From: Methanosaeta sp. PtaB.Bin039
Lineage (GTDB): Archaea > Halobacteriota > Methanosarcinia > Methanotrichales > Methanotrichaceae
Direction of reading: 5' to 3'
DNA: 64,000 nucleotides
Assembly (NCBI GenBank): GCA_002067795.1
Contig: MVQI01000011.1
Coordinates: 1-64,000, forward strand
Below, one piece after another: positions 1 through 64,000 of the stretch. Under the pieces are notes generated by a model. The model was not told where the DNA came from. It saw only the letters and a program-made list of their open reading frames with translations, and did not search any database. Every line of letters starts with the position of its first letter. The stretch's first letter is position 1. Position numbers and translations under genes: made by a program.

Positions 1-217
1 ACAATTAGATAAACCTATTCATATCCCGATTTTCATCCTCATGGGTGACGCTGAGTCATGGGCGTTTTTCTATAATCCACGAGAGGGCATGCCAATAAAA
101 TCGGCATCATTAAGTCCAATATCTTGGGCTAGCTGAAACTCCAACCTGCAAACGATTCACTGCCCGACTTTGTGAGAAACGAAAATACCTGCTGGAAATA
201 TAGTCGATGATCCCAAC

Positions 218-300
218 GATTTGGACTTATCACCACAACGCATCGACTGCTTTGGTCAGTTGTATCTATTTAAGTAATTAGGTTCTTGACTACAAATTGA
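218..300 (+). repeat. dispersed repeat, copy A
   Basis: About 80 bases here match the reverse complement of positions 42357-42436 with few mismatches. The central 42 bases, around a TCTATTTAAGTAATT core, differ at only about four positions. The 3' part contains GGTTCTTGACTA, which is close to the unit of the 18-bp tandem array at 42440-42583. There is no open reading frame. The rest of 1-381 shows no gene that I can support; a GGGGCC/GGCCCC hairpin near 334-350 lies downstream of the dodecin gene and may help end its transcript. Confidence 0.7.
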
Positions 301-381
301 TGGTGTGAGCGCCAATCGAGACTGGAGAAATATGGGGGCCTATCCGGCCCCTAACTCACAATCCTGCTTTCTTGAGCTTAC

Positions 382-600
382 TTAGTCCTCTTCCTTCTCA
401 TACTTGAATGATAGATTGACCTTTGCCCGATAAGCCGTGATCTTTCCGTCCTCCAGCTTGACGTCGAGCTCCTTCACCTCGGCTATCCGCAGCTCTCTGA
501 GGGACTTGGAGGCAGTCTCGATCACATTCTTTACTGCGTCCTCCCAGCTGACAGGGGAGGAGCCGACCAATTCTATGAATTTATACACCGATTCGGCCAA
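382..600 (-). CDS. dodecin family flavin-binding protein
   Basis: This 72-residue protein has the full dodecin pattern: an N-terminal YKFIELVGSSPVSWEDAV stretch, a central helix, then the ELRIAEVKELDVKLEDGKI beta region. Dodecins form hollow dodecamers that bind flavins and buffer or store them in the cytoplasm. The length is normal for the family. The start is a TTG at 600, preceded by GGTGGTGAG, a good Shine-Dalgarno match; no ATG lies nearby in frame. AT-rich TATA-like sequences lie 20-50 bases upstream. It stands alone with no obvious operon partner. The identification rests on recognising the family pattern, without an alignment. Confidence 0.93.
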   Translation of the reverse strand: MAESVYKFIELVGSSPVSWEDAVKNVIETASKSLRELRIAEVKELDVKLEDGKITAYRAKVNLSFKYEKEED

Positions 601-1030
601 CGTCTCACCACCTTTAATACATAATGATTTTTGAATGTATTATAGCTTTCGCTTAAGGATCTGAATACCTTATATGTAACACGTATCTTTCATACTGCAT
701 CGGAAAAGGCGCTCTGATCCGATCGGCCAATAATCCAGATCAACTCCAGCATATGGATAAGGATGGCTAAGGATGTCGGGAAGAGCTTGCAACTGTGAGC
801 AAGTGAATCGACCAATACTGACCGATGTCAGTTTCTTCGAAAAGCCCATGGAACTGACATTCTTGAAGACCATCTGGGTGCATCCTGTTCGCGATACGGG
901 CAATCAGGCAAAAAAACAGACGTGTCGGGCGCAACAGGGGTAATATGTATTATGGGGGTGTTTTTCAGATGCACCATGCCTTACCAGATACTATTTAAAT
1001 AAGTTCAGTATATTATATTTCGGTGGACTT
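601..1030. promoter_or_regulatory. intergenic region with divergent promoters
   Basis: This 430-base gap separates two divergent genes. On the plus strand a TATA-like TATTTAAATA at about 990 and a GGTGG ribosome site just before the ATG at 1031 serve the SLATT gene. On the minus strand, TATAATA near 640-650 and GGTGGTGAG before 600 serve the dodecin. A minus-strand frame at 670-903 is open but lacks a ribosome site and resembles no family I know, so I treat it as noncoding. Confidence 0.5.
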
Positions 1031-1624
1031 ATGAGGATAATTCAGAAGCTACTGGGGAGGGGGCAGGATACATATTCAAATGATATGACTAACCAGGCCA
1101 GGAGAAATAGGGCACTGGCATTTTGCGACAATCATATTCAACGCTATGAAAATCTGAAGTGGCGTTCCGGCAAAGGATACTACTATCTGAGCATAATTAC
1201 GATTCTGCTGAGTTCATTAATTCCAGTTATCCTGCTTACACAAAATAATTTATATAATAATATGATATTAAAATATATCTCGACCAATTCTACATTGATT
1301 TCTGCGACGTTCTCGGCGGTCATAGCCATAACCACAGGCATATTGACATTGTATCAATGGCGTGAGAACTACCCAAGGTACTCGTATACGCTTCAGAGAT
1401 TGAAAAACGAGAAAGCCAAATTCGAAACCATGAAGATCGAGGAAGGTGCAGAAGGCGACAAGCTGATTAATAAATTTATAAATGATCTGGACGGGATATT
1501 GTTGGGAGAGGTCATAGAGTGGCGTTCCCTGATGAGCAAGATCAAGGAAGACGATCTCCTGGCTAATAAAAGGAAACCGCCTGTTAACAACGATGAGTCA
1601 ACTGAAAGACAGATTATTGAATAA
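1031..1624 (+). CDS. SLATT/DUF4231-type two-helix membrane protein
   Basis: A 197-residue protein with a charged N-terminal helix, two membrane segments (about residues 50-71 and 85-107), the first preceded by a WRSGKGYYY stretch, and then a soluble helical tail containing YQWRENYPRYSYTLQRLKNE. This arrangement fits the DUF4231/SLATT superfamily, proposed from comparative genomics to supply pore-forming effectors in nucleotide-signalled conflict systems. No cyclase, TIR or nuclease partner lies beside it, so a defence role is unsupported here. Base composition is more AT-rich than the neighbours, which would fit lateral acquisition. The ATG is preceded by GGTGG. Family assignment is by pattern only. 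Confidence 0.7.
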   Translation: MRIIQKLLGRGQDTYSNDMTNQARRNRALAFCDNHIQRYENLKWRSGKGYYYLSIITILLSSLIPVILLTQNNLYNNMILKYISTNSTLISATFSAVIAITTGILTLYQWRENYPRYSYTLQRLKNEKAKFETMKIEEGAEGDKLINKFINDLDGILLGEVIEWRSLMSKIKEDDLLANKRKPPVNNDESTERQIIE

Positions 1625-2981
1625 GGATGCCAGGGCTAACAGTTGCCCGGGATAAATTGTCGGAAATGGCGTCATGCTATTTCAGCCAGATTGCCAATTT
1701 CCGACCAAGATTTTTGATCATGTTTGCCCCAGTCGATGCCCAGACGCCATCTTTGCGCCCATCATCTGCTCGACGGAGGTTGGAGCAGACGGGCGGGATT
1801 TGTGCATCGGCAATGCAACCAGATGTCCTGGGGCAAGATCAAACCCTGTGACGGCTCGACGAATTTCGAAAATACGATAGCAATTCAATGCAGCATTGGA
1901 GATCTGACCACACAAACACACACAAACACACACACACTCTCGTTCTCTTGTTCTCTCGTTCTCTCGTTCTCTCTCAGGACCGCTCCGAGAGCTCTTATCA
2001 GCCGGATTGCTCTTGCTAATAGACCGAAAGGCAGACACTTATGCTTTATTTTTTGGTCCTGACTCTCGTGTCCACTGAACATCCTTCACGCTCGACTCAG
2101 AAGGACTGGCTTCATGCACGCCATATATTTCAGTCGATTGGAGCAGATCGGCGATGCCGTGGGGGGATCAGCTCAGGCAAATATAGATTTTGGAAATAGT
2201 ATGTAGATCTAACTGCGTCAATATTGATATCTAATAAACTCATAGATTATCTAATCAATATACTCTGAAATATCCTCTGGGTCTATTGTATGGATAACTA
2301 TCTGTCTAATATCGTACTGAATGAAGGACACTGATATGTATAAATACCGTCGCCAAAATATGGAAAAACGACTCTGGCTGGATACCTTCATTACAAACGT
2401 ACTTCGCATAATAGGCTAAATGCTTTCGCATACAAATTGCCATCCACGCCGCCTCTCGTCGAGGTGAAGCGCCACAAGAAGAAAGGCTCGATATATCGAT
2501 ATCTGGATCCTCGCTGTTTTTGTGTGGGTGAATCCAGAGATCAATGGATTCGTATCTGCGAAGTGATTCCTCGATGTCCTTGTTCATGGGCAACTAATCG
2601 ATATCATTCGCCTTATTGGTCCGACTTCAGATGACTCTAAATCATGAATCCGCTAGTTACTATTCTGAAGTTACCCACAGGAAATAGCGAAGAGCCCGAT
2701 ATCTTCGGTTTTCACAAGCCACATCGATCCTGTGAATTCACGACTCTTGGATTGCCCTTCGGATTGCTGTCTCAGTTGTGAATCAGACGGAATTGAATGC
2801 TCCCTGTCTTTTAGATCGAAAGCGTTCGATGATTCCTGCAAATCTAGCGCTGCAGGAACGCCTAACAGAGGCTCGGAGGCTTTTAAAGAGAGGGTGGAAC
2901 GCCACAAAAAAGCATCTAACAGTCGTATCAAGGATGAGTTCGGGATGAAACAGCCATTCATCTGAGATGCTGGGGTGGCGT
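1625..2981. other. long gene-poor stretch
   Basis: I see no convincing gene in these 1.36 kb. Short open frames exist on both strands (for example 2306-2593 minus, 2437-2634 plus and 2732-2965 plus), but they lack ribosome sites, overlap each other and resemble no family. It contains a low-complexity tract at 1908-1975 and otherwise looks like decayed intergenic DNA. Confidence 0.4.
1908..1975. repeat. CA-rich and CTCGTT low-complexity tract
   Basis: A CACACAAA-type microsatellite (about 1908-1938) runs directly into a tract of CTCGTT and TTCTCT units (about 1938-1975). It is purely simple sequence and makes overlapping spurious reading frames on both strands. No function is apparent. Confidence 0.85.
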
Positions 2982-3455
2982 CTAATGGCCCACCTTCAGC
3001 AATCCGTTATGTATCCGATCTTCAACCTGGTTCCTCTTGCCGGACCCTATTGGCACGGCTGTGACGGAGGGGCGAAGCATCCTGTACTGCCTGTTGTTCC
3101 GGTTGCCCCGCCTCTCCAGCAAGCCGTCCCGGTTCATCCGGGAAAGGTAGGTGGAAACCGTGCTGAGCTTTATATCGTCACAGACCATCTCATATCGTTC
3201 CCTCAGTTCCTGGGTTGTGAACCAATCCTGAGGAAACTCGAATCTGATGAAGCTCTCTATGCGCTCCATCAGGGTTGCCCCAGCCTCGAAGGGCAGTCGG
3301 ACAGGCTCCTGATGTGTGGTTTGATCGGAGAATACGCCTGAGGCGTTCAGGTAATCGATTATCCTCTCCCTCAAGGCAACGCTCTCCATCCCCTGAGACT
3401 CGATTTCCAGGGTGGATTTCAGGCCGTTCTCGTCGATCTCTATTCTGATCTTCAT
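2982..3455 (-). CDS. winged-helix DNA-binding domain protein
   Basis: A 157-residue protein I cannot place in a named family. The first 35 residues form an acidic beta-rich segment starting KIRIEIDENG. Residues about 60-130 look like a winged helix: DWFTTQELRERYE (helix 1-2), LSTVSTYLSRMNRDGLLERR (recognition helix and wing) and a polar NRNNRQYRML wing strand. That suggests DNA or RNA binding or a protein interface. The ATG start is the only reasonable one. It stands between two gene-poor stretches; a short open frame just upstream on the same strand (3591-3737) may be a remnant partner, but I cannot support it. Confidence 0.65.
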   Translation of the reverse strand: MKIRIEIDENGLKSTLEIESQGMESVALRERIIDYLNASGVFSDQTTHQEPVRLPFEAGATLMERIESFIRFEFPQDWFTTQELRERYEMVCDDIKLSTVSTYLSRMNRDGLLERRGNRNNRQYRMLRPSVTAVPIGSGKRNQVEDRIHNGLLKVGH

Positions 3456-5014
3456 GGGTGCAGTATCCTGCTTTTGCCAGCGGATCTCCTCAGGAGTGCC
3501 TCAAGTCCGATTCTTATCAGGTTGCCTTATTCTTCTTGACCGGATGCTGTGAAGATACTTCTTTGTCCGGAGTCTTTGGCCGTAGGCTGTCTATCCCTTC
3601 ACCTGGGGTGCCCAGGCCTTCTGTAGAAGGCCCAGCCTGGCGGTCGCTGCCGCTCCATCCAGCCCCTCCATAGACCTCAGGGCTCGGTTGAAGTGGTTGG
3701 CTCGCTCCAGATCCAGCGGCAGGGTGAACAGCTTCATGTGATTTCTCATGTCCCCTCGTCTTTCCGGGGGCAGAACCTGCATTTCTGTCCTGCCCCTCGA
3801 TATGGGCGGTTGGAATGCGACCTCCCTAAAGTCCCATCCCAGCCATTGCCCCTTCTACTCCACTTTCGTGCCATCCCTTGCCAGCCGAAGAGGACTTCAA
3901 GCCATTTCCCATGACTTCCCCCTTCTGAGATACATGGGATCTTCTGGCCGGCTTTTACCCCCATCCAGCCCGCTGCTCGGTGCCGAACGAAGTTTTCTCC
4001 CTTTTCCTTTGGGCCCGGTCTTGCGAAACCGCCCCCTTCAAGACGGCTTTGCCAGGCCCCGGCCATCCCTCTTGATCCCACTTTCGCAGTGCTGCCCTTC
4101 AACAGCCAGCAAAAGTGGGAGTTCTCCTTGTTATCCGTTTACTCCCTTTCGCCCGAAGGCCGCAGGCCGATCTAGCCTGAGCCTCCATCCCTCAGAGTTC
4201 GATACTGTAGTCTACTCCGAATCGTTTAAATCCCGTCAGGTACATTTCCTCTACGAAAAGCAGCCCGTCCCCTCATAGAGAGCTGCATTTGACGTGATCA
4301 GACCGGAATTCCATCCCCGTTCTGATAACATTACACCGGATACGAACATATATAAATTTTCTGGTTGTCGGGAACTGTGTTCATCATTTAACGACAGCTA
4401 GTATCAGTCAGTTTCGCTTTTCAGGCCATGATATTAGTCAGAATAGTATTCACAATAGGCGCGGCTATGTGAAATGTGTGATTACACAGGTGTGAAACCC
4501 GAGTGAAACAAGCTACTGATATCGTTTAATCCATTCGGAATCAGCTCGAGATTCGCGAGATTGTGAAACTGCGAAGGAAATCTCCACAAGCTTTGCGCAA
4601 GGTGCGCAAGGGGGGGCCGCCCATCTTAAAGGACGGCGACAGACACTGAGAATACCAGTCTCCTCTTTTCACGCGGGCTTGAAAGCCGCCCTTCTTCCCG
4701 CCCGCTTTTCGGCCCGTATTATATCTCTGCTCCACAATAGGGGAAAGACAGGGGCCAGGCTTGCTGCCCGGCGGCTGTATCCAGGTTTAGGGAGGTTCTG
4801 CGGCCCTGGATAGCATGCGGGGAGGGATAGCAAGCGGGGGATGGATCCCGAGCAATGAAACTCGAGAAGCGTGGCATTTCGGCCTGATGAATCCCGATCG
4901 CTCCTCCATTCATGAGACAGCCAGGAGCCCAAAATTCAGGCCTGCCGCAATGGATTCGAGCGATTGATATTCGCCAATTGCTGATATTCTCCAGTTATAA
5001 ATTAAAAAAGTGAT
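3456..5014. other. gene-poor stretch with possible decayed coding sequence
   Basis: About 1.56 kb without a supportable gene. A minus-strand frame at 3591-3737 begins MKLFTLPLDLERANHFNRAL and has gene-like codon use but no ribosome site or family match. A 176-codon plus frame (3748-4278) is rich in Pro, Ser and Arg, as expected of a spurious frame. The rest (4280-5014) is interrupted in all frames. It may be the ruin of one or more genes. Confidence 0.35.
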
Positions 5015-5170
5015 TCACTGCAGATACCTGGTCCTTCCAGCCAGGCATCTGTTACATACGCCGCGATCGATTCGAAAGCACCGGGAACAGAAAATGCGCC
5101 CGCAGAGCGGGCAGGAATATACCCTTGCAGCAACAGCATTACATGAAGAACATATGGCCATTAGCTCCAT
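5015..5170 (-). CDS. eight-cysteine small zinc-binding protein
   Basis: A 51-residue protein almost wholly made of four CxxC knuckles: CSSC, CPLC, CSRC and CNRC, spaced 9, 4 and 6 residues apart. Eight cysteines should bind two zinc ions in a RING- or ribbon-like fold. Such micro-proteins are common in archaea and mostly of unknown role; nucleic-acid or protein binding is likely. Its ATG at 5170 lies one base after the stop of the upstream 44-codon gene, implying translational coupling. A longer version starting at 5251 is possible, but its extra N-terminus is basic, low in order and overlaps the neighbour, so I prefer 5170. Confidence 0.7.
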   Translation of the reverse strand: MELMAICSSCNAVAARVYSCPLCGRIFCSRCFRIDRGVCNRCLAGRTRYLQ

Positions 5171-5171
5171 A

Positions 5172-5306
5172 TCACGACGCCTGGTTGGGCTCGAAGTACT
5201 CCTCAACCAGCCAGCCTTCGATCTCCTTGAGGTATCTGCGCCTTCGCTCATCCTCCATGATGGCCTGGCATATCTCAGGTAAGTCGTCGCTCAAGTCTTC
5301 GTACAT
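5172..5306 (-). CDS. small acidic protein coupled to zinc micro-protein
   Basis: A 44-residue open frame starting MYEDLSDDLPEICQAIM. It is predicted to be mostly helical, with an acidic N-terminus, a central RRRRYLKEIEGWL helix and an aromatic tail. I do not recognise the family. Support comes from tight packing with the eight-cysteine gene (one base between stop and next ATG) and from well-behaved amino-acid composition. The two products may work together. A minus-strand leader lies upstream, and the 277 bases to the next gene at 5584 show no other gene. Confidence 0.55.
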   Translation of the reverse strand: MYEDLSDDLPEICQAIMEDERRRRYLKEIEGWLVEEYFEPNQAS

Positions 5307-5583
5307 TGATTAACACCTTCCTGGCTGGTTTGATTTAAAGCTATCGAATGTCTGTATTGCATGTGCGATCTGTGAGCAACCTGCGCCAGGCCAGGTCAAT
5401 TTGATATTCGGGACTGCCAGAAGTTTGATCTGCGAGATCCCGTACTGGTGCAGTGGCCGCAGATAAGCGCAATTGCTTATATCCCTCATTCGCCCCGGAA
5501 AAACCTTATCAATATGCCGTAGATATAATGGGCGTCAAATGAATTAATGGGCGTCAAATGAATTTCTCAGGAGGCTTCCAGCC

Positions 5584-7005
5584 GTGAACACAGAAGAACA
5601 GACCTATGACGGATTGATCAAGGCCTGCCTCGGAGCCAGGGAAGCCATCCTGGCATCTCGAGAGGCGGTGGTGGTCTCTCACGTGGATGCGGACGGGCTA
5701 TCCTCGGCTGCAATAATGTGCACCGCTCTCGGCCGCATCGGGATCGACGCTAACCCCGTATTCTTCAAGCAGCTTGACGGATCGGCTCTGCGCAGCATTG
5801 CAGATCTGAATCCCAACCTGACGATCTTCACCGACCTTGGTTCTGGAATGATCGGAGAGATAAGCGAGCTGGACATCCCGGCAGTTGTGGCCGACCACCA
5901 CCGTCCCTCACAGGCCGGCAAGCATAGCCAGATCGCCCATATAAATCCCCATCTTGCCGGAGGGGATGGCTCCATTCAGATAAGCGGTGCTGGTTGCGCT
6001 TATCTGCTTGCCAGGTCGCTCTCTCCTGCCAATAAGGACCTTGCCCAGCTGGCCGTGGTTGGGGCGGTCGGCGACCTGCAGGACCAGTCCCAAAGGAGGC
6101 TCGTGGGTCTCAACCGGAGGATCCTCTCGGACGCTCAGGAGGCCGGATTGCTGGCCTTTGGCCCTGACATTCGCCTCTTCGGCAGGCAAACCAGGCCTGT
6201 CTGGAAGATGCTTGAGTACTGCCAGGATCCGTTCCTTCCAGGCCTCTCCGGGGATGAGGAGGCATGCATAGCCTTCCTAAAGGAGCTTGGCATTCGTCTG
6301 GGTGGCGAAAGGTGGCGTCGCTGGATCGATCTCGACCAGGGGGAGAAGTCTCGGGTGGCCTCCGCCCTGATGAGGCATGGTCTGCGAGCTGGTCTGGCCA
6401 GCCAGCGTCTCGAACGGCTGGTTGGGGAGGTATACACGCTGCTTTTGGAGAGGGAGGGAACAGAGCTGCGAGATGCCACCGAGTACAGCACGCTCTTAAA
6501 CGCCACTGCCCGATACGGCCACTCCAGGATAGGCCTGGCTGTGCTTATGGGGGACCGTGATCAGGCATTTGAGGATGCACAGAGGCTTCTGGGCCAGCAC
6601 CGTCAGAACCTGGTAAATGGCATTAAGCTGGTCAGAGAGGTGGGGATTACGCCGATGCAGCGTGTGCAGTTCTTCGATGCGGGCTCTGCCATAACAGATA
6701 CCATCGTGGGCATAGTGGCAGGTCTCTGTTTTCAAATGGCAGATAGGTCCAAGCCGCTGCTGGCTTTCGCAGACACCCCAGATGGATGTCTCAAGGTCTC
6801 GGCCAGGGGCACTATGGAGCTTGTGCATGTAGGTCTGGACCTTTCTTCAGCCATATCCCGCTCTGCTCAGGCGGTTGGCGGGGTAGGCGGCGGTCACAAC
6901 GTTGCAGCCGGAGCCACCATACCTCCGCATAAAAAGATGGAGTTCCTGGAGCTGATGGACCGGGCGATCGATGCCCAGATGCCCCGTCAGGCCAAACCTG
7001 GTTAA
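5584..7005 (+). CDS. DHH family phosphoesterase, archaeal RecJ-like
   Basis: A 473-residue DHH/DHHA1 protein. Motif I is VVSHVDADGLSSAAI (DAD at about 35-37), motif III is VVADHHRP (DHH at 104-106), and the C-terminal DHHA1 domain ends in VGGVGGGHNVAAGATI, which grips the substrate backbone. The family removes nucleotides from single-stranded DNA or RNA ends using Mn or Mg. Archaeal members of this size include the GINS-associated nuclease (GAN/RecJ) involved in replication and repair, and related RNA exonucleases; I cannot choose between them. ATG or GTG choice: the frame begins GTG at 5584, preceded by an AGGAGG-type site. It is a single gene. Confidence 0.88.
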   Translation: MNTEEQTYDGLIKACLGAREAILASREAVVVSHVDADGLSSAAIMCTALGRIGIDANPVFFKQLDGSALRSIADLNPNLTIFTDLGSGMIGEISELDIPAVVADHHRPSQAGKHSQIAHINPHLAGGDGSIQISGAGCAYLLARSLSPANKDLAQLAVVGAVGDLQDQSQRRLVGLNRRILSDAQEAGLLAFGPDIRLFGRQTRPVWKMLEYCQDPFLPGLSGDEEACIAFLKELGIRLGGERWRRWIDLDQGEKSRVASALMRHGLRAGLASQRLERLVGEVYTLLLEREGTELRDATEYSTLLNATARYGHSRIGLAVLMGDRDQAFEDAQRLLGQHRQNLVNGIKLVREVGITPMQRVQFFDAGSAITDTIVGIVAGLCFQMADRSKPLLAFADTPDGCLKVSARGTMELVHVGLDLSSAISRSAQAVGGVGGGHNVAAGATIPPHKKMEFLELMDRAIDAQMPRQAKPG

Positions 7006-7219
7006 TAGGCGGGCTTGCGAAGGCAAGAGCGGAAAATGTCCTGGCGGCTGCCGGCAGGAGGACAAAGGCCGGGTTAGTTTCTATCGCTTTCGAGCGAGCG
7101 CCTCGGGGCGCCGGAGCACGGGGGAGCGAATCATACGGCCACGATTTCTGAGAATGAGCCCCCGGCAACTGAAGAGATGAGGGCTCGATATGCCTCACCT
7201 CAGGCTCGAGCCGGTATGG

Positions 7220-7726
7220 CTATACAGGGCAGCCGCCCGGGCACAGATAATTCTTCTCTTCCCGGTGATCCTTCACCACACGAAGGTGCTCATCCATTGT
7301 GAAGTTGCCGATGAACATATGGTCTATACGTGACATCTGCTCTTTGGGATCTCCCGTCTCCGGGTCGAACACTGTGTAACCCATCTGTCCAACTCCGGTG
7401 AAGTTGGCTGCGATTATTATCTCCACCCAGTCTGGCAGAGCTCTCAGGTCCATATAGGTGGAGAGCCGGCGGCAGTCCCAGAAACGCTTCTGCGCTGTCA
7501 TGCTGACGCCGCCACGGGGCCCGACCGGAGAGGTCCCCGAATCGCTGTCGCTTATGCGGGGCACGTTGACCTGGAGGTCGGTGGACTCCCGCCACTTCTG
7601 ATCATAAGAGAACAGGTGTGCCCGGGGATCGCTCTTCGAACCGATATACATTGTGGGCTGGCAAAGAGACAGTCCGACCAATACGAGTGCCACAGCCGCT
7701 GCCGCCAGCCATCTCCTGACTTCCAT
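7220..7726 (-). CDS. predicted secreted protein, unknown
   Basis: A 168-residue protein with a clear signal peptide: positively charged MEVRRW, then AAAAVALVLVGLSLC, with a possible lipoprotein-like Cys near residue 22. The mature part contains scattered aromatic and charged residues and a C-terminal CPGGCPV motif that could bind metal or form a disulfide. No family is recognised. It is 62 bases downstream of dapF on the same strand and has its own GGGAGG ribosome site, so the two may be co-transcribed, but no functional link is evident. Confidence 0.7.
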   Translation of the reverse strand: MEVRRWLAAAAVALVLVGLSLCQPTMYIGSKSDPRAHLFSYDQKWRESTDLQVNVPRISDSDSGTSPVGPRGGVSMTAQKRFWDCRRLSTYMDLRALPDWVEIIIAANFTGVGQMGYTVFDPETGDPKEQMSRIDHMFIGNFTMDEHLRVVKDHREEKNYLCPGGCPV

Positions 7727-7788
7727 CTACCTCTCCCTCCCAAAAGATCATGTCGGAAAGCCTCGGGGCTCTCCATCGATTATGGGCA

Positions 7789-8703
7789 TCAGATCCCTTC
7801 GCTGAGGTACGAGTAGTACTCGGGATCCAAAACCCCTCTGAAGACCGTGACTGCTGGACCTTCCAGATAAGCCTTCTCCCCATCGAAGCTGACCGCAAGG
7901 GGCCCTCCCATTGTATTTACCAGAACCTCGTCTCCCACAAGGCCAAGACGGCGAGCCACGGCTGCGGCTGCCACCGAGCCGGTGCCGCAGGAGAACGTCT
8001 CCGCCTCCACGCCTCTCTCGAAGGTGCGGACCTCCAGGCTCTCCCCCAGGCGGACGAAGTTCACGTTGGCACCTTCAAGGAAGACCGGACTGTGCCTGAT
8101 GGGCGGGGCAACCTCCTCCACCGGCAGCTCCAGGTCATCGACCATTATAACGGCATGGGGCACCCCGGTATTGACGGCGGAGACGCTGAAGCCCTCCAGC
8201 GGCTCCTCCAGAAATAGGCCCTCTCCAGCTGCAGGGATGGCGTGACGCTCGAATCTGGGAACGCCCATCTCTATCTTGGCCCAGAAGAATCCGTCGGCCT
8301 CCCTCACCTCTACCGGAAGCACCCCGGCGAGTGTCTCCACCTTGAAAACCTCCCCCACATAGCCTCGCTGCCAGGCGTACTTGGCCAGGCATCTGATTCC
8401 GTTTCCGCACATCTCGGCCTCGGAGCCGTCGGGCTGAAATAGCCTCATTCCCACATCGGCCCGGCCCGATGGGACAATGAACAGCACTCCGTCTGCCCCG
8501 ATCCCGAAGTTGCGGTGGCATATGCTCATGGCAAGCAGCGGCTTATGCGAAGGGGATACGTGCTCTTCAGCTATCTCATCGATCAGCACGAAGTCGTTGC
8601 CGTTGCCGTGCAGCTTGTCGAAGGGCAGGCCCTGCGAGGTTAATGGATCGTCCACCTGTTTCTCAGCCATGACCTCGTCGTCCAGCTTTATTTTATATAC
8701 CAT
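7789..8703 (-). CDS. dapF: diaminopimelate epimerase
   Basis: A 304-residue protein that converts LL- to meso-diaminopimelate in lysine synthesis, without cofactor, using two cysteines. The N-terminal half has [16 protein letters not shown] and the catalytic [11 protein letters not shown]; the C-terminal half has the second catalytic [10 protein letters not shown]. Both halves of the duplicated fold are complete. The extra 25 or so residues at the N-terminus ([16 protein letters not shown]) make it slightly longer than the usual 270-280; starting at the internal ATG (MAEKQ) is possible. Its start faces hps-rraA with only 41 bases between, so the promoters must overlap. Confidence 0.95.
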
Positions 8704-8735
8704 GGTCGTCTTACCCTGCTTCCGGCTCTTATGGT

Positions 8736-8747
8736 GGTGATCGTATT
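8736..8747 (+). promoter_or_regulatory. ribosome site and ATT start codon of hps-rraA
   Basis: GGTGATC at 8736-8742 is a perfect partial match to the archaeal Shine-Dalgarno consensus GGAGGTGATC and lies directly before ATT at 8745-8747. Reading from this ATT gives the family N-terminus ([17 protein letters not shown]). No ATG, GTG or TTG occurs in frame between the family N-terminus and the upstream region; the first ATG is at 8874, 43 codons inside the conserved domain. An ATT start is therefore the simplest reading. Confidence 0.75.
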
Positions 8748-10025
8748 AAACCCATTCTACAGGTAGCCCTGGACCTGCTTGAACTGGACCGGGCAATACA
8801 GATCGGCAGAGAGGCAGTCGATGGAGGGGCAGATTGGATTGAGGCCGGCACCCCTCTCATCAAGAGCGAAGGAATGGATGCTTTGAGGGAGATAAAGAAA
8901 GCGCTACCTGGTATCGATATAATAGCCGATATGAAGACCGTCGATACCGGCGCCATGGAGGTGGAGATGGCGGCCAAGGCAGGGGCGGATATAGTTGCAA
9001 TGCTTGCCATCTCTGACAACTCCACGATCCGTGACGCTCTTCTGGCAGCCAGGAAGTACGGTGTGCGGATCATGATGGACCTCATAACCCATCCCGATCC
9101 GGTAGGCAGGTCCAGGGAGCTGCAGGAGCTTGGAGTGGACTACATCTGCGTCCACGTGGGAATAGACCAGCAGATGACCGGCAAGTCAACAATCGATTTT
9201 CTCAAGGAGATCTTGCAGGTGGTTACCATCCCGGTAGCCGCAGCCGGAGGCATCGATCCCGCCTCAGGTGCCGAGGCCATCGCATCGGGGGCCGCAATAG
9301 TGATTGTGGGCGGAAACGTGACCCGCTCGGCAGACGTGGCTGGGTCTGCCAGGAAGATCCGTCAGGCCATCGACAGAGCAGAGGATTCAGGATATGCAAA
9401 GAAGGATCCTCGGGAGGAGCTGCTGTCCATCTTCAGGGAGGTGTCCACATCAAACATCTCCGATGCAATGCACCGGAAAGGTGCCATGCGCGATATACTC
9501 CCCATCAATCTCGGGACCAAGATCGTGGGAACGGCTGTAACCGTGCAGACCTTCGCCGGCGATTGGGCTAAGCCGGTGGAGGCAATCGATGAGGCCGGCC
9601 CTGGGAAGGTCATCGTCATCTACAACGGCTCGACCAATGTGGCGCCCTGGGGGGGTCTTGCCACCCTGAGCTGCCGCATGAAGGGTGTGGAAGGCGTGGT
9701 GGTGGATGGAGCCATCCGGGATATCGAGGAGATCAGGTCCATGAATTATCCCATATACGCCCGGGCAATCTGCCCCAATGCTGGAGAACCCAAGGGCATG
9801 GGGGAGATCAATGCCGAGATCACATGCGGAGGGCAGACGGTCAGGCCTGGCGACTATATAGTGGGCGACGATTGCGGGGTGGTGGTAGTCCCCAAGGAGC
9901 GGGCCTATGAGATCGCCCGCAGGGCTAAGGAGGTCGAGAAGACCGAGAGCCGTCTGTTCGAGGAGATCCGGAGGGGACGGACCCTCTCCCAGGTGGCAAA
10001 TCTGAAGAAATGGGAGAAGCGCTAG
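8745..10025 (+). CDS. 3-hexulose-6-phosphate synthase fused to RraA-like domain
   Basis: A 426-residue two-domain protein. Residues about 1-210 are 3-hexulose-6-phosphate synthase of the OMP-decarboxylase superfamily, with IIADMKTVD (metal and base), [11 protein letters not shown] and AAGGID phosphate-binding strands. In archaea lacking the oxidative pentose route it makes ribulose 5-phosphate from fructose 6-phosphate, releasing formaldehyde. Residues about 225-426 are an RraA/HMG-aldolase-like domain with the DGAIRD motif and a GVVVVP strand. The fusion is known from several methanogens; the job of the RraA half is unproven. Translation seems to begin at ATT (8745), since the conserved N-terminus precedes every ATG, GTG or TTG in frame. 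Confidence 0.9.
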
Positions 10026-10194
10026 ATGGATTTTGGGTGTGCTGCCCAGACCCGTTTATCCGGACGAGGGCAGCATAGCCAGGTGTATCGTCATCGCCAA
10101 AATGTCTTGCGGGGGGCAAAATCCGCAGGCTTTGACTCAACGGTAAGGCGTAAATATATTGAAGTGAAGGATTTCCCCGCGCGAGGAGGCAAGC

Positions 10195-11091
10195 ATGGAT
10201 CTAGAGACATTGGTAACAAAGTTGGACAATCCGAGAATGATGGTTATACCGGTAGCGGTTCTGCTCATATCGCTAGCTATCCTGGGAGTGACCTTTGCCA
10301 CCACCGGCTCTCCGGTCAAGCAAGGAATCGAGTTCACGGGCGGCACCCTGGTGACCCTGCCAATCAGCTACTCCCATGACGAGATAGCCTCTGCCCTGGC
10401 CGGATATCCTGTAGTGGAGATCAGGCCTCAGGGAAGCCGTCATTCTGTTCAGCTCGGCCCCATGGACGAGGATACCTATAGTGCCCTGGCCAAGCTGGTG
10501 AATTCCAGATTTGAGCGTCCTGAGATCAGATACATGGGGCCTATCTACAGCAAGCAGCTTCAAGCAGACGCACCCAGATTCCTTCTGCTGTCCTTCCTGC
10601 TGATGGCCATAGTCGTCCTGGTAATATTCCGCCAGCCTGTTGTCTCAGCCATCGTAGTGTTCTGCGCCATGGCTGATATAATGGCGGCGGCCGCTTTCAT
10701 GACCCTGGTGGGGGTCAAGCTCTCATTGGGGACAATGGCGGCCCTTCTGATGCTGGTCGGATATTCTGTGGACACCGACATCCTCCTCTCTGTGAAGGTC
10801 CTCAAGAGGGCAGGCGATCTGCCGGAAAAGATCAAAGGGGCCATGGAGACGGGGATAATGATGACCGGGACTACCATAAGTGCAGTCCTGGCACTGATGC
10901 TGGTCTCAAGCCTGCTTTTCCATCTATCCCCCAGCTTCACCCGCATCGACATCATAGCCGATATAACGACAGTTCTCTTCTTCGGCCTCCTCGCCGATAT
11001 GATGAACACCTGGATCACGAATGTGCAGGGGCTCAAGTGGTATCTCGCTAGAAATCCAAAGGCGGCAGTCTCAAGGAGGGGAAGGAAATGA
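10195..11091 (+). CDS. secF: protein translocase subunit SecF
   Basis: A 298-residue RND-type membrane protein. One membrane helix at about 18-38 is followed by a periplasm-side domain with the GIEFTGGTLV motif, then five helices from about 122, including an intramembrane MLVGYSVDTDILLSVKV segment typical of SecF. With SecD it uses ion flow to assist protein export at the Sec channel. The gene is ATG-started after GAGGAGG and its end overlaps secD by four bases (ATGA), so the two are coupled. The secF-secD order is the archaeal one. Confidence 0.95.
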   Translation: MDLETLVTKLDNPRMMVIPVAVLLISLAILGVTFATTGSPVKQGIEFTGGTLVTLPISYSHDEIASALAGYPVVEIRPQGSRHSVQLGPMDEDTYSALAKLVNSRFERPEIRYMGPIYSKQLQADAPRFLLLSFLLMAIVVLVIFRQPVVSAIVVFCAMADIMAAAAFMTLVGVKLSLGTMAALLMLVGYSVDTDILLSVKVLKRAGDLPEKIKGAMETGIMMTGTTISAVLALMLVSSLLFHLSPSFTRIDIIADITTVLFFGLLADMMNTWITNVQGLKWYLARNPKAAVSRRGRK

Positions 11092-12773
11092 CTCTCATCG
11101 ACAGCCTCCGAAAAGATACCAGGGTTATGCTGTATGCTGCGGCAGTGCTGCTTGCACTTATCCTGATATTCACCCCGATTCCGGGATATCTGGGTGCGAA
11201 TCACGGCCTCAAATACGGGCTGGATCTGGAGGGCGGGTCATGGCTTCAGTTGCAGCTGGAGGGCGCCATCGTGGAGCTCGACGTCCAGCCTGAGAAGATC
11301 CTATCCCATCAGTTCTCCGGTGCCTGGACCGTCCAGGACGTCTCCCGTCGCGGTGATAGCTATGTCGTGACCATTGGCGGAAAGACGCCGTCCACCCTGG
11401 CTGAGGATCTCAACTATCCGGGCGCAAGGGCGGTCGAGAGGAGCAACGTCACACGCATCTCCATTCCCATATCTGCTGAAGGGGTTGTGGTAAACTACCT
11501 GAAGTCTGCCCTGGATGCTGATGTCAAAGTAGTGGGCGTGGCTCCCATCAGGTACGAGATCCGGACCAATGTGACGCCCCAGTCGCTTAACGCTCTGCTG
11601 GCTTTGGTAAACGGAAGCATAGCCTCCGGAGAGGAGGCCTTTGTTGCCGGGCTGACCCAGGAGACGGTGGATGAGACCAAGGAGGTTTTAGACAAGAAGC
11701 TGAACCGTCTGGGCCTCAAGGATATTCGGGTCAAGGTCGTAGGCACCCAGTTCATTCTGATCGACCTGGCCGGGGTGAATGTATCCACCGCTGAGGAGGT
11801 GGTGGGCAAGCCCGGCAAGTTCGAGATAAGGATATTCAGCGGGCCCAACGAGACCAGGCACGTGGTCTATGGGGACGCCGTGGAATCGGTGGACATCCCA
11901 AGGGGAGATAGGACCGGGAGCTGGGGAGTTCCATTCACCCTATCCGATGAGGGTGCCAACACCTTCCAGAGGATAGCCAAAGAGGTGGGGGCAACCAGAA
12001 ATCCCAGGGCACACGAGATAGCCATGTACCTGGACAAAGACCAGATATTCAGCGCACCGCTGGCCCCGGACCTGGCTTCCTCCCTTGATAAGGCGCCCAT
12101 GAGAAGCCTGGTGGCTGAAGTAGGCGGAGGAGACGAAGGCTCTCGCCGCTCAAAGGAGCTCTACATCCACCTTCGAGAGGGCGCATTGCCTGTAAACGTC
12201 AAGGTAATAGGATCTGGTCAGGTGGATGCTGCGCTGGGGTCCCAGTTCAAGTTCCAGCTTCTTCTGGCGGGTTTCCTGGCCCTTCTCGCGGTTGGCGCGA
12301 TGATATTCTATCGCTACCGCGAGCGCAGGATAGTCCTGCCCATGGTGGCCACCTCTTTCACTGAGGTGATCATGATGCTGGGGATCTGGTCTCTTGCCGG
12401 CTGGCAGCTTGATCTGGCCAGCATCGCGGGCATAATAATGGTGATAGGAACTGGAGTGGATCACCTCTTCATAATCACCGATGAGGTGATAAGGGGCGAG
12501 AAGCAGGCGGTCCAGAAGGCCAATGAAGAGGCCAAAGGCCTGATGGTGACCGGAAAGATCTACCTGGCCAGGCTTTCGCGGGCCTTCTACATCATCATGG
12601 GAGCGGCTGCAACGACCGTGGCCGGAATGCTGCCGCTTCTGTGGATGGGCTTTGGTGCGCTGACCGGATTTGCCCTGATCATCATCATCGGTGTGCTCAT
12701 CGGTGTTGGTATTGCCCGGCCGGCGTACGGTCGCATCATCGGATACATCCTGGGCCAGACGTCGGCCGCCTGA
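11088..12773 (+). CDS. secD: protein translocase subunit SecD
   Basis: A 561-residue partner of SecF. It has an N-terminal membrane helix, the D1-motif GLDLEGGSWLQLQL near residues 44-57, a long extracellular domain, and five C-terminal helices with IMVIGTGVDHLFIITDEV, the RND helix-4 segment equivalent to that of SecF. It starts at ATG 11088, overlapping the secF stop. The extracellular domain carries several Asn-X-Ser/Thr sites that could be glycosylated. It is shorter than many bacterial SecD but normal for methanogens. Confidence 0.95.
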   Translation: MTLIDSLRKDTRVMLYAAAVLLALILIFTPIPGYLGANHGLKYGLDLEGGSWLQLQLEGAIVELDVQPEKILSHQFSGAWTVQDVSRRGDSYVVTIGGKTPSTLAEDLNYPGARAVERSNVTRISIPISAEGVVVNYLKSALDADVKVVGVAPIRYEIRTNVTPQSLNALLALVNGSIASGEEAFVAGLTQETVDETKEVLDKKLNRLGLKDIRVKVVGTQFILIDLAGVNVSTAEEVVGKPGKFEIRIFSGPNETRHVVYGDAVESVDIPRGDRTGSWGVPFTLSDEGANTFQRIAKEVGATRNPRAHEIAMYLDKDQIFSAPLAPDLASSLDKAPMRSLVAEVGGGDEGSRRSKELYIHLREGALPVNVKVIGSGQVDAALGSQFKFQLLLAGFLALLAVGAMIFYRYRERRIVLPMVATSFTEVIMMLGIWSLAGWQLDLASIAGIIMVIGTGVDHLFIITDEVIRGEKQAVQKANEEAKGLMVTGKIYLARLSRAFYIIMGAAATTVAGMLPLLWMGFGALTGFALIIIIGVLIGVGIARPAYGRIIGYILGQTSAA

Positions 12774-12894
12774 GCGGCTGGCCGCGGCCCAAAGGATGAC
12801 CTGGCACCACACTTGGTGATGGCGCTGGGTATCCGCAACATTTTTATTCGACCAGAATGACTGAGAAATGGGGAAGTATTGGGGTGAAAAAAGT

Positions 12895-13629
12895 ATGCGT
12901 GCAGTATATCTGGCGCCAGTACTGTTAGTGCTGGCAATTTGCGCCATGGCTATCTCCGGAGCACAAGCATCTGAGAATACGTCATGGCTAGCGGATGATC
13001 CGCGGGATTACTATCATGAGGGCACCCTGGCCTTTCTGGGAGATCCATCTGGAAGAGGCCTATCTGTCTATGACAACTATGTCTTCTATATAAACGGGTC
13101 CGACTTCCTGCGCTCCAGCTGGAAGGCCCCAAAGGGCCTGCCGCCTGACCGGAGCTGGGCCTGGGGATCTGGCGACATCGGCACATGGGCTTACAGCAGA
13201 GATGGTGGATTCATCACCTATGATATGCTCCAGCCTCCAGCCTATGTGCACATGGGTGGAAATGCCGTCCCTTACAGCTCCTTATCCACGGTGCCTTTCT
13301 ACGACAACCAGAACCATCTGTATATCCAGGGAGAGCGGGATTGGGCAAGACAGATAGCCGCGCCGGTTGGATCTCAGGTCTGGCTGCTGGCCTATACCAA
13401 GAAGAGCGGTCCAGCTGATGTCTATCGCATTGGCCCGAACAGCACTACAAAGGTGACCAGGGTGAGCCTGCCGTCCGGCTACAGCCATATGAGCTTCGAC
13501 GCCAACATGGAGGGCAGATACATCATCAGCTTCCTGAACGATGCAGGTGCGAGCGAGAGCGTTGTGATCGACGTGCTGCCAGCAGAGTACTGGCCGACCG
13601 GCGCTGGCACAGCGGCTCCCCGGGTCTGA
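12895..13629 (+). CDS. secreted protein, unknown, beta-rich
   Basis: A 244-residue protein with a signal peptide (MRAVYLAPVLLVLAICAMAISGAQA) and a mature domain rich in Tyr, Trp, Ser and Gly with alternating strands, such as TLAFLGDPSGRGLSVYDNYVFY and AYSRDGGFITYDML. The pattern suggests a beta-propeller or surface-layer-like fold, but I recognise no family. I chose ATG 12895 over an upstream ATG at 12868 because it places the charged residues directly before the hydrophobic core. It has its own transcription terminator, whose hairpin contains the stop codon. Confidence 0.75.
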   Translation: MRAVYLAPVLLVLAICAMAISGAQASENTSWLADDPRDYYHEGTLAFLGDPSGRGLSVYDNYVFYINGSDFLRSSWKAPKGLPPDRSWAWGSGDIGTWAYSRDGGFITYDMLQPPAYVHMGGNAVPYSSLSTVPFYDNQNHLYIQGERDWARQIAAPVGSQVWLLAYTKKSGPADVYRIGPNSTTKVTRVSLPSGYSHMSFDANMEGRYIISFLNDAGASESVVIDVLPAEYWPTGAGTAAPRV

Positions 13630-13652
13630 TAAAGACCCAGCTCCCTTTTTTT
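13622..13652 (+). terminator. hairpin plus T-run terminator
   Basis: GGGTCT at 13622-13627 pairs with AGACCC at 13633-13638 across a five-base loop, followed by seven T at 13646-13652. The TGA stop codon of the upstream gene (13627-13629) straddles the end of the 5' stem and the loop. Confidence 0.75.
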
Positions 13653-13728
13653 CCTTCGCTCCTTTCCTTCGCTCCTTTCCTTCGCTCCTTTCCTTTGCTC
13701 TTTTTCCTTTGCTCCTTTTCCTCCGCTT
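13651..13728 (+). repeat. 13-bp tandem repeat, about six copies
   Basis: Units of TTCCTTCGCTCCT repeat three times exactly and then degrade (TTCCTTTGCTCTT and similar) until about 13728. They start inside the T-run of the terminator. The stretch from here to 14034 contains no gene I can support; a TATA-like AT-rich region near 13970-14010 precedes the DUF4198 gene. Confidence 0.85.
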
Positions 13729-14034
13729 TCACCAAGCAGGTTCGAGGCTCTTGGTCTGTTGTGCAGGAAGCAGCCGAATGTGGCGTCCCGATTTTTCTAT
13801 GGGTTATATCGATAACGGCTCGATCACCCCTAACCGAAATCCAGCCTTTCGCGTGGGTACTGGGCTGTCCTGTGAGGTCTTTTTCGAGACAATCGTTTGA
13901 TGGTCGAATGGCATTCGCAGAGCAAAAGCTATGGTTATCCTGTTTTTCTAAGCTATCCAAAAAACTTTCATATTTAGTAATATCAGAAATGTATATATGC
14001 ATAAAGAAGTATTACTTAATTGGTGAAATATGTT

Positions 14035-14838
14035 ATGAAGCCATTTATACTGGCTCTTCTCCTTTTTGGAGCCATGGCTGTCCCGGCCTGTGCCCACAGC
14101 CTGTGGGTGGAATCGAATGACGTGGCTGAGGCAGGGGATTTGCAGAGGATATATTCTCTATACGGCCATGCTGGGAGCTCTTCCAGCATGAACGTCCCAT
14201 TAATGGATGCGACGTACCTGCTGACTCCTGAAGGCCAGCGTCTGGATCTCAAGATGGAGAAGGGTAACTGGCTAGCCGGATTTGGATGGATGGAATACCT
14301 CTTCAAAGATGTTGTGCTGCACTGGCCAGGCGATTACATGTTCGTCGCAGCCAGGTCTCCTTCGGTATACGATCCTGCATGGGGGGGAAGCAGCCCCAGC
14401 AATCCTCGGCTGGGATATAGCTTCGCCCAGATGGTGATCCACGCCGGAAACCAGAGCGGTGAGAGCTGGGACGCAGGGCTGCCTCTGAAGCTTCAACCCG
14501 GGCAGGCTCCGTACCAGGTAAAGATCGGGGACAATGTCACGTTCCAGGTAGAGTACGATGGAAAGCCGGTGAATGCCTCCTACTCTGCCTCTTACTGGAC
14601 ATGGGATGCCCACGACGGGGACGAAGTTCAGACGGGATTTGCCGGTGATCAGGGGTCCTTCCAGGTCAACTTCAGCCAGGCCGGGCCCTGGCAGGTAGGC
14701 GTCAGCACTGATATCCCTGGGCAGGGCAATTGGACTGCCACGTACGACCACAGCGCCGGGCGGTTCAAGTCCGGAGACCAGGTGCCATACAACACCACCA
14801 GGTATTCGACAGTGATGTCAATCTGGGTGAAGAAGTGA
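14035..14838 (+). CDS. secreted DUF4198-like protein
   Basis: A 267-residue exported protein. After a signal peptide (MKPFILALLLFGAMAVPACA) the mature chain begins AHSLWVES, the hallmark N-terminal His-containing start of DUF4198 proteins, in which an N-terminal amino group and His can bind Ni or Cu. Members often sit next to nickel or cobalt uptake genes and are thought to bind metal outside the cell. Here no transporter is adjacent. The second half is immunoglobulin-like (VKIGDNVTFQVEYDGKPVNA). The ATG at 14035 follows GGTGA; an upstream in-frame TTG is less likely. A strong terminator follows. Confidence 0.8.
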   Translation: MKPFILALLLFGAMAVPACAHSLWVESNDVAEAGDLQRIYSLYGHAGSSSSMNVPLMDATYLLTPEGQRLDLKMEKGNWLAGFGWMEYLFKDVVLHWPGDYMFVAARSPSVYDPAWGGSSPSNPRLGYSFAQMVIHAGNQSGESWDAGLPLKLQPGQAPYQVKIGDNVTFQVEYDGKPVNASYSASYWTWDAHDGDEVQTGFAGDQGSFQVNFSQAGPWQVGVSTDIPGQGNWTATYDHSAGRFKSGDQVPYNTTRYSTVMSIWVKK

Positions 14839-14860
14839 TTCTTCTTCACCTCCTTTTTTT
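14826..14860 (+). terminator. perfect hairpin terminator overlapping a stop codon
   Basis: A 10-base perfect stem (GGTGAAGAAG at 14826-14835 with CTTCTTCACC at 14841-14850), a five-base loop and seven T at 14854-14860. The TGA stop of the DUF4198 gene lies in the loop at 14836-14838, and the last four codons form the 5' arm. Confidence 0.85.
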
Positions 14861-15279
14861 CATGTAACGGAAACTGCCCAGCCAACCTCCTGCGGACGGC
14901 TCTCCTCCAGTTATGGATTTGCGGCGAGACCATTCAAAGTGCTTGGCTTTTATCCATATTCTGAGCACTTTGCTTTTTCATGACTGCTTTTGCATGACGT
15001 CTTTTCGTGCTGTGCACATCAGCCATGATGGTTACTGCATCCCGGAAAAGTTGCGGCTTGAAAGCCGGCCAGTCCATAGATCTCTGGTTGCCTGATACCA
15101 GTTTCGGGCTTATTATCCATTCGCTCTTTGCTCTGTCAAGGGCGACCCGGAAATGGGTTTTGAGATGCGAAATTGAAAAAATCGGTGGCTATATCTGTGA
15201 TAGCCAAGATCAAAAAGCCAAGACCTCCAGCCCTCAATCATATGCTCATGAGGGTGGTGAGGTCTAATCCCAAGTCCTC
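14861..15279. other. intergenic stretch, no gene seen
   Basis: This is 419 bases between the terminator and the end of mscL. Short frames on both strands lack ribosome sites and known motifs. Nothing repetitive or structured stands out. Confidence 0.4.
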
Positions 15280-15720
15280 TCAGGGCTTCAGCTCGGAGGT
15301 GCAGTTGGGGCACCTGCTGGCCTTGATGGGGATTGCAGAGAAGCAGAACGGGCAGTCCTTGGTGTTGGGCGGCTTGGGGGCTTCTTTGCGCTTGAGCCGG
15401 TTGATCTGTTTGATTACCACGAATATAGCCAGAGCCACGATGAGGAAGTCTATGATATTGTTTATGAACACACCATAGTTCACGGTTATGGCTCCGGCTG
15501 CCTGGGCTGCAGCCAGGGACGGGTACTGGTCGCCCTGGAGGGTGTAGTACATGTTGGCGAAGTCCACCCCACCCATCAGCATCCCAAGTGGCGGCATGAT
15601 GATGTCGCTTACGAAAGAGCTGACTATCTTGCCGAAGGCCGCCCCGATGATTATGCCCACAGCCATATCGATTACGTTGCCTTTCACCGCAAATTCCTTA
15701 AATTCGCCGAAAAAGCTCAT
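15280..15720 (-). CDS. mscL: large-conductance mechanosensitive channel with zinc ribbon tail
   Basis: A 146-residue MscL. Residues 1-15 are the amphipathic N-terminal helix, followed by membrane helix 1 ([21 protein letters not shown]), a periplasmic loop and helix 2 ([21 protein letters not shown]). Homopentamers open under membrane tension and release solutes in osmotic downshock. The last 30 residues carry CPFC and CPNC motifs, a zinc ribbon absent from the classical E. coli protein, facing the cytoplasm. AGGAGGT precedes the ATG and a TTTATAG TATA box lies about 55 bases upstream. It forms a single-gene unit. Confidence 0.95.
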
Positions 15721-15965
15721 CGTTTAACCTCCTAACTCATCCTTGCATATCATTTGACCGCGGTACATCTATAAATGTTTCCCCGCAGGGGCTATCGGAG
15801 CAATACCCCCGTTTATTTCAGCGGAGATGCAATAAAAGAGTGCTAACTAAAGCACAGGCGGGGGATTGATGGATACGGTTTTTAGTATTAATGATCGGAT
15901 CTGCAAGTCCGGAGATCCGGTGCATCGCCAGGATAACCGAATACTCGTGTGGAGAGCTATTTTCT

Positions 15966-15994
15966 CAAAAAAAGACTTTGAGGCAGGCCTCAAA
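15966..15994 (-). terminator. hairpin terminator of 31-codon gene
   Basis: On the minus strand TTTGAGGC pairs with GCCTCAAA across two bases and is followed by TCTTTTTTT. The TGA stop of the small gene lies inside the 5' arm of the stem (15990-15992). Confidence 0.8.
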
Positions 15995-16085
15995 GAAATA
16001 TTGCTGAGAGCAGCGCTATCGGGAATATAAATGCTACGATAAATCCTGCCGCCATAAGCCCAATTGCTAAGCCGTTTCCTCCCAT
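15990..16085 (-). CDS. 31-residue single-helix membrane peptide
   Basis: An open frame for a 31-residue peptide, starting MGGNGLAIGLMAAGF and ending ALLSAIFL. It is a single hydrophobic membrane helix with no charged residue. The ATG is preceded by a GAGGAG ribosome site, and the stop codon is built into a hairpin terminator, so this is a complete transcription unit. Similar hydrophobic peptides often regulate or stabilise membrane complexes, but no partner is identified. It lies upstream of mscL on the same strand, separated by its own terminator and the mscL promoter. Confidence 0.65.
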   Translation of the reverse strand: MGGNGLAIGLMAAGFIVAFIFPIALLSAIFL

Positions 16086-16294
16086 ATCTCCTCACATCCT
16101 TGCTCTTTGCCTCGTTATAGTAATGCAGGATATATTAAATCCTATCGCCAGACATACCAGCTGCTTTACCATGCGTTTCCCAGAGAACAATCCGCTGGAC
16201 GATCGTTTAAAAAAACCCAAGAAAACATGCCGATAAAGGCCGGTGAATTGGGCTCTCCAATACATTTAACTAGCTTAAGACGGGAGTATATCTC

Positions 16295-17389
16295 GTGCGG
16301 TCCATCCAGAAGGCGGGTGCGAAAGGGACGGGGGGCAGATCGGATCGGAAAGGGGTTTCCGGTGCCAAATACATATTGCTCCGACCGGCCGGCTACCCTC
16401 TGAAGAGCGTCTTTCAGGAATCTCCGGTGGTCTCAGATGCCCGTCTCTTTGAGCGTTATGCTCGTGAGCAGTGGTACGGAGAGATGGTGAGGCCAGGGTC
16501 CTACCTGTTCGACCGGAGGCTCTATCCCGATTTCGCTTTCAAGGTGGTCCGGGCCTACCCGGCCGAATCGGTTGTTGGAGCGCAGACTGCTATAGCAGTT
16601 GAGAAGATGACGGAATCAGCGCCAACTGTGGCAGATGTGTCCTTCGATGATGTGGTAGGGCAGGAGGATGCCAAGCGCAAGGTCAAGATAGTCAAGCTCT
16701 TCTTGGCCGAGCCCGAGAGGTTTGGGCGGTGGGCCCCTCGAAACGTTCTATTTCATGGTGTCTCTGGAACTGGCAAGACCATGATCGCAAGGGCGCTTGC
16801 CTCGGAATCGAGGGTGCCGTTCCTGCCGGTCAAGGCTACAACCCTTATCGGCGAGTTTGTTGGGGAGGGGGCCAGACAGATCCACAGCCTCTACGAACGG
16901 GCTGAGCAGCAGGCACCCTGCATAATCTTCCTCGACGAGCTGGACGCGATAGCCCTTGACAGGCGCTATCAGGATCTGAGGGGAGACGTATCTGAGATCG
17001 TGAACTCACTGCTGACAGAGATGGACGGCCTCAACCGCAGGAAGAACGTCTGCACGATTGCAGCCACAAACAAGATCGAGTTCATAGACTCCTCAATTCG
17101 CTCCAGGTTCGAAGAGGAGATCGAGTTCAAGCTACCCACCGAGGCCGAGCGGCTGACGATCCTGCAGAAGAATGCTCAGACCCTGCCTGTCAAGCTGGAG
17201 TCAGACCTGAGCCATATAGCTCGCCAGACCGAAGGTTTCTCTGGCAGAGACCTGGTGGAGAAGGTCCTGAAGGTCTCCTTGCACCAGGCCATAATGGAGG
17301 ACCGCAGCATAACCGGGGCCGATCTGGAGGCAGCGCTTCAGCGGATCAGAAAAGAGGTAAGGGATCCGCCAGCGGAGATGTTCAGGTGA
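16295..17389 (+). CDS. AAA+ ATPase of the Cdc48/proteasome-ATPase type
   Basis: A protein of about 364 residues. The N-terminal 110 residues contain a small domain (SYLFDRRLYPDFAFKVV) of unknown fold. The AAA+ module follows: Walker A GVSGTGKT at 155-162, Walker B IIFLDELDA near 210-218, sensor 1 IAATNK, arginine finger region SIRSRFEEE and a C-terminal helical lid (GFSGRDLVEKVLK). One module, not two. Such proteins unfold or disassemble substrates; the target is unknown. The usual Walker A PP is VS here. The GTG start at 16295 follows GGGAG by nine bases; a downstream start is possible. It precedes the ACT regulator by about 50 bases. Confidence 0.8.
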   Translation: MRSIQKAGAKGTGGRSDRKGVSGAKYILLRPAGYPLKSVFQESPVVSDARLFERYAREQWYGEMVRPGSYLFDRRLYPDFAFKVVRAYPAESVVGAQTAIAVEKMTESAPTVADVSFDDVVGQEDAKRKVKIVKLFLAEPERFGRWAPRNVLFHGVSGTGKTMIARALASESRVPFLPVKATTLIGEFVGEGARQIHSLYERAEQQAPCIIFLDELDAIALDRRYQDLRGDVSEIVNSLLTEMDGLNRRKNVCTIAATNKIEFIDSSIRSRFEEEIEFKLPTEAERLTILQKNAQTLPVKLESDLSHIARQTEGFSGRDLVEKVLKVSLHQAIMEDRSITGADLEAALQRIRKEVRDPPAEMFR

Positions 17390-17438
17390 GAGGCGACGGC
17401 GACCATGATCGTGGCTATAGCATGTGGAGGTAGGTCGG

Positions 17439-17942
17439 ATGTGGCAGGCCATCGTCGATAAGTTCAGGCGTTTTCCGGCTCAAGAGAAGGTAATTCGGCT
17501 GGTCTTGGCACGCGGTTTTCAGATCAACGATAGGGGGCGAGTAGCTTCAGGCGGCATCGAGATCCCCCATGCCCAGATCGCCAGAGAGCTTGATGTGGAC
17601 CGTCGGGTGGTGGATACCACAGCTGCCGCTATCCGGGAGGATGAGGAGCTATGGAAGATCTTCCGCAACGTTCGCTCCATGCCTTTCTTAGCTGAGGTGG
17701 CCCCGGTCCTGGGGCTTGGAGTCATCGAGATCGCTCCAGTCGATGCCAGACAGACCGGTCTTTTGGGAAGCGTCGCAGTCTCCGTGGCCCAACATGGACT
17801 GAGCATCAGGCAAGCTGTATCTGACGATCCTTTCTTTGTCGAAGATCCAAGGCTGACCATAATCACGGAAGGAAAGGTGCCAGGGGATCTGGTTCGCCTC
17901 TTGATGGAGATCAAGGGGGTAAGGCGGGTAACCGTCTATTAA
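17439..17942 (+). CDS. ACT-domain regulatory protein with N-terminal HTH
   Basis: A 167-residue protein. Residues about 1-75 form a helix-turn-helix segment (IPHAQIARELDVDRRVVDTTAAAI), and the C-terminal half is an ACT-like domain (GLLGSVAVSVAQHGLSIRQAVSDDP ... VPGDLVRLLMEIKGVRRVTV) that usually binds an amino acid and dimerises. It is likely a small transcription regulator responding to an amino acid or related ligand. ATG 17439 is preceded by GGAGGT. Its stop overlaps that of cofC, transcribed from the other strand, by four bases. Confidence 0.8.
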   Translation: MWQAIVDKFRRFPAQEKVIRLVLARGFQINDRGRVASGGIEIPHAQIARELDVDRRVVDTTAAAIREDEELWKIFRNVRSMPFLAEVAPVLGLGVIEIAPVDARQTGLLGSVAVSVAQHGLSIRQAVSDDPFFVEDPRLTIITEGKVPGDLVRLLMEIKGVRRVTVY

Positions 17943-18577
17943 ATGTCGACCAGTTTCATCTCCCTCGCCAAGCAGGCGGACCGCCCGCGACCGTGCAGCA
18001 CCAGCTCCACGAGATCTGATGGCTCGTCTATGTCGCATCCTGCCCTGTACGAGTAAAAATAGCCTGCTGTCAAGCCCAGATCCAATGCCATCTTCTGGTG
18101 CTTTGGAAAGCTGATTCCCCGGTAGCAGGTACGAAAGGCCGGGCTTCTCATGAGTATCATATTGGTTCCGCCGCCCCGGCCTGGTGCCAGCACCACATCT
18201 CCCGGGATCGCCGAGATGGCATCGATATCCTCTGGCTGCAGAAGGGCAAGGTCGGCCATCACTATCAGCATGTCTTCGGCCCATCCTTTCGCCTGCTCTC
18301 CTATCATCTCGTTCAGGGCCTCGTTGAGGTCCAGGTCTGATATCCTCACCTCTGCTCCTCCACCCCAGCCTTGAGCCAGGAAGCCTGGACGGGAGATTAT
18401 CGTTATCCTGCCCCGGCCCGCTACTGCCTCCAGCACGTCCTGCAGCATTGCCATTGCCAGACCCATCCTCTCCGACGGGGAGAGGCAGTCGGCCAGCCTG
18501 CTCTTGCAGTCGCTGAACTTGAAAGGGATTACGATCCAAAGCGGCCTCGACAAATCGATCCTCCCAGTTCGTCTCAT
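17939..18577 (-). CDS. cofC: 2-phospho-L-lactate guanylyltransferase
   Basis: A 212-residue nucleotidyltransferase. It activates 2-phospholactate (or phosphoenolpyruvate) with GTP, giving the precursor that CofD joins to Fo in coenzyme F420 synthesis. Recognisable parts are IVIPFKFSDCKSRLADCLSPSER (nucleotide loop), MLIVMADLALLQPEDI (metal-binding aspartate) and LAPGRGGGTNMILM. Length is normal. It lies 61 bases downstream of cofE on the same strand, so the two F420 steps are probably co-transcribed. Confidence 0.92.
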   Translation of the reverse strand: MRRTGRIDLSRPLWIVIPFKFSDCKSRLADCLSPSERMGLAMAMLQDVLEAVAGRGRITIISRPGFLAQGWGGGAEVRISDLDLNEALNEMIGEQAKGWAEDMLIVMADLALLQPEDIDAISAIPGDVVLAPGRGGGTNMILMRSPAFRTCYRGISFPKHQKMALDLGLTAGYFYSYRAGCDIDEPSDLVELVLHGRGRSACLAREMKLVDI

Positions 18578-18638
18578 GAGGCGATATAGTGGTATCGAAC
18601 GGATTGCATGAATCCGCAGGTGACGGCCTGGTCGGTCT

Positions 18639-19406
18639 TCAGACCGGTGGCCTGGCCGAAGCAGGCCTGAGATGTCGCCTGATCATGTCCTTCTCATCCG
18701 GCCAGAACAGGTCGCCGCCTTCCCGGGGGTATGACAGCCCCCGAAGTATCGCAACCGGAGTTCCGCCATCTGCCTCACCCATCAACAGGTTGGCTATCCC
18801 GGCCAGCTCATCTGCCACAGCTTCCAGCGTTATCTCCAGCGTTCGTCCCTGAAGATCTTCCTGGCCCCTCCAGTCCCTGATTGGGGCTATGCCTGCACAT
18901 CCCAGGGCTGCTCCTGCCACTCCGCAGCGGAAAGGCCGGCCGCAGGTATCGGTCACTATCACTGCGCAGTCCCGGGAAAGGACGTTTCGGATCTGCCTGG
19001 CGCTTGCAGATGGATCGCGCGGCAGGAGCAGTATCTGTTCGTCGCCAGGGACATTTGATCGGTCGATGCCAGCATTGACGCATGTGTGGCCGAAATTGGT
19101 GACCACCAGCAGGAACGGATGGGTTAACAGGACCTCCTTCGACTCCTCAAGCACGGCCTGGACGAATCGCGGATCTTTGTTGAGCGGGCCAGCAAGCTTC
19201 ATTGCCAGGCCTGATGGCTCGTAGCTCTTCAGACTTCTCTGCCTCCCTTCAGCCTTGGCCACCACTGTGCTTGCGATGCAGAGCACGTCGCCATCCTGGA
19301 GATCTGCCCGCTCCTCTATCATCGTTGCCAGCTGGTCGCCTTCGCATATGCTGGGAAGCCCTCTTACCAGGAATCCCCTCAGGGATAACTCAAGGGTATC
19401 GACCAA
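18639..19406 (-). CDS. cofE: coenzyme F420-0:L-glutamate ligase
   Basis: A 255-residue ligase that adds one then a second glutamate (gamma-linked) to F420-0 using GTP. Typical stretches are DGDVLCIASTVVAKAEGR, HTCVNAGIDRSNVPG, IVTDTCGRPFRCGVAGAALGCAG and a C-terminal GEADGGTPVAILRG. The whole family length is present. It begins ATG 19406, 55 bases after the stop of a small gene in the ribosomal/translation cluster, and leads into cofC. Confidence 0.94.
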   Translation of the reverse strand: MVDTLELSLRGFLVRGLPSICEGDQLATMIEERADLQDGDVLCIASTVVAKAEGRQRSLKSYEPSGLAMKLAGPLNKDPRFVQAVLEESKEVLLTHPFLLVVTNFGHTCVNAGIDRSNVPGDEQILLLPRDPSASARQIRNVLSRDCAVIVTDTCGRPFRCGVAGAALGCAGIAPIRDWRGQEDLQGRTLEITLEAVADELAGIANLLMGEADGGTPVAILRGLSYPREGGDLFWPDEKDMIRRHLRPASARPPV

Positions 19407-19461
19407 CTAAATCCCTCCCCATTCATGAGGACTCAGGCCTCCCTGGGCACAGGAGGGGGTA

Positions 19462-19695
19462 TTATCCCCCTTCTGCTTTCCCCTGGGCTATGTAAAACAG
19501 GCGGGCATGGACAAGGATGTCCAGCAGATACGAGTAGTTTTCAGCCACAATGCGCAGCCGATCGGCCTGGCATTCCCAGGGCAGGGCTTTATAGCTGTCA
19601 GCCAGAGGCTGCCAGAAATCAGGCGGGGAGAAATCCAGGCAGTATTTGACGGTCCCTTCCGGGAGGAAGGAGACCATGATATTTGGCTCGGACAT
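19462..19695 (-). CDS. small protein between aif2b and cofE
   Basis: A 77-residue soluble protein starting MSEPNIMVSFLPEGTVKYCL. It has two amphipathic segments (PDFWQPLADSYKALPWECQ and LRIVAENYSYLLDILVHARLF), no signal and no metal motif. I do not recognise a family. It starts 11 bases after the aIF2-beta stop, so it is surely in the same operon, and conserved synteny with translation genes would be worth checking. Confidence 0.7.
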   Translation of the reverse strand: MSEPNIMVSFLPEGTVKYCLDFSPPDFWQPLADSYKALPWECQADRLRIVAENYSYLLDILVHARLFYIAQGKAEGG

Positions 19696-19706
19696 GTATT
19701 CTTCGG

Positions 19707-20342
19707 TCAGCTTCTTCCTTTGCGCTCGACTACCTCGGCAAAGGCCAGAGTGCCGCTGATCTTCTTGACCTTGGCCTTGACAAGCTCGCCTTTGACTGCA
19801 TTTGGTATGAATATCAGGAACTTGTCGACCTTGGCGATTCCGTCGCCCTTGTTCCCAACCGATTCGATGCGCAGCTCATACGTCTCGCCCTCCTCGATCA
19901 GGTCTTTCTGAACCGCAGCCTTGACCTTTCTCTTCTTGACCGGCCGGTGGGCACCGCAGGCATCGCATTTTAGCATGAGGATACGGTCGCTCTTGATCAG
20001 GTGAGTATCGGGCAGTTTGCACTCGGAACACATGACATATTCCTCAAAGTAGGCCTCGATCTGCTTCATTATTGCCTGATCGGCAAACTTTCCCTGGAAT
20101 ACACCCCTGTGTCCCTCGATCTTGCCGGCCGTTCCAAGCTCTTGGAGTAGGTATTTCATCAGATGATCTGGGTCCCGGTTCAGTGTATCGGCTATTGCCG
20201 CGAAGTTGTCCAGAACCGTGGTCTTGCCCTCATAGAATATCTTGGGGGCAGGAATCTGAAACCGCTCTTTGGTGCTCTTGGTGGCGGGCATGGATTTCAT
20301 GGCCCGCTCCAAACCATCTAAATAGTCAGCCAAACCGGTCAC
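19707..20342 (-). CDS. translation initiation factor aIF2 subunit beta with TRAM domain
   Basis: A 211-residue protein. Residues about 5-140 are aIF2-beta: N-terminal helix for the gamma subunit, alpha-beta core ([31 protein letters not shown]) and zinc ribbon CSEC ... CDAC. Residues about 150-208 are a TRAM RNA-binding domain ([31 protein letters not shown]), a fusion found in methanogen homologues. aIF2 delivers initiator Met-tRNA to the small subunit. The gene begins 10 bases after the rpl10e stop and is in its operon. Confidence 0.95.
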
Positions 20343-20352
20343 CGTTAATTCT

Positions 20353-20850
20353 TCAGGACTCCATGACTATCTGGATGGGGGTGGGCAGCTTATGACCGGC
20401 TCTGCGCAGAGCGGTCTTGCCTACCTCCAGCTGCTCGGGATTGACGCTCAGCGAGAATACCTTCTGTCCGGGCTGGACCTGGGCAGCAGTGCCAACTGGC
20501 TTGCCAAACGCTCGGCGCATTCCGCTGGATACACGGTCAGCTCCGGCTCCGGTAGCCTGCTTGTTCTCGCGGATGACGTGGTGCGGATATACCCGCAGCT
20601 TCAGGTGGAAATCGTTTCTGCCAATGGCCTTGAGAAGATACCGGTTTGCAGCCACACGGGCCGCTTCGAGAGCTGTGTGCCTGACCTGGCAGGGTTCCAT
20701 CACAATCAGCGACATCTTGACCGGGAACTCCTGTTGTAGGTTTCCCATATCGTAGTGAACTACCTTGGACCCTGGAACGCCCCCCATGTAGCTTCTGCGA
20801 GTGTAGGGACGCTCGATCCTCCGGTACATGCTTGCTGGTTTTCGCGCCAA
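20353..20850 (-). CDS. rpl10e: 50S ribosomal protein uL16 (L10e)
   Basis: A 165-residue ribosomal protein binding 23S rRNA near the tRNA path. It has the archaeal N-terminus [20 protein letters not shown] and the conserved [12 protein letters not shown] and [16 protein letters not shown] loops. I place the start at TTG 20850 because it gives the family N-terminus and is preceded by GGAGG with eight bases spacing; the frame runs open to an ATG at 20892 but the extra 14 residues are not conserved-looking. It is the first gene of a block with aif2b, a small gene and perhaps cofE-cofC. Confidence 0.94.
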
Positions 20851-21089
20851 CTTGTTGTCCTCCGATGATCTTGACTGGTGGAGATCGTTCACCTAGTTTA
20901 TAAGTCTTGGGATGCGGCCGCCAGCATGCGAGCCATTTTGAGAAAAGAGGTGGCTGGCCTGATGCGCGCGTGCCCAAGCGCCAGCAGAGACGGCAGAGCA
21001 CCCCAGGCGACCCTTCCGATGATGAGGCGCGATCCGAAGAATAGCCAATGTCTTGAAAACAACCTCCCTTCGGCTTCGCACATATCGGC

Positions 21090-22322
21090 TCATACCGTGG
21101 CTAAAGTGGAGGCTGATATCTCTTTGGACAGTGGGGTTCTCATGAGGTTTTGGGCCTCCTCCCTATCCTTTGTCTGGCCCAGGCACCACATCAGCTTGAC
21201 GAGAGCAACCTCCGGAAGCATATCCTGGCCCTCGACAGCCCCGGCTGACAGCATATAACGTCCGGTGTCATAGACACGATCGCACACCCGTCCACGCAGG
21301 CACTGCGAGGCCACGACAACGGTTATGCCAAAATCCGTTGCCCTCCTGATAGAGTCTATCCAGTCCGAGGCCACGTGCCCAAGGCCAGTACCCTCGAGAA
21401 CCAGGCCCCGGTAGCCGGCCTCGACGAACGAGTCCAGGATGGCAGGCGGTGCTCCCGGGAAGTACTTGACCATGGCACACCGGGGCTCCATATGGTCATT
21501 TATGGCCAGCTCCACCTCGCCCCGGCGGCGATACGGTGCAGAGGTCTCGATACGGCGGCTTGGGTAATCGACCCGTCCGATGGGCAGCTGGTTTATGGAC
21601 GAGAATGCGTCCCGGCGGGATGTATGCATCTTTCTGACCCTGGTGCCTCTGTGAATGAGGCAATAATCGTCGCTGGTCGTGCCGTGCATGACCACTGAGA
21701 CCTCGGCGATATCAGATGTGGCTACAGTGGCAGCGCATACGGCGTTCATGGAGGCGTCGCTGCTGGGCCTATCTGAGCTCCTCTGCGAACCGACCAGGAC
21801 CACGGGGACCGGGGTTTGCAGCATGAATGAGAGGGCAGCTGCGGTATATGTCATGGTATCTGTGCCGTGGGTGACCACCACTCCTTCGGCGCCCTGGCGA
21901 ATCTCCTCGGCAACCGCCCTGGCCAGTTCCACCCAATATTCGGCCCGCATGTTCTCAGAGAGGATCGTATATATCACCCGGGCCCGATAGTTGGCGATAT
22001 CCTCCAGTTCCGGGATGGATGATATTATCTCGGCGGCTGAAAACCGGCTGGTAACCGCCCCTGTTCGGTAATCCACCTTGCTGGCGATTGTGCCGCCGGT
22101 TGAGAGGATGGATACGGTGGGCAGGCCTGGACGAGCCGGGATCTCATTCTTCGGCACAGATGTCGATTGGCTCTTCTCAACCAGTTTTGGGTCCTTTGCC
22201 AGGAGTCCCACATTGTATCCGTTGCTGAGCTTGACCACGATATGCTCGCTTTGAGAGGGCATGAGGATTCCCTCGTATCTCAAACCGTTCCTCTCCACCA
22301 AGATCCTATCGCCCAGATCCAT
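21090..22322 (-). CDS. gatD: Glu-tRNA(Gln) amidotransferase subunit D
   Basis: A 410-residue archaeal asparaginase-type subunit. It frees ammonia from glutamine for GatE to turn Glu-tRNA(Gln) into Gln-tRNA(Gln). Residues 1-60 form the small SH3-like N-domain; then [17 protein letters not shown] carries the first catalytic Thr, [12 protein letters not shown] the second Thr-Asp pair, and [13 protein letters not shown] a family signature. The C-terminal asparaginase lobe is complete. GatE, usually directly downstream, is not next to it here. The gene is divergent from the XTP diphosphatase gene across 148 bases. The 240 bases after it (20851-21089) hold the L10e leader and no other gene I can support. 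Confidence 0.95.
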
Positions 22323-22470
22323 ATCTCATCACCCAAGTGAGCCCTTGCAGGGTCCATGTAAAAATGTTGCCATCGGCCTGGAGTCTTGCAGCCTGGTTCA
22401 TCCACAAGCTGAACGCCGGGGAGGGCAGGATTGATATCGTCCCTCGCCCTACCCCTGGCGAGGATTTGTC

Positions 22471-23010
22471 ATGATTTATTTCGTCACCAGCAACCGGGGT
22501 AAGATGGAAGAGGCCAGGGCCATGCTGGGCATGGAGCTTTCGCAGATGGATATAGGGTATCCTGAGATCCAGGCCGATACATTGGAAGAGGTCGTGATAT
22601 TCGGAATGAAGGACCTGGCTGGCCGTCTGGACGGACCGGTGATGATCGAGGACGCAGGGCTTTTCGTCGATGCCTTGAATGGTTTTCCTGGCGTATTCTC
22701 CGCATATGCCCAAAAGACGATAGGAAACGCCGGAATATTGAGGCTGATGGAGGGGGCAAAAGACAGGGGAGCCTCTTTCAGATCTGTGGTGGGATATGCA
22801 GAGCCGGGGGAGGAGGTGCGGCTATTCAGAGGCGAGCTGCGGGGGAAGATAGCGTTTGCGCCTCGGGGCGAGGGCGGCTTTGGATACGATCCCATATTCG
22901 AGGTCGGTGGCATAACCGTGGCTGAGATGGGACTGCAGGACAAGAACAGGATCTCCCACCGCGGCCAGTCCATCGGCGCCATGAGAGAGCATCTGAGCGG
23001 GCGGACATGA
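22471..23010 (+). CDS. XTP/dITP diphosphatase (RdgB/HAM1 family)
   Basis: A 179-residue house-cleaning enzyme that hydrolyses XTP, ITP and dITP to monophosphates so that deaminated purines stay out of nucleic acids. The family start (YFVTSNRGKMEEARAML), the ligand loops PVMIEDAGLFVDALNGFPGVFS and GEGGFGYDPIFEV, and the final SHRGQSIGAM are all present. The ATG at 22471 is the first reasonable start. It runs alone, between gatD and a convergent small gene. Confidence 0.95.
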   Translation: MIYFVTSNRGKMEEARAMLGMELSQMDIGYPEIQADTLEEVVIFGMKDLAGRLDGPVMIEDAGLFVDALNGFPGVFSAYAQKTIGNAGILRLMEGAKDRGASFRSVVGYAEPGEEVRLFRGELRGKIAFAPRGEGGFGYDPIFEVGGITVAEMGLQDKNRISHRGQSIGAMREHLSGRT

Positions 23011-23096
23011 GGGATCCCTCACCATTGAAGTCGGCCTTCTTTTGCAGGCTTTAGAGGCGGTCTTCCCAATTGGCGCCATCGCATGCGGCCGCCCCT

Positions 23097-23366
23097 CTAG
23101 TAGCGTATCTTCATCTTCTCAAGTGCGCAGCGAGGCAGCATGCGCTCATCGATGACCTTTATCAGATGAGCTTGAACAGCCGAGATGTAGACTTTTCGCC
23201 CCCCCACTTCCATCACCACGTCGGTGACCTTCGGCGGGCTGGTCTTCACCGAGAATATGAGCGGCCCTTCGCAGGTTGTGGCGATCCTCAGGTCGCTGGA
23301 CTTGGATCGAATGTACTCCTCCATCTCGGGAGTTATCCTGATCCTCTCCGCTGCTTTTTCCGACAT
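23097..23366 (-). CDS. small conserved-looking protein, unknown
   Basis: An 89-residue protein with no signal peptide. It starts MSEKAAERIRITPEMEEYIR and includes RIATTCEGPLIFSVKTSPPK and VGGRKVYISAVQAH, suggesting a compact alpha-beta domain. I do not recognise it. A much longer frame runs open upstream to 23732, but that part overlaps the RNase P gene on the other strand and has no ribosome site; GGAGGTG lies upstream of the ATG at 23366 (or an adjacent TTG). Confidence 0.7.
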   Translation of the reverse strand: MSEKAAERIRITPEMEEYIRSKSSDLRIATTCEGPLIFSVKTSPPKVTDVVMEVGGRKVYISAVQAHLIKVIDERMLPRCALEKMKIRY

Positions 23367-23481
23367 CAAGGCAGTTGATGCACCTCCATTGAGATAATAT
23401 TGTCGCAGATTTCGGCGGGTGTCTTCCAGAGATTGCCCGACCCGGCTGCAAGAGACTGCCTGCCAGTCCGGCGGCCACGCT

Positions 23482-23488
23482 TTTATAC
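23482..23488 (+). promoter_or_regulatory. TATA box of RNase P subunit gene
   Basis: TTTATAC lies about 26 bases before the GTG start at 23512. Archaeal transcription starts about 25 bases downstream of the TATA box, so the message is probably leaderless or nearly so, which fits the lack of a clear ribosome site. Confidence 0.5.
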
Positions 23489-23511
23489 AAGCCCATCTCT
23501 CCAGGCGTTTC

Positions 23512-23811
23512 GTGAAGAAGTGCAGGACGCCTCGGTCAAGGGACCTGGCCAGACAGCGCATAGATATGCTTTTTGAGCTGGCCGGGCAGGCGGATCCCAT
23601 AGATCCAAAACGAAGCGCTCGGTACGTCCAGATAGCTCGGAATATCAGCACCCGCCTGAGGGTCAGGCTCTCTCCAGATCTGAAACGGAGGTTCTGCAAG
23701 GCATGTGGCGCATACCTGTCCCCCTCCCGCAACCGTGTGAGGGTGACTGGGGGCAGGGTGGTTGTAACCTGCCTCTGCTGCGGAAAACGACGCCGATACC
23801 CATATAAATGA
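23512..23811 (+). CDS. rnp4: RNase P protein subunit Rpr2/Rpp21
   Basis: A 99-residue basic protein of archaeal RNase P, which trims the 5' leader of tRNA precursors. Helices at the N-terminus (SRDLARQRIDMLFELAGQ and RYVQIARNISTRLRVRL) hold the Rpp29 partner, and the zinc ribbon CKAC ... CLCC binds metal; the final RRRYPYK is typical. The GTG at 23512 gives the usual family length and N-terminus. Longer in-frame starts upstream add residues with no resemblance to the family. Confidence 0.9.
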   Translation: MKKCRTPRSRDLARQRIDMLFELAGQADPIDPKRSARYVQIARNISTRLRVRLSPDLKRRFCKACGAYLSPSRNRVRVTGGRVVVTCLCCGKRRRYPYK

Positions 23812-23957
23812 GGCTTGGATGGGCGTAAATGCCTCCAAGATCTCCGTTTCGGCCTCCTTGGGTGGGTGGCTGAAGGGCAGAACTACGCCAGTCTCCTGAG
23901 AGCCAGGGAAAGAGCTAAAAGCCAAAGCATCCAAAGAATAAGCTGAGAGTGGGCATT

Positions 23958-24656
23958 ATGAATACCCGAATTATGGTTCTAGCATTGCTTTCAGCGATGA
24001 TGATTGCATATCCCCTGAGTGCTGCTGGACAGGAAGAAGGCGCCGGGTATCTGTTCGGATCCAAGGTGATATCCGGAGATGGAGAAGGCAGACCTTTGAG
24101 TCCGTTTCCTGTTGTCCCCGATTTCGCCTTCGTGGATGCGGGAGTCAACGGAGTCTTCGATCTGGGCGACCCCGTCTATCTGAACATGAATCCGCAGGAT
24201 GGCATGGTGAGCGAAGGAGATATTCGGCTCTCCACAGCGTTCTCCCGCCCCGGCCAGATGGTCAGGCTTGGAGATCGCGACCTGGGATACCGGCTGATCA
24301 GGTTTGGAACCAGCGGATTTCAGCCTGCGGAACTCCGGTACTACGATGTGAATGGAGACAGGTCGTACGGCCTGGAAGATCCTGTATATCTGGATTTCAA
24401 TCCAGGCCAGGTCACGCCCGGCGATCTGCGCATCACAGGATACCTATCCTATCAGCCTGGAAGCCTGGTGCTTGATTCGGATGTTGATAGCGGAAAGCAG
24501 ACCCGCACTCTGCCAGGCACTCTCAGCTTCTACAACGCCAACGGAAATGTTGACAGCCTTGGTGGGGCCATATTCGACCGCGGAGACATTGTATTCATAG
24601 ATACGCAGTTCCCGTTCAACGCGGTTACCGTCAATGACGTAAGGCTATCTGCCTGA
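23958..24656 (+). CDS. secreted protein with three EF-hand-like repeats
   Basis: A 232-residue exported protein. A signal peptide (MNTRIMVLALLSAMMIAYPLSAAG) precedes three imperfect repeats of about 60 residues, each with an aspartate-rich loop followed by a GDI/GDL strand: FVDAGVNGVFDLGDPVYL ... GDIRLS, YYDVNGDRSYGLEDPVYL ... GDLRIT and FYNANGNVDSLGGAIF ... NDVRLS. The loops resemble dockerin or EF-hand calcium sites. It may be a calcium-stabilised surface protein. Its neighbour downstream is another secreted protein. Confidence 0.75.
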   Translation: MNTRIMVLALLSAMMIAYPLSAAGQEEGAGYLFGSKVISGDGEGRPLSPFPVVPDFAFVDAGVNGVFDLGDPVYLNMNPQDGMVSEGDIRLSTAFSRPGQMVRLGDRDLGYRLIRFGTSGFQPAELRYYDVNGDRSYGLEDPVYLDFNPGQVTPGDLRITGYLSYQPGSLVLDSDVDSGKQTRTLPGTLSFYNANGNVDSLGGAIFDRGDIVFIDTQFPFNAVTVNDVRLSA

Positions 24657-24835
24657 GCCCCGGGCTGAAAGATAAGCGCTCTGTCGATTGGCCAGAGATT
24701 GGTTCGCGAAATGGTATGGGCAGCTATGCGGTATCATGGCTCCAGCCTGTTGACATCGGCAAGCCAAAATAGGAGAAGATGCAGCATGGCTGTCCTGGGA
24801 AGTTTTTATACATCCCAATTCGAGGAAGTAGGATC

Positions 24836-25279
24836 ATGCGAATATTTGCCCTCTTGGCAGCAGCCCTCCTGTTAGGGCTGCTGGTAGCCGGCTCTGCCGT
24901 CTCCCCTGATGAGATACGCAAGGAGCTGGATAGCGCGGTCGAGAAGAAGCCCGGAGAGGCCGGAGCAGAAGCGGTCTTCAATAAGTTTGGGAGCAATCCC
25001 TGGCAGGGAGGAGATCCCTGGGCCCGCATAGCCCCAGGCTCAATGGCATCGGCTGGCCCGCTCATACCACCCCAGGACAGGAAATATCTGCCTGCAGGCA
25101 TCTTGAATATCGTAGAAGCGCTGACGCTTATCGATCATGCCGTCTGCAACCAGACCGGCGACATATGCAACGCGAGCAGCATGACATTTCCAGCCGGCAG
25201 CTATCGGGTCTATCGGGTGGAGAACCAGGCCGGGGCTTACCAGGGCTTGTGGATCGAGCTGCTCAATAAGACCGGCTAG
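24836..25279 (+). CDS. small secreted protein, unknown
   Basis: A 147-residue protein with an N-terminal signal sequence (MRIFALLAAALLLGLLVAGSAVS). The mature chain has a charged helix (PDEIRKELDSAVEKKPGEAG), a Trp/Pro-rich middle and two cysteines (CNQTGDIC) that may form a disulfide; the N-x-S/T triplets could be glycosylated. No family is recognised. TTTTTATA at about 24803 and GAGG before the ATG support the start at 24836, not an upstream in-frame ATG at 24779. Confidence 0.7.
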   Translation: MRIFALLAAALLLGLLVAGSAVSPDEIRKELDSAVEKKPGEAGAEAVFNKFGSNPWQGGDPWARIAPGSMASAGPLIPPQDRKYLPAGILNIVEALTLIDHAVCNQTGDICNASSMTFPAGSYRVYRVENQAGAYQGLWIELLNKTG

Positions 25280-25376
25280 GCGAATTCGGAGATAGGATTA
25301 TCGGTTCAGAAAGACATCGATTCTTCAGAAAGATCCGGATTTTTCCTTAAGAAAAAAGTCATGATGAGGGGAAGGA

Positions 25377-26321
25377 TCACTTCACCTTCATCATGCTCTG
25401 CAGTGCAGACATCTTATCTCTCTGTGCCTGCACCTTTTCTTCTGCGGTCTGGGGCAAAGTTGCGGCCGTCTCACCAGGCTGGGTCAGAGTCTGGACCTCT
25501 GCGGCAGGCTGATCCGTGCTGTTGTTGGCTGCAGCCTGCTCGACTGGGCTTGTTTCAGCGGCTGTAGTGGTTGCAGCAGGCTTGGTTTGCTCGTCAGCTG
25601 CCTGTTCTGTTGGCAGGGGCTCGAGTGCCACGATTATCGCAGTGGCCTTGCCTGAATCGAATTCGAGGAGCATTGGCCTGGAACGGGATGACATCTCGGA
25701 AAATGTTACCTTGGCTCGCATGAAGTTCTTGGGCGGGATCACCGTCGGCTCGAAGTTCTGCTCAGCGTAGTACCGCCAGCCCCACTGGTCCACGATGCTG
25801 AAATTCTCCGGGGCTACCACCAGGTCGCCTGAGGTGCCGTTGTTTGAGATGAATACATCCATCATCATGGCCTGGCCTTCCTGGGCTATCTGCCAGTTGG
25901 CCAGCCCGTAGTAGCGCATGTTGGTCACGCCATTGGTGAGCTTTGGCGGCTGCTCCCAGGAGATGGTGAACGGCTCAGAGCCATTGGGGATGATCCGCAG
26001 AGCAACCGGCTCTGCCTTATACGGTATCACGAAGGATACGATCACTCTGCCCGTCTGAAGGGCCCATGACATGTTCACGTCCACCGGATGGATCGCGTTT
26101 TCGTTATCCATCAGCTCGAAGTTGGCGTCTAGGCTGGACGGGACCGCCATGTCCAGGTGAAGGGTGGAGCTGTTCCCCTCGTTAGGGGTGCGAAAGCCGT
26201 CGAATATCACGCAGGATACCACTCCATTGCTTCCCTGGAGCGGATAGGCTGAGGATGTTCCTGCCATCAGGAGTGCCCCCAGCAGTAGGGCTATTGCAGC
26301 CCCCATGCTAATTTCTTTCAT
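25377..26321 (-). CDS. secreted protein with DUF4352-like domain
   Basis: A 314-residue protein. A signal peptide (MKEISMGAAIALLLGALLMAG) leads into two beta domains; the second (about residues 130-235), with WQIAQEGQAMMMDVFISNNG and NFSIVDQWGWRYYAEQN, resembles the telokin-like DUF4352 fold found on many secreted archaeal proteins. A Thr/Ala/Gln-rich linker of about 60 residues and a short charged C-terminal helix follow. The start could be 26339, but ATG 26321 places the signal peptide best. The function is unknown. Confidence 0.72.
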   Translation of the reverse strand: MKEISMGAAIALLLGALLMAGTSSAYPLQGSNGVVSCVIFDGFRTPNEGNSSTLHLDMAVPSSLDANFELMDNENAIHPVDVNMSWALQTGRVIVSFVIPYKAEPVALRIIPNGSEPFTISWEQPPKLTNGVTNMRYYGLANWQIAQEGQAMMMDVFISNNGTSGDLVVAPENFSIVDQWGWRYYAEQNFEPTVIPPKNFMRAKVTFSEMSSRSRPMLLEFDSGKATAIIVALEPLPTEQAADEQTKPAATTTAAETSPVEQAAANNSTDQPAAEVQTLTQPGETAATLPQTAEEKVQAQRDKMSALQSMMKVK

Positions 26322-26339
26322 CCATTTTCCCTCTCGCAT

Positions 26340-26705
26340 CTCGATATTTCATTTCCATGACTGGGAACTGGCCAGAGGAGACCTTCGTCACGGAAAACCG
26401 CTGTCCTTTCCCTCTGCAACTCCCTCGGAGAGGAGGGGCGGATCCGTCCTTATTCACCGTTCTGCTGATTAAATCCGAAGCAGCAGCATCCTCCTGCATT
26501 CAGTTTCCAGGCAGATCCGCGTATTCACGATCCAATCGGACTTGTGTTTGCGGGGACTGCTGCCCAAGACCGGCATTATCAGCGGCATTTCCCTGTTTGT
26601 ATACGAGCTGCTGGATCTTGCAGGAAATTGCGATGGCGGCTTCGAGCCCTACTCTGTGCCAGTTTATATCAAACCTGTGTAATCTTTAAAGATTTATAGC
26701 TGTTC
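26340..26705. other. intergenic region with divergent promoters
   Basis: 366 bases between divergent genes. TTTATATC near 26665 is a likely TATA box for the methyltransferase. The remaining sequence, which contains short open frames on both strands, shows no supportable gene. Confidence 0.4.
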
Positions 26706-27599
26706 ATGCTTAATAGTGGTCCCAGTAAAATCCTGGATCGCCCTTTGGATCTCTTGGAGTCGCTTGGATTTTCAGTAGGGCAGATCAGGAGGTCGGATAT
26801 GTATCAGTGGGACCCTGAGAATTATAAGGATTGCTCTTCTCCTCAGAAGTCCTGGGCAGAAGCATTCATCGCCGAGATACCCTTGCAGGGAAACGAGCGG
26901 ATTCTCGATATAGGCTGCGGAGACGGCAAGATAACCGCTGGCTTGGCCAAACTGCTGCCCCATGGCTCTATCTTAGGCCTGGACAGCTCTTCGGAAATGA
27001 TCTGCTACGCCTGCGCCCACTGGCAGCTTAGGAACCTGGAGTTCAGGCTTGGCGACGCCTCTGCCCTGGATTTTCTGGAGGAATTCGATCTGGTGGTATC
27101 ATTCGCCTGTCTGCATTGGGTGCTGGACCACGAACCGGTTCTCAAGGGCATATCCAGGGCCCTGAAGCCCGGTGGCCGGGCATATCTGCAGTTCGCCGGA
27201 AGGGGCAATGCGGCAGCCGTTTTACAGGCCGCCCACCAGACGATGGAGGAGGAGCGCTGGCGGGGTTATTTCCCGGATTTTGACTTCCCCTATGGCTTTT
27301 TCGACGTCTCGGAATACCGACCCTGGATCGAGCAGTCCGGTCTTCGAATCCTCCGGTTGGAACTGGTCTGCCGGCAGATGGTCCAGCCGAGCAGACAGGG
27401 CATGGCCGGCTGGATGGCCACCACATGGATGCCCTACACAGACCGACTACCACAGGAGCTGCGCTCAGCTTTTATGGACGAGGTAATCGCCCGGTATACA
27501 GAGGGCCATCCTCCGGCCCGTGATGGGAGCATATCCGTCAGCATGGTGCGACTTGAGGCGGTGCTTGAAAAACCTATCTCTGGTGGCGATCATCTCTGA
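26706..27599 (+). CDS. SAM-dependent class I methyltransferase
   Basis: A 297-residue Rossmann-fold methyltransferase. Motif I is ILDIGCGDGKITAGLAK (about residues 75-91), then GLDSSSEMICYA (motif II acid), LGDASALDF and VVSFACLHWV (motif IV) and LKPGGRAYLQF (motif V). Overall it resembles trans-aconitate methyltransferase and its relatives, which methylate small acids; the substrate is not determined. The first 45 residues precede the core. It is a single gene; the Dabb gene starts 95 bases downstream. Confidence 0.85.
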   Translation: MLNSGPSKILDRPLDLLESLGFSVGQIRRSDMYQWDPENYKDCSSPQKSWAEAFIAEIPLQGNERILDIGCGDGKITAGLAKLLPHGSILGLDSSSEMICYACAHWQLRNLEFRLGDASALDFLEEFDLVVSFACLHWVLDHEPVLKGISRALKPGGRAYLQFAGRGNAAAVLQAAHQTMEEERWRGYFPDFDFPYGFFDVSEYRPWIEQSGLRILRLELVCRQMVQPSRQGMAGWMATTWMPYTDRLPQELRSAFMDEVIARYTEGHPPARDGSISVSMVRLEAVLEKPISGGDHL

Positions 27600-27694
27600 C
27601 TTGCCGGGCATCACGGGTCCGGGTCCCAACCTATCGTAACCTTTAGCCCTGGCAAAGCGATAGAGATTTATCCATACGGTTTTCATGGTCTGCT

Positions 27695-27985
27695 ATGCTT
27701 AAGCATATCGTACTTTTTAAGCTCAAGAACGGCCTGGACCCGCATACTCCTTGCATGATGAAGGATGCACTTGAGGGGCTGATCGGCAAGATCCCAGAGA
27801 TACGCAAGATGGAGGTTGGAATCGACATGACTGCCTCACCAGTATCTTACCAGGTCGCGCTTTATACGGAGTTCGACGACAAGGAAAGCCTTCTATCTTA
27901 CCAGCGGCACCCCGAGCACCTGAAGGTGGCCGAGTTCGTAATAGGCCAGTCAGAACAGCGAGCCGTGGTGGATTACATGGCGTAG
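27695..27985 (+). CDS. Dabb family (stress-responsive alpha-beta barrel) protein
   Basis: A 96-residue Dabb-domain protein, with the standard start MLKHIVLFKLK and the pattern LEGLIGKIPEIRKMEVGID followed by VALYTEFDDKESLLSYQRHPEHLKVAEFV. Members form dimeric ferredoxin-like barrels; known ones act on small aromatic or phenolic ligands, but most are uncharacterised. The length is normal. No operon partner is clear. Confidence 0.9.
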   Translation: MLKHIVLFKLKNGLDPHTPCMMKDALEGLIGKIPEIRKMEVGIDMTASPVSYQVALYTEFDDKESLLSYQRHPEHLKVAEFVIGQSEQRAVVDYMA

Positions 27986-28112
27986 GGACAGCCAGTGTGA
28001 AGGTCCGCCGACGGCTCAGTTGCGACTAATCGGGCGATCGCCCTGCCTGGTGGCCGGTCATGTCGCCTAAACGCAGCCTTTCCTGGCAGTCCGCGATTTA
28101 GATGCCATGGAT

Positions 28113-28352
28113 TTACAGAAGTCTTCGGATCAGGTCCTTCAGCCGCTCCTCCTGGCCTAAAGGCTCGATCTTGGCCTTCAGACCACAGCGAGACGGCATT
28201 GGGATAAGGCTCTCGTCAAGAAGCTGGTAGTACGCCTCGTCAAGGGTCACATCCCCAGAGGCGTAGCGCCCCAGCACCAGTCGCACGCCAGCCTGCTGCG
28301 CGGGATTCATCTTGGATATGTTCTGTACCGCCTGCTCTATCTCTTCTATCAT
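28113..28352 (-). CDS. small helical protein, unknown
   Basis: A 79-residue protein, mostly helical (MIEEIEQAVQNISKMNPAQQ, TLDEAYYQLLDESL, GQEERLKDLIRRLL), with one central cysteine. Not recognised. The ATG at 28352 is preceded by AT-rich sequence on the minus strand but no clear ribosome site. Composition is gene-like, so I keep it with moderate confidence. Confidence 0.55.
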   Translation of the reverse strand: MIEEIEQAVQNISKMNPAQQAGVRLVLGRYASGDVTLDEAYYQLLDESLIPMPSRCGLKAKIEPLGQEERLKDLIRRLL

Positions 28353-28542
28353 GATGAAGCCCAGGGCCTTATGAACTATTTAGAGCTTCTTGCATTCCGG
28401 GATGCAGAAAAACCCATTCCTGGATGCAGAAAACCCATCTGCTCCGCTTCCTGCGTGGCGGCAGCCTTGGTCTGGCATCACCTGGGCCCAGGTCCTTCCC
28501 TCAAGAAAAACGTTTTATCCTACAGCGAAGTCTCCATCTCAC

Positions 28543-29631
28543 ATGGCGCATGTGCTTTTTAGTCCTCTGAACTGGGGGTTGGGACATGCTTCCAGAGACA
28601 TCCCAATTATAAGAGAGCTGCTGGATCATGATCATCAGGTGACCATAGCCTCCAGCGGAAACGCCCTGGAGATGCTCCGCAGGGAGTTCCCGCAGTGCAG
28701 GACCATGGTCTACAGGGACTACCCGGCGCCGTACAGCTCGAGCCGGTTCTTCCTGCCCAAGTTCAGCGCCTATATCCCGGTCATGTTGAAGGCCCTGGCA
28801 GAGGAGCACAGGAACCTAAAAAACATACTATCAAAAGATGATTATGATATTATAATAAGCGATAACCGTCTTGGAGTCTACTCCTCGACCATTCCATCTT
28901 TCTTTATCACTCACCAACTCCGGTTCAGTACGCCTTCTATCCTATGGCCGGTGGAGATGGGCACCATTTATGTCAATGGTTACTTCCACAAAAAATTTAC
29001 AGGAGTGATAGTGCCAGACAATCCTCCGGGCCCAAGTGCCATCAGCGGCAAGCTATCCCAGTCCAGGTTCAAAGCTACCATCGACAGAACCTACTATGCC
29101 GGAATCCTCTGCAGCACTCAGCGACTGGATATCGATCGGGATCTGGACTTCCTTGTGATAATCTCTGGACCCGAACCCCAGCGCACCAAGCTGGAGCAGA
29201 TTCTGCTTGGGGATGTCACCGACCTGCCTGGCGAGAAGGTGGTGCTTTTGGGCAGCCCAATCCAGGACGTCCATCGCAAGCTGGACGAACACACGATCGT
29301 ACACTCCTACGTCTCCACCGAGGAGAAGGTCCGGCTAATGAACCGGGCCCGCTTCCTGATCTCCCGCTCCGGGTACACCACCATGATGGAGGTGGCCGAG
29401 CTTGGGCTTCGCCAGGGTTTGTTTATCCCCACGCCAGGCCAGACCGAACAGGAGTACCTCTCGCGCTTTTACCAGAAGCAGGGCTGGTTTCTCTCGCGCA
29501 GCCAGTATCACCTGAACCTGCTCTCAGATGTGGAGGCTGCCAGAAAGTACCGGGGATTTCCGGAGATGCCCAAGACCGCACAAAACGTCAAGCGGCTATA
29601 TCAGGATCTGCTGGCCCAGTACCTTGAGTGA
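28543..29631 (+). CDS. MurG-like glycosyltransferase
   Basis: A 362-residue GT-B glycosyltransferase. The N-lobe starts HVLFSPLNWGLGHASRDIPIIREL, with the glycine-rich loop for the acceptor; the C-lobe has VVLLGSPIQDVHRK and the donor-site segment FLISRSGYTTMMEVAELG then IPTPGQTEQEYLSRFY, as in UDP-sugar enzymes such as MurG and related archaeal transferases. It likely adds a sugar to a lipid or small molecule. I chose ATG 28543 because upstream in-frame codons give non-family sequence; TTTTATC at 28513-28519 would then make a leaderless message. Upstream, a short direct repeat (GGATGCAGAAAACCCAT) sits at about 28400-28440. Confidence 0.85.
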   Translation: MAHVLFSPLNWGLGHASRDIPIIRELLDHDHQVTIASSGNALEMLRREFPQCRTMVYRDYPAPYSSSRFFLPKFSAYIPVMLKALAEEHRNLKNILSKDDYDIIISDNRLGVYSSTIPSFFITHQLRFSTPSILWPVEMGTIYVNGYFHKKFTGVIVPDNPPGPSAISGKLSQSRFKATIDRTYYAGILCSTQRLDIDRDLDFLVIISGPEPQRTKLEQILLGDVTDLPGEKVVLLGSPIQDVHRKLDEHTIVHSYVSTEEKVRLMNRARFLISRSGYTTMMEVAELGLRQGLFIPTPGQTEQEYLSRFYQKQGWFLSRSQYHLNLLSDVEAARKYRGFPEMPKTAQNVKRLYQDLLAQYLE

Positions 29632-29740
29632 GTCTTAAGGTCTGCCGACGTGGCCCAAGTCTCCTGATGAGAGTCGTGGCCGAGATTACCCTGGGCATTC
29701 GCGGATCTTTGCGTAATTCCTGTGGGCATCAAATGCAGCA

Positions 29741-31132
29741 TCATCGTTTCTCATGGTGCATATCTCCGCGGGCCAGAGAGGTCGCTACCCCTGCTGCGCA
29801 TAGCATTGAGAAGAGCAGGAAAGCAGCCCTGGTGGCGTCCAGGAACCTCTCGTAATATTCCGGGACGATCTCCACCCTGCCCATATAGAGGGCGAAGATC
29901 AGCATCGCCAGGCTCATGCTTGTCATCTGGCCCAGCAGGCGCATGGTTCCAAGAGTTGCTGAGGCCACGCCGTAATACTTCCTCTCGACAGCGCTCATGA
30001 TGGCATTGGTGTTTGGTGAGGAGAACAGGGCGAGGCCGAATCCCAGAGTGGCCTGCGATAGCACAACGAACCACAAAGGCGTGTCCCATCCCAGGAGCGC
30101 AAGCGGTGATACCCCAAGCACCGTGAATAGCATGCCGATAGAGGCCACTACCCGTGGCTCCACCCGATCTGAGAGCCTGCCTGCCCATGGGGAGAAGATA
30201 GTCATGACCAGTGGCTGGGAGACAAGCACCAGGCCCGCCATCTGAGGGCTCAAGCCGTCTATGTACTGCAGATACAGGCTCAGCAAGAATCCGCAGGCGA
30301 AGGTTGCGCTATAGTTGATCAGGGCAGTCAGGTTGGAGAAGGCGAACACGCGGTTATTCCGGAAGAGGCGGACGTTCATCACCGGAGATGATACCTTCAA
30401 CTCCACCCAAATGAAGGCAGCCAGGAGAGCCACTCCCAGCAATACCAGCGGCCCGCCGGGAAATTCAGGAAGCAGGGAGAGGCCGTAGACAAGGGCGAGG
30501 ATCGAGGCGCCGTAGATCAGCGATCCAACCACGTCGAACCTCTCGCCTCCTGCATCTGCCCATTCCCCATTCAGCCGGAAATAGGTGAGATAGACGGTTA
30601 AAAGCCCGAGAGGAACCGTGAGCAGAAACAGGCTTCTCCAGCCCAGCTGCTGGGTGAGAAATCCGCCCAAGACCGGGCCGGTTGACAGGCCCAGGTAGAC
30701 CACGGCTATGTTCAATCCAAGCACTCGCCCCCGATCCTGGGGTGGAAAGACCGATGTGAGGATGGCCACACCAGTCCCGAAGATCATGGCGCTTCCTGCG
30801 CCCTGCAGAAAGCGGAAGAGTATCAGGCCCTGGGCGGAGGTGGAGATGCCGGCGAGAAGCGAGGATACGGTGAAGAGGGCGATGCCGTATCCGAAGATCT
30901 TTTTCCTCCCCCAGATGTCGCCCAGCCTGCCTGCCGGAACGAGGAGCACAGCTGCCGCCAGCAAGAACGACATGGCCACCCAGCTCAGCGTTATGGCGTC
31001 CAAGGAGAACTCGGCGCTGATCGTGGGCATTGCGATGTTTACCGAAGCACCCATAAAAGGCGTGAGGAAAGAGCTGAATGCGGCGATCCAGACCGCGCAC
31101 CGCTGAACGTCTTTTTGCCCGCCCGGCTGCAT
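29741..31132 (-). CDS. MFS drug exporter, 14-helix DHA2 type
   Basis: A 463-residue transporter with about 14 hydrophobic helices. Signatures: WVAMSFLLAAAVLLVPAGRL (motif A region: GRLGDIWGRKK), RFLQGAGSAMIFGTGVAIL and LGLSTGPVLGGFL (motif C), typical of EmrB/QacA proton-drug antiporters. It probably exports hydrophobic or cationic compounds. The start at ATG 31132 gives a short charged N-terminus (MQPGGQKDVQRC) before helix 1; a longer start at 31249 adds unlikely sequence. It is a single gene. Confidence 0.9.
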   Translation of the reverse strand: MQPGGQKDVQRCAVWIAAFSSFLTPFMGASVNIAMPTISAEFSLDAITLSWVAMSFLLAAAVLLVPAGRLGDIWGRKKIFGYGIALFTVSSLLAGISTSAQGLILFRFLQGAGSAMIFGTGVAILTSVFPPQDRGRVLGLNIAVVYLGLSTGPVLGGFLTQQLGWRSLFLLTVPLGLLTVYLTYFRLNGEWADAGGERFDVVGSLIYGASILALVYGLSLLPEFPGGPLVLLGVALLAAFIWVELKVSSPVMNVRLFRNNRVFAFSNLTALINYSATFACGFLLSLYLQYIDGLSPQMAGLVLVSQPLVMTIFSPWAGRLSDRVEPRVVASIGMLFTVLGVSPLALLGWDTPLWFVVLSQATLGFGLALFSSPNTNAIMSAVERKYYGVASATLGTMRLLGQMTSMSLAMLIFALYMGRVEIVPEYYERFLDATRAAFLLFSMLCAAGVATSLARGDMHHEKR

Positions 31133-31196
31133 GATCCATCCACTTGGATTCGTGGATTTAATACTGATGGACCATTGGCTCGGGCCAGCCCCGCTC

Positions 31197-31904
31197 TCAC
31201 CAGTAGTCGAGCAAGCGCTGAAGCACCTGATCACGCTCGCCCTGTGCATTCTTGCTGCCTGTTGCAGCCAGGGGAAGGGCGCTTATCATATCCAGGAGAT
31301 AGCGCTGCTTCGCCGCCATCAGATCGAATCCTCCCGACTCATCAGGATACATGTCCAGGAAGGAGGCAAAGATGCCGGTCAGGTATCTGGCCTGGGCAAG
31401 CGAGTCTTGGATTATAGACCTCAAGGAATCCACAGATTCCTCCTTGGATGGCATGCCTTTTCCTCCTGGCTGCAGAATGTCATGGGGGGACTTTATCGCC
31501 AGACCCATCTTACCAAAGGCCTCCAGAAAGGCCACGAAGGCTGAGCTGTCCAGGTTGCATATTCCTCCGTGGGTCTGCGCGTAGCCGCATTGCTGGCAGC
31601 GCGAGTCTGCATACTCCTGGCAAAAGGGGCAGGTCTCGGGCCTCACCGGCAGCTGTCCGCAGATCATAAGGGAGGCGGCCTTGGCCAGGCGGATGCCCTG
31701 CTCAGGACCATCCATCCGTATCGAAGCTTCAAAAAGGGACTCCAGGTCCCGCAGCAGCGCATATGCGAGCGATCTCATGGAGAGCCGGGCTCTCTGAATG
31801 GATGCGGTCGAGAGTGCCGCAGCAGCCGCATCACGGGTGCATTGCGGGGCAGACAGGCCAGGTGGGATATCCTGGCCGGCTGCAGATATCTTCTCAGTCA
31901 TCAA
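31197..31904 (-). CDS. zinc-ribbon helical protein in deacetylase operon
   Basis: A 235-residue protein of mostly helical character with a central CPFC ... CQQC knuckle pair (about residues 92-108), probably a zinc ribbon. The rest has no motif I know. It begins eight bases after the deacetylase gene and must be cotranslated with it. It could be a scaffold or regulatory subunit for that enzyme; this is inference from position. Confidence 0.7.
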   Translation of the reverse strand: MMTEKISAAGQDIPPGLSAPQCTRDAAAAALSTASIQRARLSMRSLAYALLRDLESLFEASIRMDGPEQGIRLAKAASLMICGQLPVRPETCPFCQEYADSRCQQCGYAQTHGGICNLDSSAFVAFLEAFGKMGLAIKSPHDILQPGGKGMPSKEESVDSLRSIIQDSLAQARYLTGIFASFLDMYPDESGGFDLMAAKQRYLLDMISALPLAATGSKNAQGERDQVLQRLLDYW

Positions 31905-31912
31905 GCCTTTTC

Positions 31913-33388
31913 TTAATAAGCGCGCTCATTTCTGGTGCGGGTATGATAGGAGCGGTAGACGTCGCGTGGCCGGTCCTGGAGGTAAACGAAGTCGTACTTT
32001 GCGTCCTGCTTGTGCTCCTCGTACTCCTCCCTGGCGTCGTCTTGGCAGCTGCGGCAGGCGAAGAGGGGGATTGAGACGCCAAGCGCCGTGTTGAGACGGC
32101 CGTGGCCCTGAGATGCCTGGGTTCCAACCATTAGGTAACCCTGACAGTCGGGGCACATGCGCACAGTCTCCTCCTGGTTCTCCGAGATCATATCGGTGTC
32201 GTAGAAGACGCGCTTGCGGTTTCTGTAGAACTGGCCCAACTCCTCCTTTGCTCTTGATATCAGGTCATCTTTGGTCTCCCAGATATTCAGCAGATAGTTG
32301 ACCGTGGACTCAATTGAGCGCACCATCTCCCCGGTCTGGGTGAACCTGCCGGGCACGTAGTCCGGCTCCCGCACATGGGAGTAGTCCAGCCGCGCCATTG
32401 CCTGGATGATTCCGGTATTGACATAGGGCAGGGCGCTCTCTATAGCGTAGCCGCCTTCCAGCACTGCCATGTCGGGGTTGAGCCTCTCGTTGAGCCTGGC
32501 GTAGCCCTGGGCCGTGAATCGCATGTTCGCAAGCGGATCTGTGTAATGGTTGTCCTGGCCAGCTGAGTTGCAGACCAGGTCTGGCCCGAAGTCGTCGAGG
32601 ATCGGCAGGACGAGGTTTTCGAGGACAAAGTGTATTCCCTCGTCTGTGGTCCCAGGCGGCAAGGGCACGTTTAGCGTGGATCCAAGAGCAGCCGGGCCGC
32701 CCATCTCGTGGACGAACCCCGATCCCGGGTAGAGCGTTCGGCCGTCCTGGTGAAAGCTGATGAAGAGAACGTCAGGATCGTGCCAGAATATGTCCTGAGT
32801 ACCGTCTCCGTGGTGGACGTCGGTATCCACTATGGCGATCTTGCGCATGCCGTACTTCTTGCGGATATACTCGACCATTATGGCCTCGTTGTTGATGTTG
32901 CAAAAGCCGCGGTTGCCATGAACCACCCGCATTGAATGATGGCCGGGTGGGCGAACCAGCGCGAATCCGTTGCGGATCTGGTTGCTCATCAGGGCGTCTG
33001 CGAGGACCAGGGTGCTGCCGGCTGCGATCAGGTGGGCCTCTGTGGTCTTGGACTCGACGTCGGGGACGCAGAAATGCACGCGTGCCACGTCTTTTAGCTC
33101 TGCGAGGCGGGGTTTGTACTCCTCGATCTGCGGCAGGTCCATCAACCCCTCCTCGAATATCTGATCCCTCGTATAGAGAAGCCGCTCCTCCCTCTCCGGA
33201 TGGGTCGGGGAGATCGCCCAGTCGAAAGCCGGGAAGAATATCAGCCCTGTCTTGAGGGCCTGGCTGCTCCTGGCAGGACGGACAAGTGCACTCTGCGACG
33301 ACCTTCTTGACGCCTCAGGCTCATCTCTGGTCCGGGCCTGCTCTGCTGCCTCGGCGGAGGCCTGATCTCGTATGGGCTCAGTTCTCAC
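31913..33388 (-). CDS. histone deacetylase / acetylpolyamine amidohydrolase family
   Basis: A 491-residue zinc hydrolase of the class II deacetylase superfamily, which removes acetyl groups from lysine, polyamines or acetoin-related substrates. Seen: RPPGHHSM (catalytic His pair), VDTDVHHGDGTQ (zinc Asp and His), SAGQDNHYTDPLA (zinc Asp) and VLEGGYAIE. The C-terminal 100 residues add a zinc ribbon, CPDC ... CRSC, absent from typical members. The start is best at GTG 33388, six bases after GGAGGTG; this overlaps the end of the hydantoinase-like gene by 11 bases. Acetylated targets in methanogens include Alba and other chromatin proteins. Confidence 0.87.
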   Translation of the reverse strand: MRTEPIRDQASAEAAEQARTRDEPEASRRSSQSALVRPARSSQALKTGLIFFPAFDWAISPTHPEREERLLYTRDQIFEEGLMDLPQIEEYKPRLAELKDVARVHFCVPDVESKTTEAHLIAAGSTLVLADALMSNQIRNGFALVRPPGHHSMRVVHGNRGFCNINNEAIMVEYIRKKYGMRKIAIVDTDVHHGDGTQDIFWHDPDVLFISFHQDGRTLYPGSGFVHEMGGPAALGSTLNVPLPPGTTDEGIHFVLENLVLPILDDFGPDLVCNSAGQDNHYTDPLANMRFTAQGYARLNERLNPDMAVLEGGYAIESALPYVNTGIIQAMARLDYSHVREPDYVPGRFTQTGEMVRSIESTVNYLLNIWETKDDLISRAKEELGQFYRNRKRVFYDTDMISENQEETVRMCPDCQGYLMVGTQASQGHGRLNTALGVSIPLFACRSCQDDAREEYEEHKQDAKYDFVYLQDRPRDVYRSYHTRTRNERAY

Positions 33389-35063
33389 GGCCGGCACCTC
33401 CCCAGGAAGGAAGAATCCCTGCAGGTATCTCCATGCGGACGTCCAGCAGCCGGCCAACCGTCGACCAGCCCCGCACCATGTTGAATATCTCGCTGTTGGT
33501 AACCTCGGCTTCATCGGCGTGCTCTCCTATCCCAAGCGACCTGGCCCTCTCCATCAGCAGCCGGCGGGCCATGTCCTCGGCGCCCTGCAGATTCAGGTTG
33601 CGGCCGCTGACCTCCCCGCTGCTGCCGTCCTCGGCAACCGAATACACCCCCCGCTCGGTGTCGATGTGCAGGCTCAGCGTCATGGTTGGCCTGGCGACAG
33701 CTGCTCCGATTGCATTGGCAACGGCAGCATGCTTCAGCACTATAGATCTGGCTTTCAGTCTCTCGGCAACCATGGGCACAAGTGCGGGGGAGGCTCCGCC
33801 AACTCCTACAACGTTCTGGGGCCTGACCCTCTCCTTCTGCAGGATCTCCCAGATGCGATAAGCCGGTTCCTGCTCCCACTCAAGGAACATCTGCTCAACC
33901 TCTCTCACTATCTTCTCCACCGAAGTCTCCACCACCTTTTGGGAGGCCTCCAGAGCGCTGCAACCCAATGATGAGCCCACCTCCTGCATGGCCTTCATGG
34001 CCAGGGCAGCATCGCCCACCTGTGCCATTCCCAGGACAGAGAGTGCGTCAGTCGGGGTTGGCAGCGGACCGCCCAGAGCCCGCGCCGGGCCCTGCCTATC
34101 AGGGCCGACCGTGAGATGGCCTTTGGCGACCCTCACAGCACTGTCTCCTCCAAGTCCCAGGGATTTGACCGCAAAGGCCCGGATGTGGGTGAGCATCCCG
34201 TCGACCCGAGCCCCTTTCGATGAGAGCAGGGGTTGGCCTGATAATATGAGGGCCAGGTCGGTTGTCGTGCCTCCAATGTCCACCACTACCGAGGTCTGAC
34301 CTGCCGGAGCCAGGGCCATGACTCCCATGACGCTGGCAGCTGGCCCGGAGAATATGGTCTCCACAGGTCGATCCTCAGACCTGTCCAGTGGAAGAGTGCC
34401 TCCATCTGCCTTGAGTATATATATCGGCGCATCGATATTCCGGTTGCGGATGGCCTGCACAACAGCGTGGGCGAACTCGCGGTACTGATCTCTTGTGGCC
34501 AGGGTGAGAACGGTGGTCGCAGCCCGGCGGGGGAAGTTGAGCATGCCTGAGACGCGGTGGCCAACCTCGACCTCCACCTGGGGTGCTGCATCGCGGAAGG
34601 CAGATTCGGCTTGCAGCTCATGGGCGGGGTTTCTCTGACAGAACTTGCCAACTATGGCCGCCTTCTTGATGCCCTGGCCGGCTATCCTGGCAGCAGCTGC
34701 CCGTACCTGGGACTGGTCGAGGGACTGGATCTCCCGTCCTCTGTAGTCGATGGCACCGCCCAGCACTATGGGTTGGCCTGGCAGATGGTAGTCGTCGGGA
34801 TTTGTGCCGGGGCCTGGTATGAGCACGAGGGAGACCGGGTCCTGCTTTCCCTCGGCTATGAGGTTGGTGATCAGGGTCGTGCTCAGGACCACCCGCTCGA
34901 TCTTCCTGCAATCGATGCCTGATGTGAGTTTGTCCAGGGCCCGGAGAAGGCAGCCCAGGATATCCTGATGATCCGTCGGGCCGATTGCGGTCTTGACCAC
35001 CTGGCCCCCGTCGATAAGAGCAGCGTCGGTGGTGGTGCCACCGACATCAATTCCAATTAGCAT
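33378..35063 (-). CDS. hydantoinase/oxoprolinase family protein
   Basis: A 561-residue protein of the ASKHA-fold hydantoinase A / methylhydantoinase family. It starts MLIGIDVGGTTTDAALIDGG (phosphate 1 loop) and carries VVVDIGGTTTDLALIL (second loop) and ADGGTLPLDRSEDRPVETIFSGPAASVMG. Known members open cyclic amides (5-oxoproline, hydantoins) with ATP; substrate unknown here. Partners of the B-type subunit are absent. I start at ATG 35063; a longer frame to 35204 lacks family sequence. Overlap with the deacetylase start implies coupling. Confidence 0.88.
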   Translation of the reverse strand: MLIGIDVGGTTTDAALIDGGQVVKTAIGPTDHQDILGCLLRALDKLTSGIDCRKIERVVLSTTLITNLIAEGKQDPVSLVLIPGPGTNPDDYHLPGQPIVLGGAIDYRGREIQSLDQSQVRAAAARIAGQGIKKAAIVGKFCQRNPAHELQAESAFRDAAPQVEVEVGHRVSGMLNFPRRAATTVLTLATRDQYREFAHAVVQAIRNRNIDAPIYILKADGGTLPLDRSEDRPVETIFSGPAASVMGVMALAPAGQTSVVVDIGGTTTDLALILSGQPLLSSKGARVDGMLTHIRAFAVKSLGLGGDSAVRVAKGHLTVGPDRQGPARALGGPLPTPTDALSVLGMAQVGDAALAMKAMQEVGSSLGCSALEASQKVVETSVEKIVREVEQMFLEWEQEPAYRIWEILQKERVRPQNVVGVGGASPALVPMVAERLKARSIVLKHAAVANAIGAAVARPTMTLSLHIDTERGVYSVAEDGSSGEVSGRNLNLQGAEDMARRLLMERARSLGIGEHADEAEVTNSEIFNMVRGWSTVGRLLDVRMEIPAGILPSWGGAGREN

Positions 35064-35238
35064 GAGTGCATCGCCTTCGCCTGTATTGGAATAACGTTTT
35101 GATCCGGGGGGTATATCGGCCTTGCGGTGATCGCGGAACAGGAACAGCAGCCAAGCCTCAGTTCTCCTGGCCTGCAAAATGGGCAGGGCGGTCCCCGACG
35201 GCAAAGGTTAAGAGGCAGAAAGGGATGGAAGGAAAAGG

Positions 35239-35339
35239 GGGCTCGTAGGGTAGAGGATATCCTAGCGGGCTTCGGAGAGCGCTTCAAAGAGAGCTATCGA
35301 AGAAACCCGCTGACCTGGGTTCGATCCCCAGCGAGTCCG
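35239..35339 (+). tRNA. tRNA-Arg (TCG) with 29-base intron
   Basis: Acceptor GGGCTCG (35239-35245) pairs with CGAGTCC (35332-35338, one G-T), discriminator G. D-loop AGAGGATA includes A14, G18, G19, A20 and A21. The anticodon stem GCGGG (35265-35269) pairs with CCCGC (35306-35310), and the loop CTTCGG/A gives anticodon TCG at 35272-35274. T arm CTGGG-TTCGATC-CCCAG. An intron occupies 35276-35304, after position 37. CTTC (32-35) pairs with GAAG in the intron, with three-base bulges on each side, a canonical bulge-helix-bulge cut by archaeal tRNA endonuclease. CCA is not encoded. Confidence 0.93.
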
Positions 35340-35372
35340 CTATTTTTCCGGTCTGGCCAGGGTGGTGGTGGG

Positions 35373-36317
35373 TTGGATCTATTCGGCAAGAGAAAGGAGG
35401 AGCAGATCAGGGAGCTGCAGTCCCGAACCATTCAGCTTGAGAAGGACAAAGCCGATCTGATCGAGACCCTGCAGAAGCGAGACGAGAAGATCAAGCGCCT
35501 CTCGCGGGACTTCCAGGAGGCACAGGTCAGGTGCAAGGAGGCAGAGAGCCGGATCGCAGCCAGGGAAAGATTCAACCAGGCAGGCCAGGATACCGAATCC
35601 CAGGAGATGGCTGCTGCATCGGTCCAGGGCGGCAGGGTGCTTGGCATTCGGGAGATCCAGCTCCTGGCAGAGCGGCTGGATGAGATGCGTCTATCCAGGG
35701 CGGATCTTCTATCGGCATCCTTGACGGAAGAAGGGCTCGCAGATTTTGCTGATCTGCCGCCGCCTGCCCAAAAACTCCTGTCCAGGGTACGGCCAAAGAG
35801 AGGGGCAATTCTGTTTCATTGTCCACATCTCTTTTCACTTGTCCTGATACCACCATTTCCGGTAACCCGAGACCAGGTCAGCAGCGGGCAGGGATTTAAC
35901 CTGAAGCCCCTTCGAGAGATCCTGGATACCCCGGTGCTTATGCTCTCGCTTCATGCTGGGGAGAGCGTGATCGGCGTATCCCTGAGCTGGCAGGGATTCG
36001 AAGCCCTGGAGGTGGTGAAAAGCCAGGTGATGGGAAGGCACTCGAAGGGAGGGTGGTCTCAGCGCCGGTTTGAGCGATTGAGGGAGGAGGATGTGAAGAA
36101 CCACGCCTCAGAGGTTCTGGAGGCGCTCCGTCCAGTTCTTCAGAGGTACAGGCCGCTGCTTAGGCTCGCAGTTGTCTCGGGCGATTCCATCCTGGTCGGA
36201 ATGGTGGAGCCTGAGGTGCAGCTGCCGATATTGCAGCGCCGAATGGAGCAGCACGATTATAAAAAGAAGGCAGAGATGCTGGACGAGCTTTATGGATTTT
36301 TGTCCTACATTGTCTGA
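35373..36317 (+). CDS. Vms1/VLRF1-like release-factor-fold protein
   Basis: A 314-residue protein. Residues about 1-80 form a coiled coil (RELQSRTIQLEKDKADLIETLQ), and the C-terminal part resembles the eRF1 domain 2 fold of Vms1/ANKZF1 and bacterial VLRF1: LSLHAGESVIGVSLS ... GRHSKGGWSQRRFERLREED. The KGG-S-Q-R-F-R loop corresponds to the catalytic loop that cuts peptidyl-tRNA on stalled large subunits, a ribosome quality-control step. The TTG at 35373, after GGTGGTGGTGG, is the first start after the tRNA gene; an upstream in-frame start would run through tRNA-Arg. Its end overlaps the LRV gene by 26 bases. Confidence 0.75.
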   Translation: MDLFGKRKEEQIRELQSRTIQLEKDKADLIETLQKRDEKIKRLSRDFQEAQVRCKEAESRIAARERFNQAGQDTESQEMAAASVQGGRVLGIREIQLLAERLDEMRLSRADLLSASLTEEGLADFADLPPPAQKLLSRVRPKRGAILFHCPHLFSLVLIPPFPVTRDQVSSGQGFNLKPLREILDTPVLMLSLHAGESVIGVSLSWQGFEALEVVKSQVMGRHSKGGWSQRRFERLREEDVKNHASEVLEALRPVLQRYRPLLRLAVVSGDSILVGMVEPEVQLPILQRRMEQHDYKKKAEMLDELYGFLSYIV

Positions 36318-37197
36318 AGAGATAGGGGATAAGCGTCCGGAGCGGCTTGCCGGCGATCCCAGTACCAGCCAAGAGATCCTAAGAGAGCTTGCCAAAAGCC
36401 TGCAGTGGCATATAAGAAGGTCGGTTGGCTGGAATCCATCCACCCCTGACGACGTGCTCCGCGCTCTTGCAAGGGACCCTGTTCAATGGGTCAGGGAGGC
36501 TGTGGGCAGCAACTCGCGTGCAGATCCACAGCTGCTTATCCAGCTCTCCTCGGACCGGGACGGCTTTGTCCGGGCAGCTGTTGCGCGCAACCGGTCCACT
36601 CCCAGAGAGGTGCTCGAAGAGCTGGCCGACGATGAGATGATGGACTTCGACGCCTCATCTCAGCAGGCCAGGTATATCGTCAAGGAGTCGGCGGCCAAGA
36701 ACCCCAGCATTCAGGCAGATGCTCTCATCAGCCTTGCAGGCAGCGACAGCAGCGGGGTTCGGGCAGCAGCCGCCTCAAATCCAGGCCTGCCCGCCTCAGT
36801 CATGGAGCGGCTTGTCCAGGACCACTTTTGGATGGTGAGAGACGAGCTTGCCAAAAATCCATCCACCCCGCCAGGCATCTTGCAGATTCTGGCATACGAC
36901 CGTATAACCGATGTGCGGGAGACTGTCGGGAGGAACTGTCGTACGCCTGGCGAGTGCCTTTTCGTCCTTGCCCAGGACCGAATGTGGGAGGTCAGAAGAG
37001 CTGTTGCGGAGAATCCGGCGGCTCCAGCCAGCGTCCTATCGGCCCTGGCAGGTCACTGGTCTTTCCTTGTGCGTGAGGCGGTTGCCAGAAATCCCGGAGC
37101 CTCTGAAAGCGTGCTCGAAGAGCTGTCCAGGGATCCAGACCAGAGCGTTTTGAAAGCTGCTAGAAGCCGTTTGGGGCCGAAGCAAGACCGGATGTGA
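36292..37197 (+). CDS. LRV (leucine-rich variant) repeat protein
   Basis: A 301-residue alpha-solenoid built of about ten repeats of 24-26 residues, each of the form xxTPxxVLxxLAxDpxxxVRxAVAxN, for example PSTPDDVLRALARD then VREAVGSN. This is the LRV/HEAT-like motif. Such solenoids bind proteins or nucleic acids. There is no N-terminal Fe-S cluster motif as in some LRV proteins. The ATG 36292 lies inside the end of the release-factor-fold gene, so the two are translationally coupled and probably act together, perhaps with the solenoid as adaptor. Confidence 0.82.
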   Translation: MDFCPTLSEEIGDKRPERLAGDPSTSQEILRELAKSLQWHIRRSVGWNPSTPDDVLRALARDPVQWVREAVGSNSRADPQLLIQLSSDRDGFVRAAVARNRSTPREVLEELADDEMMDFDASSQQARYIVKESAAKNPSIQADALISLAGSDSSGVRAAAASNPGLPASVMERLVQDHFWMVRDELAKNPSTPPGILQILAYDRITDVRETVGRNCRTPGECLFVLAQDRMWEVRRAVAENPAAPASVLSALAGHWSFLVREAVARNPGASESVLEELSRDPDQSVLKAARSRLGPKQDRM

Positions 37198-37248
37198 GAT
37201 TACCCCTTTGGCCTGCTTGAGGATCCCAATATACCTCTCCGACATTCC

Positions 37249-37932
37249 TCAAAACCAGACTGCGAAAGCTCGTATGCTCGATACCGGCCAGCCCTGTGCC
37301 CCGAATGTCCCTCCCCAGCTCCTCTTGAAGACGTATTTTGTGGCCGGGTCGATCAGGGTCATCTCCGGCGAAGAGGCCTGCTGGCTGGAAGGAGCGGCGG
37401 AAGTTGTCGCCGAGGGAGTGCCTGTGTAGGCAGATACTGGCTTCAAGGATGGAAAATGGGCCTGAGATGCATCGGAATCAATGACATTCGCCTTCTTATT
37501 GGCTGTCTGGCAGCGCAGGTTTAAGCTGCATTCAAGATACTCGGAGATCTCATCGCCGAGCAGATCGTCCTCGAGGATGCTTCGCCCCGACGGCATGCCT
37601 GAGGATACGGATTGCGGCTGGTCTGGATACAGGTCCTCCCAGGTCACGACCCCTACGAGGTCGCATGCCACCGGGGATGCAAGACGCACAAGGCCGCAGG
37701 CTGAGAGAGGTTCTTGTTCTTTCAGCATATGCCAAAGACGCCTGGCCTTGGCCACGCCATCGCTGACCTCAGGGCTCCAGGGGCCTGGGTTGAAGCTGTC
37801 CAGGATTGCCCTGACAGTATCAGTCGGCATAGCCACATAATTATATTCATTCGGATATACTGAATTTCTGGCCCCGGTCGATGCATAGACCGCTTTCATC
37901 AGCATCTGATAGCTCAGCGTAGGCTCGGCCAT
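37249..37932 (-). CDS. hypothetical protein, unknown
   Basis: A 227-residue soluble protein without signal peptide. The N-terminal 130 residues look structured (NYVAMPTDTVRAILDSFNPGPW, GVAKARRLWHMLKEQEPL, VACDLVGVVTWEDLYPDQ), followed by a Ser/Ala/Thr-rich linker and a short C-terminal tail (TLIDPATKYVFKRSWGG). I do not recognise it. AGGAGGT occurs 13 bases before the ATG and a TTTATATTA box overlaps it, so expression is likely. It converges on the LRV gene. Confidence 0.65.
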   Translation of the reverse strand: MAEPTLSYQMLMKAVYASTGARNSVYPNEYNYVAMPTDTVRAILDSFNPGPWSPEVSDGVAKARRLWHMLKEQEPLSACGLVRLASPVACDLVGVVTWEDLYPDQPQSVSSGMPSGRSILEDDLLGDEISEYLECSLNLRCQTANKKANVIDSDASQAHFPSLKPVSAYTGTPSATTSAAPSSQQASSPEMTLIDPATKYVFKRSWGGTFGAQGWPVSSIRAFAVWF

Positions 37933-38156
37933 ATTAATACAAATTACCTCCTAATATAAACATTTTTTCAAATTGATCCATAATTTGAACCGTCCATCTC
38001 CCATTCCAGGTGATCTTGGATGCTGCTGGCGCCAAGCTGGACAACCAGGCATAGGGACAGCCAGGCGCAAGATGCCCCGCCAATCCGACAGCATCAATCT
38101 CCGCCATGCCAGGATTGGGGACTGCAGAGAAAAAGGTGCGGACAGATGTGATGTTA

Positions 38157-38948
38157 TTAAAAGCAACATCCTTTTCGTGAGGGGACCTCAAACTGGTCGT
38201 TCAGGTATGACTGCATCTCCACAAGCGCGGATCTCAGTGTGCCCTTGTGGTCGTAATCGGCGAGTATCTGCTCGAGCTCCTGGGCTGGTCGGCCCTTCAG
38301 ATCTCTGGCTGCCTGGGTTATGTTAGGTATCGCACGCAGCAGGTTGTCTACCAGGGCGATCGTGGCCTTGCGGGCTGTTCTGGAGAGGGGGTTTAGGTCT
38401 ATTGCGATGACGGTCTTTCCCATGGCCACCAGGGCTTCGCACCGGTCGCCGTCCTCGAGGGGGATGAGCACGACGTCTGCATCGTATATCCCTCCTCGTG
38501 TGGCCAGGGCACGGGCGTGGTCCAGTCCGGGGACTGCAGCGTCTGGGTGCTCCCCAAGGACCCTGTCTGCCCCAAGGCTGCGCAGAAGGTCTGCGATCAG
38601 GCCGACCCGCTCCTCGCTGCGGTGGAACAGGTTTACCTCAAGGGGTGCTCCCACCGCCCGGGCCAGGTCGACCATCTCCTGAGGGGCCAGAGCAGCTACA
38701 TTGCCGTTGACGCTGATGGCAGGCTGCCTGGCCAGTATCAGTGCTGCTGCAGCTGCCCGTGCTGCCGCCGCCGCTGAGGAAAGCGTGCGCTCGCCGATCA
38801 GGTAGTCGAAGGCCTCGCCCCGGCCCTGAGCTATCAGGCCCTGTGTGCTCGTCAAGCCCTTCTTGACGCCGGTGGCTATCTTCTCCCTGGCCATGAGCGA
38901 GGCGTAGCGGGGGTGAGACAGAGGTATCTCAGTCAATGAACACACCAC
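38157..38948 (-). CDS. 4-phosphopantoate--beta-alanine ligase (phosphopantothenate synthetase)
   Basis: A 263-residue archaeal-type enzyme that joins 4-phosphopantoate and beta-alanine with ATP, replacing bacterial PanC and CoaA. Recognisable: IPLSHPRYASLMAREKIATGV, AFDYLIGERTLSSAA, INGNVAALAPQEM (here SVNGNV), APLEVNLFHRSEERV and IAIDLNPLSRTARKATI. The start is GTG 38948 or a nearby internal GTG/TTG, overlapping pantoate kinase by about 20 bases. It is the last gene of a CoA operon (coaBC, pantoate kinase, this). The 224 bases between it and the next gene hold no gene I can support. Confidence 0.93.
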   Translation of the reverse strand: MVCSLTEIPLSHPRYASLMAREKIATGVKKGLTSTQGLIAQGRGEAFDYLIGERTLSSAAAAARAAAAALILARQPAISVNGNVAALAPQEMVDLARAVGAPLEVNLFHRSEERVGLIADLLRSLGADRVLGEHPDAAVPGLDHARALATRGGIYDADVVLIPLEDGDRCEALVAMGKTVIAIDLNPLSRTARKATIALVDNLLRAIPNITQAARDLKGRPAQELEQILADYDHKGTLRSALVEMQSYLNDQFEVPSRKGCCF

Positions 38949-39801
38949 CCTGGGTCACCCATGTCTCGATGACCGGTCCGAACTCGGACAGCGCTGCCTC
39001 TGCTCCAGGTCCCCAGGCGAAGACCGAGTCGCCAAGCATGATCATCGATGCTTGGCCGCCAGCAGATCGAACGGCATCAATCGCGTCTGCAGCCCAGCTT
39101 GAGGCAAGCTCAGTCTCCTGGGTGAACCGATACGAGAGCTCGAGGAAGCTCTCCCAGGTGGGTCGGCGCAGCATCTCGCCAATCGCCCTCTCTCCGGCAG
39201 CATTCACCCGCCGCATGGTGGCAGGATCTGAGAGGATCTCCCTTGTGGATATGGGGCCTCGAACCGAGCAGAAGATGCGGGTGGGCGGCAGCAATATCCG
39301 GTCCACCTTGCCCACCCCCGGCCCTCCCGGATGCAGGCGGATAACGCATCCGCCGGTGTTCTGGGCGATGACATCCCCAAGGCCGGTTCCGCTGGTCACC
39401 TCCGCCCTGTGAGCCACGGCAGCGGCCGCATCGCAGGTCAATCCAAGCCCAAACAGCATGTTTATTGAGTGAGCGCATCCCAAAGCACCAGCTCCGCTGG
39501 CACCAAAGCCAGCTCCCATCATCATCTGAAGTTCAGTCGATACGCGGACCGGGGAAGGCGCCAGCGCTTCAACCACATATCGGCTGACAGGAGCGGCGGA
39601 TGGAAGGCCGTCTATCAGTATCTGGGTCTCATCCGAGATCTGCACAACTGTTCTTGCTCCAAGTGAAAGGGTGAGGCCGCAACCCATTGAGCCGGCACTC
39701 AGTGGATCCGGATTGGTTCTGGCCAGGAAGAACCCGGTTATGTGGCCCGGAGCAAAGGCAGCGGCTGATCTGATCCTGGACTTTGGCTCCGGTTCGATCA
39801 T
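38929..39801 (-). CDS. pantoate kinase (GHMP family)
   Basis: A 290-residue archaeal kinase that phosphorylates pantoate before condensation with beta-alanine. GHMP features: AFAPGHITGFF (N-terminal), the ATP loop GAGFGASGAGALG and a C-terminal TQGGVFID tail. Together with the overlapping downstream ligase it forms the archaeal bypass of pantothenate kinase. Its start overlaps the coaBC stop by four bases and its end overlaps the ligase gene, so all three are coupled. Confidence 0.93.
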   Translation of the reverse strand: MIEPEPKSRIRSAAAFAPGHITGFFLARTNPDPLSAGSMGCGLTLSLGARTVVQISDETQILIDGLPSAAPVSRYVVEALAPSPVRVSTELQMMMGAGFGASGAGALGCAHSINMLFGLGLTCDAAAAVAHRAEVTSGTGLGDVIAQNTGGCVIRLHPGGPGVGKVDRILLPPTRIFCSVRGPISTREILSDPATMRRVNAAGERAIGEMLRRPTWESFLELSYRFTQETELASSWAADAIDAVRSAGGQASMIMLGDSVFAWGPGAEAALSEFGPVIETWVTQGGVFID

Positions 39802-41045
39802 CCCCTCACCGCCTCCACCAGCGCATCTATTATGGCCCTGGCTATCAGGCTCTTGTGCCCCCTCGCCTCCATGACCCGGCCGTCCTTTCCAATTATAAGC
39901 ACGCGGTTCTCTTCAGTGCCCATTCCGCCGCTGCCGACATCATTGGCCACCACGATATCGGATCCCGATCGCTGCATTGACTCCCTGGCGCTGGACACCA
40001 GCTCCTGGTCGGATACGAATGTCTCTGCCTTGAAGGTGATCATGCGAAGAAGCGGATGAGCCTCGCGTACCGCCCGCACTATCTTGACTGTTGGGCGGAG
40101 GTGCAGGACCAGTTCGTCCCCGGACTTGATCTTCTGCTCTTCTGGGTCAAGCGTATAGTCTCCCACGGCCGCGGCGGCGATCATTGCCTGGTACCTGCCG
40201 CAAGAAAGCTCTTTCACAACAGCCTCCAGCATATCCGAGGCGCTCTCGGCGTATATCTGCTGAAACGGCAGGTCCAGATGGAAGCGGTGGACCAGGGCGA
40301 CGTCTGCCCCCATCCGGTAAGCCTGGAATGCCAGCTCAACGCCGGTGCGACCGGAGGCCCGGTTGGTGAGGATGCGTATCGGATCAATCCTCTCGGCTGT
40401 CGAGCCGCTGGTTATCAGCACGCCTATGCCCCGCAGGTCGCCGGGGCCAAGGAGACGCTCAACATCGAGGACTATGTGGCTGTTCTCGGCGATCTTGGCC
40501 TTCGACTCCTCCAGGCGGGGGCCGACCACGACTACCCCCATTTGCTCAAGGCGGCGAAGGTTCTCCACCACAGCAGGGTGGCAGTACATAGCCTCGTGCA
40601 TTGCGGGGACCACCATCACCTTCTTCTTGCTGCCTATGGCAGTGGTGGCAAACGTGGTGACTGCGGTGTCGTCTATTCCGCAGGCCATCTTGCCTATGGT
40701 ATTGGCTGTCGCCGGAGCGACCAGCAGCAGGTCGGCTGGCCCTTCCATACCGCACAGCTCCACATGCTCCACGCGGCCTGTGATCTCGGTTATGACAGGC
40801 TGGCCTGAGGCGTACTCAAGCGCCGAAGGGTGCAGGATCTGACAGGCTGCGCGGCTCATAACGCAATGAACCCTGGCTCCGCGCCGGATTAAGTCGCGAA
40901 CGAGGTCCACTGTTCGCACTGCAGCGATGCTGCCGGTGACTGCGACAACGATCGTCTTGCCCCGTAGGTAATCGCTTACCGTGCCGGATATGCTCAGTTC
41001 CATCAGCCGAATTGATTTGCGGCCGGGCAAGAAAAGCTTTGTCAT
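39798..41045 (-). CDS. coaBC: phosphopantothenoylcysteine decarboxylase/synthetase
   Basis: A 415-residue fused enzyme. The N-terminal CoaC half (flavin decarboxylase) has VVAVTGSIAAVRTVDLVRDL, HPSALEYASGQPV and PAMHEAMYCHPAV; the C-terminal CoaB half has VLITSGSTAERIDPIRILTNRASG, AAAVGDY and IVVANDVGSGGMG. It joins 4-phosphopantothenate with cysteine and then decarboxylates to 4-phosphopantetheine. I choose ATG 41045 as start; an earlier in-frame ATG (41105) gives non-family residues. It leads a tight CoA operon; tRNA-Met lies upstream in the opposite direction. Confidence 0.93.
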   Translation of the reverse strand: MTKLFLPGRKSIRLMELSISGTVSDYLRGKTIVVAVTGSIAAVRTVDLVRDLIRRGARVHCVMSRAACQILHPSALEYASGQPVITEITGRVEHVELCGMEGPADLLLVAPATANTIGKMACGIDDTAVTTFATTAIGSKKKVMVVPAMHEAMYCHPAVVENLRRLEQMGVVVVGPRLEESKAKIAENSHIVLDVERLLGPGDLRGIGVLITSGSTAERIDPIRILTNRASGRTGVELAFQAYRMGADVALVHRFHLDLPFQQIYAESASDMLEAVVKELSCGRYQAMIAAAAVGDYTLDPEEQKIKSGDELVLHLRPTVKIVRAVREAHPLLRMITFKAETFVSDQELVSSARESMQRSGSDIVVANDVGSGGMGTEENRVLIIGKDGRVMEARGHKSLIARAIIDALVEAVRG

Positions 41046-41196
41046 GGGTGCGGCCTTTGCCTGACAGATGAGGGATAAGATAGCCGGTTCTTCGGCCAAT
41101 TCCACGATGCGTTCTCTTGTGTCTGGTCCTGCCCTTTTCGGTCGGAGGGCATGAGCATAAGCCTTATGTAATAAATCAGATGAGGAGCTTTGCCGG

Positions 41197-41304
41197 GCCG
41201 GGGTGGCCTAGCTGGTTAGGGCGCAAGACTCATAGGGAACCGCAAAAAATTTGCGCCTGTCCTGAGGCATCTTGAAGTCGCGGGCTCGAATCCCGCCCCC
41301 GGCA
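41197..41304 (+). tRNA. elongator tRNA-Met (CAT) with 34-base intron
   Basis: Acceptor GCCGGGG (41197-41203) pairs with CCCCGGC (41297-41303), discriminator A. Anticodon stem CAAGA (41224-41228) pairs with TCTTG (41270-41274); loop CTCATA/A, anticodon CAT at 41231-41233. T arm GCGGG-CTCGAAT-CCCGC. The intron is 41235-41268: CTCA of the loop pairs with TGAG in the intron with three-base bulges, and an inner CGCAAA/TTTGCG hairpin closes it, a canonical bulge-helix-bulge. G1-C72 and the anticodon stem without three G-C pairs mark an elongator, not an initiator; tRNA-Ile2 is the alternative reading. CCA is not encoded. Confidence 0.9.
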
Positions 41305-41588
41305 CCTATTTACTAGTAACATGGTCTGCGGGAAAGCGATTCAATCTGATAGGATCGCACACTCTATTATGGGATCTCTTAATCTCTAAGATTTCGGCGC
41401 TACTTGCTGCCCAAGATTGCCCGAGGGGCTTTCTTGATGGATCTCGTTATCAAACGAGTCTCTATCATAAGATCCAAGGACGGATTTTCTCCTCTGCCTG
41501 CGAAACGAAACTCCACGACTGCCCATCCTCGGCACCTACTTTCTGGCGAGTTTGACCATATGATGACGATTAACGATAAACTCCAATC

Positions 41589-41915
41589 TCATTCCTGCTG
41601 GCCTGTGGTCGAGCTCTCATAGATCTCCCTGAGCCTTCCTGCGATCTGCCTGGTCAGCCTCCTTTCCACGGCATCGAGGAATGTCTGCGCACACTGCGGT
41701 GCAATGCACAGCAGGCATTCGGAGCCGTCCATGGCTCGCTCTGCCAGATACTTCAGGTCTTTGTCGTCCAGCCTCTCCAGCCGGAACTGGAAGTCGTCCT
41801 TGTCTGTTACGTAGTAGCTGGAGATGGATGTGAGCAGGCTGCCTGCAGCTTCAGGCTCCTTGCATGGCACCAGCTTCTTTAAGATCTTTATATCTTTTCT
41901 GTTGAGCTTCTTCAT
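41589..41915 (-). CDS. small soluble protein, unknown
   Basis: A 108-residue protein starting MKKLNRKDIKILKKLVPCKE. Helical and charged, with a FQFRLERLDDKDLKYLAERAMDGSE segment and three cysteines near the middle (CLLCIAPQC) that might bind metal. I do not know the family. Upstream ATGs (to 41927) add only four residues. The 284 bases between it and the tRNA show nothing clear. Confidence 0.6.
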   Translation of the reverse strand: MKKLNRKDIKILKKLVPCKEPEAAGSLLTSISSYYVTDKDDFQFRLERLDDKDLKYLAERAMDGSECLLCIAPQCAQTFLDAVERRLTRQIAGRLREIYESSTTGQQE

Positions 41916-42356
41916 CAACATCATCACCTGGATGGTGTCTCCTCACCTGTTCCCAGATCGATCGTCCTGCAGATCTGGAGTGCGATTTGAAACACAGATG
42001 AAATGTCCGGCTTCATTTCTACTGTCATATCTTGGTGCTTAGGGCTCTTAGGCCTTTCTGTGCATCCCCGTACATTGTGAGGACGGAAGACAGAAATCTG
42101 CCCCCTGGTGGTCTTTGTCTCCTGGCCAAGTGGCATCAGGAGATCAAGCATTTCTTACATGCCTCACGCAGGCCAGGAACCACCCATATCCAGAGATCAA
42201 CTCGCATTATTGGCATTACCACTGCTCTTTCTTGCCCTTTCCGCAACATTATTGGCCAATGATTCAGTTAAAAGATATCGATTTTGATATTGATGATTGC
42301 GAAAATCTGTTTTTTCCAGGGAATGAATATCTTATTGAAAATATTTCAGCAAATTT

Positions 42357-42436
42357 AATTATAGTCAAGAACCAAATTACTTAAATAGACACAATTGACC
42401 AAAGTAGCCGGAGCATTACGGTGATAAGTTCAAATC
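42357..42436 (-). repeat. dispersed repeat, copy B
   Basis: The reverse complement of this segment matches positions 218-300. It ends three bases before the 18-bp tandem array (42440-42583), and its last part (GGTTCTTGACTATAATT on the minus strand) differs from the array unit at only about three positions, but in the opposite orientation. The surrounding 41916-42641 has no gene that I can support. Confidence 0.7.
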
Positions 42437-42439
42437 TTT

Positions 42440-42583
42440 GGGTTCTTAGCTATAATTGGGTTCTTAGCTATAATTGGGTTCTTAGCTATAATTGGGTTCT
42501 TAGCTATAATTGGGTTCTTAGCTATAATTGGGTTCTTAGCTATAATTGGGTTCTTAGCTATAATTGGGTTCTTGGCTATAATT
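42440..42583 (+). repeat. 18-bp tandem repeat, eight copies
   Basis: The unit GGGTTCTTAGCTATAATT is repeated eight times without a break; seven copies are identical and the last has one change (TTGG for TTAG). On the minus strand it reads open as an IIAKNP repeat, but there is no ribosome site or plausible start, so I treat it as noncoding. Perfect identity implies recent expansion. Confidence 0.95.
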
Positions 42584-42641
42584 GCAGAGGATGATCTCGA
42601 CTCGATCCCCTGGACGCTTGCCAATCTTGCGGCCTTTCATA

Positions 42642-43532
42642 TCAAATGGCAAGCATCTTCTCGATCGCTCTTCTTGCCCTTACTGCAATCGCCTCTGGAA
42701 CCTCGACCTTTGGCTGACCTGTGCGCAGGGAATTGAGAAGCTTGTCCACCGTTGTCTTCTTCATGTTCTGACAGATGGCGTCTGTGCTAAGTGGATAGAA
42801 CTCCTTTTGCGGCATCTCCTTCTTCAGCCTGTGTAGCATGCCGTTTTCAGTCCCGATGATGAACTCGCTTGTCCTGCTGGCCTTGGCGTGCCTGGCCATG
42901 CCGGAGGTGCTGAAGACGCCATCGGCCAGGTCGATGACCTCAGGCCTGCACTCGGGGTGGACAAGAAGCTCGGCCTGGGGGTGGAGGCGGCGGGCTTTGA
43001 GGACATCGTCCGGGCGGAACCGGTCGTGGACGTAGCAATAACCGTTCCAGGGGATGACCTCCTTATCGACATGTCTGGCCACGTAACGTGCCAGATTTTC
43101 GTCTGGGACCATCAGTACCTGTCTGTTTGGAAGGGAAGAGACAACGGAGATTGCGTTGGCTGAGGTGCAGCATATATCGCTCTCGGCCTTGACCTCAGCA
43201 GTCGAATTGACGTAGCATACCACAGATGCTTCCGGGTACAGCTCCCTGGCCTCCCTGACCTGATCCGCGGTGACCATCTGGGCCATGGGGCATCTTGCCG
43301 AAGGTTCCGGCAGGACGACATCCTTCCTTGGAGAGAGGATGGCAGCCGTTTCCGCCATGAAATCGACGCCGCAAAATAGGACCATCGTGCAATCGATTTT
43401 GGCTGCGGTTCGGCTCAGCTCCAGCGAGTCGCCCACAAAGTCGGCCAAATCCTGGACCGGAGGTATCTGATAGTTATGTGCAAGGATAACTGCGTCCTTC
43501 TCCTTCTTGAGCCGATGTATCTCCTGGATCAT
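42642..43532 (-). CDS. nadA: quinolinate synthase
   Basis: A 296-residue NadA that condenses iminoaspartate with dihydroxyacetone phosphate into quinolinate for NAD. The family start (IHRLKKEKDAVILAHNYQIP), three 4Fe-4S cluster cysteines in FCGVDFMAET, HPECRPEV and AICQNMKKTT, and the triplicated fold are all present. It is slightly shorter than bacterial NadA but normal for archaea. NadB is not adjacent. Start ATG 43532; a 219-base region upstream carries promoters for this and the divergent cupin gene. Confidence 0.95.
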   Translation of the reverse strand: MIQEIHRLKKEKDAVILAHNYQIPPVQDLADFVGDSLELSRTAAKIDCTMVLFCGVDFMAETAAILSPRKDVVLPEPSARCPMAQMVTADQVREARELYPEASVVCYVNSTAEVKAESDICCTSANAISVVSSLPNRQVLMVPDENLARYVARHVDKEVIPWNGYCYVHDRFRPDDVLKARRLHPQAELLVHPECRPEVIDLADGVFSTSGMARHAKASRTSEFIIGTENGMLHRLKKEMPQKEFYPLSTDAICQNMKKTTVDKLLNSLRTGQPKVEVPEAIAVRARRAIEKMLAI

Positions 43533-43719
43533 GCCCCACCATTCACAATTGTTATTCGCCGCCGTTAGCGGCCGTTCCTCATAAAAGGTTTTCGCTGATC
43601 GCCCGACTTTATAATCCTATCCTCTGCCTTCGGAGGGCAGGATTTATAACCGTCATCCATTTAATTGTCGGCCTGCCTGCGGGGATGCGGAAATGACGAA
43701 ATCCGCCACCAGGTGCAGG

Positions 43720-43728
43720 ATATATATA
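43720..43728 (+). promoter_or_regulatory. TATA box of cupin regulator/acyl-CoA synthetase operon
   Basis: ATATATATA lies about 28 bases before the ATG at 43752, implying transcription begins close to the GGGGAATCACC leader just before the gene. No operator is obvious, but the first gene encodes a DNA-binding protein that may bind here. Confidence 0.55.
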
Positions 43729-43751
43729 CGGGTACATAATGGGGAATCACC

Positions 43752-44300
43752 ATGAAGGAGAAGATAGAGGATGTCGGCACCCGTGTGAAGGAGCTGCGGG
43801 AGCTCTCCCGGGTGGAACCTGAGGAAATGGCGAAATATCTCAGGGTGCCGGTTGAGACCTATAAATGCTACGAGGAGGGCAAGATCGACATCCCGGCCAG
43901 CGTTCTTTTCGGGATCGCCCAGAAGTTCGACGTGGACATGGCCCTTCTGCTTACCGGCGACGAGCCGAAGATGAACATCTTCACGGTGACCAGGAGCGGT
44001 GAGGGTTCAGAGGTGGAGAGACGGAGGCAGTACAAGTATCAGAATCTGGCTCCAAAGTTCAAGCACAAGAAGGCCGAGCCGTTCATAGTTATTGTGGAGC
44101 CTAGAAAGGATCGTCCGGTCGAGTACAGCCACCCCGGTCAGGAGTTCAATTACGTCATGGAGGGGACGCTGCGGGTCACTATCCACGGCCAGGAGATCGT
44201 CCTGGAGAAGGGGGATTCCCTATTCTTCGATTCATCCTATAAGCACGCCGTTGAATCGCTGAACGACCGGCCGGCCAAGATGCTGGCCATAGTCATGTAA
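43752..44300 (+). CDS. XRE-type HTH regulator with cupin domain
   Basis: A 182-residue protein. Residues about 8-65 are an XRE-type helix-turn-helix ([32 protein letters not shown]); residues about 105-182 are a cupin sensor barrel ([41 protein letters not shown]) with metal-type His/Glu positions. Such fusions sense a small acid or metabolite. It begins the operon of acyl-CoA synthetase and oxidoreductase genes (81 bases to the next), so it likely controls it in response to its substrate. Confidence 0.9.
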
Positions 44301-44381
44301 GGCCAGAAGGAAAGGGACGGAAAAAAAGATGAAAGAGATGACCCCCAATCACATGGCGGGAATGGATGGGAGGAGTTGCAG

Positions 44382-46277
44382 ATGACATCGCTTCTCAGTA
44401 GATTCATTTCCAGAGTCGACTTCGAGTCCTATGACGACTTCAAGCAGAACCTGAAATTTACAGTTCCTGATAATTTTAATTTCGCCTATGATGTGGTCGA
44501 TGCATATGCCCGGGAATGCCCAGAGAAGATCGCCTTGGTCTGGTGCAACGATCACGACGAAGACAGGATAATCACATTCGGTGACCTGAAGGTGCAGAGC
44601 GACAAGGCAGCCAACTTCTTCTGCCGGCAGGGCTTGCGCAAGGGTGATACCGTCCTTTTGAGCTTGAAGAGCCGTTATGAGTTCTGGATCGCCATGGTCG
44701 GGCTGCATAAACTTGGAGCCGTCGCCATACCATCCACCCACATGCTGAAGAAGAAGGACTTCGTCTACCGGGTCAGGAAAGCCTCCTTGAAGATGATCGT
44801 AAGCATAAACGCAGAAGGCGTTCCAGAGGAGATCGACGGCGCTCATAAGGAGCTTGGCGGCGGCTTCATCCGGGCTTTTGTGGGAGCAGAAGACGAAGAA
44901 CGCCCCAATTGGATAAACTTCAGAGCTGCGCTAAAACAGGAATCTGAGAGGTTCGAGCGGCCGACAGGCGACCAGGCCACAACCAACCGGGACATACTGC
45001 TCTCCTATTTCACTTCGGGAACCACCGGCAATCCCAAGATGGTGAACCACGACCAGACCTATCCGATCGGTCATATACTGACCGCACGGTACTGGCAGAA
45101 CGTTGAGGACGACGGCCTGCACTATACTGTGGCCGATACCGGCTGGGCCAAAGCAGCCTGGGGAAAGATCTACGGCCAGTGGATAGCCGGATCAGCCATA
45201 TTCGTCTACGATTACGAGAGGTTCGACGCAGGGCGCATGATGAACATGATGTCCAAGTACAAGGTCACCACCTTCTGCGCCCCGCCAACCATCTACCGTT
45301 TCATGATCAAGGACGACATGTCCAAGTACGACTTCTCGTCGGTCCACTATGCTGTGACCGCCGGTGAGCCGTTGAACCCCACGGTTTACAATAAATTCCT
45401 TGAGAAGACCGGCCTGCGCTTGATGGAAGGGTACGGCCAGACCGAGACCGTGGTCTGCATCGCCAACTTCCCCTGGATGGAGCCCAAGCCAGGGTCCATG
45501 GGTAAACCAGCTCCCACCTACGATATAGTCCTGGTCGATAAGAACGATAAGATCTGCGAGGCTGGCGAGGAGGGGGAGATCGTGATAAGGACTGATCGGG
45601 GCAAACCCACCGGGGTCTTTGTCGACTACCACCTCGACCCGGAGAAGGTCAGGAACACCTGGCACGACGGGTACTATCATACGGGCGACACCGCCTGGAT
45701 GGACGAGGATGGATACCTGTGGTTCGTTGGCCGGACCGACGACATGATAAAGAGCTCTGGTTACAGGGTTGGGCCTTTTGAGGTGGAGTCGGCTCTGCTC
45801 TCCCATCCGGCCGTCCTGGAGTGCGCCATCACCGGCGTCCCCGATCCCCTGCGCGGCCAGGTGGTAAAGGCCACCGTTGTCCTGACCAAGGACTACCTCC
45901 CATCCGAGGCGCTGAAAAAGGAGCTGCAGGACCACGTCAAGAAGGTCACAGCTCCATACAAATACCCCAGGATAATGGAGTTCGTTGACGAGCTGCCAAA
46001 GACCATCAGCGGCAAGATCCGCCGTGTTGAGATCAGGGAAAAGGACAAGCCCTACCCGATCATCAGGTCGGAGGAGTGCAAGGCCTGCGAGCGCTGCATC
46101 GTCGCCTGTCCGGTCAACGTGCTCAAGATGGGAGAGGAGTTCAATCAGAGAGGGTATCGCTTCGTCGTTTACACCGGTGAGGGATGTATCGGCTGCGGCA
46201 GCTGCTATTATACCTGCCCGGAGCCGCTTGCCTTGGAGGTACACGTGCCCTCAAAGGAAAAGGAAACTCAGAGTTAG
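44382..46277 (+). CDS. AMP-forming acyl-CoA synthetase fused to 2[4Fe-4S] ferredoxin domain
   Basis: A 631-residue fusion. Residues about 1-560 are an acyl-CoA synthetase related to medium-chain enzymes: [13 protein letters not shown] (ATP loop), [17 protein letters not shown] and the catalytic Lys in [10 protein letters not shown]. The last 60 residues are a two-cluster ferredoxin: [18 protein letters not shown] and [22 protein letters not shown] 44382 follows GGAGG. The next two genes encode alpha and beta-gamma of a 2-oxoacid oxidoreductase that has no separate ferredoxin subunit, so this domain probably serves as its delta subunit. The acid substrate (branched-chain, aryl or other) is unknown. 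Confidence 0.93.
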
Positions 46278-46289
46278 GAGACTTACAAG

Positions 46290-47333
46290 ATGCCTGTCCA
46301 GTTAGTTGAAGGCAATAATGCTGTGATAATCGGGGCCATGTACGCCGGATGCGACTGCTTCTTCGGCTACCCCATAACTCCGGCCAGCGAGATCCTTCAT
46401 GCTGCCTCCAGGTACTTTCCCCTGGTGGGCAGGAAGTTCGTTCAGGCCGAATCGGAGGAGGCTGCCATAAACATGGTTTACGGCGCCGCCTCAGCCGGCC
46501 ACCGGGTGCTGGCAGCCTCCTCCGGCCCCGGGATGAGCCTCAAGCAGGAGGGAATAACCTATCTGGCCGGGGCAGAGCTGCCCTGCGTCATCGTGGATAT
46601 CAACAGGGCCGGTCCAGGACTCGGAAATATCGGCCCGGAGCAATCCGATTACAACCAGGTTGTGAAGGGCGGAGGGCACGGCTGCTACCAGAACATAGTC
46701 CTTGCCCCAAACTCAGTGCAGGAGATGTGCGACCTGACCAGGAAGGCCTTTGATCTGGCCTTCAAGTACCGCAACCCTGCGGTCATACTGGCCGATGGTG
46801 TGCTTGGGCATATGGTCGAGCCGCTGACATATCCGGAGGATGCCATCGAGCATTATATAGATACGTCATGGGCAGTGGCTGGGAACAAGCAGACCATGGG
46901 CAACCTGATCACCTCGATCTTCCTTAACTTCGACGAGTTGGAGAGGCACAACCTCAAGCTGCAGAAGAAATATGCCACAGTCAGGAAGAACGAGGTAGCT
47001 TATGAGGGCTACCGCCTGGAAGATGCCAGGATCGTCCTTGTATCCTACGGCATAAGCTCCAGGATCTCCAAGTCGGCAGTGGACGCTGCTCGCAAGGAGG
47101 GCATACCAGCAGGTATGTTCCGGCCAATCAGCCTCTACCCGTTCCCAGAACAGGAGATCAGATCTCTGGCGGATCGGGGATGTCGGTTCATATCGGTTGA
47201 GATGAGCAACGGCATGTTGGCAGATGATGTGCGCATGGCCAGCGGCTGCAAAGATGTGGCCCTGGTGTTCCGTCTGGGCGGAAACCTGATCCAGATGAGC
47301 GATATCTTGAAGAAGATCAGGGAGGTGTCCTGA
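46290..47333 (+). CDS. 2-oxoacid:ferredoxin oxidoreductase subunit alpha
   Basis: A 347-residue alpha subunit (VorB/KorA/PorA type), holding the pyrimidine-side domain and the C-terminal II domain. Seen: [55 protein letters not shown] and [11 protein letters not shown]. It starts 12 bases after the acyl-CoA synthetase stop. Overall it looks most like 2-oxoisovalerate or 2-oxoglutarate enzymes. With beta-gamma it interconverts acyl-CoA, CO2 and reduced ferredoxin with the 2-oxoacid and CoA. Confidence 0.92.
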
Positions 47334-47334
47334 G

Positions 47335-48753
47335 ATGCAAGAGGAGAAGGTGCTGGCGTCCAGGGGTATATACTCGAGCTTCCCCCGCAAGGGCGGTTCG
47401 GCTCCCACAGCGACTCACTACTGTCCAGGGTGCGGACACGGTGTTTTGCATAAACTGATCGGAGAGGCGATGGCCTCCTTGGGAATCCAGGATCGATGTG
47501 TAGTAATGAGTCCTGTTGGATGCGCCGTCTTCACCTATTATTATCTCGACTGCGGGCACATACAGGCTGCACACGGCAGGGCTCCTGCCATCGCCACGGG
47601 GCTGTCAAGAGCAGAGGACGACGCGATTCCCATATCATACCAGGGTGACGGGGATCTGGCATCAATCGGCCTTAACGAGACGGTCCAGGCAGCCAACCGT
47701 GGGGAGAAGATGGCTGTATTCTTCGTCAACAACACAGTCTATGGCATGACGGGCGGGCAGATGGCCCCCACAACGCTGGTGGGGGAGGTCACTGCAACCA
47801 CCCCCCGTGGCAGAGATCCGCGGGATGCTGGATATCCAATTCACATGTGTGAGCTGATCGATACCCTAAAGGCCCCGGTCTACATCGAGCGGGTCTCCCT
47901 GTCGGATATCGAGCATATCCGGAAGGCCAGGAGGGCTGTGCGAAAGGCGCTTGAGATTCAGCGGGACAAGAAGGGCTACGCCTTCGTTGAGTTCCTATCT
48001 CCCTGCCCGACCATCCTGCGCATGGATGTCAGATCGGTGGAGAAGTTCATCAATGAGCAGATGGAGGCGGAGTTTCCACTCAAGCGCTTCCGTGATCAAT
48101 CCTCACAGGCCGAGCCTATCCAGCGGACGCCCAGTGACTTCCGAAAGGAGAGCCTGGACCAGATTTTCGGCATATGTCACGAGGAGTGCATCCTTACCGA
48201 GGAGGATCCCGCATTCGTTGTTCGCGGCGTAAAGATAAGCGGATTCGGAGGCCAGGGTGTCCTCAGCATGGGCCTGGCCCTTGCCCAGGCAGCTTACCGG
48301 GGCGGACGTTTCGTCTCCTGGTATCCGGACTATGGGCCTGAGCAGCGTGGTGGGACCTCCAACTGCTCTGTGGTCATCTCAGGCCAGCCCATCGGCTCGC
48401 CCATGGTGGACCAGCCTGACGTGCTCGTGGCTTTCAACCGGCCTTCACTGGACAAGTTCGCAGCATCCGTCAAGAAGGGCGGCCTGATACTTTACGAGGC
48501 CATGATCGGTGAGTATCAGCCTCCTGAAGGGGTCAGGGCAATTGCCATTCCAGCCACCAAGACAGCGTCTGATATGGGAGCTGATCAGGCGGCAAATACA
48601 GTCATGCTGGGAGCAGTTATGCAGGCCGGAGACCTGGGTCTGCCAGATGGGGCGTTTTCCAGGGCTCTTGAGCAGACATTCGCCAAGAAGCCGCGTCTTA
48701 TCCCGCTCAATCTGCAGATAATGGGTGCCGGAGCGGAGCTGGCAGGCAGATAA
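47335..48753 (+). CDS. 2-oxoacid:ferredoxin oxidoreductase, fused beta and gamma subunits
   Basis: A 472-residue fusion. Residues about 1-250 are the TPP-binding beta subunit: [29 protein letters not shown] and [11 protein letters not shown]. Residues about 300-472 are the gamma subunit: [20 protein letters not shown] and [21 protein letters not shown]. The linker is about 50 residues. It starts one base after the alpha stop. The beta-gamma and synthetase-ferredoxin fusions together give the four usual chains on three genes. A T-rich tract follows the stop. Confidence 0.92.
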
Positions 48754-49109
48754 TCCTGCCTCTCCGCAATCTCACTTCTTTTTTCTTCATGAATTGCCCA
48801 TTGCTGCATGCCGTTAATGGGCGATCCCGGCAATGCAGATGCAAATGCTGGGATTCAAACCTCCTTTTCGCTGATACCTTCCCGTATCCATGTTCCTCTG
48901 GCGCAATTCAGGCAAAGCTGACGTCTCATTGTTTCGGGTTGCCGAAGCTCCAATGATGCTCCCATCAGGTCAATATCGAGCGCAGCATTAAAGACAGCCC
49001 TGATCGAAACGTCCGAGAGACGCACCGAGACGCCGGCGCGCTGCGAATGGCTGTACGGAACCGAAAAAATTGTGCAGGTTTCACCCAAAATAGGCAGATG
49101 ATGATAAGA
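48754..49109. other. intergenic region, no gene seen
   Basis: 356 bases between the oxidoreductase and peptidase genes. A run of T at 48778-48785 after the operon may end transcription. A minus-strand frame (48855-49166) is open but lacks a ribosome site and overlaps the next gene. Confidence 0.4.
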
Positions 49110-50282
49110 ATGGAGTACGTTTTGCACCCCAGATCGGAGATCGACAAACGGACACTTGCTCTTCAATCACGCATGGGCGAGACCGACGGAGCGCTGCTAT
49201 TCAATTCCGTGGATATGTGCTACTTCTCTGGCACCGCCCAGGACGGGCTTGTCTACATACCCAAGGAGGGTGGGGCTACCGTCATGATAAAGAGGAGCCT
49301 GGAGAGGGCCCAGCAGGAGTCACCACTCGAGGTCCGACCTCTGCGCAGCCTTAAGAATCTCAAATCAGACCTGGATATCGCAGACGGTGCAAGGATCGGC
49401 CTGGAATGGGACGTCCTGCCCATGGGGATATACGAGCGCGTATCTAGGTCGCTTGCAGAAGCAGCATTTTTCGATATCTCGGAGGAGATCCGGCAGGTGC
49501 GGTCTGTAAAGTCTGATTTCGAGATCGGACTGATCAGAGAGGCAGCCAGGATACTGGACTGCGGGATATCTGCGGTTCCTGAATACCTGAAGGAGGGAAT
49601 GACCGAGGTCGATCTGGCCTGTCGTCTGGAATCGGTCATGAGGTCGATGGGCCACCAGGGGTCCTTGCGCTTCCGTCGATTCAACAGCATAGTCCCTCTT
49701 GGGCATATAATGTCTGGGCCGGATGCGGCTGCCCCCAGCTTTCTCGCTTCTCCAACCGGAGGGAGAGGGACATCCCTGTTATTTCCCCAGGGTGCAGGTT
49801 ATGGAAAGATCAGGCGAAACGAACCTGTATTCGTGGACATGGCCGGCATCTACAACGGATACATAGCCGATTCGACACGCATATTCTGCATGGGAAACCT
49901 TCCCAGAGTGCTTGAGGATGCCTACTCGACCACCTTGGACATACTGGACGAAGTCGCAGCGTGTCTTAAGCCGGGGGCCAATGGAATGGACCTGTACCGC
50001 CGGTCGGAGGAAGAGGGCGCCCTTAGGGGATACAAGGATCATCTGGGAGGAACTCCGGGCAACAAATGCGGCTTTGTGGGCCATGGTGTGGGCCTTGAGC
50101 TCGACGAATATCCGGTGCTCGGTCCACTGGACCACATAATCAAAGAGGGCATGACCATAGCTGTAGAGCCCAAGATGATATATCCGCACCTGGGCGTGGT
50201 GGGTGTTGAGGATACTTTTCTGACAACCGGCAGCGGGCCGGAGCGGCTCACGCGGTTGCCCCGGGAGATCTGGAGGCTCTGA
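49110..50282 (+). CDS. M24 family metallopeptidase (Xaa-Pro peptidase type)
   Basis: A 390-residue protein. The N-terminal domain (about 1-150) is of the creatinase/prolidase type; the C-terminal pita-bread domain has metal ligands in VDMAGIYNGYIADSTRIF (two Asp), GHGVGLELDE (His), TIAVEPKMIYP (Glu) and GVEDTFL (Glu). It cleaves Xaa-Pro bonds or has a related hydrolase role. ATG 49110 is most likely; in-frame ATGs at 49098-49101 and a longer frame from 49047 are alternatives. It appears to be a single transcription unit. Confidence 0.9.
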   Translation: MEYVLHPRSEIDKRTLALQSRMGETDGALLFNSVDMCYFSGTAQDGLVYIPKEGGATVMIKRSLERAQQESPLEVRPLRSLKNLKSDLDIADGARIGLEWDVLPMGIYERVSRSLAEAAFFDISEEIRQVRSVKSDFEIGLIREAARILDCGISAVPEYLKEGMTEVDLACRLESVMRSMGHQGSLRFRRFNSIVPLGHIMSGPDAAAPSFLASPTGGRGTSLLFPQGAGYGKIRRNEPVFVDMAGIYNGYIADSTRIFCMGNLPRVLEDAYSTTLDILDEVAACLKPGANGMDLYRRSEEEGALRGYKDHLGGTPGNKCGFVGHGVGLELDEYPVLGPLDHIIKEGMTIAVEPKMIYPHLGVVGVEDTFLTTGSGPERLTRLPREIWRL

Positions 50283-50733
50283 GCGAAACTCGCGATCTGA
50301 GTCCGGGTACCTCTCAGATCCCGCCCATATTCTTAATGCGATAAATATCGGTCTTTTTCCGCAATCAGATCAGGAGGTGGAGCAATGTTAACGAGGGGCA
50401 GATGAACAAGTGATGGAAACGCTTTCCGAGACCAAAGAAAGACACAGGCAATCTCCTGGCAAAGAGCTGGAAATCCACGGATAAATCCGCGACATTTTCA
50501 GCGTCCGTCTCCCCCTCAAACATGCTTTGTCATCATGCGGCCAGACAGGTCTCTCCGTATCTCTATTGGGACATACGATAATCGAATCAGCGAAAGCCTC
50601 CGCTACGAGAGCCTTCAAATCCGTGAGGACAGACGTCGGGCTAGGTTGGCGGACATCATGCCAGTTGGGACAGCTTGAATCCAGCTCTATCTGGTATTGT
50701 AAAACCTTTCAGCTGATTCGACAAACCGCCATT
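50283..50733. other. decayed region with orphan ribosome site
   Basis: A perfect AGGAGGTGG ribosome site at about 50372 leads to ATG 50385, whose frame stops after six codons, as if a gene start were left behind. On the minus strand a frame stays open for about 105 codons (about 50388-50702, including SCPNWHDVRQPSPTS and VAEAFADSIIVCPNRD) without a start or recognisable family. Both look like gene remnants at the edge of the decayed island. Confidence 0.4.
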
Positions 50734-50949
50734 CTACGGCAGCAACGAGAATACCATTGCCCGGCCGCGCCTCTCAACAGCAATCTTGTTCTCTCGGCCC
50801 AGCCATCCCAAAGCTCCGTAAACCAGCTCTCGCCTTAAGCCTGTTGCTTTAACAATACCATCGATGGTGCTCGGACCGTTCTGATTGAGGGCTTCCCAGA
50901 CGATTCCAGCTTTCTCTCCAAATATCCCTTCAACAGTTGTTTCCGCCAT
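50734..50949 (-). CDS. DUF2582-like winged-helix protein
   Basis: A 71-residue single winged helix: AGIVWEALNQNGPSTIDGIVKATGLRRELVYGALGWLGRENKIAVERRGR followed by VFSLLP. This matches the small DUF2582 winged-helix family of bacteria and archaea, whose role is unknown; it may bind DNA. TTCTTATAG upstream on the minus strand could be a TATA box. The base composition is like that of core genes, unlike the island that begins just beside it. Confidence 0.82.
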   Translation of the reverse strand: MAETTVEGIFGEKAGIVWEALNQNGPSTIDGIVKATGLRRELVYGALGWLGRENKIAVERRGRAMVFSLLP

Positions 50950-51314
50950 AATGCATAGTTCTTTGTGATTCTTCTATAAGAATACATAGGGGGAAAAGCG
51001 TATTTTTTAAGATTCAAATTGAGGTTAGCGGTTTGGCTTCATAATCCTTACTTATACATCTCCCTTAGGAATCGCGGCCGGTACAACGATATCTCCGCCG
51101 CCCTAGGACATTCGGTCAGGGTCGCGATTGCGCACCTCACCCAAATTGTCCAAGCGATTCGCCGCGGTGTAAACGATGGGATCGGCTCTCGGATCATTTT
51201 TTATCTCGACGGGGAGCGTAGAGGGGTGAAAGACCCCGATATTTAGGCTGTGGATTCAGAGCCCATCCTCCGTTTATTCAAATCCATAAATGCGATTAAG
51301 CTGTATAAACTGCT

Positions 51315-51538
51315 ATGCTCAAGTCGTTCAAGTACCGGATCTATCCTAGTAGATCCCAGAAATACGAGTCAGCTATTGTTCCAGGTGCGGTCATAAAATC
51401 ACGAAGTCGCTATCGGATCGGGTCCATGAGTGTCCTTTGTGTGAGCTAGTCATGGACCGCGACGAGAATGTGGCTATCAACATTCTGAGATTGGGGATGC
51501 AATCTCTTCGCAAACGCGATAGAAGCCCCTCCATTTAG
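51315..51538 (+). pseudogene. internally deleted tnpB remnant (IS200/IS605 group)
   Basis: ATG 51315 begins MLKSFKYRIYPSRSQKYESA, the standard N-terminus of TnpB/OrfB. At about 51377 the sequence jumps, in another frame, to the C-terminal zinc finger: CSRCGHKITKSLSDRV, then CPLCELVMDRDENVAINIL and a stop at 51536. The middle 300 or so residues, with the RuvC catalytic acids, are gone. It is therefore a deletion derivative that could only move or act with help. The region 50950-51314 upstream shows no gene. Confidence 0.85.
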
Positions 51539-51632
51539 GGTTGGGGAGCATTCACCGATTACTGGCTTTGACGATGTATCCGTTACCGGCTTCGTGATCT
51601 TCGATCAAGCCTTCGGAGAATTATGTCCTATC

Positions 51633-51681
51633 CGCAGGAATACCTATTCGCAGGAATACCTATCCACAGGAATATCCTATC
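51633..51681 (+). repeat. 16-bp tandem repeat, three copies
   Basis: CGCAGGAATACCTATT, CGCAGGAATACCTATC and CACAGGAATATCCTATC follow each other. A tandem GAGGCATTCAG motif comes next (about 51695-51735). Together they form a repeat-rich boundary to the AT-rich zone. Confidence 0.75.
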
Positions 51682-51725
51682 AATAGGACAATTAGGAGGC
51701 ATTCAGAGGAGGCATTCAGGGGGCA

Positions 51726-51836
51726 CTCATTCAGGGTGGCTAGTCTCACTTATGGTTGCATGTTTCTTTGCTGTATGCTCAAAGCCTAGCCGATAATGCT
51801 CATTCAGGGTGGTTAGTCTCACTTATGGTTGCATGT
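51726..51836 (+). repeat. 38-bp direct repeats
   Basis: Two copies, 51726-51763 and 51799-51836, differ at one base (GGTGGCTAG versus GGTGGTTAG). They lie 35 bases apart, just before the AT-rich zone. They could be target-site or attachment-site remnants. Confidence 0.85.
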
Positions 51837-51844
51837 GTCTCTTT

Positions 51845-52915
51845 TATGCCTGCCTATTTTTAGATAAATTATATTGTTATAAAATATTAAGATAATATAT
51901 TAAAATAAATACTTTATATTAATGATTTATTAATTTTTAATATTTTATAAATTTAATATTTATAATCAATTAATTAGTGGCTTTTTAACAATATTGTTTC
52001 TTAATTTGTTTAATAAAACTAAAAAATACGCATAAAATTATATTTTATATTATTTAAATTTAAATTTTCATTAATAAATACATTTTATAAATTGTATAAA
52101 TCTAAATTTTAATTTAATAAAAATTTTTAATATTTAAATTAAATTAATATTATATATAATTTGCATGATTTTGTATACACCATCTGCGCTTTTCGCACAG
52201 GATGCACTGCCGGTGCAAAAAAAATCGCTAATTTATAAATAGATATTTCCTTCATATGGTATAGGGTTTATCCTGATGATTACAATTTATAAAATATCTC
52301 TAATTTACTATTGATGACTCTTTCATTCACATACTATGTCATAATGAAGTTGGCTTGGATATGCCTATTCACTTTGACTCACCTTTTGGGGCAGATAATG
52401 GGGGGTATGCGCGCTGTAACCATAGTATTCTTATAGTATCTGGAACCAACGAGTTGAGAAAATAGTGGTTTTTCATAGGGATAAACAACTTGATCTCATA
52501 TAGTATGTGAATGAAGTAGTTCTATTTCCGTTGAGCCTGGTGTATAACGTGGGTCCTTCGAGGAACTTATCAGAGTAGGCCACACGCTACGACTCTTCGG
52601 GCTTCTTTCGAGGTTCATTCAGGGCTTGTATAAAATAAGATCTTATCTGGGATTCATCTTAATTATTCACCAATAAATAAATTATAGAAATTATTTAATG
52701 ATGTATTTATTGTAATATAAACATCATTTTAATCATTATAATCATTATTTTTAAAAAGTATATATTAATTTAATTTTTTGTTTTTATAATTATATTATTT
52801 TATAACATTATTTGACATAATACTTTGTACTTATTTTTTAACAAATTTATTTTTGTACAAATATTTATTAACAACAATATTTTATTATTTATCAATTATT
52901 TTGTTTTTTTTGCCT
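51845..52915. other. two AT-rich zones around an inverted-repeat core
   Basis: 51845-52175 and 52655-52915 are almost pure A and T and read as nothing in any frame. Between them, 52180-52640 has ordinary composition and contains 16-base perfect inverted repeats (52322-52337 and 52500-52515). No replication initiator gene and no origin-recognition repeats were seen, so I call it a structural or decayed mobile region. Confidence 0.55.
52322..52515. repeat. 16-bp perfect inverted repeat around 162 bases
   Basis: TTCATTCACATACTAT (52322-52337) is the exact reverse complement of 52500-52515. The 162 bases in between are not coding. The arrangement would suit the ends of a small nonautonomous element or a regulatory cruciform; no target duplication is evident. 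Confidence 0.75.
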
Positions 52916-53164
52916 CGAATCTTATTGAATTGTCGAATCCATCTTCGCTGTTGTAAGGATAACGCCTAGCGGTATTTGTGAGACATTATCTTTCGCATAG
53001 CGCGGGAGTATCTTATCTGCTGAGGTGAGCCGGTGACGCCGGTGGCCGATGTAGTCGCAGCTTTTCCGGTTTTCTTTTTGAGAAGTACTGCAAAGCCGGG
53101 AATAGCGATCACGATCTCTGCCTCCTGGGGACGATCATAGCCAGATCCCACTCATCCAGATCAA

Positions 53165-53870
53165 AGAATATATTGTCCGTCAACAGGGCCTGATCAATCT
53201 ATCGTGGCTGTCCCCTATGGGCTCGCCGACTCCCTGAATGTCCCGGATTTCTGGATGGTTACGGCATTCCTTATATGCCTCCTGGCTCTTGGCCGTCAAT
53301 GACTCGGTTCAATCGAGGCAGTAGGGGGCCCTATTACAGGCAGACGATTATGGCGGGGAGGATAAGACGTGGCGTTGCCCTGACAGGCGCCTGCAATTTC
53401 CTGGCAGGCCTGCTGAGTGTCATTGGCCCGGTGAACTATTCCATGAGCCGGAGTAATCGCCGTAACCGGCTGCGCATCCAAGTTCACCCTGATCCCAGCT
53501 GCATTGGGTCTTCTTCTCCTGGCCTTCTCGCCCGTGGCAGTGTGATTGATCAGCAGCGTACCAGCCCCGGTAGTGGGGACAATTCTCAATCTACATCTTG
53601 ACCGCACAGATCGGCGTTGCCTTTCTGATGACAATTGAGAGAAAGGCGTTTCAAAACCTGGATCATGGACTTGTGGTGGGCATGCCCATCATCATCGGCA
53701 TCGTTTTGTCTTTCTTGCCCTTCAGGCATCATCGATCAACTTCCGCTCGCTTTTCGACCGTTGTTATCTAACGGATTTGTTATGAGGGTCCTGGCTGTAC
53801 CGTTGCTGGAGCATGTGATCTTTAGCGGCCTTTGGGATGGGCAATCCGAAAATGATATTTAAAGAAGGCA
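53165..53870 (+). pseudogene. broken NCS2 xanthine/uracil permease
   Basis: Fragments in changing frames rebuild an NCS2 purine/pyrimidine permease: VAVPYGLADSLNVPDFW, then a TGA, then EAVGGPYYRQTIMAGRIRRG, ALTGACNFLAGLLSVIGPVN, GVIAVTGCASKFTLIPAALG, a stop, then TAQIGVAFLMTIERKAF and LDHGLVVGMPIIIGIVLSFL. At least three frameshifts or stops occur, and only the C-terminal half or so remains. It is clearly nonfunctional. Confidence 0.85.
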
Positions 53871-54107
53871 GAATATGAACGTCACATAAGTCCCCATGAT
53901 TCTTTTTTCATGAAGCCTTTGACAGAGATGACACATAGAGCGGAAAACCTCCCCGCCATTCAACATTCATTATCAATTGAGGATTTCGTATTTCCGGCGC
54001 GATTTCAGGGAAGTCATCAGTGGTTTTTGAAAGATCGTGAATTATAATTGTGCGTCTTGCTCTTTAGGACGAAAAATTGAGATTTGTCCGATTCGTCGAC
54101 TGAGCAA

Positions 54108-56408
54108 TCACCCAACTCCGCGGTTCCTGATGATCTGCTCGTATGTATCGGCGGCCGGACCTCTCCTTCGTGTCAACATAGGATCGCTATCCAGCTGAAT
54201 ATTGTAAAGCCCGAAATCGCTGGCATCATTGAACTTCAGATCCCACTCCCGGTTTGAGGTGATGGACCAGCAAAGATAACCCTCCACGCCAAGTCCGTCA
54301 TTAGCAGCTCTCTGCACCTGCCTTATATGCTCACGGATATAGGTCTCACGATCCCACCCATCCGCCTCCTTGACCGAGCCGTTCTCGAAGATTATGAGCG
54401 GTTTATGCGGGAACATTTCGTGCAGGTCGCGCAGGATGTCGTAAAGCGCTCCCGGCCAAACCGGTGCCCTATCAAATCGCCGGTACGCCGCATCTATGAG
54501 CCTCTGGAGGCGCTCTATATGCAGGCTTGGTATCCCCCAGTAATAGTCCAGGCCGACGTAGTCCAGCTTGTGCCGGCAATCCTCAGGACACAGATAGTCG
54601 TTGAGCTTTCCAGCCATCCCCATATACCACCAGTTGGACATGAGGAGGGTGGAGAGGATCGTGTATTGCTTAAGGATCCGGTCCAGAAATCCAGGCTTTG
54701 TCTCAAGCGATGCCATGCGCTTTTGAAAAGCCAGCGTCTGGAAGCGCACCTTATCTGGATCCCCGAGGATCCTCTCGGCAAGGGCGTGAGCCAGCATTAT
54801 CTCAAGTCCGCCCAGATTGCCCGTATCCGCATCACGGTAGCCGAACCAGGGGAGATCTTCGCTGACCACAACAACCAGATAGCCTCGATCCTGGATACGG
54901 CGAAGGGCCGTGCCGGGGGCAGCTCTCGACAGCTTATCAATCGAGTCAATTCTTCGTGCTGCTGCGATCCTGGCGCTCGATTCGCTTATCACAATAGACC
55001 TGGAAATGGTCTGGGGCTTTGAAGCCGTTCGACCGGTGAGCTGGCTGTAGTTGGCCCTCCACTGGGCCGCTTCTGGTGATGTGTTAAACGACCTTACTGC
55101 GGAATCGACCAGGCTCAGCAGCTCGCCATCTCCCTCCGAGATGGCCACGGAATAGCTCTCCCGGTCATGAAATTCGCCATCAACAAGCCGATATCTCCCT
55201 GGGTGACGAAGCATTAGACCGATCAGGATTGCGTCGTCACCAAGAATCGATGATACACGACCTGAGTCGAGCGACTTCAGGGCCTCGTTGTAATCGTAGA
55301 ACGTAATTGCCCGCGACCCTGTGAGGTATTTGGGGACGCCCGGTTCAGAGGTTGGGCCCCTTAGCACTGCGACCTCCTTGCCAGCCAGTTCTGAGGCTTT
55401 GTCGATATCGCTATCAACACCGACCAAAAGCAGTTTCTTGGTGCAGAAATAGGGCTGGGAGAGCATAACCTCAGCATCCCGTTCTGAAGTTTTGGCCAGG
55501 GCAGCGATCACGGCATCGACCTTGCCTCTTTCAAAGACACTGGATCTGATTGCGCTGATCCTCTCTCCCCTTATCAGGTCTCTCTTGAGAGCCAGGCGAT
55601 CTGCCTGAACCTTAAGATCTCCGTCGCCTTTGATGGCCAGAGCATTCCTATTAGCCAGAAATTGAAGCCACTTTGGCAGGCCGTAAAAGTACTGGTTTAC
55701 GCCAACCTTTGCATCCCGGTTTCTGTCTCTTACTATCTGGTAAGCCTCCTTGTTTGCCAGAAACAGATTTCGGATCAGCCTGCCCACGGCCTCCACCTGC
55801 TCAGATGTTGTGGTCCCCTCAGGCAGTCCAGGCGGGGCTGCGTAATTGGAATCCCACCAGGGCTTGAGGTAGCCGCCGATGAGAAGGTTCGGCTCGTTGA
55901 AGGTAATCCAATAGGGGACCAGTTTGGCGAAGCGATCGGCAACCTCTCTGACGTAATCGGCATAGATATCAGGAAAATCGGGCCCTATCATTCCTCCACG
56001 GGCCTCCACATGAAGCGGCCAGGTGAAATGATGAAGCGTCAGTACTGGGGTCATATCGCAGGAGCGGATCTTCTCGATCAGCTTTCTGTAGTGATCGAAA
56101 GCGTCCTCATTCCACCCGTCCTCGCCGAGATCGACCCTGGACCAGGCAATAGAGAAGCGAAACGCATTGCATCCCAGCTTCTGTGCAAGTTCGATATCCT
56201 CCTCATACCTATTCCAGAAGTCGGTTGCCCTACCGCGTGCTGCCTCCGGACACCGTATCTCTTCCCACCTATCGCGGATGTCCGGGTACTTTGGATCAAA
56301 CGCCTCACATTGATGATCCGCGGTGGCAACTCCGAAAATGAAATGGCCGGCCAGTGGGGGGAGCTCTTGCTTCCCAAAAATGCCAGCAAACGTGTCTCTC
56401 AAGGTCAT
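54108..56408 (-). CDS. family 1 glycoside hydrolase with inserted, rearranged solute-binding domain
   Basis: A 766-residue intracellular protein (no signal peptide). Residues 20-245 are the first part of a GH1 barrel with HFTW and the acid/base Glu of TFNEPN (E172). Residues 580-766 are the rest, with VGLDYYWG, nucleophile IIFENGS (E675) and YLCWSITSNREW. Between them lie two pieces of a type-3 solute-binding protein in reversed order: 281-456 (GKVDAVIAALAKTSERDAE ... SYSVAISEGDGE ... SPEAAQWRANY) is normally the later part, and 500-570 (IQDRGYLVVVVSEDLPWFGY ... GGLEIMLAHALAERIL) the beginning. So the binding domain seems circularly permuted. It likely senses a ligand and controls a beta-glycosidase. 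Alone in its transcription unit. Confidence 0.88.
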   Translation of the reverse strand: MTLRDTFAGIFGKQELPPLAGHFIFGVATADHQCEAFDPKYPDIRDRWEEIRCPEAARGRATDFWNRYEEDIELAQKLGCNAFRFSIAWSRVDLGEDGWNEDAFDHYRKLIEKIRSCDMTPVLTLHHFTWPLHVEARGGMIGPDFPDIYADYVREVADRFAKLVPYWITFNEPNLLIGGYLKPWWDSNYAAPPGLPEGTTTSEQVEAVGRLIRNLFLANKEAYQIVRDRNRDAKVGVNQYFYGLPKWLQFLANRNALAIKGDGDLKVQADRLALKRDLIRGERISAIRSSVFERGKVDAVIAALAKTSERDAEVMLSQPYFCTKKLLLVGVDSDIDKASELAGKEVAVLRGPTSEPGVPKYLTGSRAITFYDYNEALKSLDSGRVSSILGDDAILIGLMLRHPGRYRLVDGEFHDRESYSVAISEGDGELLSLVDSAVRSFNTSPEAAQWRANYSQLTGRTASKPQTISRSIVISESSARIAAARRIDSIDKLSRAAPGTALRRIQDRGYLVVVVSEDLPWFGYRDADTGNLGGLEIMLAHALAERILGDPDKVRFQTLAFQKRMASLETKPGFLDRILKQYTILSTLLMSNWWYMGMAGKLNDYLCPEDCRHKLDYVGLDYYWGIPSLHIERLQRLIDAAYRRFDRAPVWPGALYDILRDLHEMFPHKPLIIFENGSVKEADGWDRETYIREHIRQVQRAANDGLGVEGYLCWSITSNREWDLKFNDASDFGLYNIQLDSDPMLTRRRGPAADTYEQIIRNRGVG

Positions 56409-56528
56409 TGTCTATCGCCCTCGAGCAAGAAGCCCTCTGTTGCTGCTATACGGACGATGTTCTTATACAGCTCTCTCATCTTCATGGCAGCCTGCCTATA
56501 TCAATTGCGATATTGGCCATCTGATACT

Positions 56529-56640
56529 GACTATGTGATACAGACCATATGAAACGGACTATGCTATACGGACCATGTGATACGGTTAATCCACACCGAT
56601 TATGCTTTGCCGATTATGCTATACCGGTTACGCTATGATA
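56529..56640. repeat. 14-bp degenerate tandem repeat, eight copies
   Basis: Eight consecutive 14-base units such as GACTATGCTATACG, GACCATGTGATACG and ATTATGCTATACCG run from 56529 to 56640. Units differ at several positions but keep the phase exactly. They lie 120 bases upstream of the hydrolase start (minus strand) and could bind a regulator, or be an old expanded repeat. Confidence 0.75.
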
Positions 56641-56682
56641 CTTGTCTGTCTTCTCTCAATTGAGATCCTTTGTGGACATCCC

Positions 56683-58026
56683 TCATTTCCCGCAATTCAT
56701 ATCACATCTTCCGCGTTTATCGAATGTACATGGGACTTTGCCTTCTCTTTCCATCCTGTAAATCTTTATCTGATCTGGCTGCTTCTCATTCGGATCTATT
56801 ATTATGAAGGAGCTTGTGCATGTCTTCTTGTTCGGGTCCTTTACCCACCCTCCGCAATTGTAGATGGTCAAATCCGATTCAGGATCTTTCTTCCAACCTG
56901 CCATGTGGGTATGGCCGAAGATGTAGTAATCGATCTTCTTACCCTCATTTCCGAGGTCCTGCATCAGATTTATATATTTATAATTCTTTTTCTCGATACT
57001 TATATCCTTTTTGGTTATATTCGGCAGTACTTTGTCAACAGGCGTTCCCCTCTCGCCGCTGACTGTGTTGGCCACAATTCTGGATAAGAGTAGGCTGGAA
57101 AGCCTGGGAAAGGCGTAGATAAGCGCCGTCAGCACCCCCCATGGGACCAAATTCGAGTAGCCAAGAACGGATTGGAGCTCAACAGGTTTTTCCGCCTGCA
57201 TGCCAGGCAGGATGAAAGTGAACAGCGAGGTGACAGCCGCCATGGCTGTCGATAAGAGCATGGAGAAGCCCAACCAGGTCTTCTTCTTCAGCCGCCAGAT
57301 AAAATCCCTGCCACCTCTAACCATATCGTCCATCTTGGAATGATAAAGGAGGCAGAATACTGCCGAAAAATTGGCCTCGAGATCGCTGTATATCTCCTCC
57401 GGATCAGCTGACTTAAATTCGCTCTCAAATATCCGGGAGTTGGAGAAATATTTTGCGCCGTATTTGTAGATCTTGGCAAGGATTGATTTCATCAACCGCT
57501 GCTCCTTGACATTGAAGTGCCCATGATCCAGATAGATCGTCCCGACACCCGGTATCTCCATCTTATAATGCGGATAATAAAACTTAAAATTCAATTTTTT
57601 ATCGATGCCGAGGTTGTCAAGCTCGACGTTGAGCTTGACTGGAATGCCGGAGGTAATGCCTGAGGCTATCAATTTCTCATATCTTTGAAGGGACTCCTCA
57701 GCATAGCTGATCTCCTTTAAGAAGTGATCGTGGTTTCCAATGACATATATAATTTCTGCACCATGATTTTCTGAATAACCGGATAATCTTTCGAAAAACT
57801 TGATATCATGAGCATTATCCCAGGCATCCTTAAACTCGACTCTCCACAGATCGAAGACGTCCCCCAGAAGGACGATCTTCTTGGGAAGTATCTGGTTTTC
57901 TATCAGGTCCAATAGGTTCATGAGATCGGTTATATTTGTCTCTTCATCCTCTGTGGGATCGTGAATTACCCCAAAATGAAGGTCCGAGAAGACGACTACC
58001 CTATCAGATGTTTGCTGCTGAGCCAT
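56683..58026 (-). CDS. metallophosphoesterase with membrane insertion
   Basis: A 447-residue calcineurin-like phosphoesterase. Metal motifs: VVVFSDLHFG (D, H), VLLGDVFDLW (GD), YVIGNHDHF (GNHD), YLDHGHFN and YIFGHTHMAGW (GHTH). Between the fourth and last motifs, at about residues 245-325, two hydrophobic helices are inserted (GFSMLLSTAMAAVTSLFTFIL and VPWGVLTALIYAF), tying the enzyme to the membrane. It resembles UDP-2,3-diacylglucosamine hydrolase-like and other lipid phosphoesterases, but the substrate is unknown. The last 15 residues contain two cysteines. ATG 58026 follows GAGGT. Confidence 0.88.
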   Translation of the reverse strand: MAQQQTSDRVVVFSDLHFGVIHDPTEDEETNITDLMNLLDLIENQILPKKIVLLGDVFDLWRVEFKDAWDNAHDIKFFERLSGYSENHGAEIIYVIGNHDHFLKEISYAEESLQRYEKLIASGITSGIPVKLNVELDNLGIDKKLNFKFYYPHYKMEIPGVGTIYLDHGHFNVKEQRLMKSILAKIYKYGAKYFSNSRIFESEFKSADPEEIYSDLEANFSAVFCLLYHSKMDDMVRGGRDFIWRLKKKTWLGFSMLLSTAMAAVTSLFTFILPGMQAEKPVELQSVLGYSNLVPWGVLTALIYAFPRLSSLLLSRIVANTVSGERGTPVDKVLPNITKKDISIEKKNYKYINLMQDLGNEGKKIDYYIFGHTHMAGWKKDPESDLTIYNCGGWVKDPNKKTCTSSFIIIDPNEKQPDQIKIYRMEREGKVPCTFDKRGRCDMNCGK

Positions 58027-59081
58027 ATCCAACTTACCTCAATTATTATAAGCAACATTGATTATAGTTATAGATTTCTTGCTTAAATAGCTTCGTATCT
58101 TTAAAGACCCAAGCACAACGGACGACATGATTTCTGATGACGTGATGCAGGGAGATCGTCCGGATCGGCTCGAAGATCGGATGCAATCTGAAGACCCCTG
58201 GAGGTACTAATCGAATCCTCGATCTGACCGGCAAAGTGACAGTCATTGATCCGGCGTGTCTCTTGGTCATCACGATGCAGGCAAAGAAAGACGAAAAAAA
58301 TGAAGAAGATATATCATTTGACAGATATATAATTCAGCTATTCTCGATAAAAAGATATGATTCTAAATAAGAAGCCACTGTCGAATGCGTCCCGGCTTGC
58401 TGCAGCCATTGTCAATGTCAGGAACTTCTGCGGATACTGCTTCTGCCGATACTGCATGAACCTTGCAGCATGCTGAATATGCGGGACAAGAAGTCCCGGC
58501 CAGGATGTAAAGCCTCAGCCAAAGAGCCTCAGACCAAAGAGCAAGTCGCATGCGTCAACCCGATTTACGAGGACATGAGGCGGATCAATGCGTGCCGAAC
58601 ATCCCCGGCGAAAGACTGATAAATGAACCGCACAGATTATACAAAATGAGATAGCAACATCTTACATATTAAGCCGAGATGGTGTGCCAATCGAGTGGGA
58701 TCGAATCATGAATAAGGTGATAAGAGGATTCCTGAACCAGTCCCATTGTCGTTGGGCGTCAGATGCAAGAAATTTGCCGGCGACGTCTTCCTTATCGATA
58801 TGCTCTTATCCGCCTGTTCTTGAACTGGCAAAGCGGCAACCATCGTATACACGATTTCTGAGATTTATCAACGATGAGCAACACATATGACTAGTGCATC
58901 TTGGCGAATGCGATCATCGGAACTTAAGGTTCCATACGATAGTGCAATTCGATTGCATCCGAGACCCATCACGGTGCTGGAATCAGTGCGAAGGTACTTT
59001 AAAGCGTCGCTTGCTGACAACTTCTCTCAAGCGGATGACGGAAATTTGGATGAGACGTCGCAGATCTATCGGAGGAGGTAG
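58027..59081. other. gene-poor stretch, no gene seen
   Basis: 1.05 kb with only short, overlapping frames on both strands. No ribosome site plus recognisable protein was found. A short imperfect repeat of CTTCTGC-GATACTGC lies near 58420-58450. It is probably decayed intergenic DNA. Confidence 0.4.
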
Positions 59082-59897
59082 GTGTGTATTGAGATGAAAG
59101 ACGCTATCGTCAGGCTCCTGGGATTGGCTGGAGGGCTGACTGCGATACTCATGGGCATTGCGGCATTTGCACTGTCCCTAATTTCCGCTGCAGCCGGCCA
59201 TGGTTCTGCTGGCGGATTGCTGATGGTCCCCCAGATAGCTGGTGGGCTTCTGTTCATGCTCCTTGGACTTATCAGCATAGCTGCTGCGCTTCAGACCAGG
59301 CGGAATCCTAAACTGAGTTCTTCACTCCTCCTGTTGTGCGGTCTTGCTGGATTTTTCATCGGCTACGACTCGATGTGGTTCCTCTTTGGAGGCTGGAAAT
59401 CCTGGATAGTGCCAGGCACGCTTCTGCTGACAGGTGGATCTGCAGCCAGGCTCGGTTCTGGAAAGATGAAATCGTCCCTCCCACTGATCAATAGCGACAG
59501 CAGGCCTTTGGTGCTGATCGGACATGCTTTCTACGGCCTGATCTTAATATCCCTTATCGTTCTGGTCATGGCTGCACAGATCCAGTTGCCTGATCTGGGG
59601 GCAAGCACTAAGAGCGACCTATACGAGGCAGAGGTGGCCCAGACCATGGGCAGGATCGACAAAGCGGCGGAAGCTTATGATAGACTGACCGAAAGGGACC
59701 CGACAGATTCAAGGTACTGGGTACTCAAAGGAGACGCCCTTTACGAGTTGGGAAAAGACAATGCCAGCAGGTATAACGAGTCCCTTTACTGCTACGAGAA
59801 GGCCATAGAACTTAACGGATCTGATCTCAGAGCCTGGAGCGGCAAGAAGGCGGCTCTGGAAGCACTGGGGGGGCAGAATCAAAAGAAGATGCAGTAG
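59082..59897 (+). CDS. membrane protein with C-terminal TPR repeats
   Basis: A 271-residue protein. Four or five membrane helices occupy about residues 10-185 (VRLLGLAGGLTAILMGIAAF, GGLLFMLLGLISIAAALQT, SSLLLLCGLAGFFIGY, LIGHAFYGLILISLIVLVMA); the C-terminal 80 residues form two TPR-like helix pairs (EAEVAQTMGRIDKAAEAYDRL, YWVLKGDALYELGKDNAS, YEKAIELNGSDLRAWSGKKAAL). Likely a membrane scaffold. GTG 59082, just after GGAGGTAG, fits best; ATG 59094 is possible. Confidence 0.75.
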   Translation: MCIEMKDAIVRLLGLAGGLTAILMGIAAFALSLISAAAGHGSAGGLLMVPQIAGGLLFMLLGLISIAAALQTRRNPKLSSSLLLLCGLAGFFIGYDSMWFLFGGWKSWIVPGTLLLTGGSAARLGSGKMKSSLPLINSDSRPLVLIGHAFYGLILISLIVLVMAAQIQLPDLGASTKSDLYEAEVAQTMGRIDKAAEAYDRLTERDPTDSRYWVLKGDALYELGKDNASRYNESLYCYEKAIELNGSDLRAWSGKKAALEALGGQNQKKMQ

Positions 59898-60101
59898 CTG
59901 TAGCAGCCCGGTGTATGCAGTCCTCTCTGATATCGTCTTGTTGAGGCGTAATCATTAACCAGATGCATAACAGATGGAGTGGCAGGGATTTTATTCGTCG
60001 AGATCGCGCTGGCTGAGACCGTTATCTCATATATGATTATCTAATAGGCGTTGAACGCACGGTTTGAGCTCATTTGAAGCTGCCTGGAGCGGTGAATAAA
60101 A

Positions 60102-61007
60102 ATGCATGAGACCAGAAAGATAGCAAAGGTCTTCAAAAGCAGACCAACGATTGAAGGTGCAGGAGTGCGCTTGCGAAGGGCTTTTGGGTACAGCCATGTT
60201 CCCATGTTCGATCCGTTTCTGATGCTGGACGATTTTCGTTCTGATAATCCGGACGATTACCACAAAGGGTTTCCCTGGCATCCTCATAGAGGTATAGAAA
60301 CGATCACCTATGTTCTTCGTGGGGAAGTCGAGCATGGTGACAGCATGGGAAACAAGGGAATTATCTCATCAGGCGATGTGCAGTGGATGACTGCGGGAAG
60401 CGGGATCATCCACCAGGAGATGCCCAAAGGAGATCGCTACGGTAAGATGTACGGTTTTCAATTATGGGCCAACCTTCCCAAATCCCATAAAATGATGAAT
60501 CCCAGTTATAGAGATATCAAGAATGACCAGATCCCTGTAGCGCTGCTTCAAAACGGCACGAAGATCAGGGTAATTTGCGGAAAAGCTGGAGATATACAGG
60601 GTCCTGTTCGAGACATAATAATCGATCCAGAATACCTGGATATAACAGTCCCTGCTGGAACAGAATATATGCATCCGACCAAACGAGGACATACCGTATT
60701 TGCGTACGTCATCGAAGGAATTGGGGACTTTGGCAGGGAGAAGAATCCGTTCTCTTACGAGATAAAAGGCACGAACTTCTTCGATATGAATCGAGAAGCA
60801 TCCCTTCGCAATGGAGACCTTGTCCTCTTCGGCGATGGGGATCAGGTTATGGTCTTAACCGAAAAGGATCCAATCAGGTTCTTGCTGCTTTCCGGAAGAC
60901 CGATCGGCGAACCGGTCGCATGGTACGGTCCAATCGTGATGAACACTAGAGACGAGCTGCATATCGCCTTCGAGGAGTACAATAACGGAACCTTTATTAA
61001 AACTTAA
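60102..61007 (+). CDS. pirin family protein (bicupin)
   Basis: A 301-residue two-cupin protein. The N-terminal cupin has DPFLMLDDFRSD, FPWHPHRGIETITYVLRGEVEHGDSMGN and QWMTAGSGIIHQEMP, with metal-binding His and Glu; the C-terminal pirin domain ends in FLLLSGRPIGEPVAWYGPIVMNT. Pirins can oxidise flavonols or act as metal-dependent regulators. GGTGA precedes the ATG. It is a single gene, transcribed from a region with no other gene. Confidence 0.94.
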   Translation: MHETRKIAKVFKSRPTIEGAGVRLRRAFGYSHVPMFDPFLMLDDFRSDNPDDYHKGFPWHPHRGIETITYVLRGEVEHGDSMGNKGIISSGDVQWMTAGSGIIHQEMPKGDRYGKMYGFQLWANLPKSHKMMNPSYRDIKNDQIPVALLQNGTKIRVICGKAGDIQGPVRDIIIDPEYLDITVPAGTEYMHPTKRGHTVFAYVIEGIGDFGREKNPFSYEIKGTNFFDMNREASLRNGDLVLFGDGDQVMVLTEKDPIRFLLLSGRPIGEPVAWYGPIVMNTRDELHIAFEEYNNGTFIKT

Positions 61008-61929
61008 AGTCAAGCAGCAAAGCAGCAAATCGAGTCCTGCAAAATCAGCATCGATCACGATTTCCTGCCGTAAGGAACCAGATCACCGCATTGACTGGTC
61101 CGATTCCGCCAGACCTTACTCAAAGCCGGATTAGACGCAAACAATGCGCTGGGATTTTAACACAGCGTCCTTTTCAGGGGGATCAGAGCACCGCCAGGTG
61201 CCAGGCCTGTGTTTGCTCCGCCTCACGGCTTTGCGCCGCATTTTCCGCACATAGCAAGAATCCCAGATCTCGCTGAATTAAGGTATGTTACGCCTGTTAC
61301 AGCGTGCATATTTCTTGCCTTATCGAGCTATTTCAGCTTTCCCTGGTGCGCTGCCAACCGCCGCATAGACGGCACTTCACGGGTCTTCTGAGTCGTGACG
61401 TATCTAGGTGGGATATGCCTATCGACTTTTTCCGTCCTGAGAGTCCTGTTGGAAATACGTTCTCGATCTTATAGCGCGGAACGCGGCTCTCTTATATATG
61501 CATGATTAATACCTATGGTTTACTGTTGATCCAGACAAAATCGGCTTCTAAGCGCCTCAGACCTGGCCCACATCTGCGCGAAGATCCTTTGGGCAGCAGT
61601 GAGATTCCCTGGCCGTCCATGTATAAGAGCTGGAAGGAGTAATCCGGCAGCTAGACTGGCTGTGCGGTGAGTTTTTCGACAACGTAGAAGCAGACTGCCA
61701 AATCCGCAGAATACTGGAAGTGAAGGTTCCATGCCTTACCGATCTCTCTTTCCTGGAAAAGCAGACTGCCAAGTCCGCAGACTGATGAAGTGAAGGAGCC
61801 GCGGAGTTGTCCGCTGTACCTTTACACGAGGCCCGCAGCCTTAACAACATAGTCATAGCGCTGTTAATATACCGCTTGCTAATGATTTTCCGGCCAACTT
61901 AGTTATCCCAGGAGGGCCTATAGGAACGC
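61008..61929. other. gene-poor stretch with short direct repeat
   Basis: 922 bases without a supportable gene. A 42-base imperfect direct repeat (AAGCAGACTGCCAAATCCGC and the like) occurs at 61688-61730 and 61759-61800. Frames elsewhere are short, lack ribosome sites and resemble no family. Confidence 0.4.
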
Positions 61930-62124
61930 ATGAGATCGAGCCTGGAATTTATGCGCCCCATCCGAGCTGACCTTCAGCCCTGCCCTCATCCGGCCCTGAT
62001 GGAGCTGCGCACCGCAAAAGAGATGCTGGCTGAATACCTTGATGCTCGCCCCTCCGAGGTGGAAGCGATGATCCGAGAAAGGATTGCAGAGAGGTTCTCC
62101 GTGCTGGATGGATTCGGCCTGTGA
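61930..62124 (+). CDS. small helical protein, possible antitoxin
   Basis: A 64-residue open frame with a predicted helical C-terminus (RTAKEMLAEYLDARPSEVEAMIRERIAERF). An AGGAGG site lies 16 bases upstream, so the internal ATG at 61951 (MRPIRADLQ) is an alternative start. It precedes a broken MazF-like toxin gene, so it may be the antitoxin of that pair; this is inference from position and helix pattern only. Confidence 0.5.
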   Translation: MRSSLEFMRPIRADLQPCPHPALMELRTAKEMLAEYLDARPSEVEAMIRERIAERFSVLDGFGL

Positions 62125-62309
62125 GGGCTGGCAATCAACCCATAAATGCCAATAATCCGGAGCACCATGCGTCTGTGAGACGCCGGAGCGCCAACCAATG
62201 TCCCGGGATCACCCCTACGATCTGGAGGTGCCAGGAGATGAGAGGAAGATCGCCAGTGGGCTTATGAGGCTCTCACAACAGGCGCTATCCAAATACGTCG
62301 ATAAAGAGC

Positions 62310-62662
62310 CGGATCTGTATTGCGCACAAAGCAAAATTGGCGTTATCCTATCCCCGCTTACGGATCTGAGCCATTTTAATCGGCGCCCTTCATTTATTTC
62401 TTCACGAGGCCAAATATGATGTTGTCGTTGCTTACACTTTAGCGATTATTCCTCCTAAATTTCTCCGGAGGACGTTTCAGCTCCATAAATACGGACTTTT
62501 TTCGCAAAAACCGGATTGCTCTCAGATTCCGTGATAATGGTTGATACGCTTGCTACTTCGGAGAAGAAAGCCCGTATTATACGCACGTTGGGCGAAGTTG
62601 ATAGCGATCTCAAGGCAGAGATTAAATCCAAACTTGCAGAGTGCTACAGGCTCAGATTATAG
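62310..62662 (+). pseudogene. frameshifted MazF/PemK-like toxin
   Basis: Three frame-switched pieces rebuild a MazF/PemK-type RNA-cutting toxin: SKIGVILSPLTDLSHFNRRP (like the family start VVLVPFPFTDLS-RRP), then YDVVVAYTLAIIPPKF in another frame, then TGLLSDSVIMVDTLATSEKK with RIIRTLGEVDSDLKAEIKSK and a stop at 62660. The last shift fits loss of one A in the CAAAAACC tract near 62505-62512. No start codon for the first piece is obvious. The toxin is dead. Confidence 0.72.
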
Positions 62663-62862
62663 AGTCATGCATCAACTCTTCAGCTCGCCGAGCTGTATTT
62701 AACATGCAACAAAGCATGAAAACGAGGTGGAGAAGAGCGAAGATCCCTTGTGAGGCCTCACGTTAATTCTATGTCATTTTCGTTTGGCGAATTGAGAGTA
62801 TCATGATGTAGTCTTACATGATTAAACCACTTTATAGCTGTCCTTCATTACTGGTAATTTAA

Positions 62863-62937
62863 TAGCGGGGAGTAGATTTGAACTACTGATCTACGGGTTA
62901 TGAGCCCGTCGGGATTTCCTGGCTACCCCACCCCGCT
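62863..62937 (-). tRNA. initiator tRNA-Met (CAT)
   Basis: On the minus strand AGCGGGG pairs with CCCCGCT, with A1-T72, and three G-C pairs (GGG/CCC) in the anticodon stem next to loop CTCATAA, the marks of an archaeal initiator. Anticodon CAT is at 62900-62902. Discriminator A; CCA is not encoded and there is no intron. TATA-like ATTTATATAG at 62971-62980 lies upstream on this strand. Confidence 0.95.
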
Positions 62938-62970
62938 TCTTAGAATGGGACAGCACATCAAGGAGTGATC

Positions 62971-62980
62971 CTATATAAAT
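62971..62980 (-). promoter_or_regulatory. TATA box of initiator tRNA gene
   Basis: ATTTATATAG on the minus strand, about 38 bases before the 5' end of the tRNA, is a good archaeal TATA box and allows a short leader before the RNase P site. Confidence 0.65.
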
Positions 62981-63024
62981 CCCTTTCGACACGAAGGCCA
63001 GCGGCAAATTCCGCTTTTTCCTAT

Positions 63025-63240
63025 ATGCGATCCGATATGCGATCCGATATGCGATCCGATATGCGATCCGATATGCGATCCGATATGCGATCCGATATGC
63101 GATCTGATATGCGATCTGATATGCGATCCGATATGCGATCCGATATGCGATCCGATATGCGATCCGATATGCGATCTGATATGCGATCCGATATGCGATC
63201 TGATATGCGATCCGATATGCGTTCCGATATGCGATCTGAT
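63025..63240 (+). repeat. 12-bp tandem repeat, 18 copies
   Basis: The unit ATGCGATCCGAT (some ATGCGATCTGAT, one ATGCGTTCCGAT) is repeated 18 times. It can be read as MRSD on one strand and RISD on the other, since 12 is a multiple of three, but neither frame has a ribosome site. Another partial copy closes it at 63241. Near-identity of copies implies recent expansion. The stretch from 62938 to 63024 and from 63241 to 63480 has no supportable gene. Confidence 0.97.
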
Positions 63241-63548
63241 ATGCGATTCATTATGGGACCACAGACTGCGGGCTTATTCGCTTGCGTTTTAAACGGAAAA
63301 GCGCGATCTTTGGTCAAGGAGAATAAGCATGCAGGACTTATGGAGTCGAGATTTCCGTATGGGTAAAACAGGTCGGCTCTGGAAAGAAGAGCGCAGAAAC
63401 GTTCTTCCCCGGCATCTTGATGTCGGGCTGCCGCTGCCCAACTATATATGGAATGGATGGGAAAAGGTGACAAGGAGGCTGTGACATCTCCCAAAAACGC
63501 CCGCCCTGTTCTCCCATCTTCAGCTGCTCGCTACAGTTTCTCATAGCG

Positions 63549-64000
63549 ATGTCCATCCTAACCACATCGGCGATTCCTGCTGGCTGCTCTGATTCAGGAG
63601 CGCCAGATTTCGGCTATAAGCTCGTGGCTACTTACCCTCATGACTGCGCCGCCTTTACTCAGGGGCTTGCCTTTGACGGCGGCTACATCTACGAGGGGAC
63701 TGGCAGGTACGGCCTGTCAACCATTCGCCGGATTGACCTTACACGCGGAGAGGTTCTCGAGCATAGGTCGCTCTCTCCCGACCTCTTCGGAGAGGGGATA
63801 ACCATCATCAAAGACCGGATATTTCAGGTCACCTGGACATCAGGAATAGCGATAGTCTACAGAAAGAGCGATCTTGTGCCTCTGGAACGCTTTGCCTACC
63901 AATCCGAGGGGTGGGGGCTCACCGACAATGATAGCGAGCTGATAATGAGCGATGGTACCAACCATCTGTACTTCTTCGATCCGGATAGCTGGGAACAAAT
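63549..64000 (+). CDS. glutaminyl-peptide cyclotransferase-like protein, partial
   Basis: The N-terminal 150 residues of a five-bladed-propeller enzyme of the plant/bacterial glutaminyl cyclotransferase family, cut by the window end: VATYPHDCAAFTQGLAFDGG, YIYEGTGRYGLSTIRRIDL and EGWGLTDNDSELIMSDGTNH. It makes N-terminal pyroglutamate. The short N-terminus with an IPAGC lipobox-like motif is only part of a signal peptide. A TATATATG box (about 63444) and GGAGG (63473) point to GTG 63481, whose frame stops at 63544 and differs from this one, so an early frameshift is possible; ATG 63549 is the formal start. Confidence 0.82.
   Translation, partial: MSILTTSAIPAGCSDSGAPDFGYKLVATYPHDCAAFTQGLAFDGGYIYEGTGRYGLSTIRRIDLTRGEVLEHRSLSPDLFGEGITIIKDRIFQVTWTSGIAIVYRKSDLVPLERFAYQSEGWGLTDNDSELIMSDGTNHLYFFDPDSWEQ

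Follow-up and report, generated by a model that had tools for sequence, protein, structure and literature searches.

A GH1 glycosidase gene of Methanosaeta carrying an inserted, circularly permuted solute-binding domain, a candidate allosteric enzyme

The window analysed here is a 64,000-nucleotide stretch of a contig from Methanosaeta sp. PtaB.Bin039, and its minus strand carries an open reading frame at 54108..56408 that starts with ATG and comprises 766 codons. Based on the reading frame, Pfam searches and a full-length ortholog, we assign this gene to a GH1 beta-glycosidase with an inserted, circularly permuted type 3 solute-binding protein (SBP) domain. In the encoded protein the Pfam model Glyco_hydro_1 (PF00232) matches in two separate stretches (E 2.3e-49; 168.5 bits against a cut-off of 22.6), which places it in the GH1 family in agreement with NCBIfam, and the model SBP_bac_3, likewise in two stretches (E 4e-14), matches between them. 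The N-terminal barrel half (aa 1 to ~276; 55581..56408, minus strand), delimited by the Pfam match at aa 20-238 and by the GH1 alignment, spans strands beta1-beta5 and carries the acid/base E172 within TFNEPN, as well as Q33, H127 and N171. The C-terminal half (aa 591-766; 54108..54638, minus strand), delimited by the second Pfam/NCBIfam GH1 stretch and by alignment, spans strands beta6-beta8 and carries the nucleophile E675 within FENGS, as well as Y623, W714, E721 and W722. The frame with its length of 766 aa and the two motifs, at residues 169-174 and 674-678, lie exactly where the initial annotation had placed them, with the strand now added. All of these catalytic and glycone-site residues are kept in an alignment with seven ordinary GH1 enzymes, the one change being the Asn of the NYY motif, which is replaced by Asp (GLDYYWG); identity to the ordinary GH1 enzymes compared is only ~27-30%. 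With this residue set intact, an active glycosidase is plausible. The protein thus shares with the GH1 beta-glucosidase family (PF00232, TIGR03356) the same signature in the same order and the same pair of catalytic Glu residues, whereas ordinary members lack an SBP insert of ~300 residues in the beta5-alpha5 loop.

According to the alignment, the insert follows strand beta5 (VGVNQYFYG) and precedes the alpha5 region (SNWWYMGMAGKL), which places it in the beta5-alpha5 loop; judging from the known GH1 fold, this loop lies on the barrel's catalytic side. The entry junction (aa ~277-293; 55530..55580, minus strand) was delimited by comparison with the ortholog, to which residues 261-290 around it are 70% identical, and the exit junction into alpha5 (aa 570-590; 54639..54701, minus strand) by alignment. 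A low-confidence AlphaFold2 model of the full-length protein aligned over ~780 columns to GH1 structures, with the N- and C-terminal halves on either side of the insert, and is consistent with the two halves forming one barrel around it. The best match in the PDB, 8in1 (994 aa), was considered as a similar insertion and rejected, as it is a tandem GH1 protein from Aplysia.

The gene is flanked in the window by a metallophosphoesterase gene and unrelated genes, and no ABC transporter genes are adjacent to it. The short gap upstream of its start contains five copies of an imperfect direct repeat of ~14 bp (GACTATGCTATAC type) at a spacing of 14 or 28 (56506-56636), which are possible regulator sites. 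On the other side lies a region of ~3.8 kb (50300-54100) with AT-rich repeats and almost no long ORFs, which includes an apparent decayed C-terminal fragment of an IS605/TnpB-like gene (~51315-51538). Farther away, at 44376-48753, a gene joins an AMP-forming acyl-CoA synthetase to 4Fe-4S ferredoxin domains; genes resembling 2-oxoacid:ferredoxin oxidoreductase come next, and the product of the second of these (472 aa) resembles a fusion of two subunits. Two other repeat arrays were observed in the window: at 42438-42584 an 18-bp unit (TTGGGTTCTTAGCTATAA) is repeated almost perfectly to give eight copies, and at 63019-63247 a 12-bp unit (TCCGATATGCGA) occurs nineteen times and in one frame reads as a four-residue SDMR repeat.

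Within the insert, the two parts of the SBP domain are encoded in reverse of their native order. The C half (aa 294-458; 55035..55529, minus strand), defined by profile and structure-sequence matches and by alignment, begins at native strand beta3 and comes first, whereas the N half (aa 498-569; 54702..54917, minus strand), defined by comparison with the ortholog and with a third, partial copy, runs from native beta1 to alpha2 and comes second. The variable stretch between them (aa ~459-497; 54918..55034, minus strand), recognized by its low conservation, links the native SBP C-terminus to the native N-terminus. The initial annotation had already read the insert as swapped SBP halves inside GH1; the swapped order stands, and the limits proposed there, 281-456 and 500-570, are refined to ~294-458 and 498-569. 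As encoded, the insert matches the solved SBP AncQR (4zv1) piecewise: the C half (fragment residues 3-150) falls on residues 66-216 with E 2.4e-22, and residues 9-59 are matched separately by the N half. After the halves are swapped, the same protein is matched in a single continuous alignment (PDB, E 1.2e-27). The glutamate-binding protein 5eyf of E. faecium shows the same trend (E 1.6e-20 as encoded, and one alignment with E 6.8e-26 after swapping), and the swapped insert matches M. tuberculosis GlnH (6h1u) with E 6.9e-21. A match to the whole type 3 profile (PF00497) in N-to-C order is obtained only with the halves swapped, when SBP_bac_3 aligns in one stretch over profile positions 1-129 at 72.1 bits, compared with 56.6 bits in two stretches as encoded; this is the outcome for which the swapped-profile search had been proposed. 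In the multiple alignment, the re-ordered halves join at E569|R294 without a gap and without overlapping.

We further aligned the insert as encoded, by local alignment, with doubled copies of five SBPs, using 60 shuffles as control. The insert (288-569) covers about one full period of the doubled targets (69-324 of 2x250), with scores of 184-272 for the window protein (P0001) against shuffle maxima of 59-79, and of 200-275 for the ortholog (P0002) against shuffle maxima of 58-91; on single copies the scores of the insert reach only 150-196. Taken together, the continuous match after swapping, the seamless junction and the one full turn on the doubled SBPs indicate that the native chain was opened in the alpha2-beta3 loop, with the predicted native ends joined by a linker of ~39 residues (459-497). 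With the architecture also present in two other genomes, the origin of the gene by insertion plus circular permutation, as put forward initially, is in our judgement close to certain. We consider it very probable that both halves together form a single two-lobed fold, with residues 459-497 as the closing linker.

A search of other genomes for the same architecture, suggested in the initial annotation, yielded two further copies. A full-length ortholog with the same architecture and 58% identity (P0002; L001:2352-4640) was found in an uncultured Methanosarcinales genome (G039), and a third copy, 53% identical and truncated by the contig end (G038, L004), retains the SBP N half, the exit junction and the GH1 C-terminal half. 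Domain order and junctions are kept in both. Identity to the ortholog is 71% in the GH1 C-terminal half, 63% in the SBP N half and 38% in the SBP C half, and falls to ~21%, with a length change of 2 aa, in the linker (residues 457-499), which is the least conserved segment and has the highest dN. The proportion of nonsynonymous differences (pN) is 0.20 in GH1-N, 0.38 in the SBP C half, 0.51 in the linker, 0.18 in the SBP N half and 0.18 in GH1-C, whereas pS is ~0.72-0.84 in the long segments, which is near saturation. The lower pN indicates that the insert is under purifying selection, which by this pattern of substitutions covers both SBP halves and is strongest, within the insert, in the N half. 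The G+C content and codon-position pattern are similar across the gene, and the base composition of the insert differs from that of the GH1 halves by no more than a few per cent. The neighbouring genes differ between the carrier genomes, and the absence of a common gene neighbourhood leaves no physiological hint for ligand or substrate. Upstream of the ortholog, a flavin-reductase-like gene on the same strand (L001:1771-2295) ends ~56 bp before the GH1-SBP gene, a possible operon that is not common to the window.

The distribution of the architecture is patchy, with three carriers among 50 genomes of the order. At the class level (238 genomes), the GH1 N-terminal part was recovered only in the two full-length carriers and one unrelated GH1, and no further carrier was identified in two phylum samples of ~390 genomes each. 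One exact-peptide scan of genome contigs returned only the known ortholog; such a scan misses bacterial relatives that differ in the peptides, so that a restriction to methanogens is not established. Among plasmid records, no match covered 80% of the protein, and the matches inspected were ordinary GH1 enzymes or SBPs in ordinary order. Viral contigs contained no relative of the whole protein, with GH1 enzymes at five loci, four of which contributed to the alignment, and SBPs at only two partial loci. The SBPs inspected in the window's own genome have the ordinary order and look unlike the insert. Another GH1 enzyme of over 700 aa from the same class and another family (G474; L057:1198-3396) was rejected as a case of the same architecture: its beta5-alpha5 loop holds an unrelated hydrophobic, membrane-like Gly-rich insert in which no SBP was seen, and the protein has a long C-terminal extension as well. 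The beta5-alpha5 loop could be a hot spot for insertions.

Type 3 SBPs are typically exported or lipid-anchored partners of ABC transporters. The window protein shows neither of these traits: no signal- or membrane-like segment was detected in its 766 aa, where the highest 19-residue Kyte-Doolittle mean is 1.13. This is consistent with the cytosolic location that had been proposed for it. To predict the ligand pocket, we mapped the insert through a GlnH-like protein of Rhodococcus, whose residue spacing matches Arg147, Ser164, Arg169, Trp232 and Asp250 of M. tuberculosis GlnH. In the latter, Ser164, Arg169 and Asp250 hold the amine and carboxyl groups of the ligand, and Arg147, Trp232 and Thr162 contact the side-chain carboxylate of the bound Asp (PMC6069109). 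The SBP C half of the window protein contributes R310 (Arg169), D391 (Asp250) and Y373 (at Trp232) to the predicted pocket, and the N half contributes R564 (Arg147). The predicted backbone-binding pair R310 and D391 is present in both full-length proteins, as is Y373, and each of the three copies has R564; the aligned E. faecium protein, too, has Tyr in place of Trp232. Two positions of the pocket are changed: that of Thr162 is occupied by Ala in both full-length proteins (A303 in the window protein), and that of Ser164 by Ala305 in the window protein and by Thr in the ortholog. The kept pocket residues, which include the Arg typical of Asp/Glu binders, make an acidic amino acid the best guess for the predicted ligand, with moderate confidence. 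The lower conservation of the SBP C half suggests that ligand binding could be drifting or could differ between the two proteins. Overall, we consider it likely that the insert binds a small ligand, and put the chance that this ligand is Glu or Asp a little short of even.

We slightly favour the reading that the protein works in the cytosol as a GH1 beta-glycosidase under the control of its inserted, permuted type 3 SBP (Venus-flytrap) domain, with an acidic amino acid as ligand. Opening of the chain in the alpha2-beta3 loop makes the ends of the insert adjacent residues and brings them close together in space, a requirement for suspending a domain from a loop; here two short junctions to the beta5-alpha5 loop would hold it on the catalytic face of the barrel. 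An acidic amino acid, most likely glutamate or aspartate, would close the flytrap on binding, and this closure would pull on or reposition the loop, changing its strain or position and thereby raising or lowering the glycosidase activity. In this way, turnover of beta-glycosides could be coupled to the cytosolic pool of glutamate or aspartate. That ligand binding to the insert alters GH1 activity at all is, in our estimate, somewhat better than an even bet. The full proposal, in which a permuted SBP within a (beta/alpha)8 glycosidase makes a naturally evolved allosteric enzyme that responds to glutamate or aspartate in the cytosol, is more tentative.

The permuted SBP might instead bind its ligand without regulating catalysis, delivering or capturing a substrate or product such as a glycosylated amino acid or an aglycone. 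GH1 and an amino-acid-type binding site sharing one chain would fit this alternative, as would the insertion on the catalytic face, which puts the flytrap near the mouth of the active site, and the presence of a deoxyfructosyl-amino acid binder among the SBP3 relatives of the insert in the PDB. Binding modules, however, are usually appended at a terminus, and a permuted domain tethered at two points speaks more for mechanical coupling, so that we regard this explanation as rather unlikely. We hold it equally unlikely that the domain no longer binds a ligand and serves as a module for structure or oligomerisation. The divergence of the SBP C half and the replacement of two pocket positions by Ala in the window protein point in this direction, but R310, D391, Y373 and R564 are kept in the full-length ortholog, R564 also in the third copy, and both SBP halves are under purifying selection. 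Far less probable is an origin of the halves as separate remnants of tandem SBPs, each with a part lost, that do not fold together. Circular permutation commonly arises via tandem duplication, and AlphaFold2, given two to eight sequences, showed no single fold, with a mean pLDDT of 47 for the full protein (8-row alignment) and 36 for the insert alone (2-row alignment), and values that in both cases stay below 50 over almost the entire insert. Nevertheless, the halves are exactly complementary at E569|R294, the same is true in the ortholog, and in known SBPs, to our knowledge, neither half makes up a full domain by itself. Finally, an error of assembly or gene calling, or decay of the gene, which the very small number of carrier genomes might suggest, is refuted by the open frame and identical domain order in separate assemblies at 53-58% identity, and is at odds with the uniform composition of the gene. 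Allosteric sensing is thus the best, although unproven, explanation of the architecture.

Compared with known systems, the gene is a variant of SBP-domain-containing enzymes. Like the type 3 SBPs for Glu/Asp (M. tuberculosis GlnH, Campylobacter PEB1a and E. coli GltI), the insert matches the type 3 profile over its full length once its halves are swapped, and it keeps the predicted backbone-binding Arg and Asp and the side-chain-binding Arg. It differs from them in being permuted at the alpha2-beta3 loop and embedded in an enzyme, with no signal peptide or lipobox and no adjacent ABC genes. The lytic transglycosylase MltF, a glycan-cleaving enzyme with a regulatory domain that we take to be SBP3-like, resembles what is proposed for the window protein, and the insert gives weak matches to MltF profiles. 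MltF is an envelope enzyme, however, whose regulatory domain is N-terminal and in native order and whose lytic transglycosylase domain is unrelated to GH1, whereas the catalytic domain of the window protein is GH1 and no export signal is seen. Muropeptide binding to the N-terminal domain of MltF triggers its switch to the active form (PMC10746161). In mycobacteria, a GlnH-type SBP serves as an amino-acid sensor, and not for transport, in the GlnH/GlnX/PknG system (PMC6069109), and the swapped insert has a weak match to the StpK7 profile; GlnH/PknG signalling starts outside the cell and passes across the membrane to a kinase, and no permutation is involved in these systems. The closest parallels are engineered: R-ncp-iGluSnFR1, with cpGltI inserted into an unpermuted RFP, has the same topology, a permuted SBP with adjacent new termini in an unpermuted output domain, and the xylose-stimulated xylanase-XBP chimeras are SBP-controlled glycosidases, as proposed for the window protein (PMC6335823). 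Both of these, as well as the MBP-beta-lactamase RG13, are man-made, whereas the window protein is natural, conserved and has a GH1 output. No natural GH1-SBP fusion or natural SBP permutation was found in the literature searched, and an earlier description is possible.

If the preferred reading of ligand-controlled catalysis is true, the protein would be a natural counterpart of laboratory domain-insertion switches. SBP-controlled enzymes have been engineered via circular permutation and domain insertion, and a conserved natural example would imply that evolution makes use of this trick as well; useful design rules could be drawn from the permutation site and the beta5-alpha5 loop, and the protein itself would be a ready, testable allosteric glycosidase. 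For the carriers, methanogens without a reputation for sugar metabolism, it would mean that a sensor domain of the transport type works within the cell and links the level of an amino acid to glycoside metabolism.
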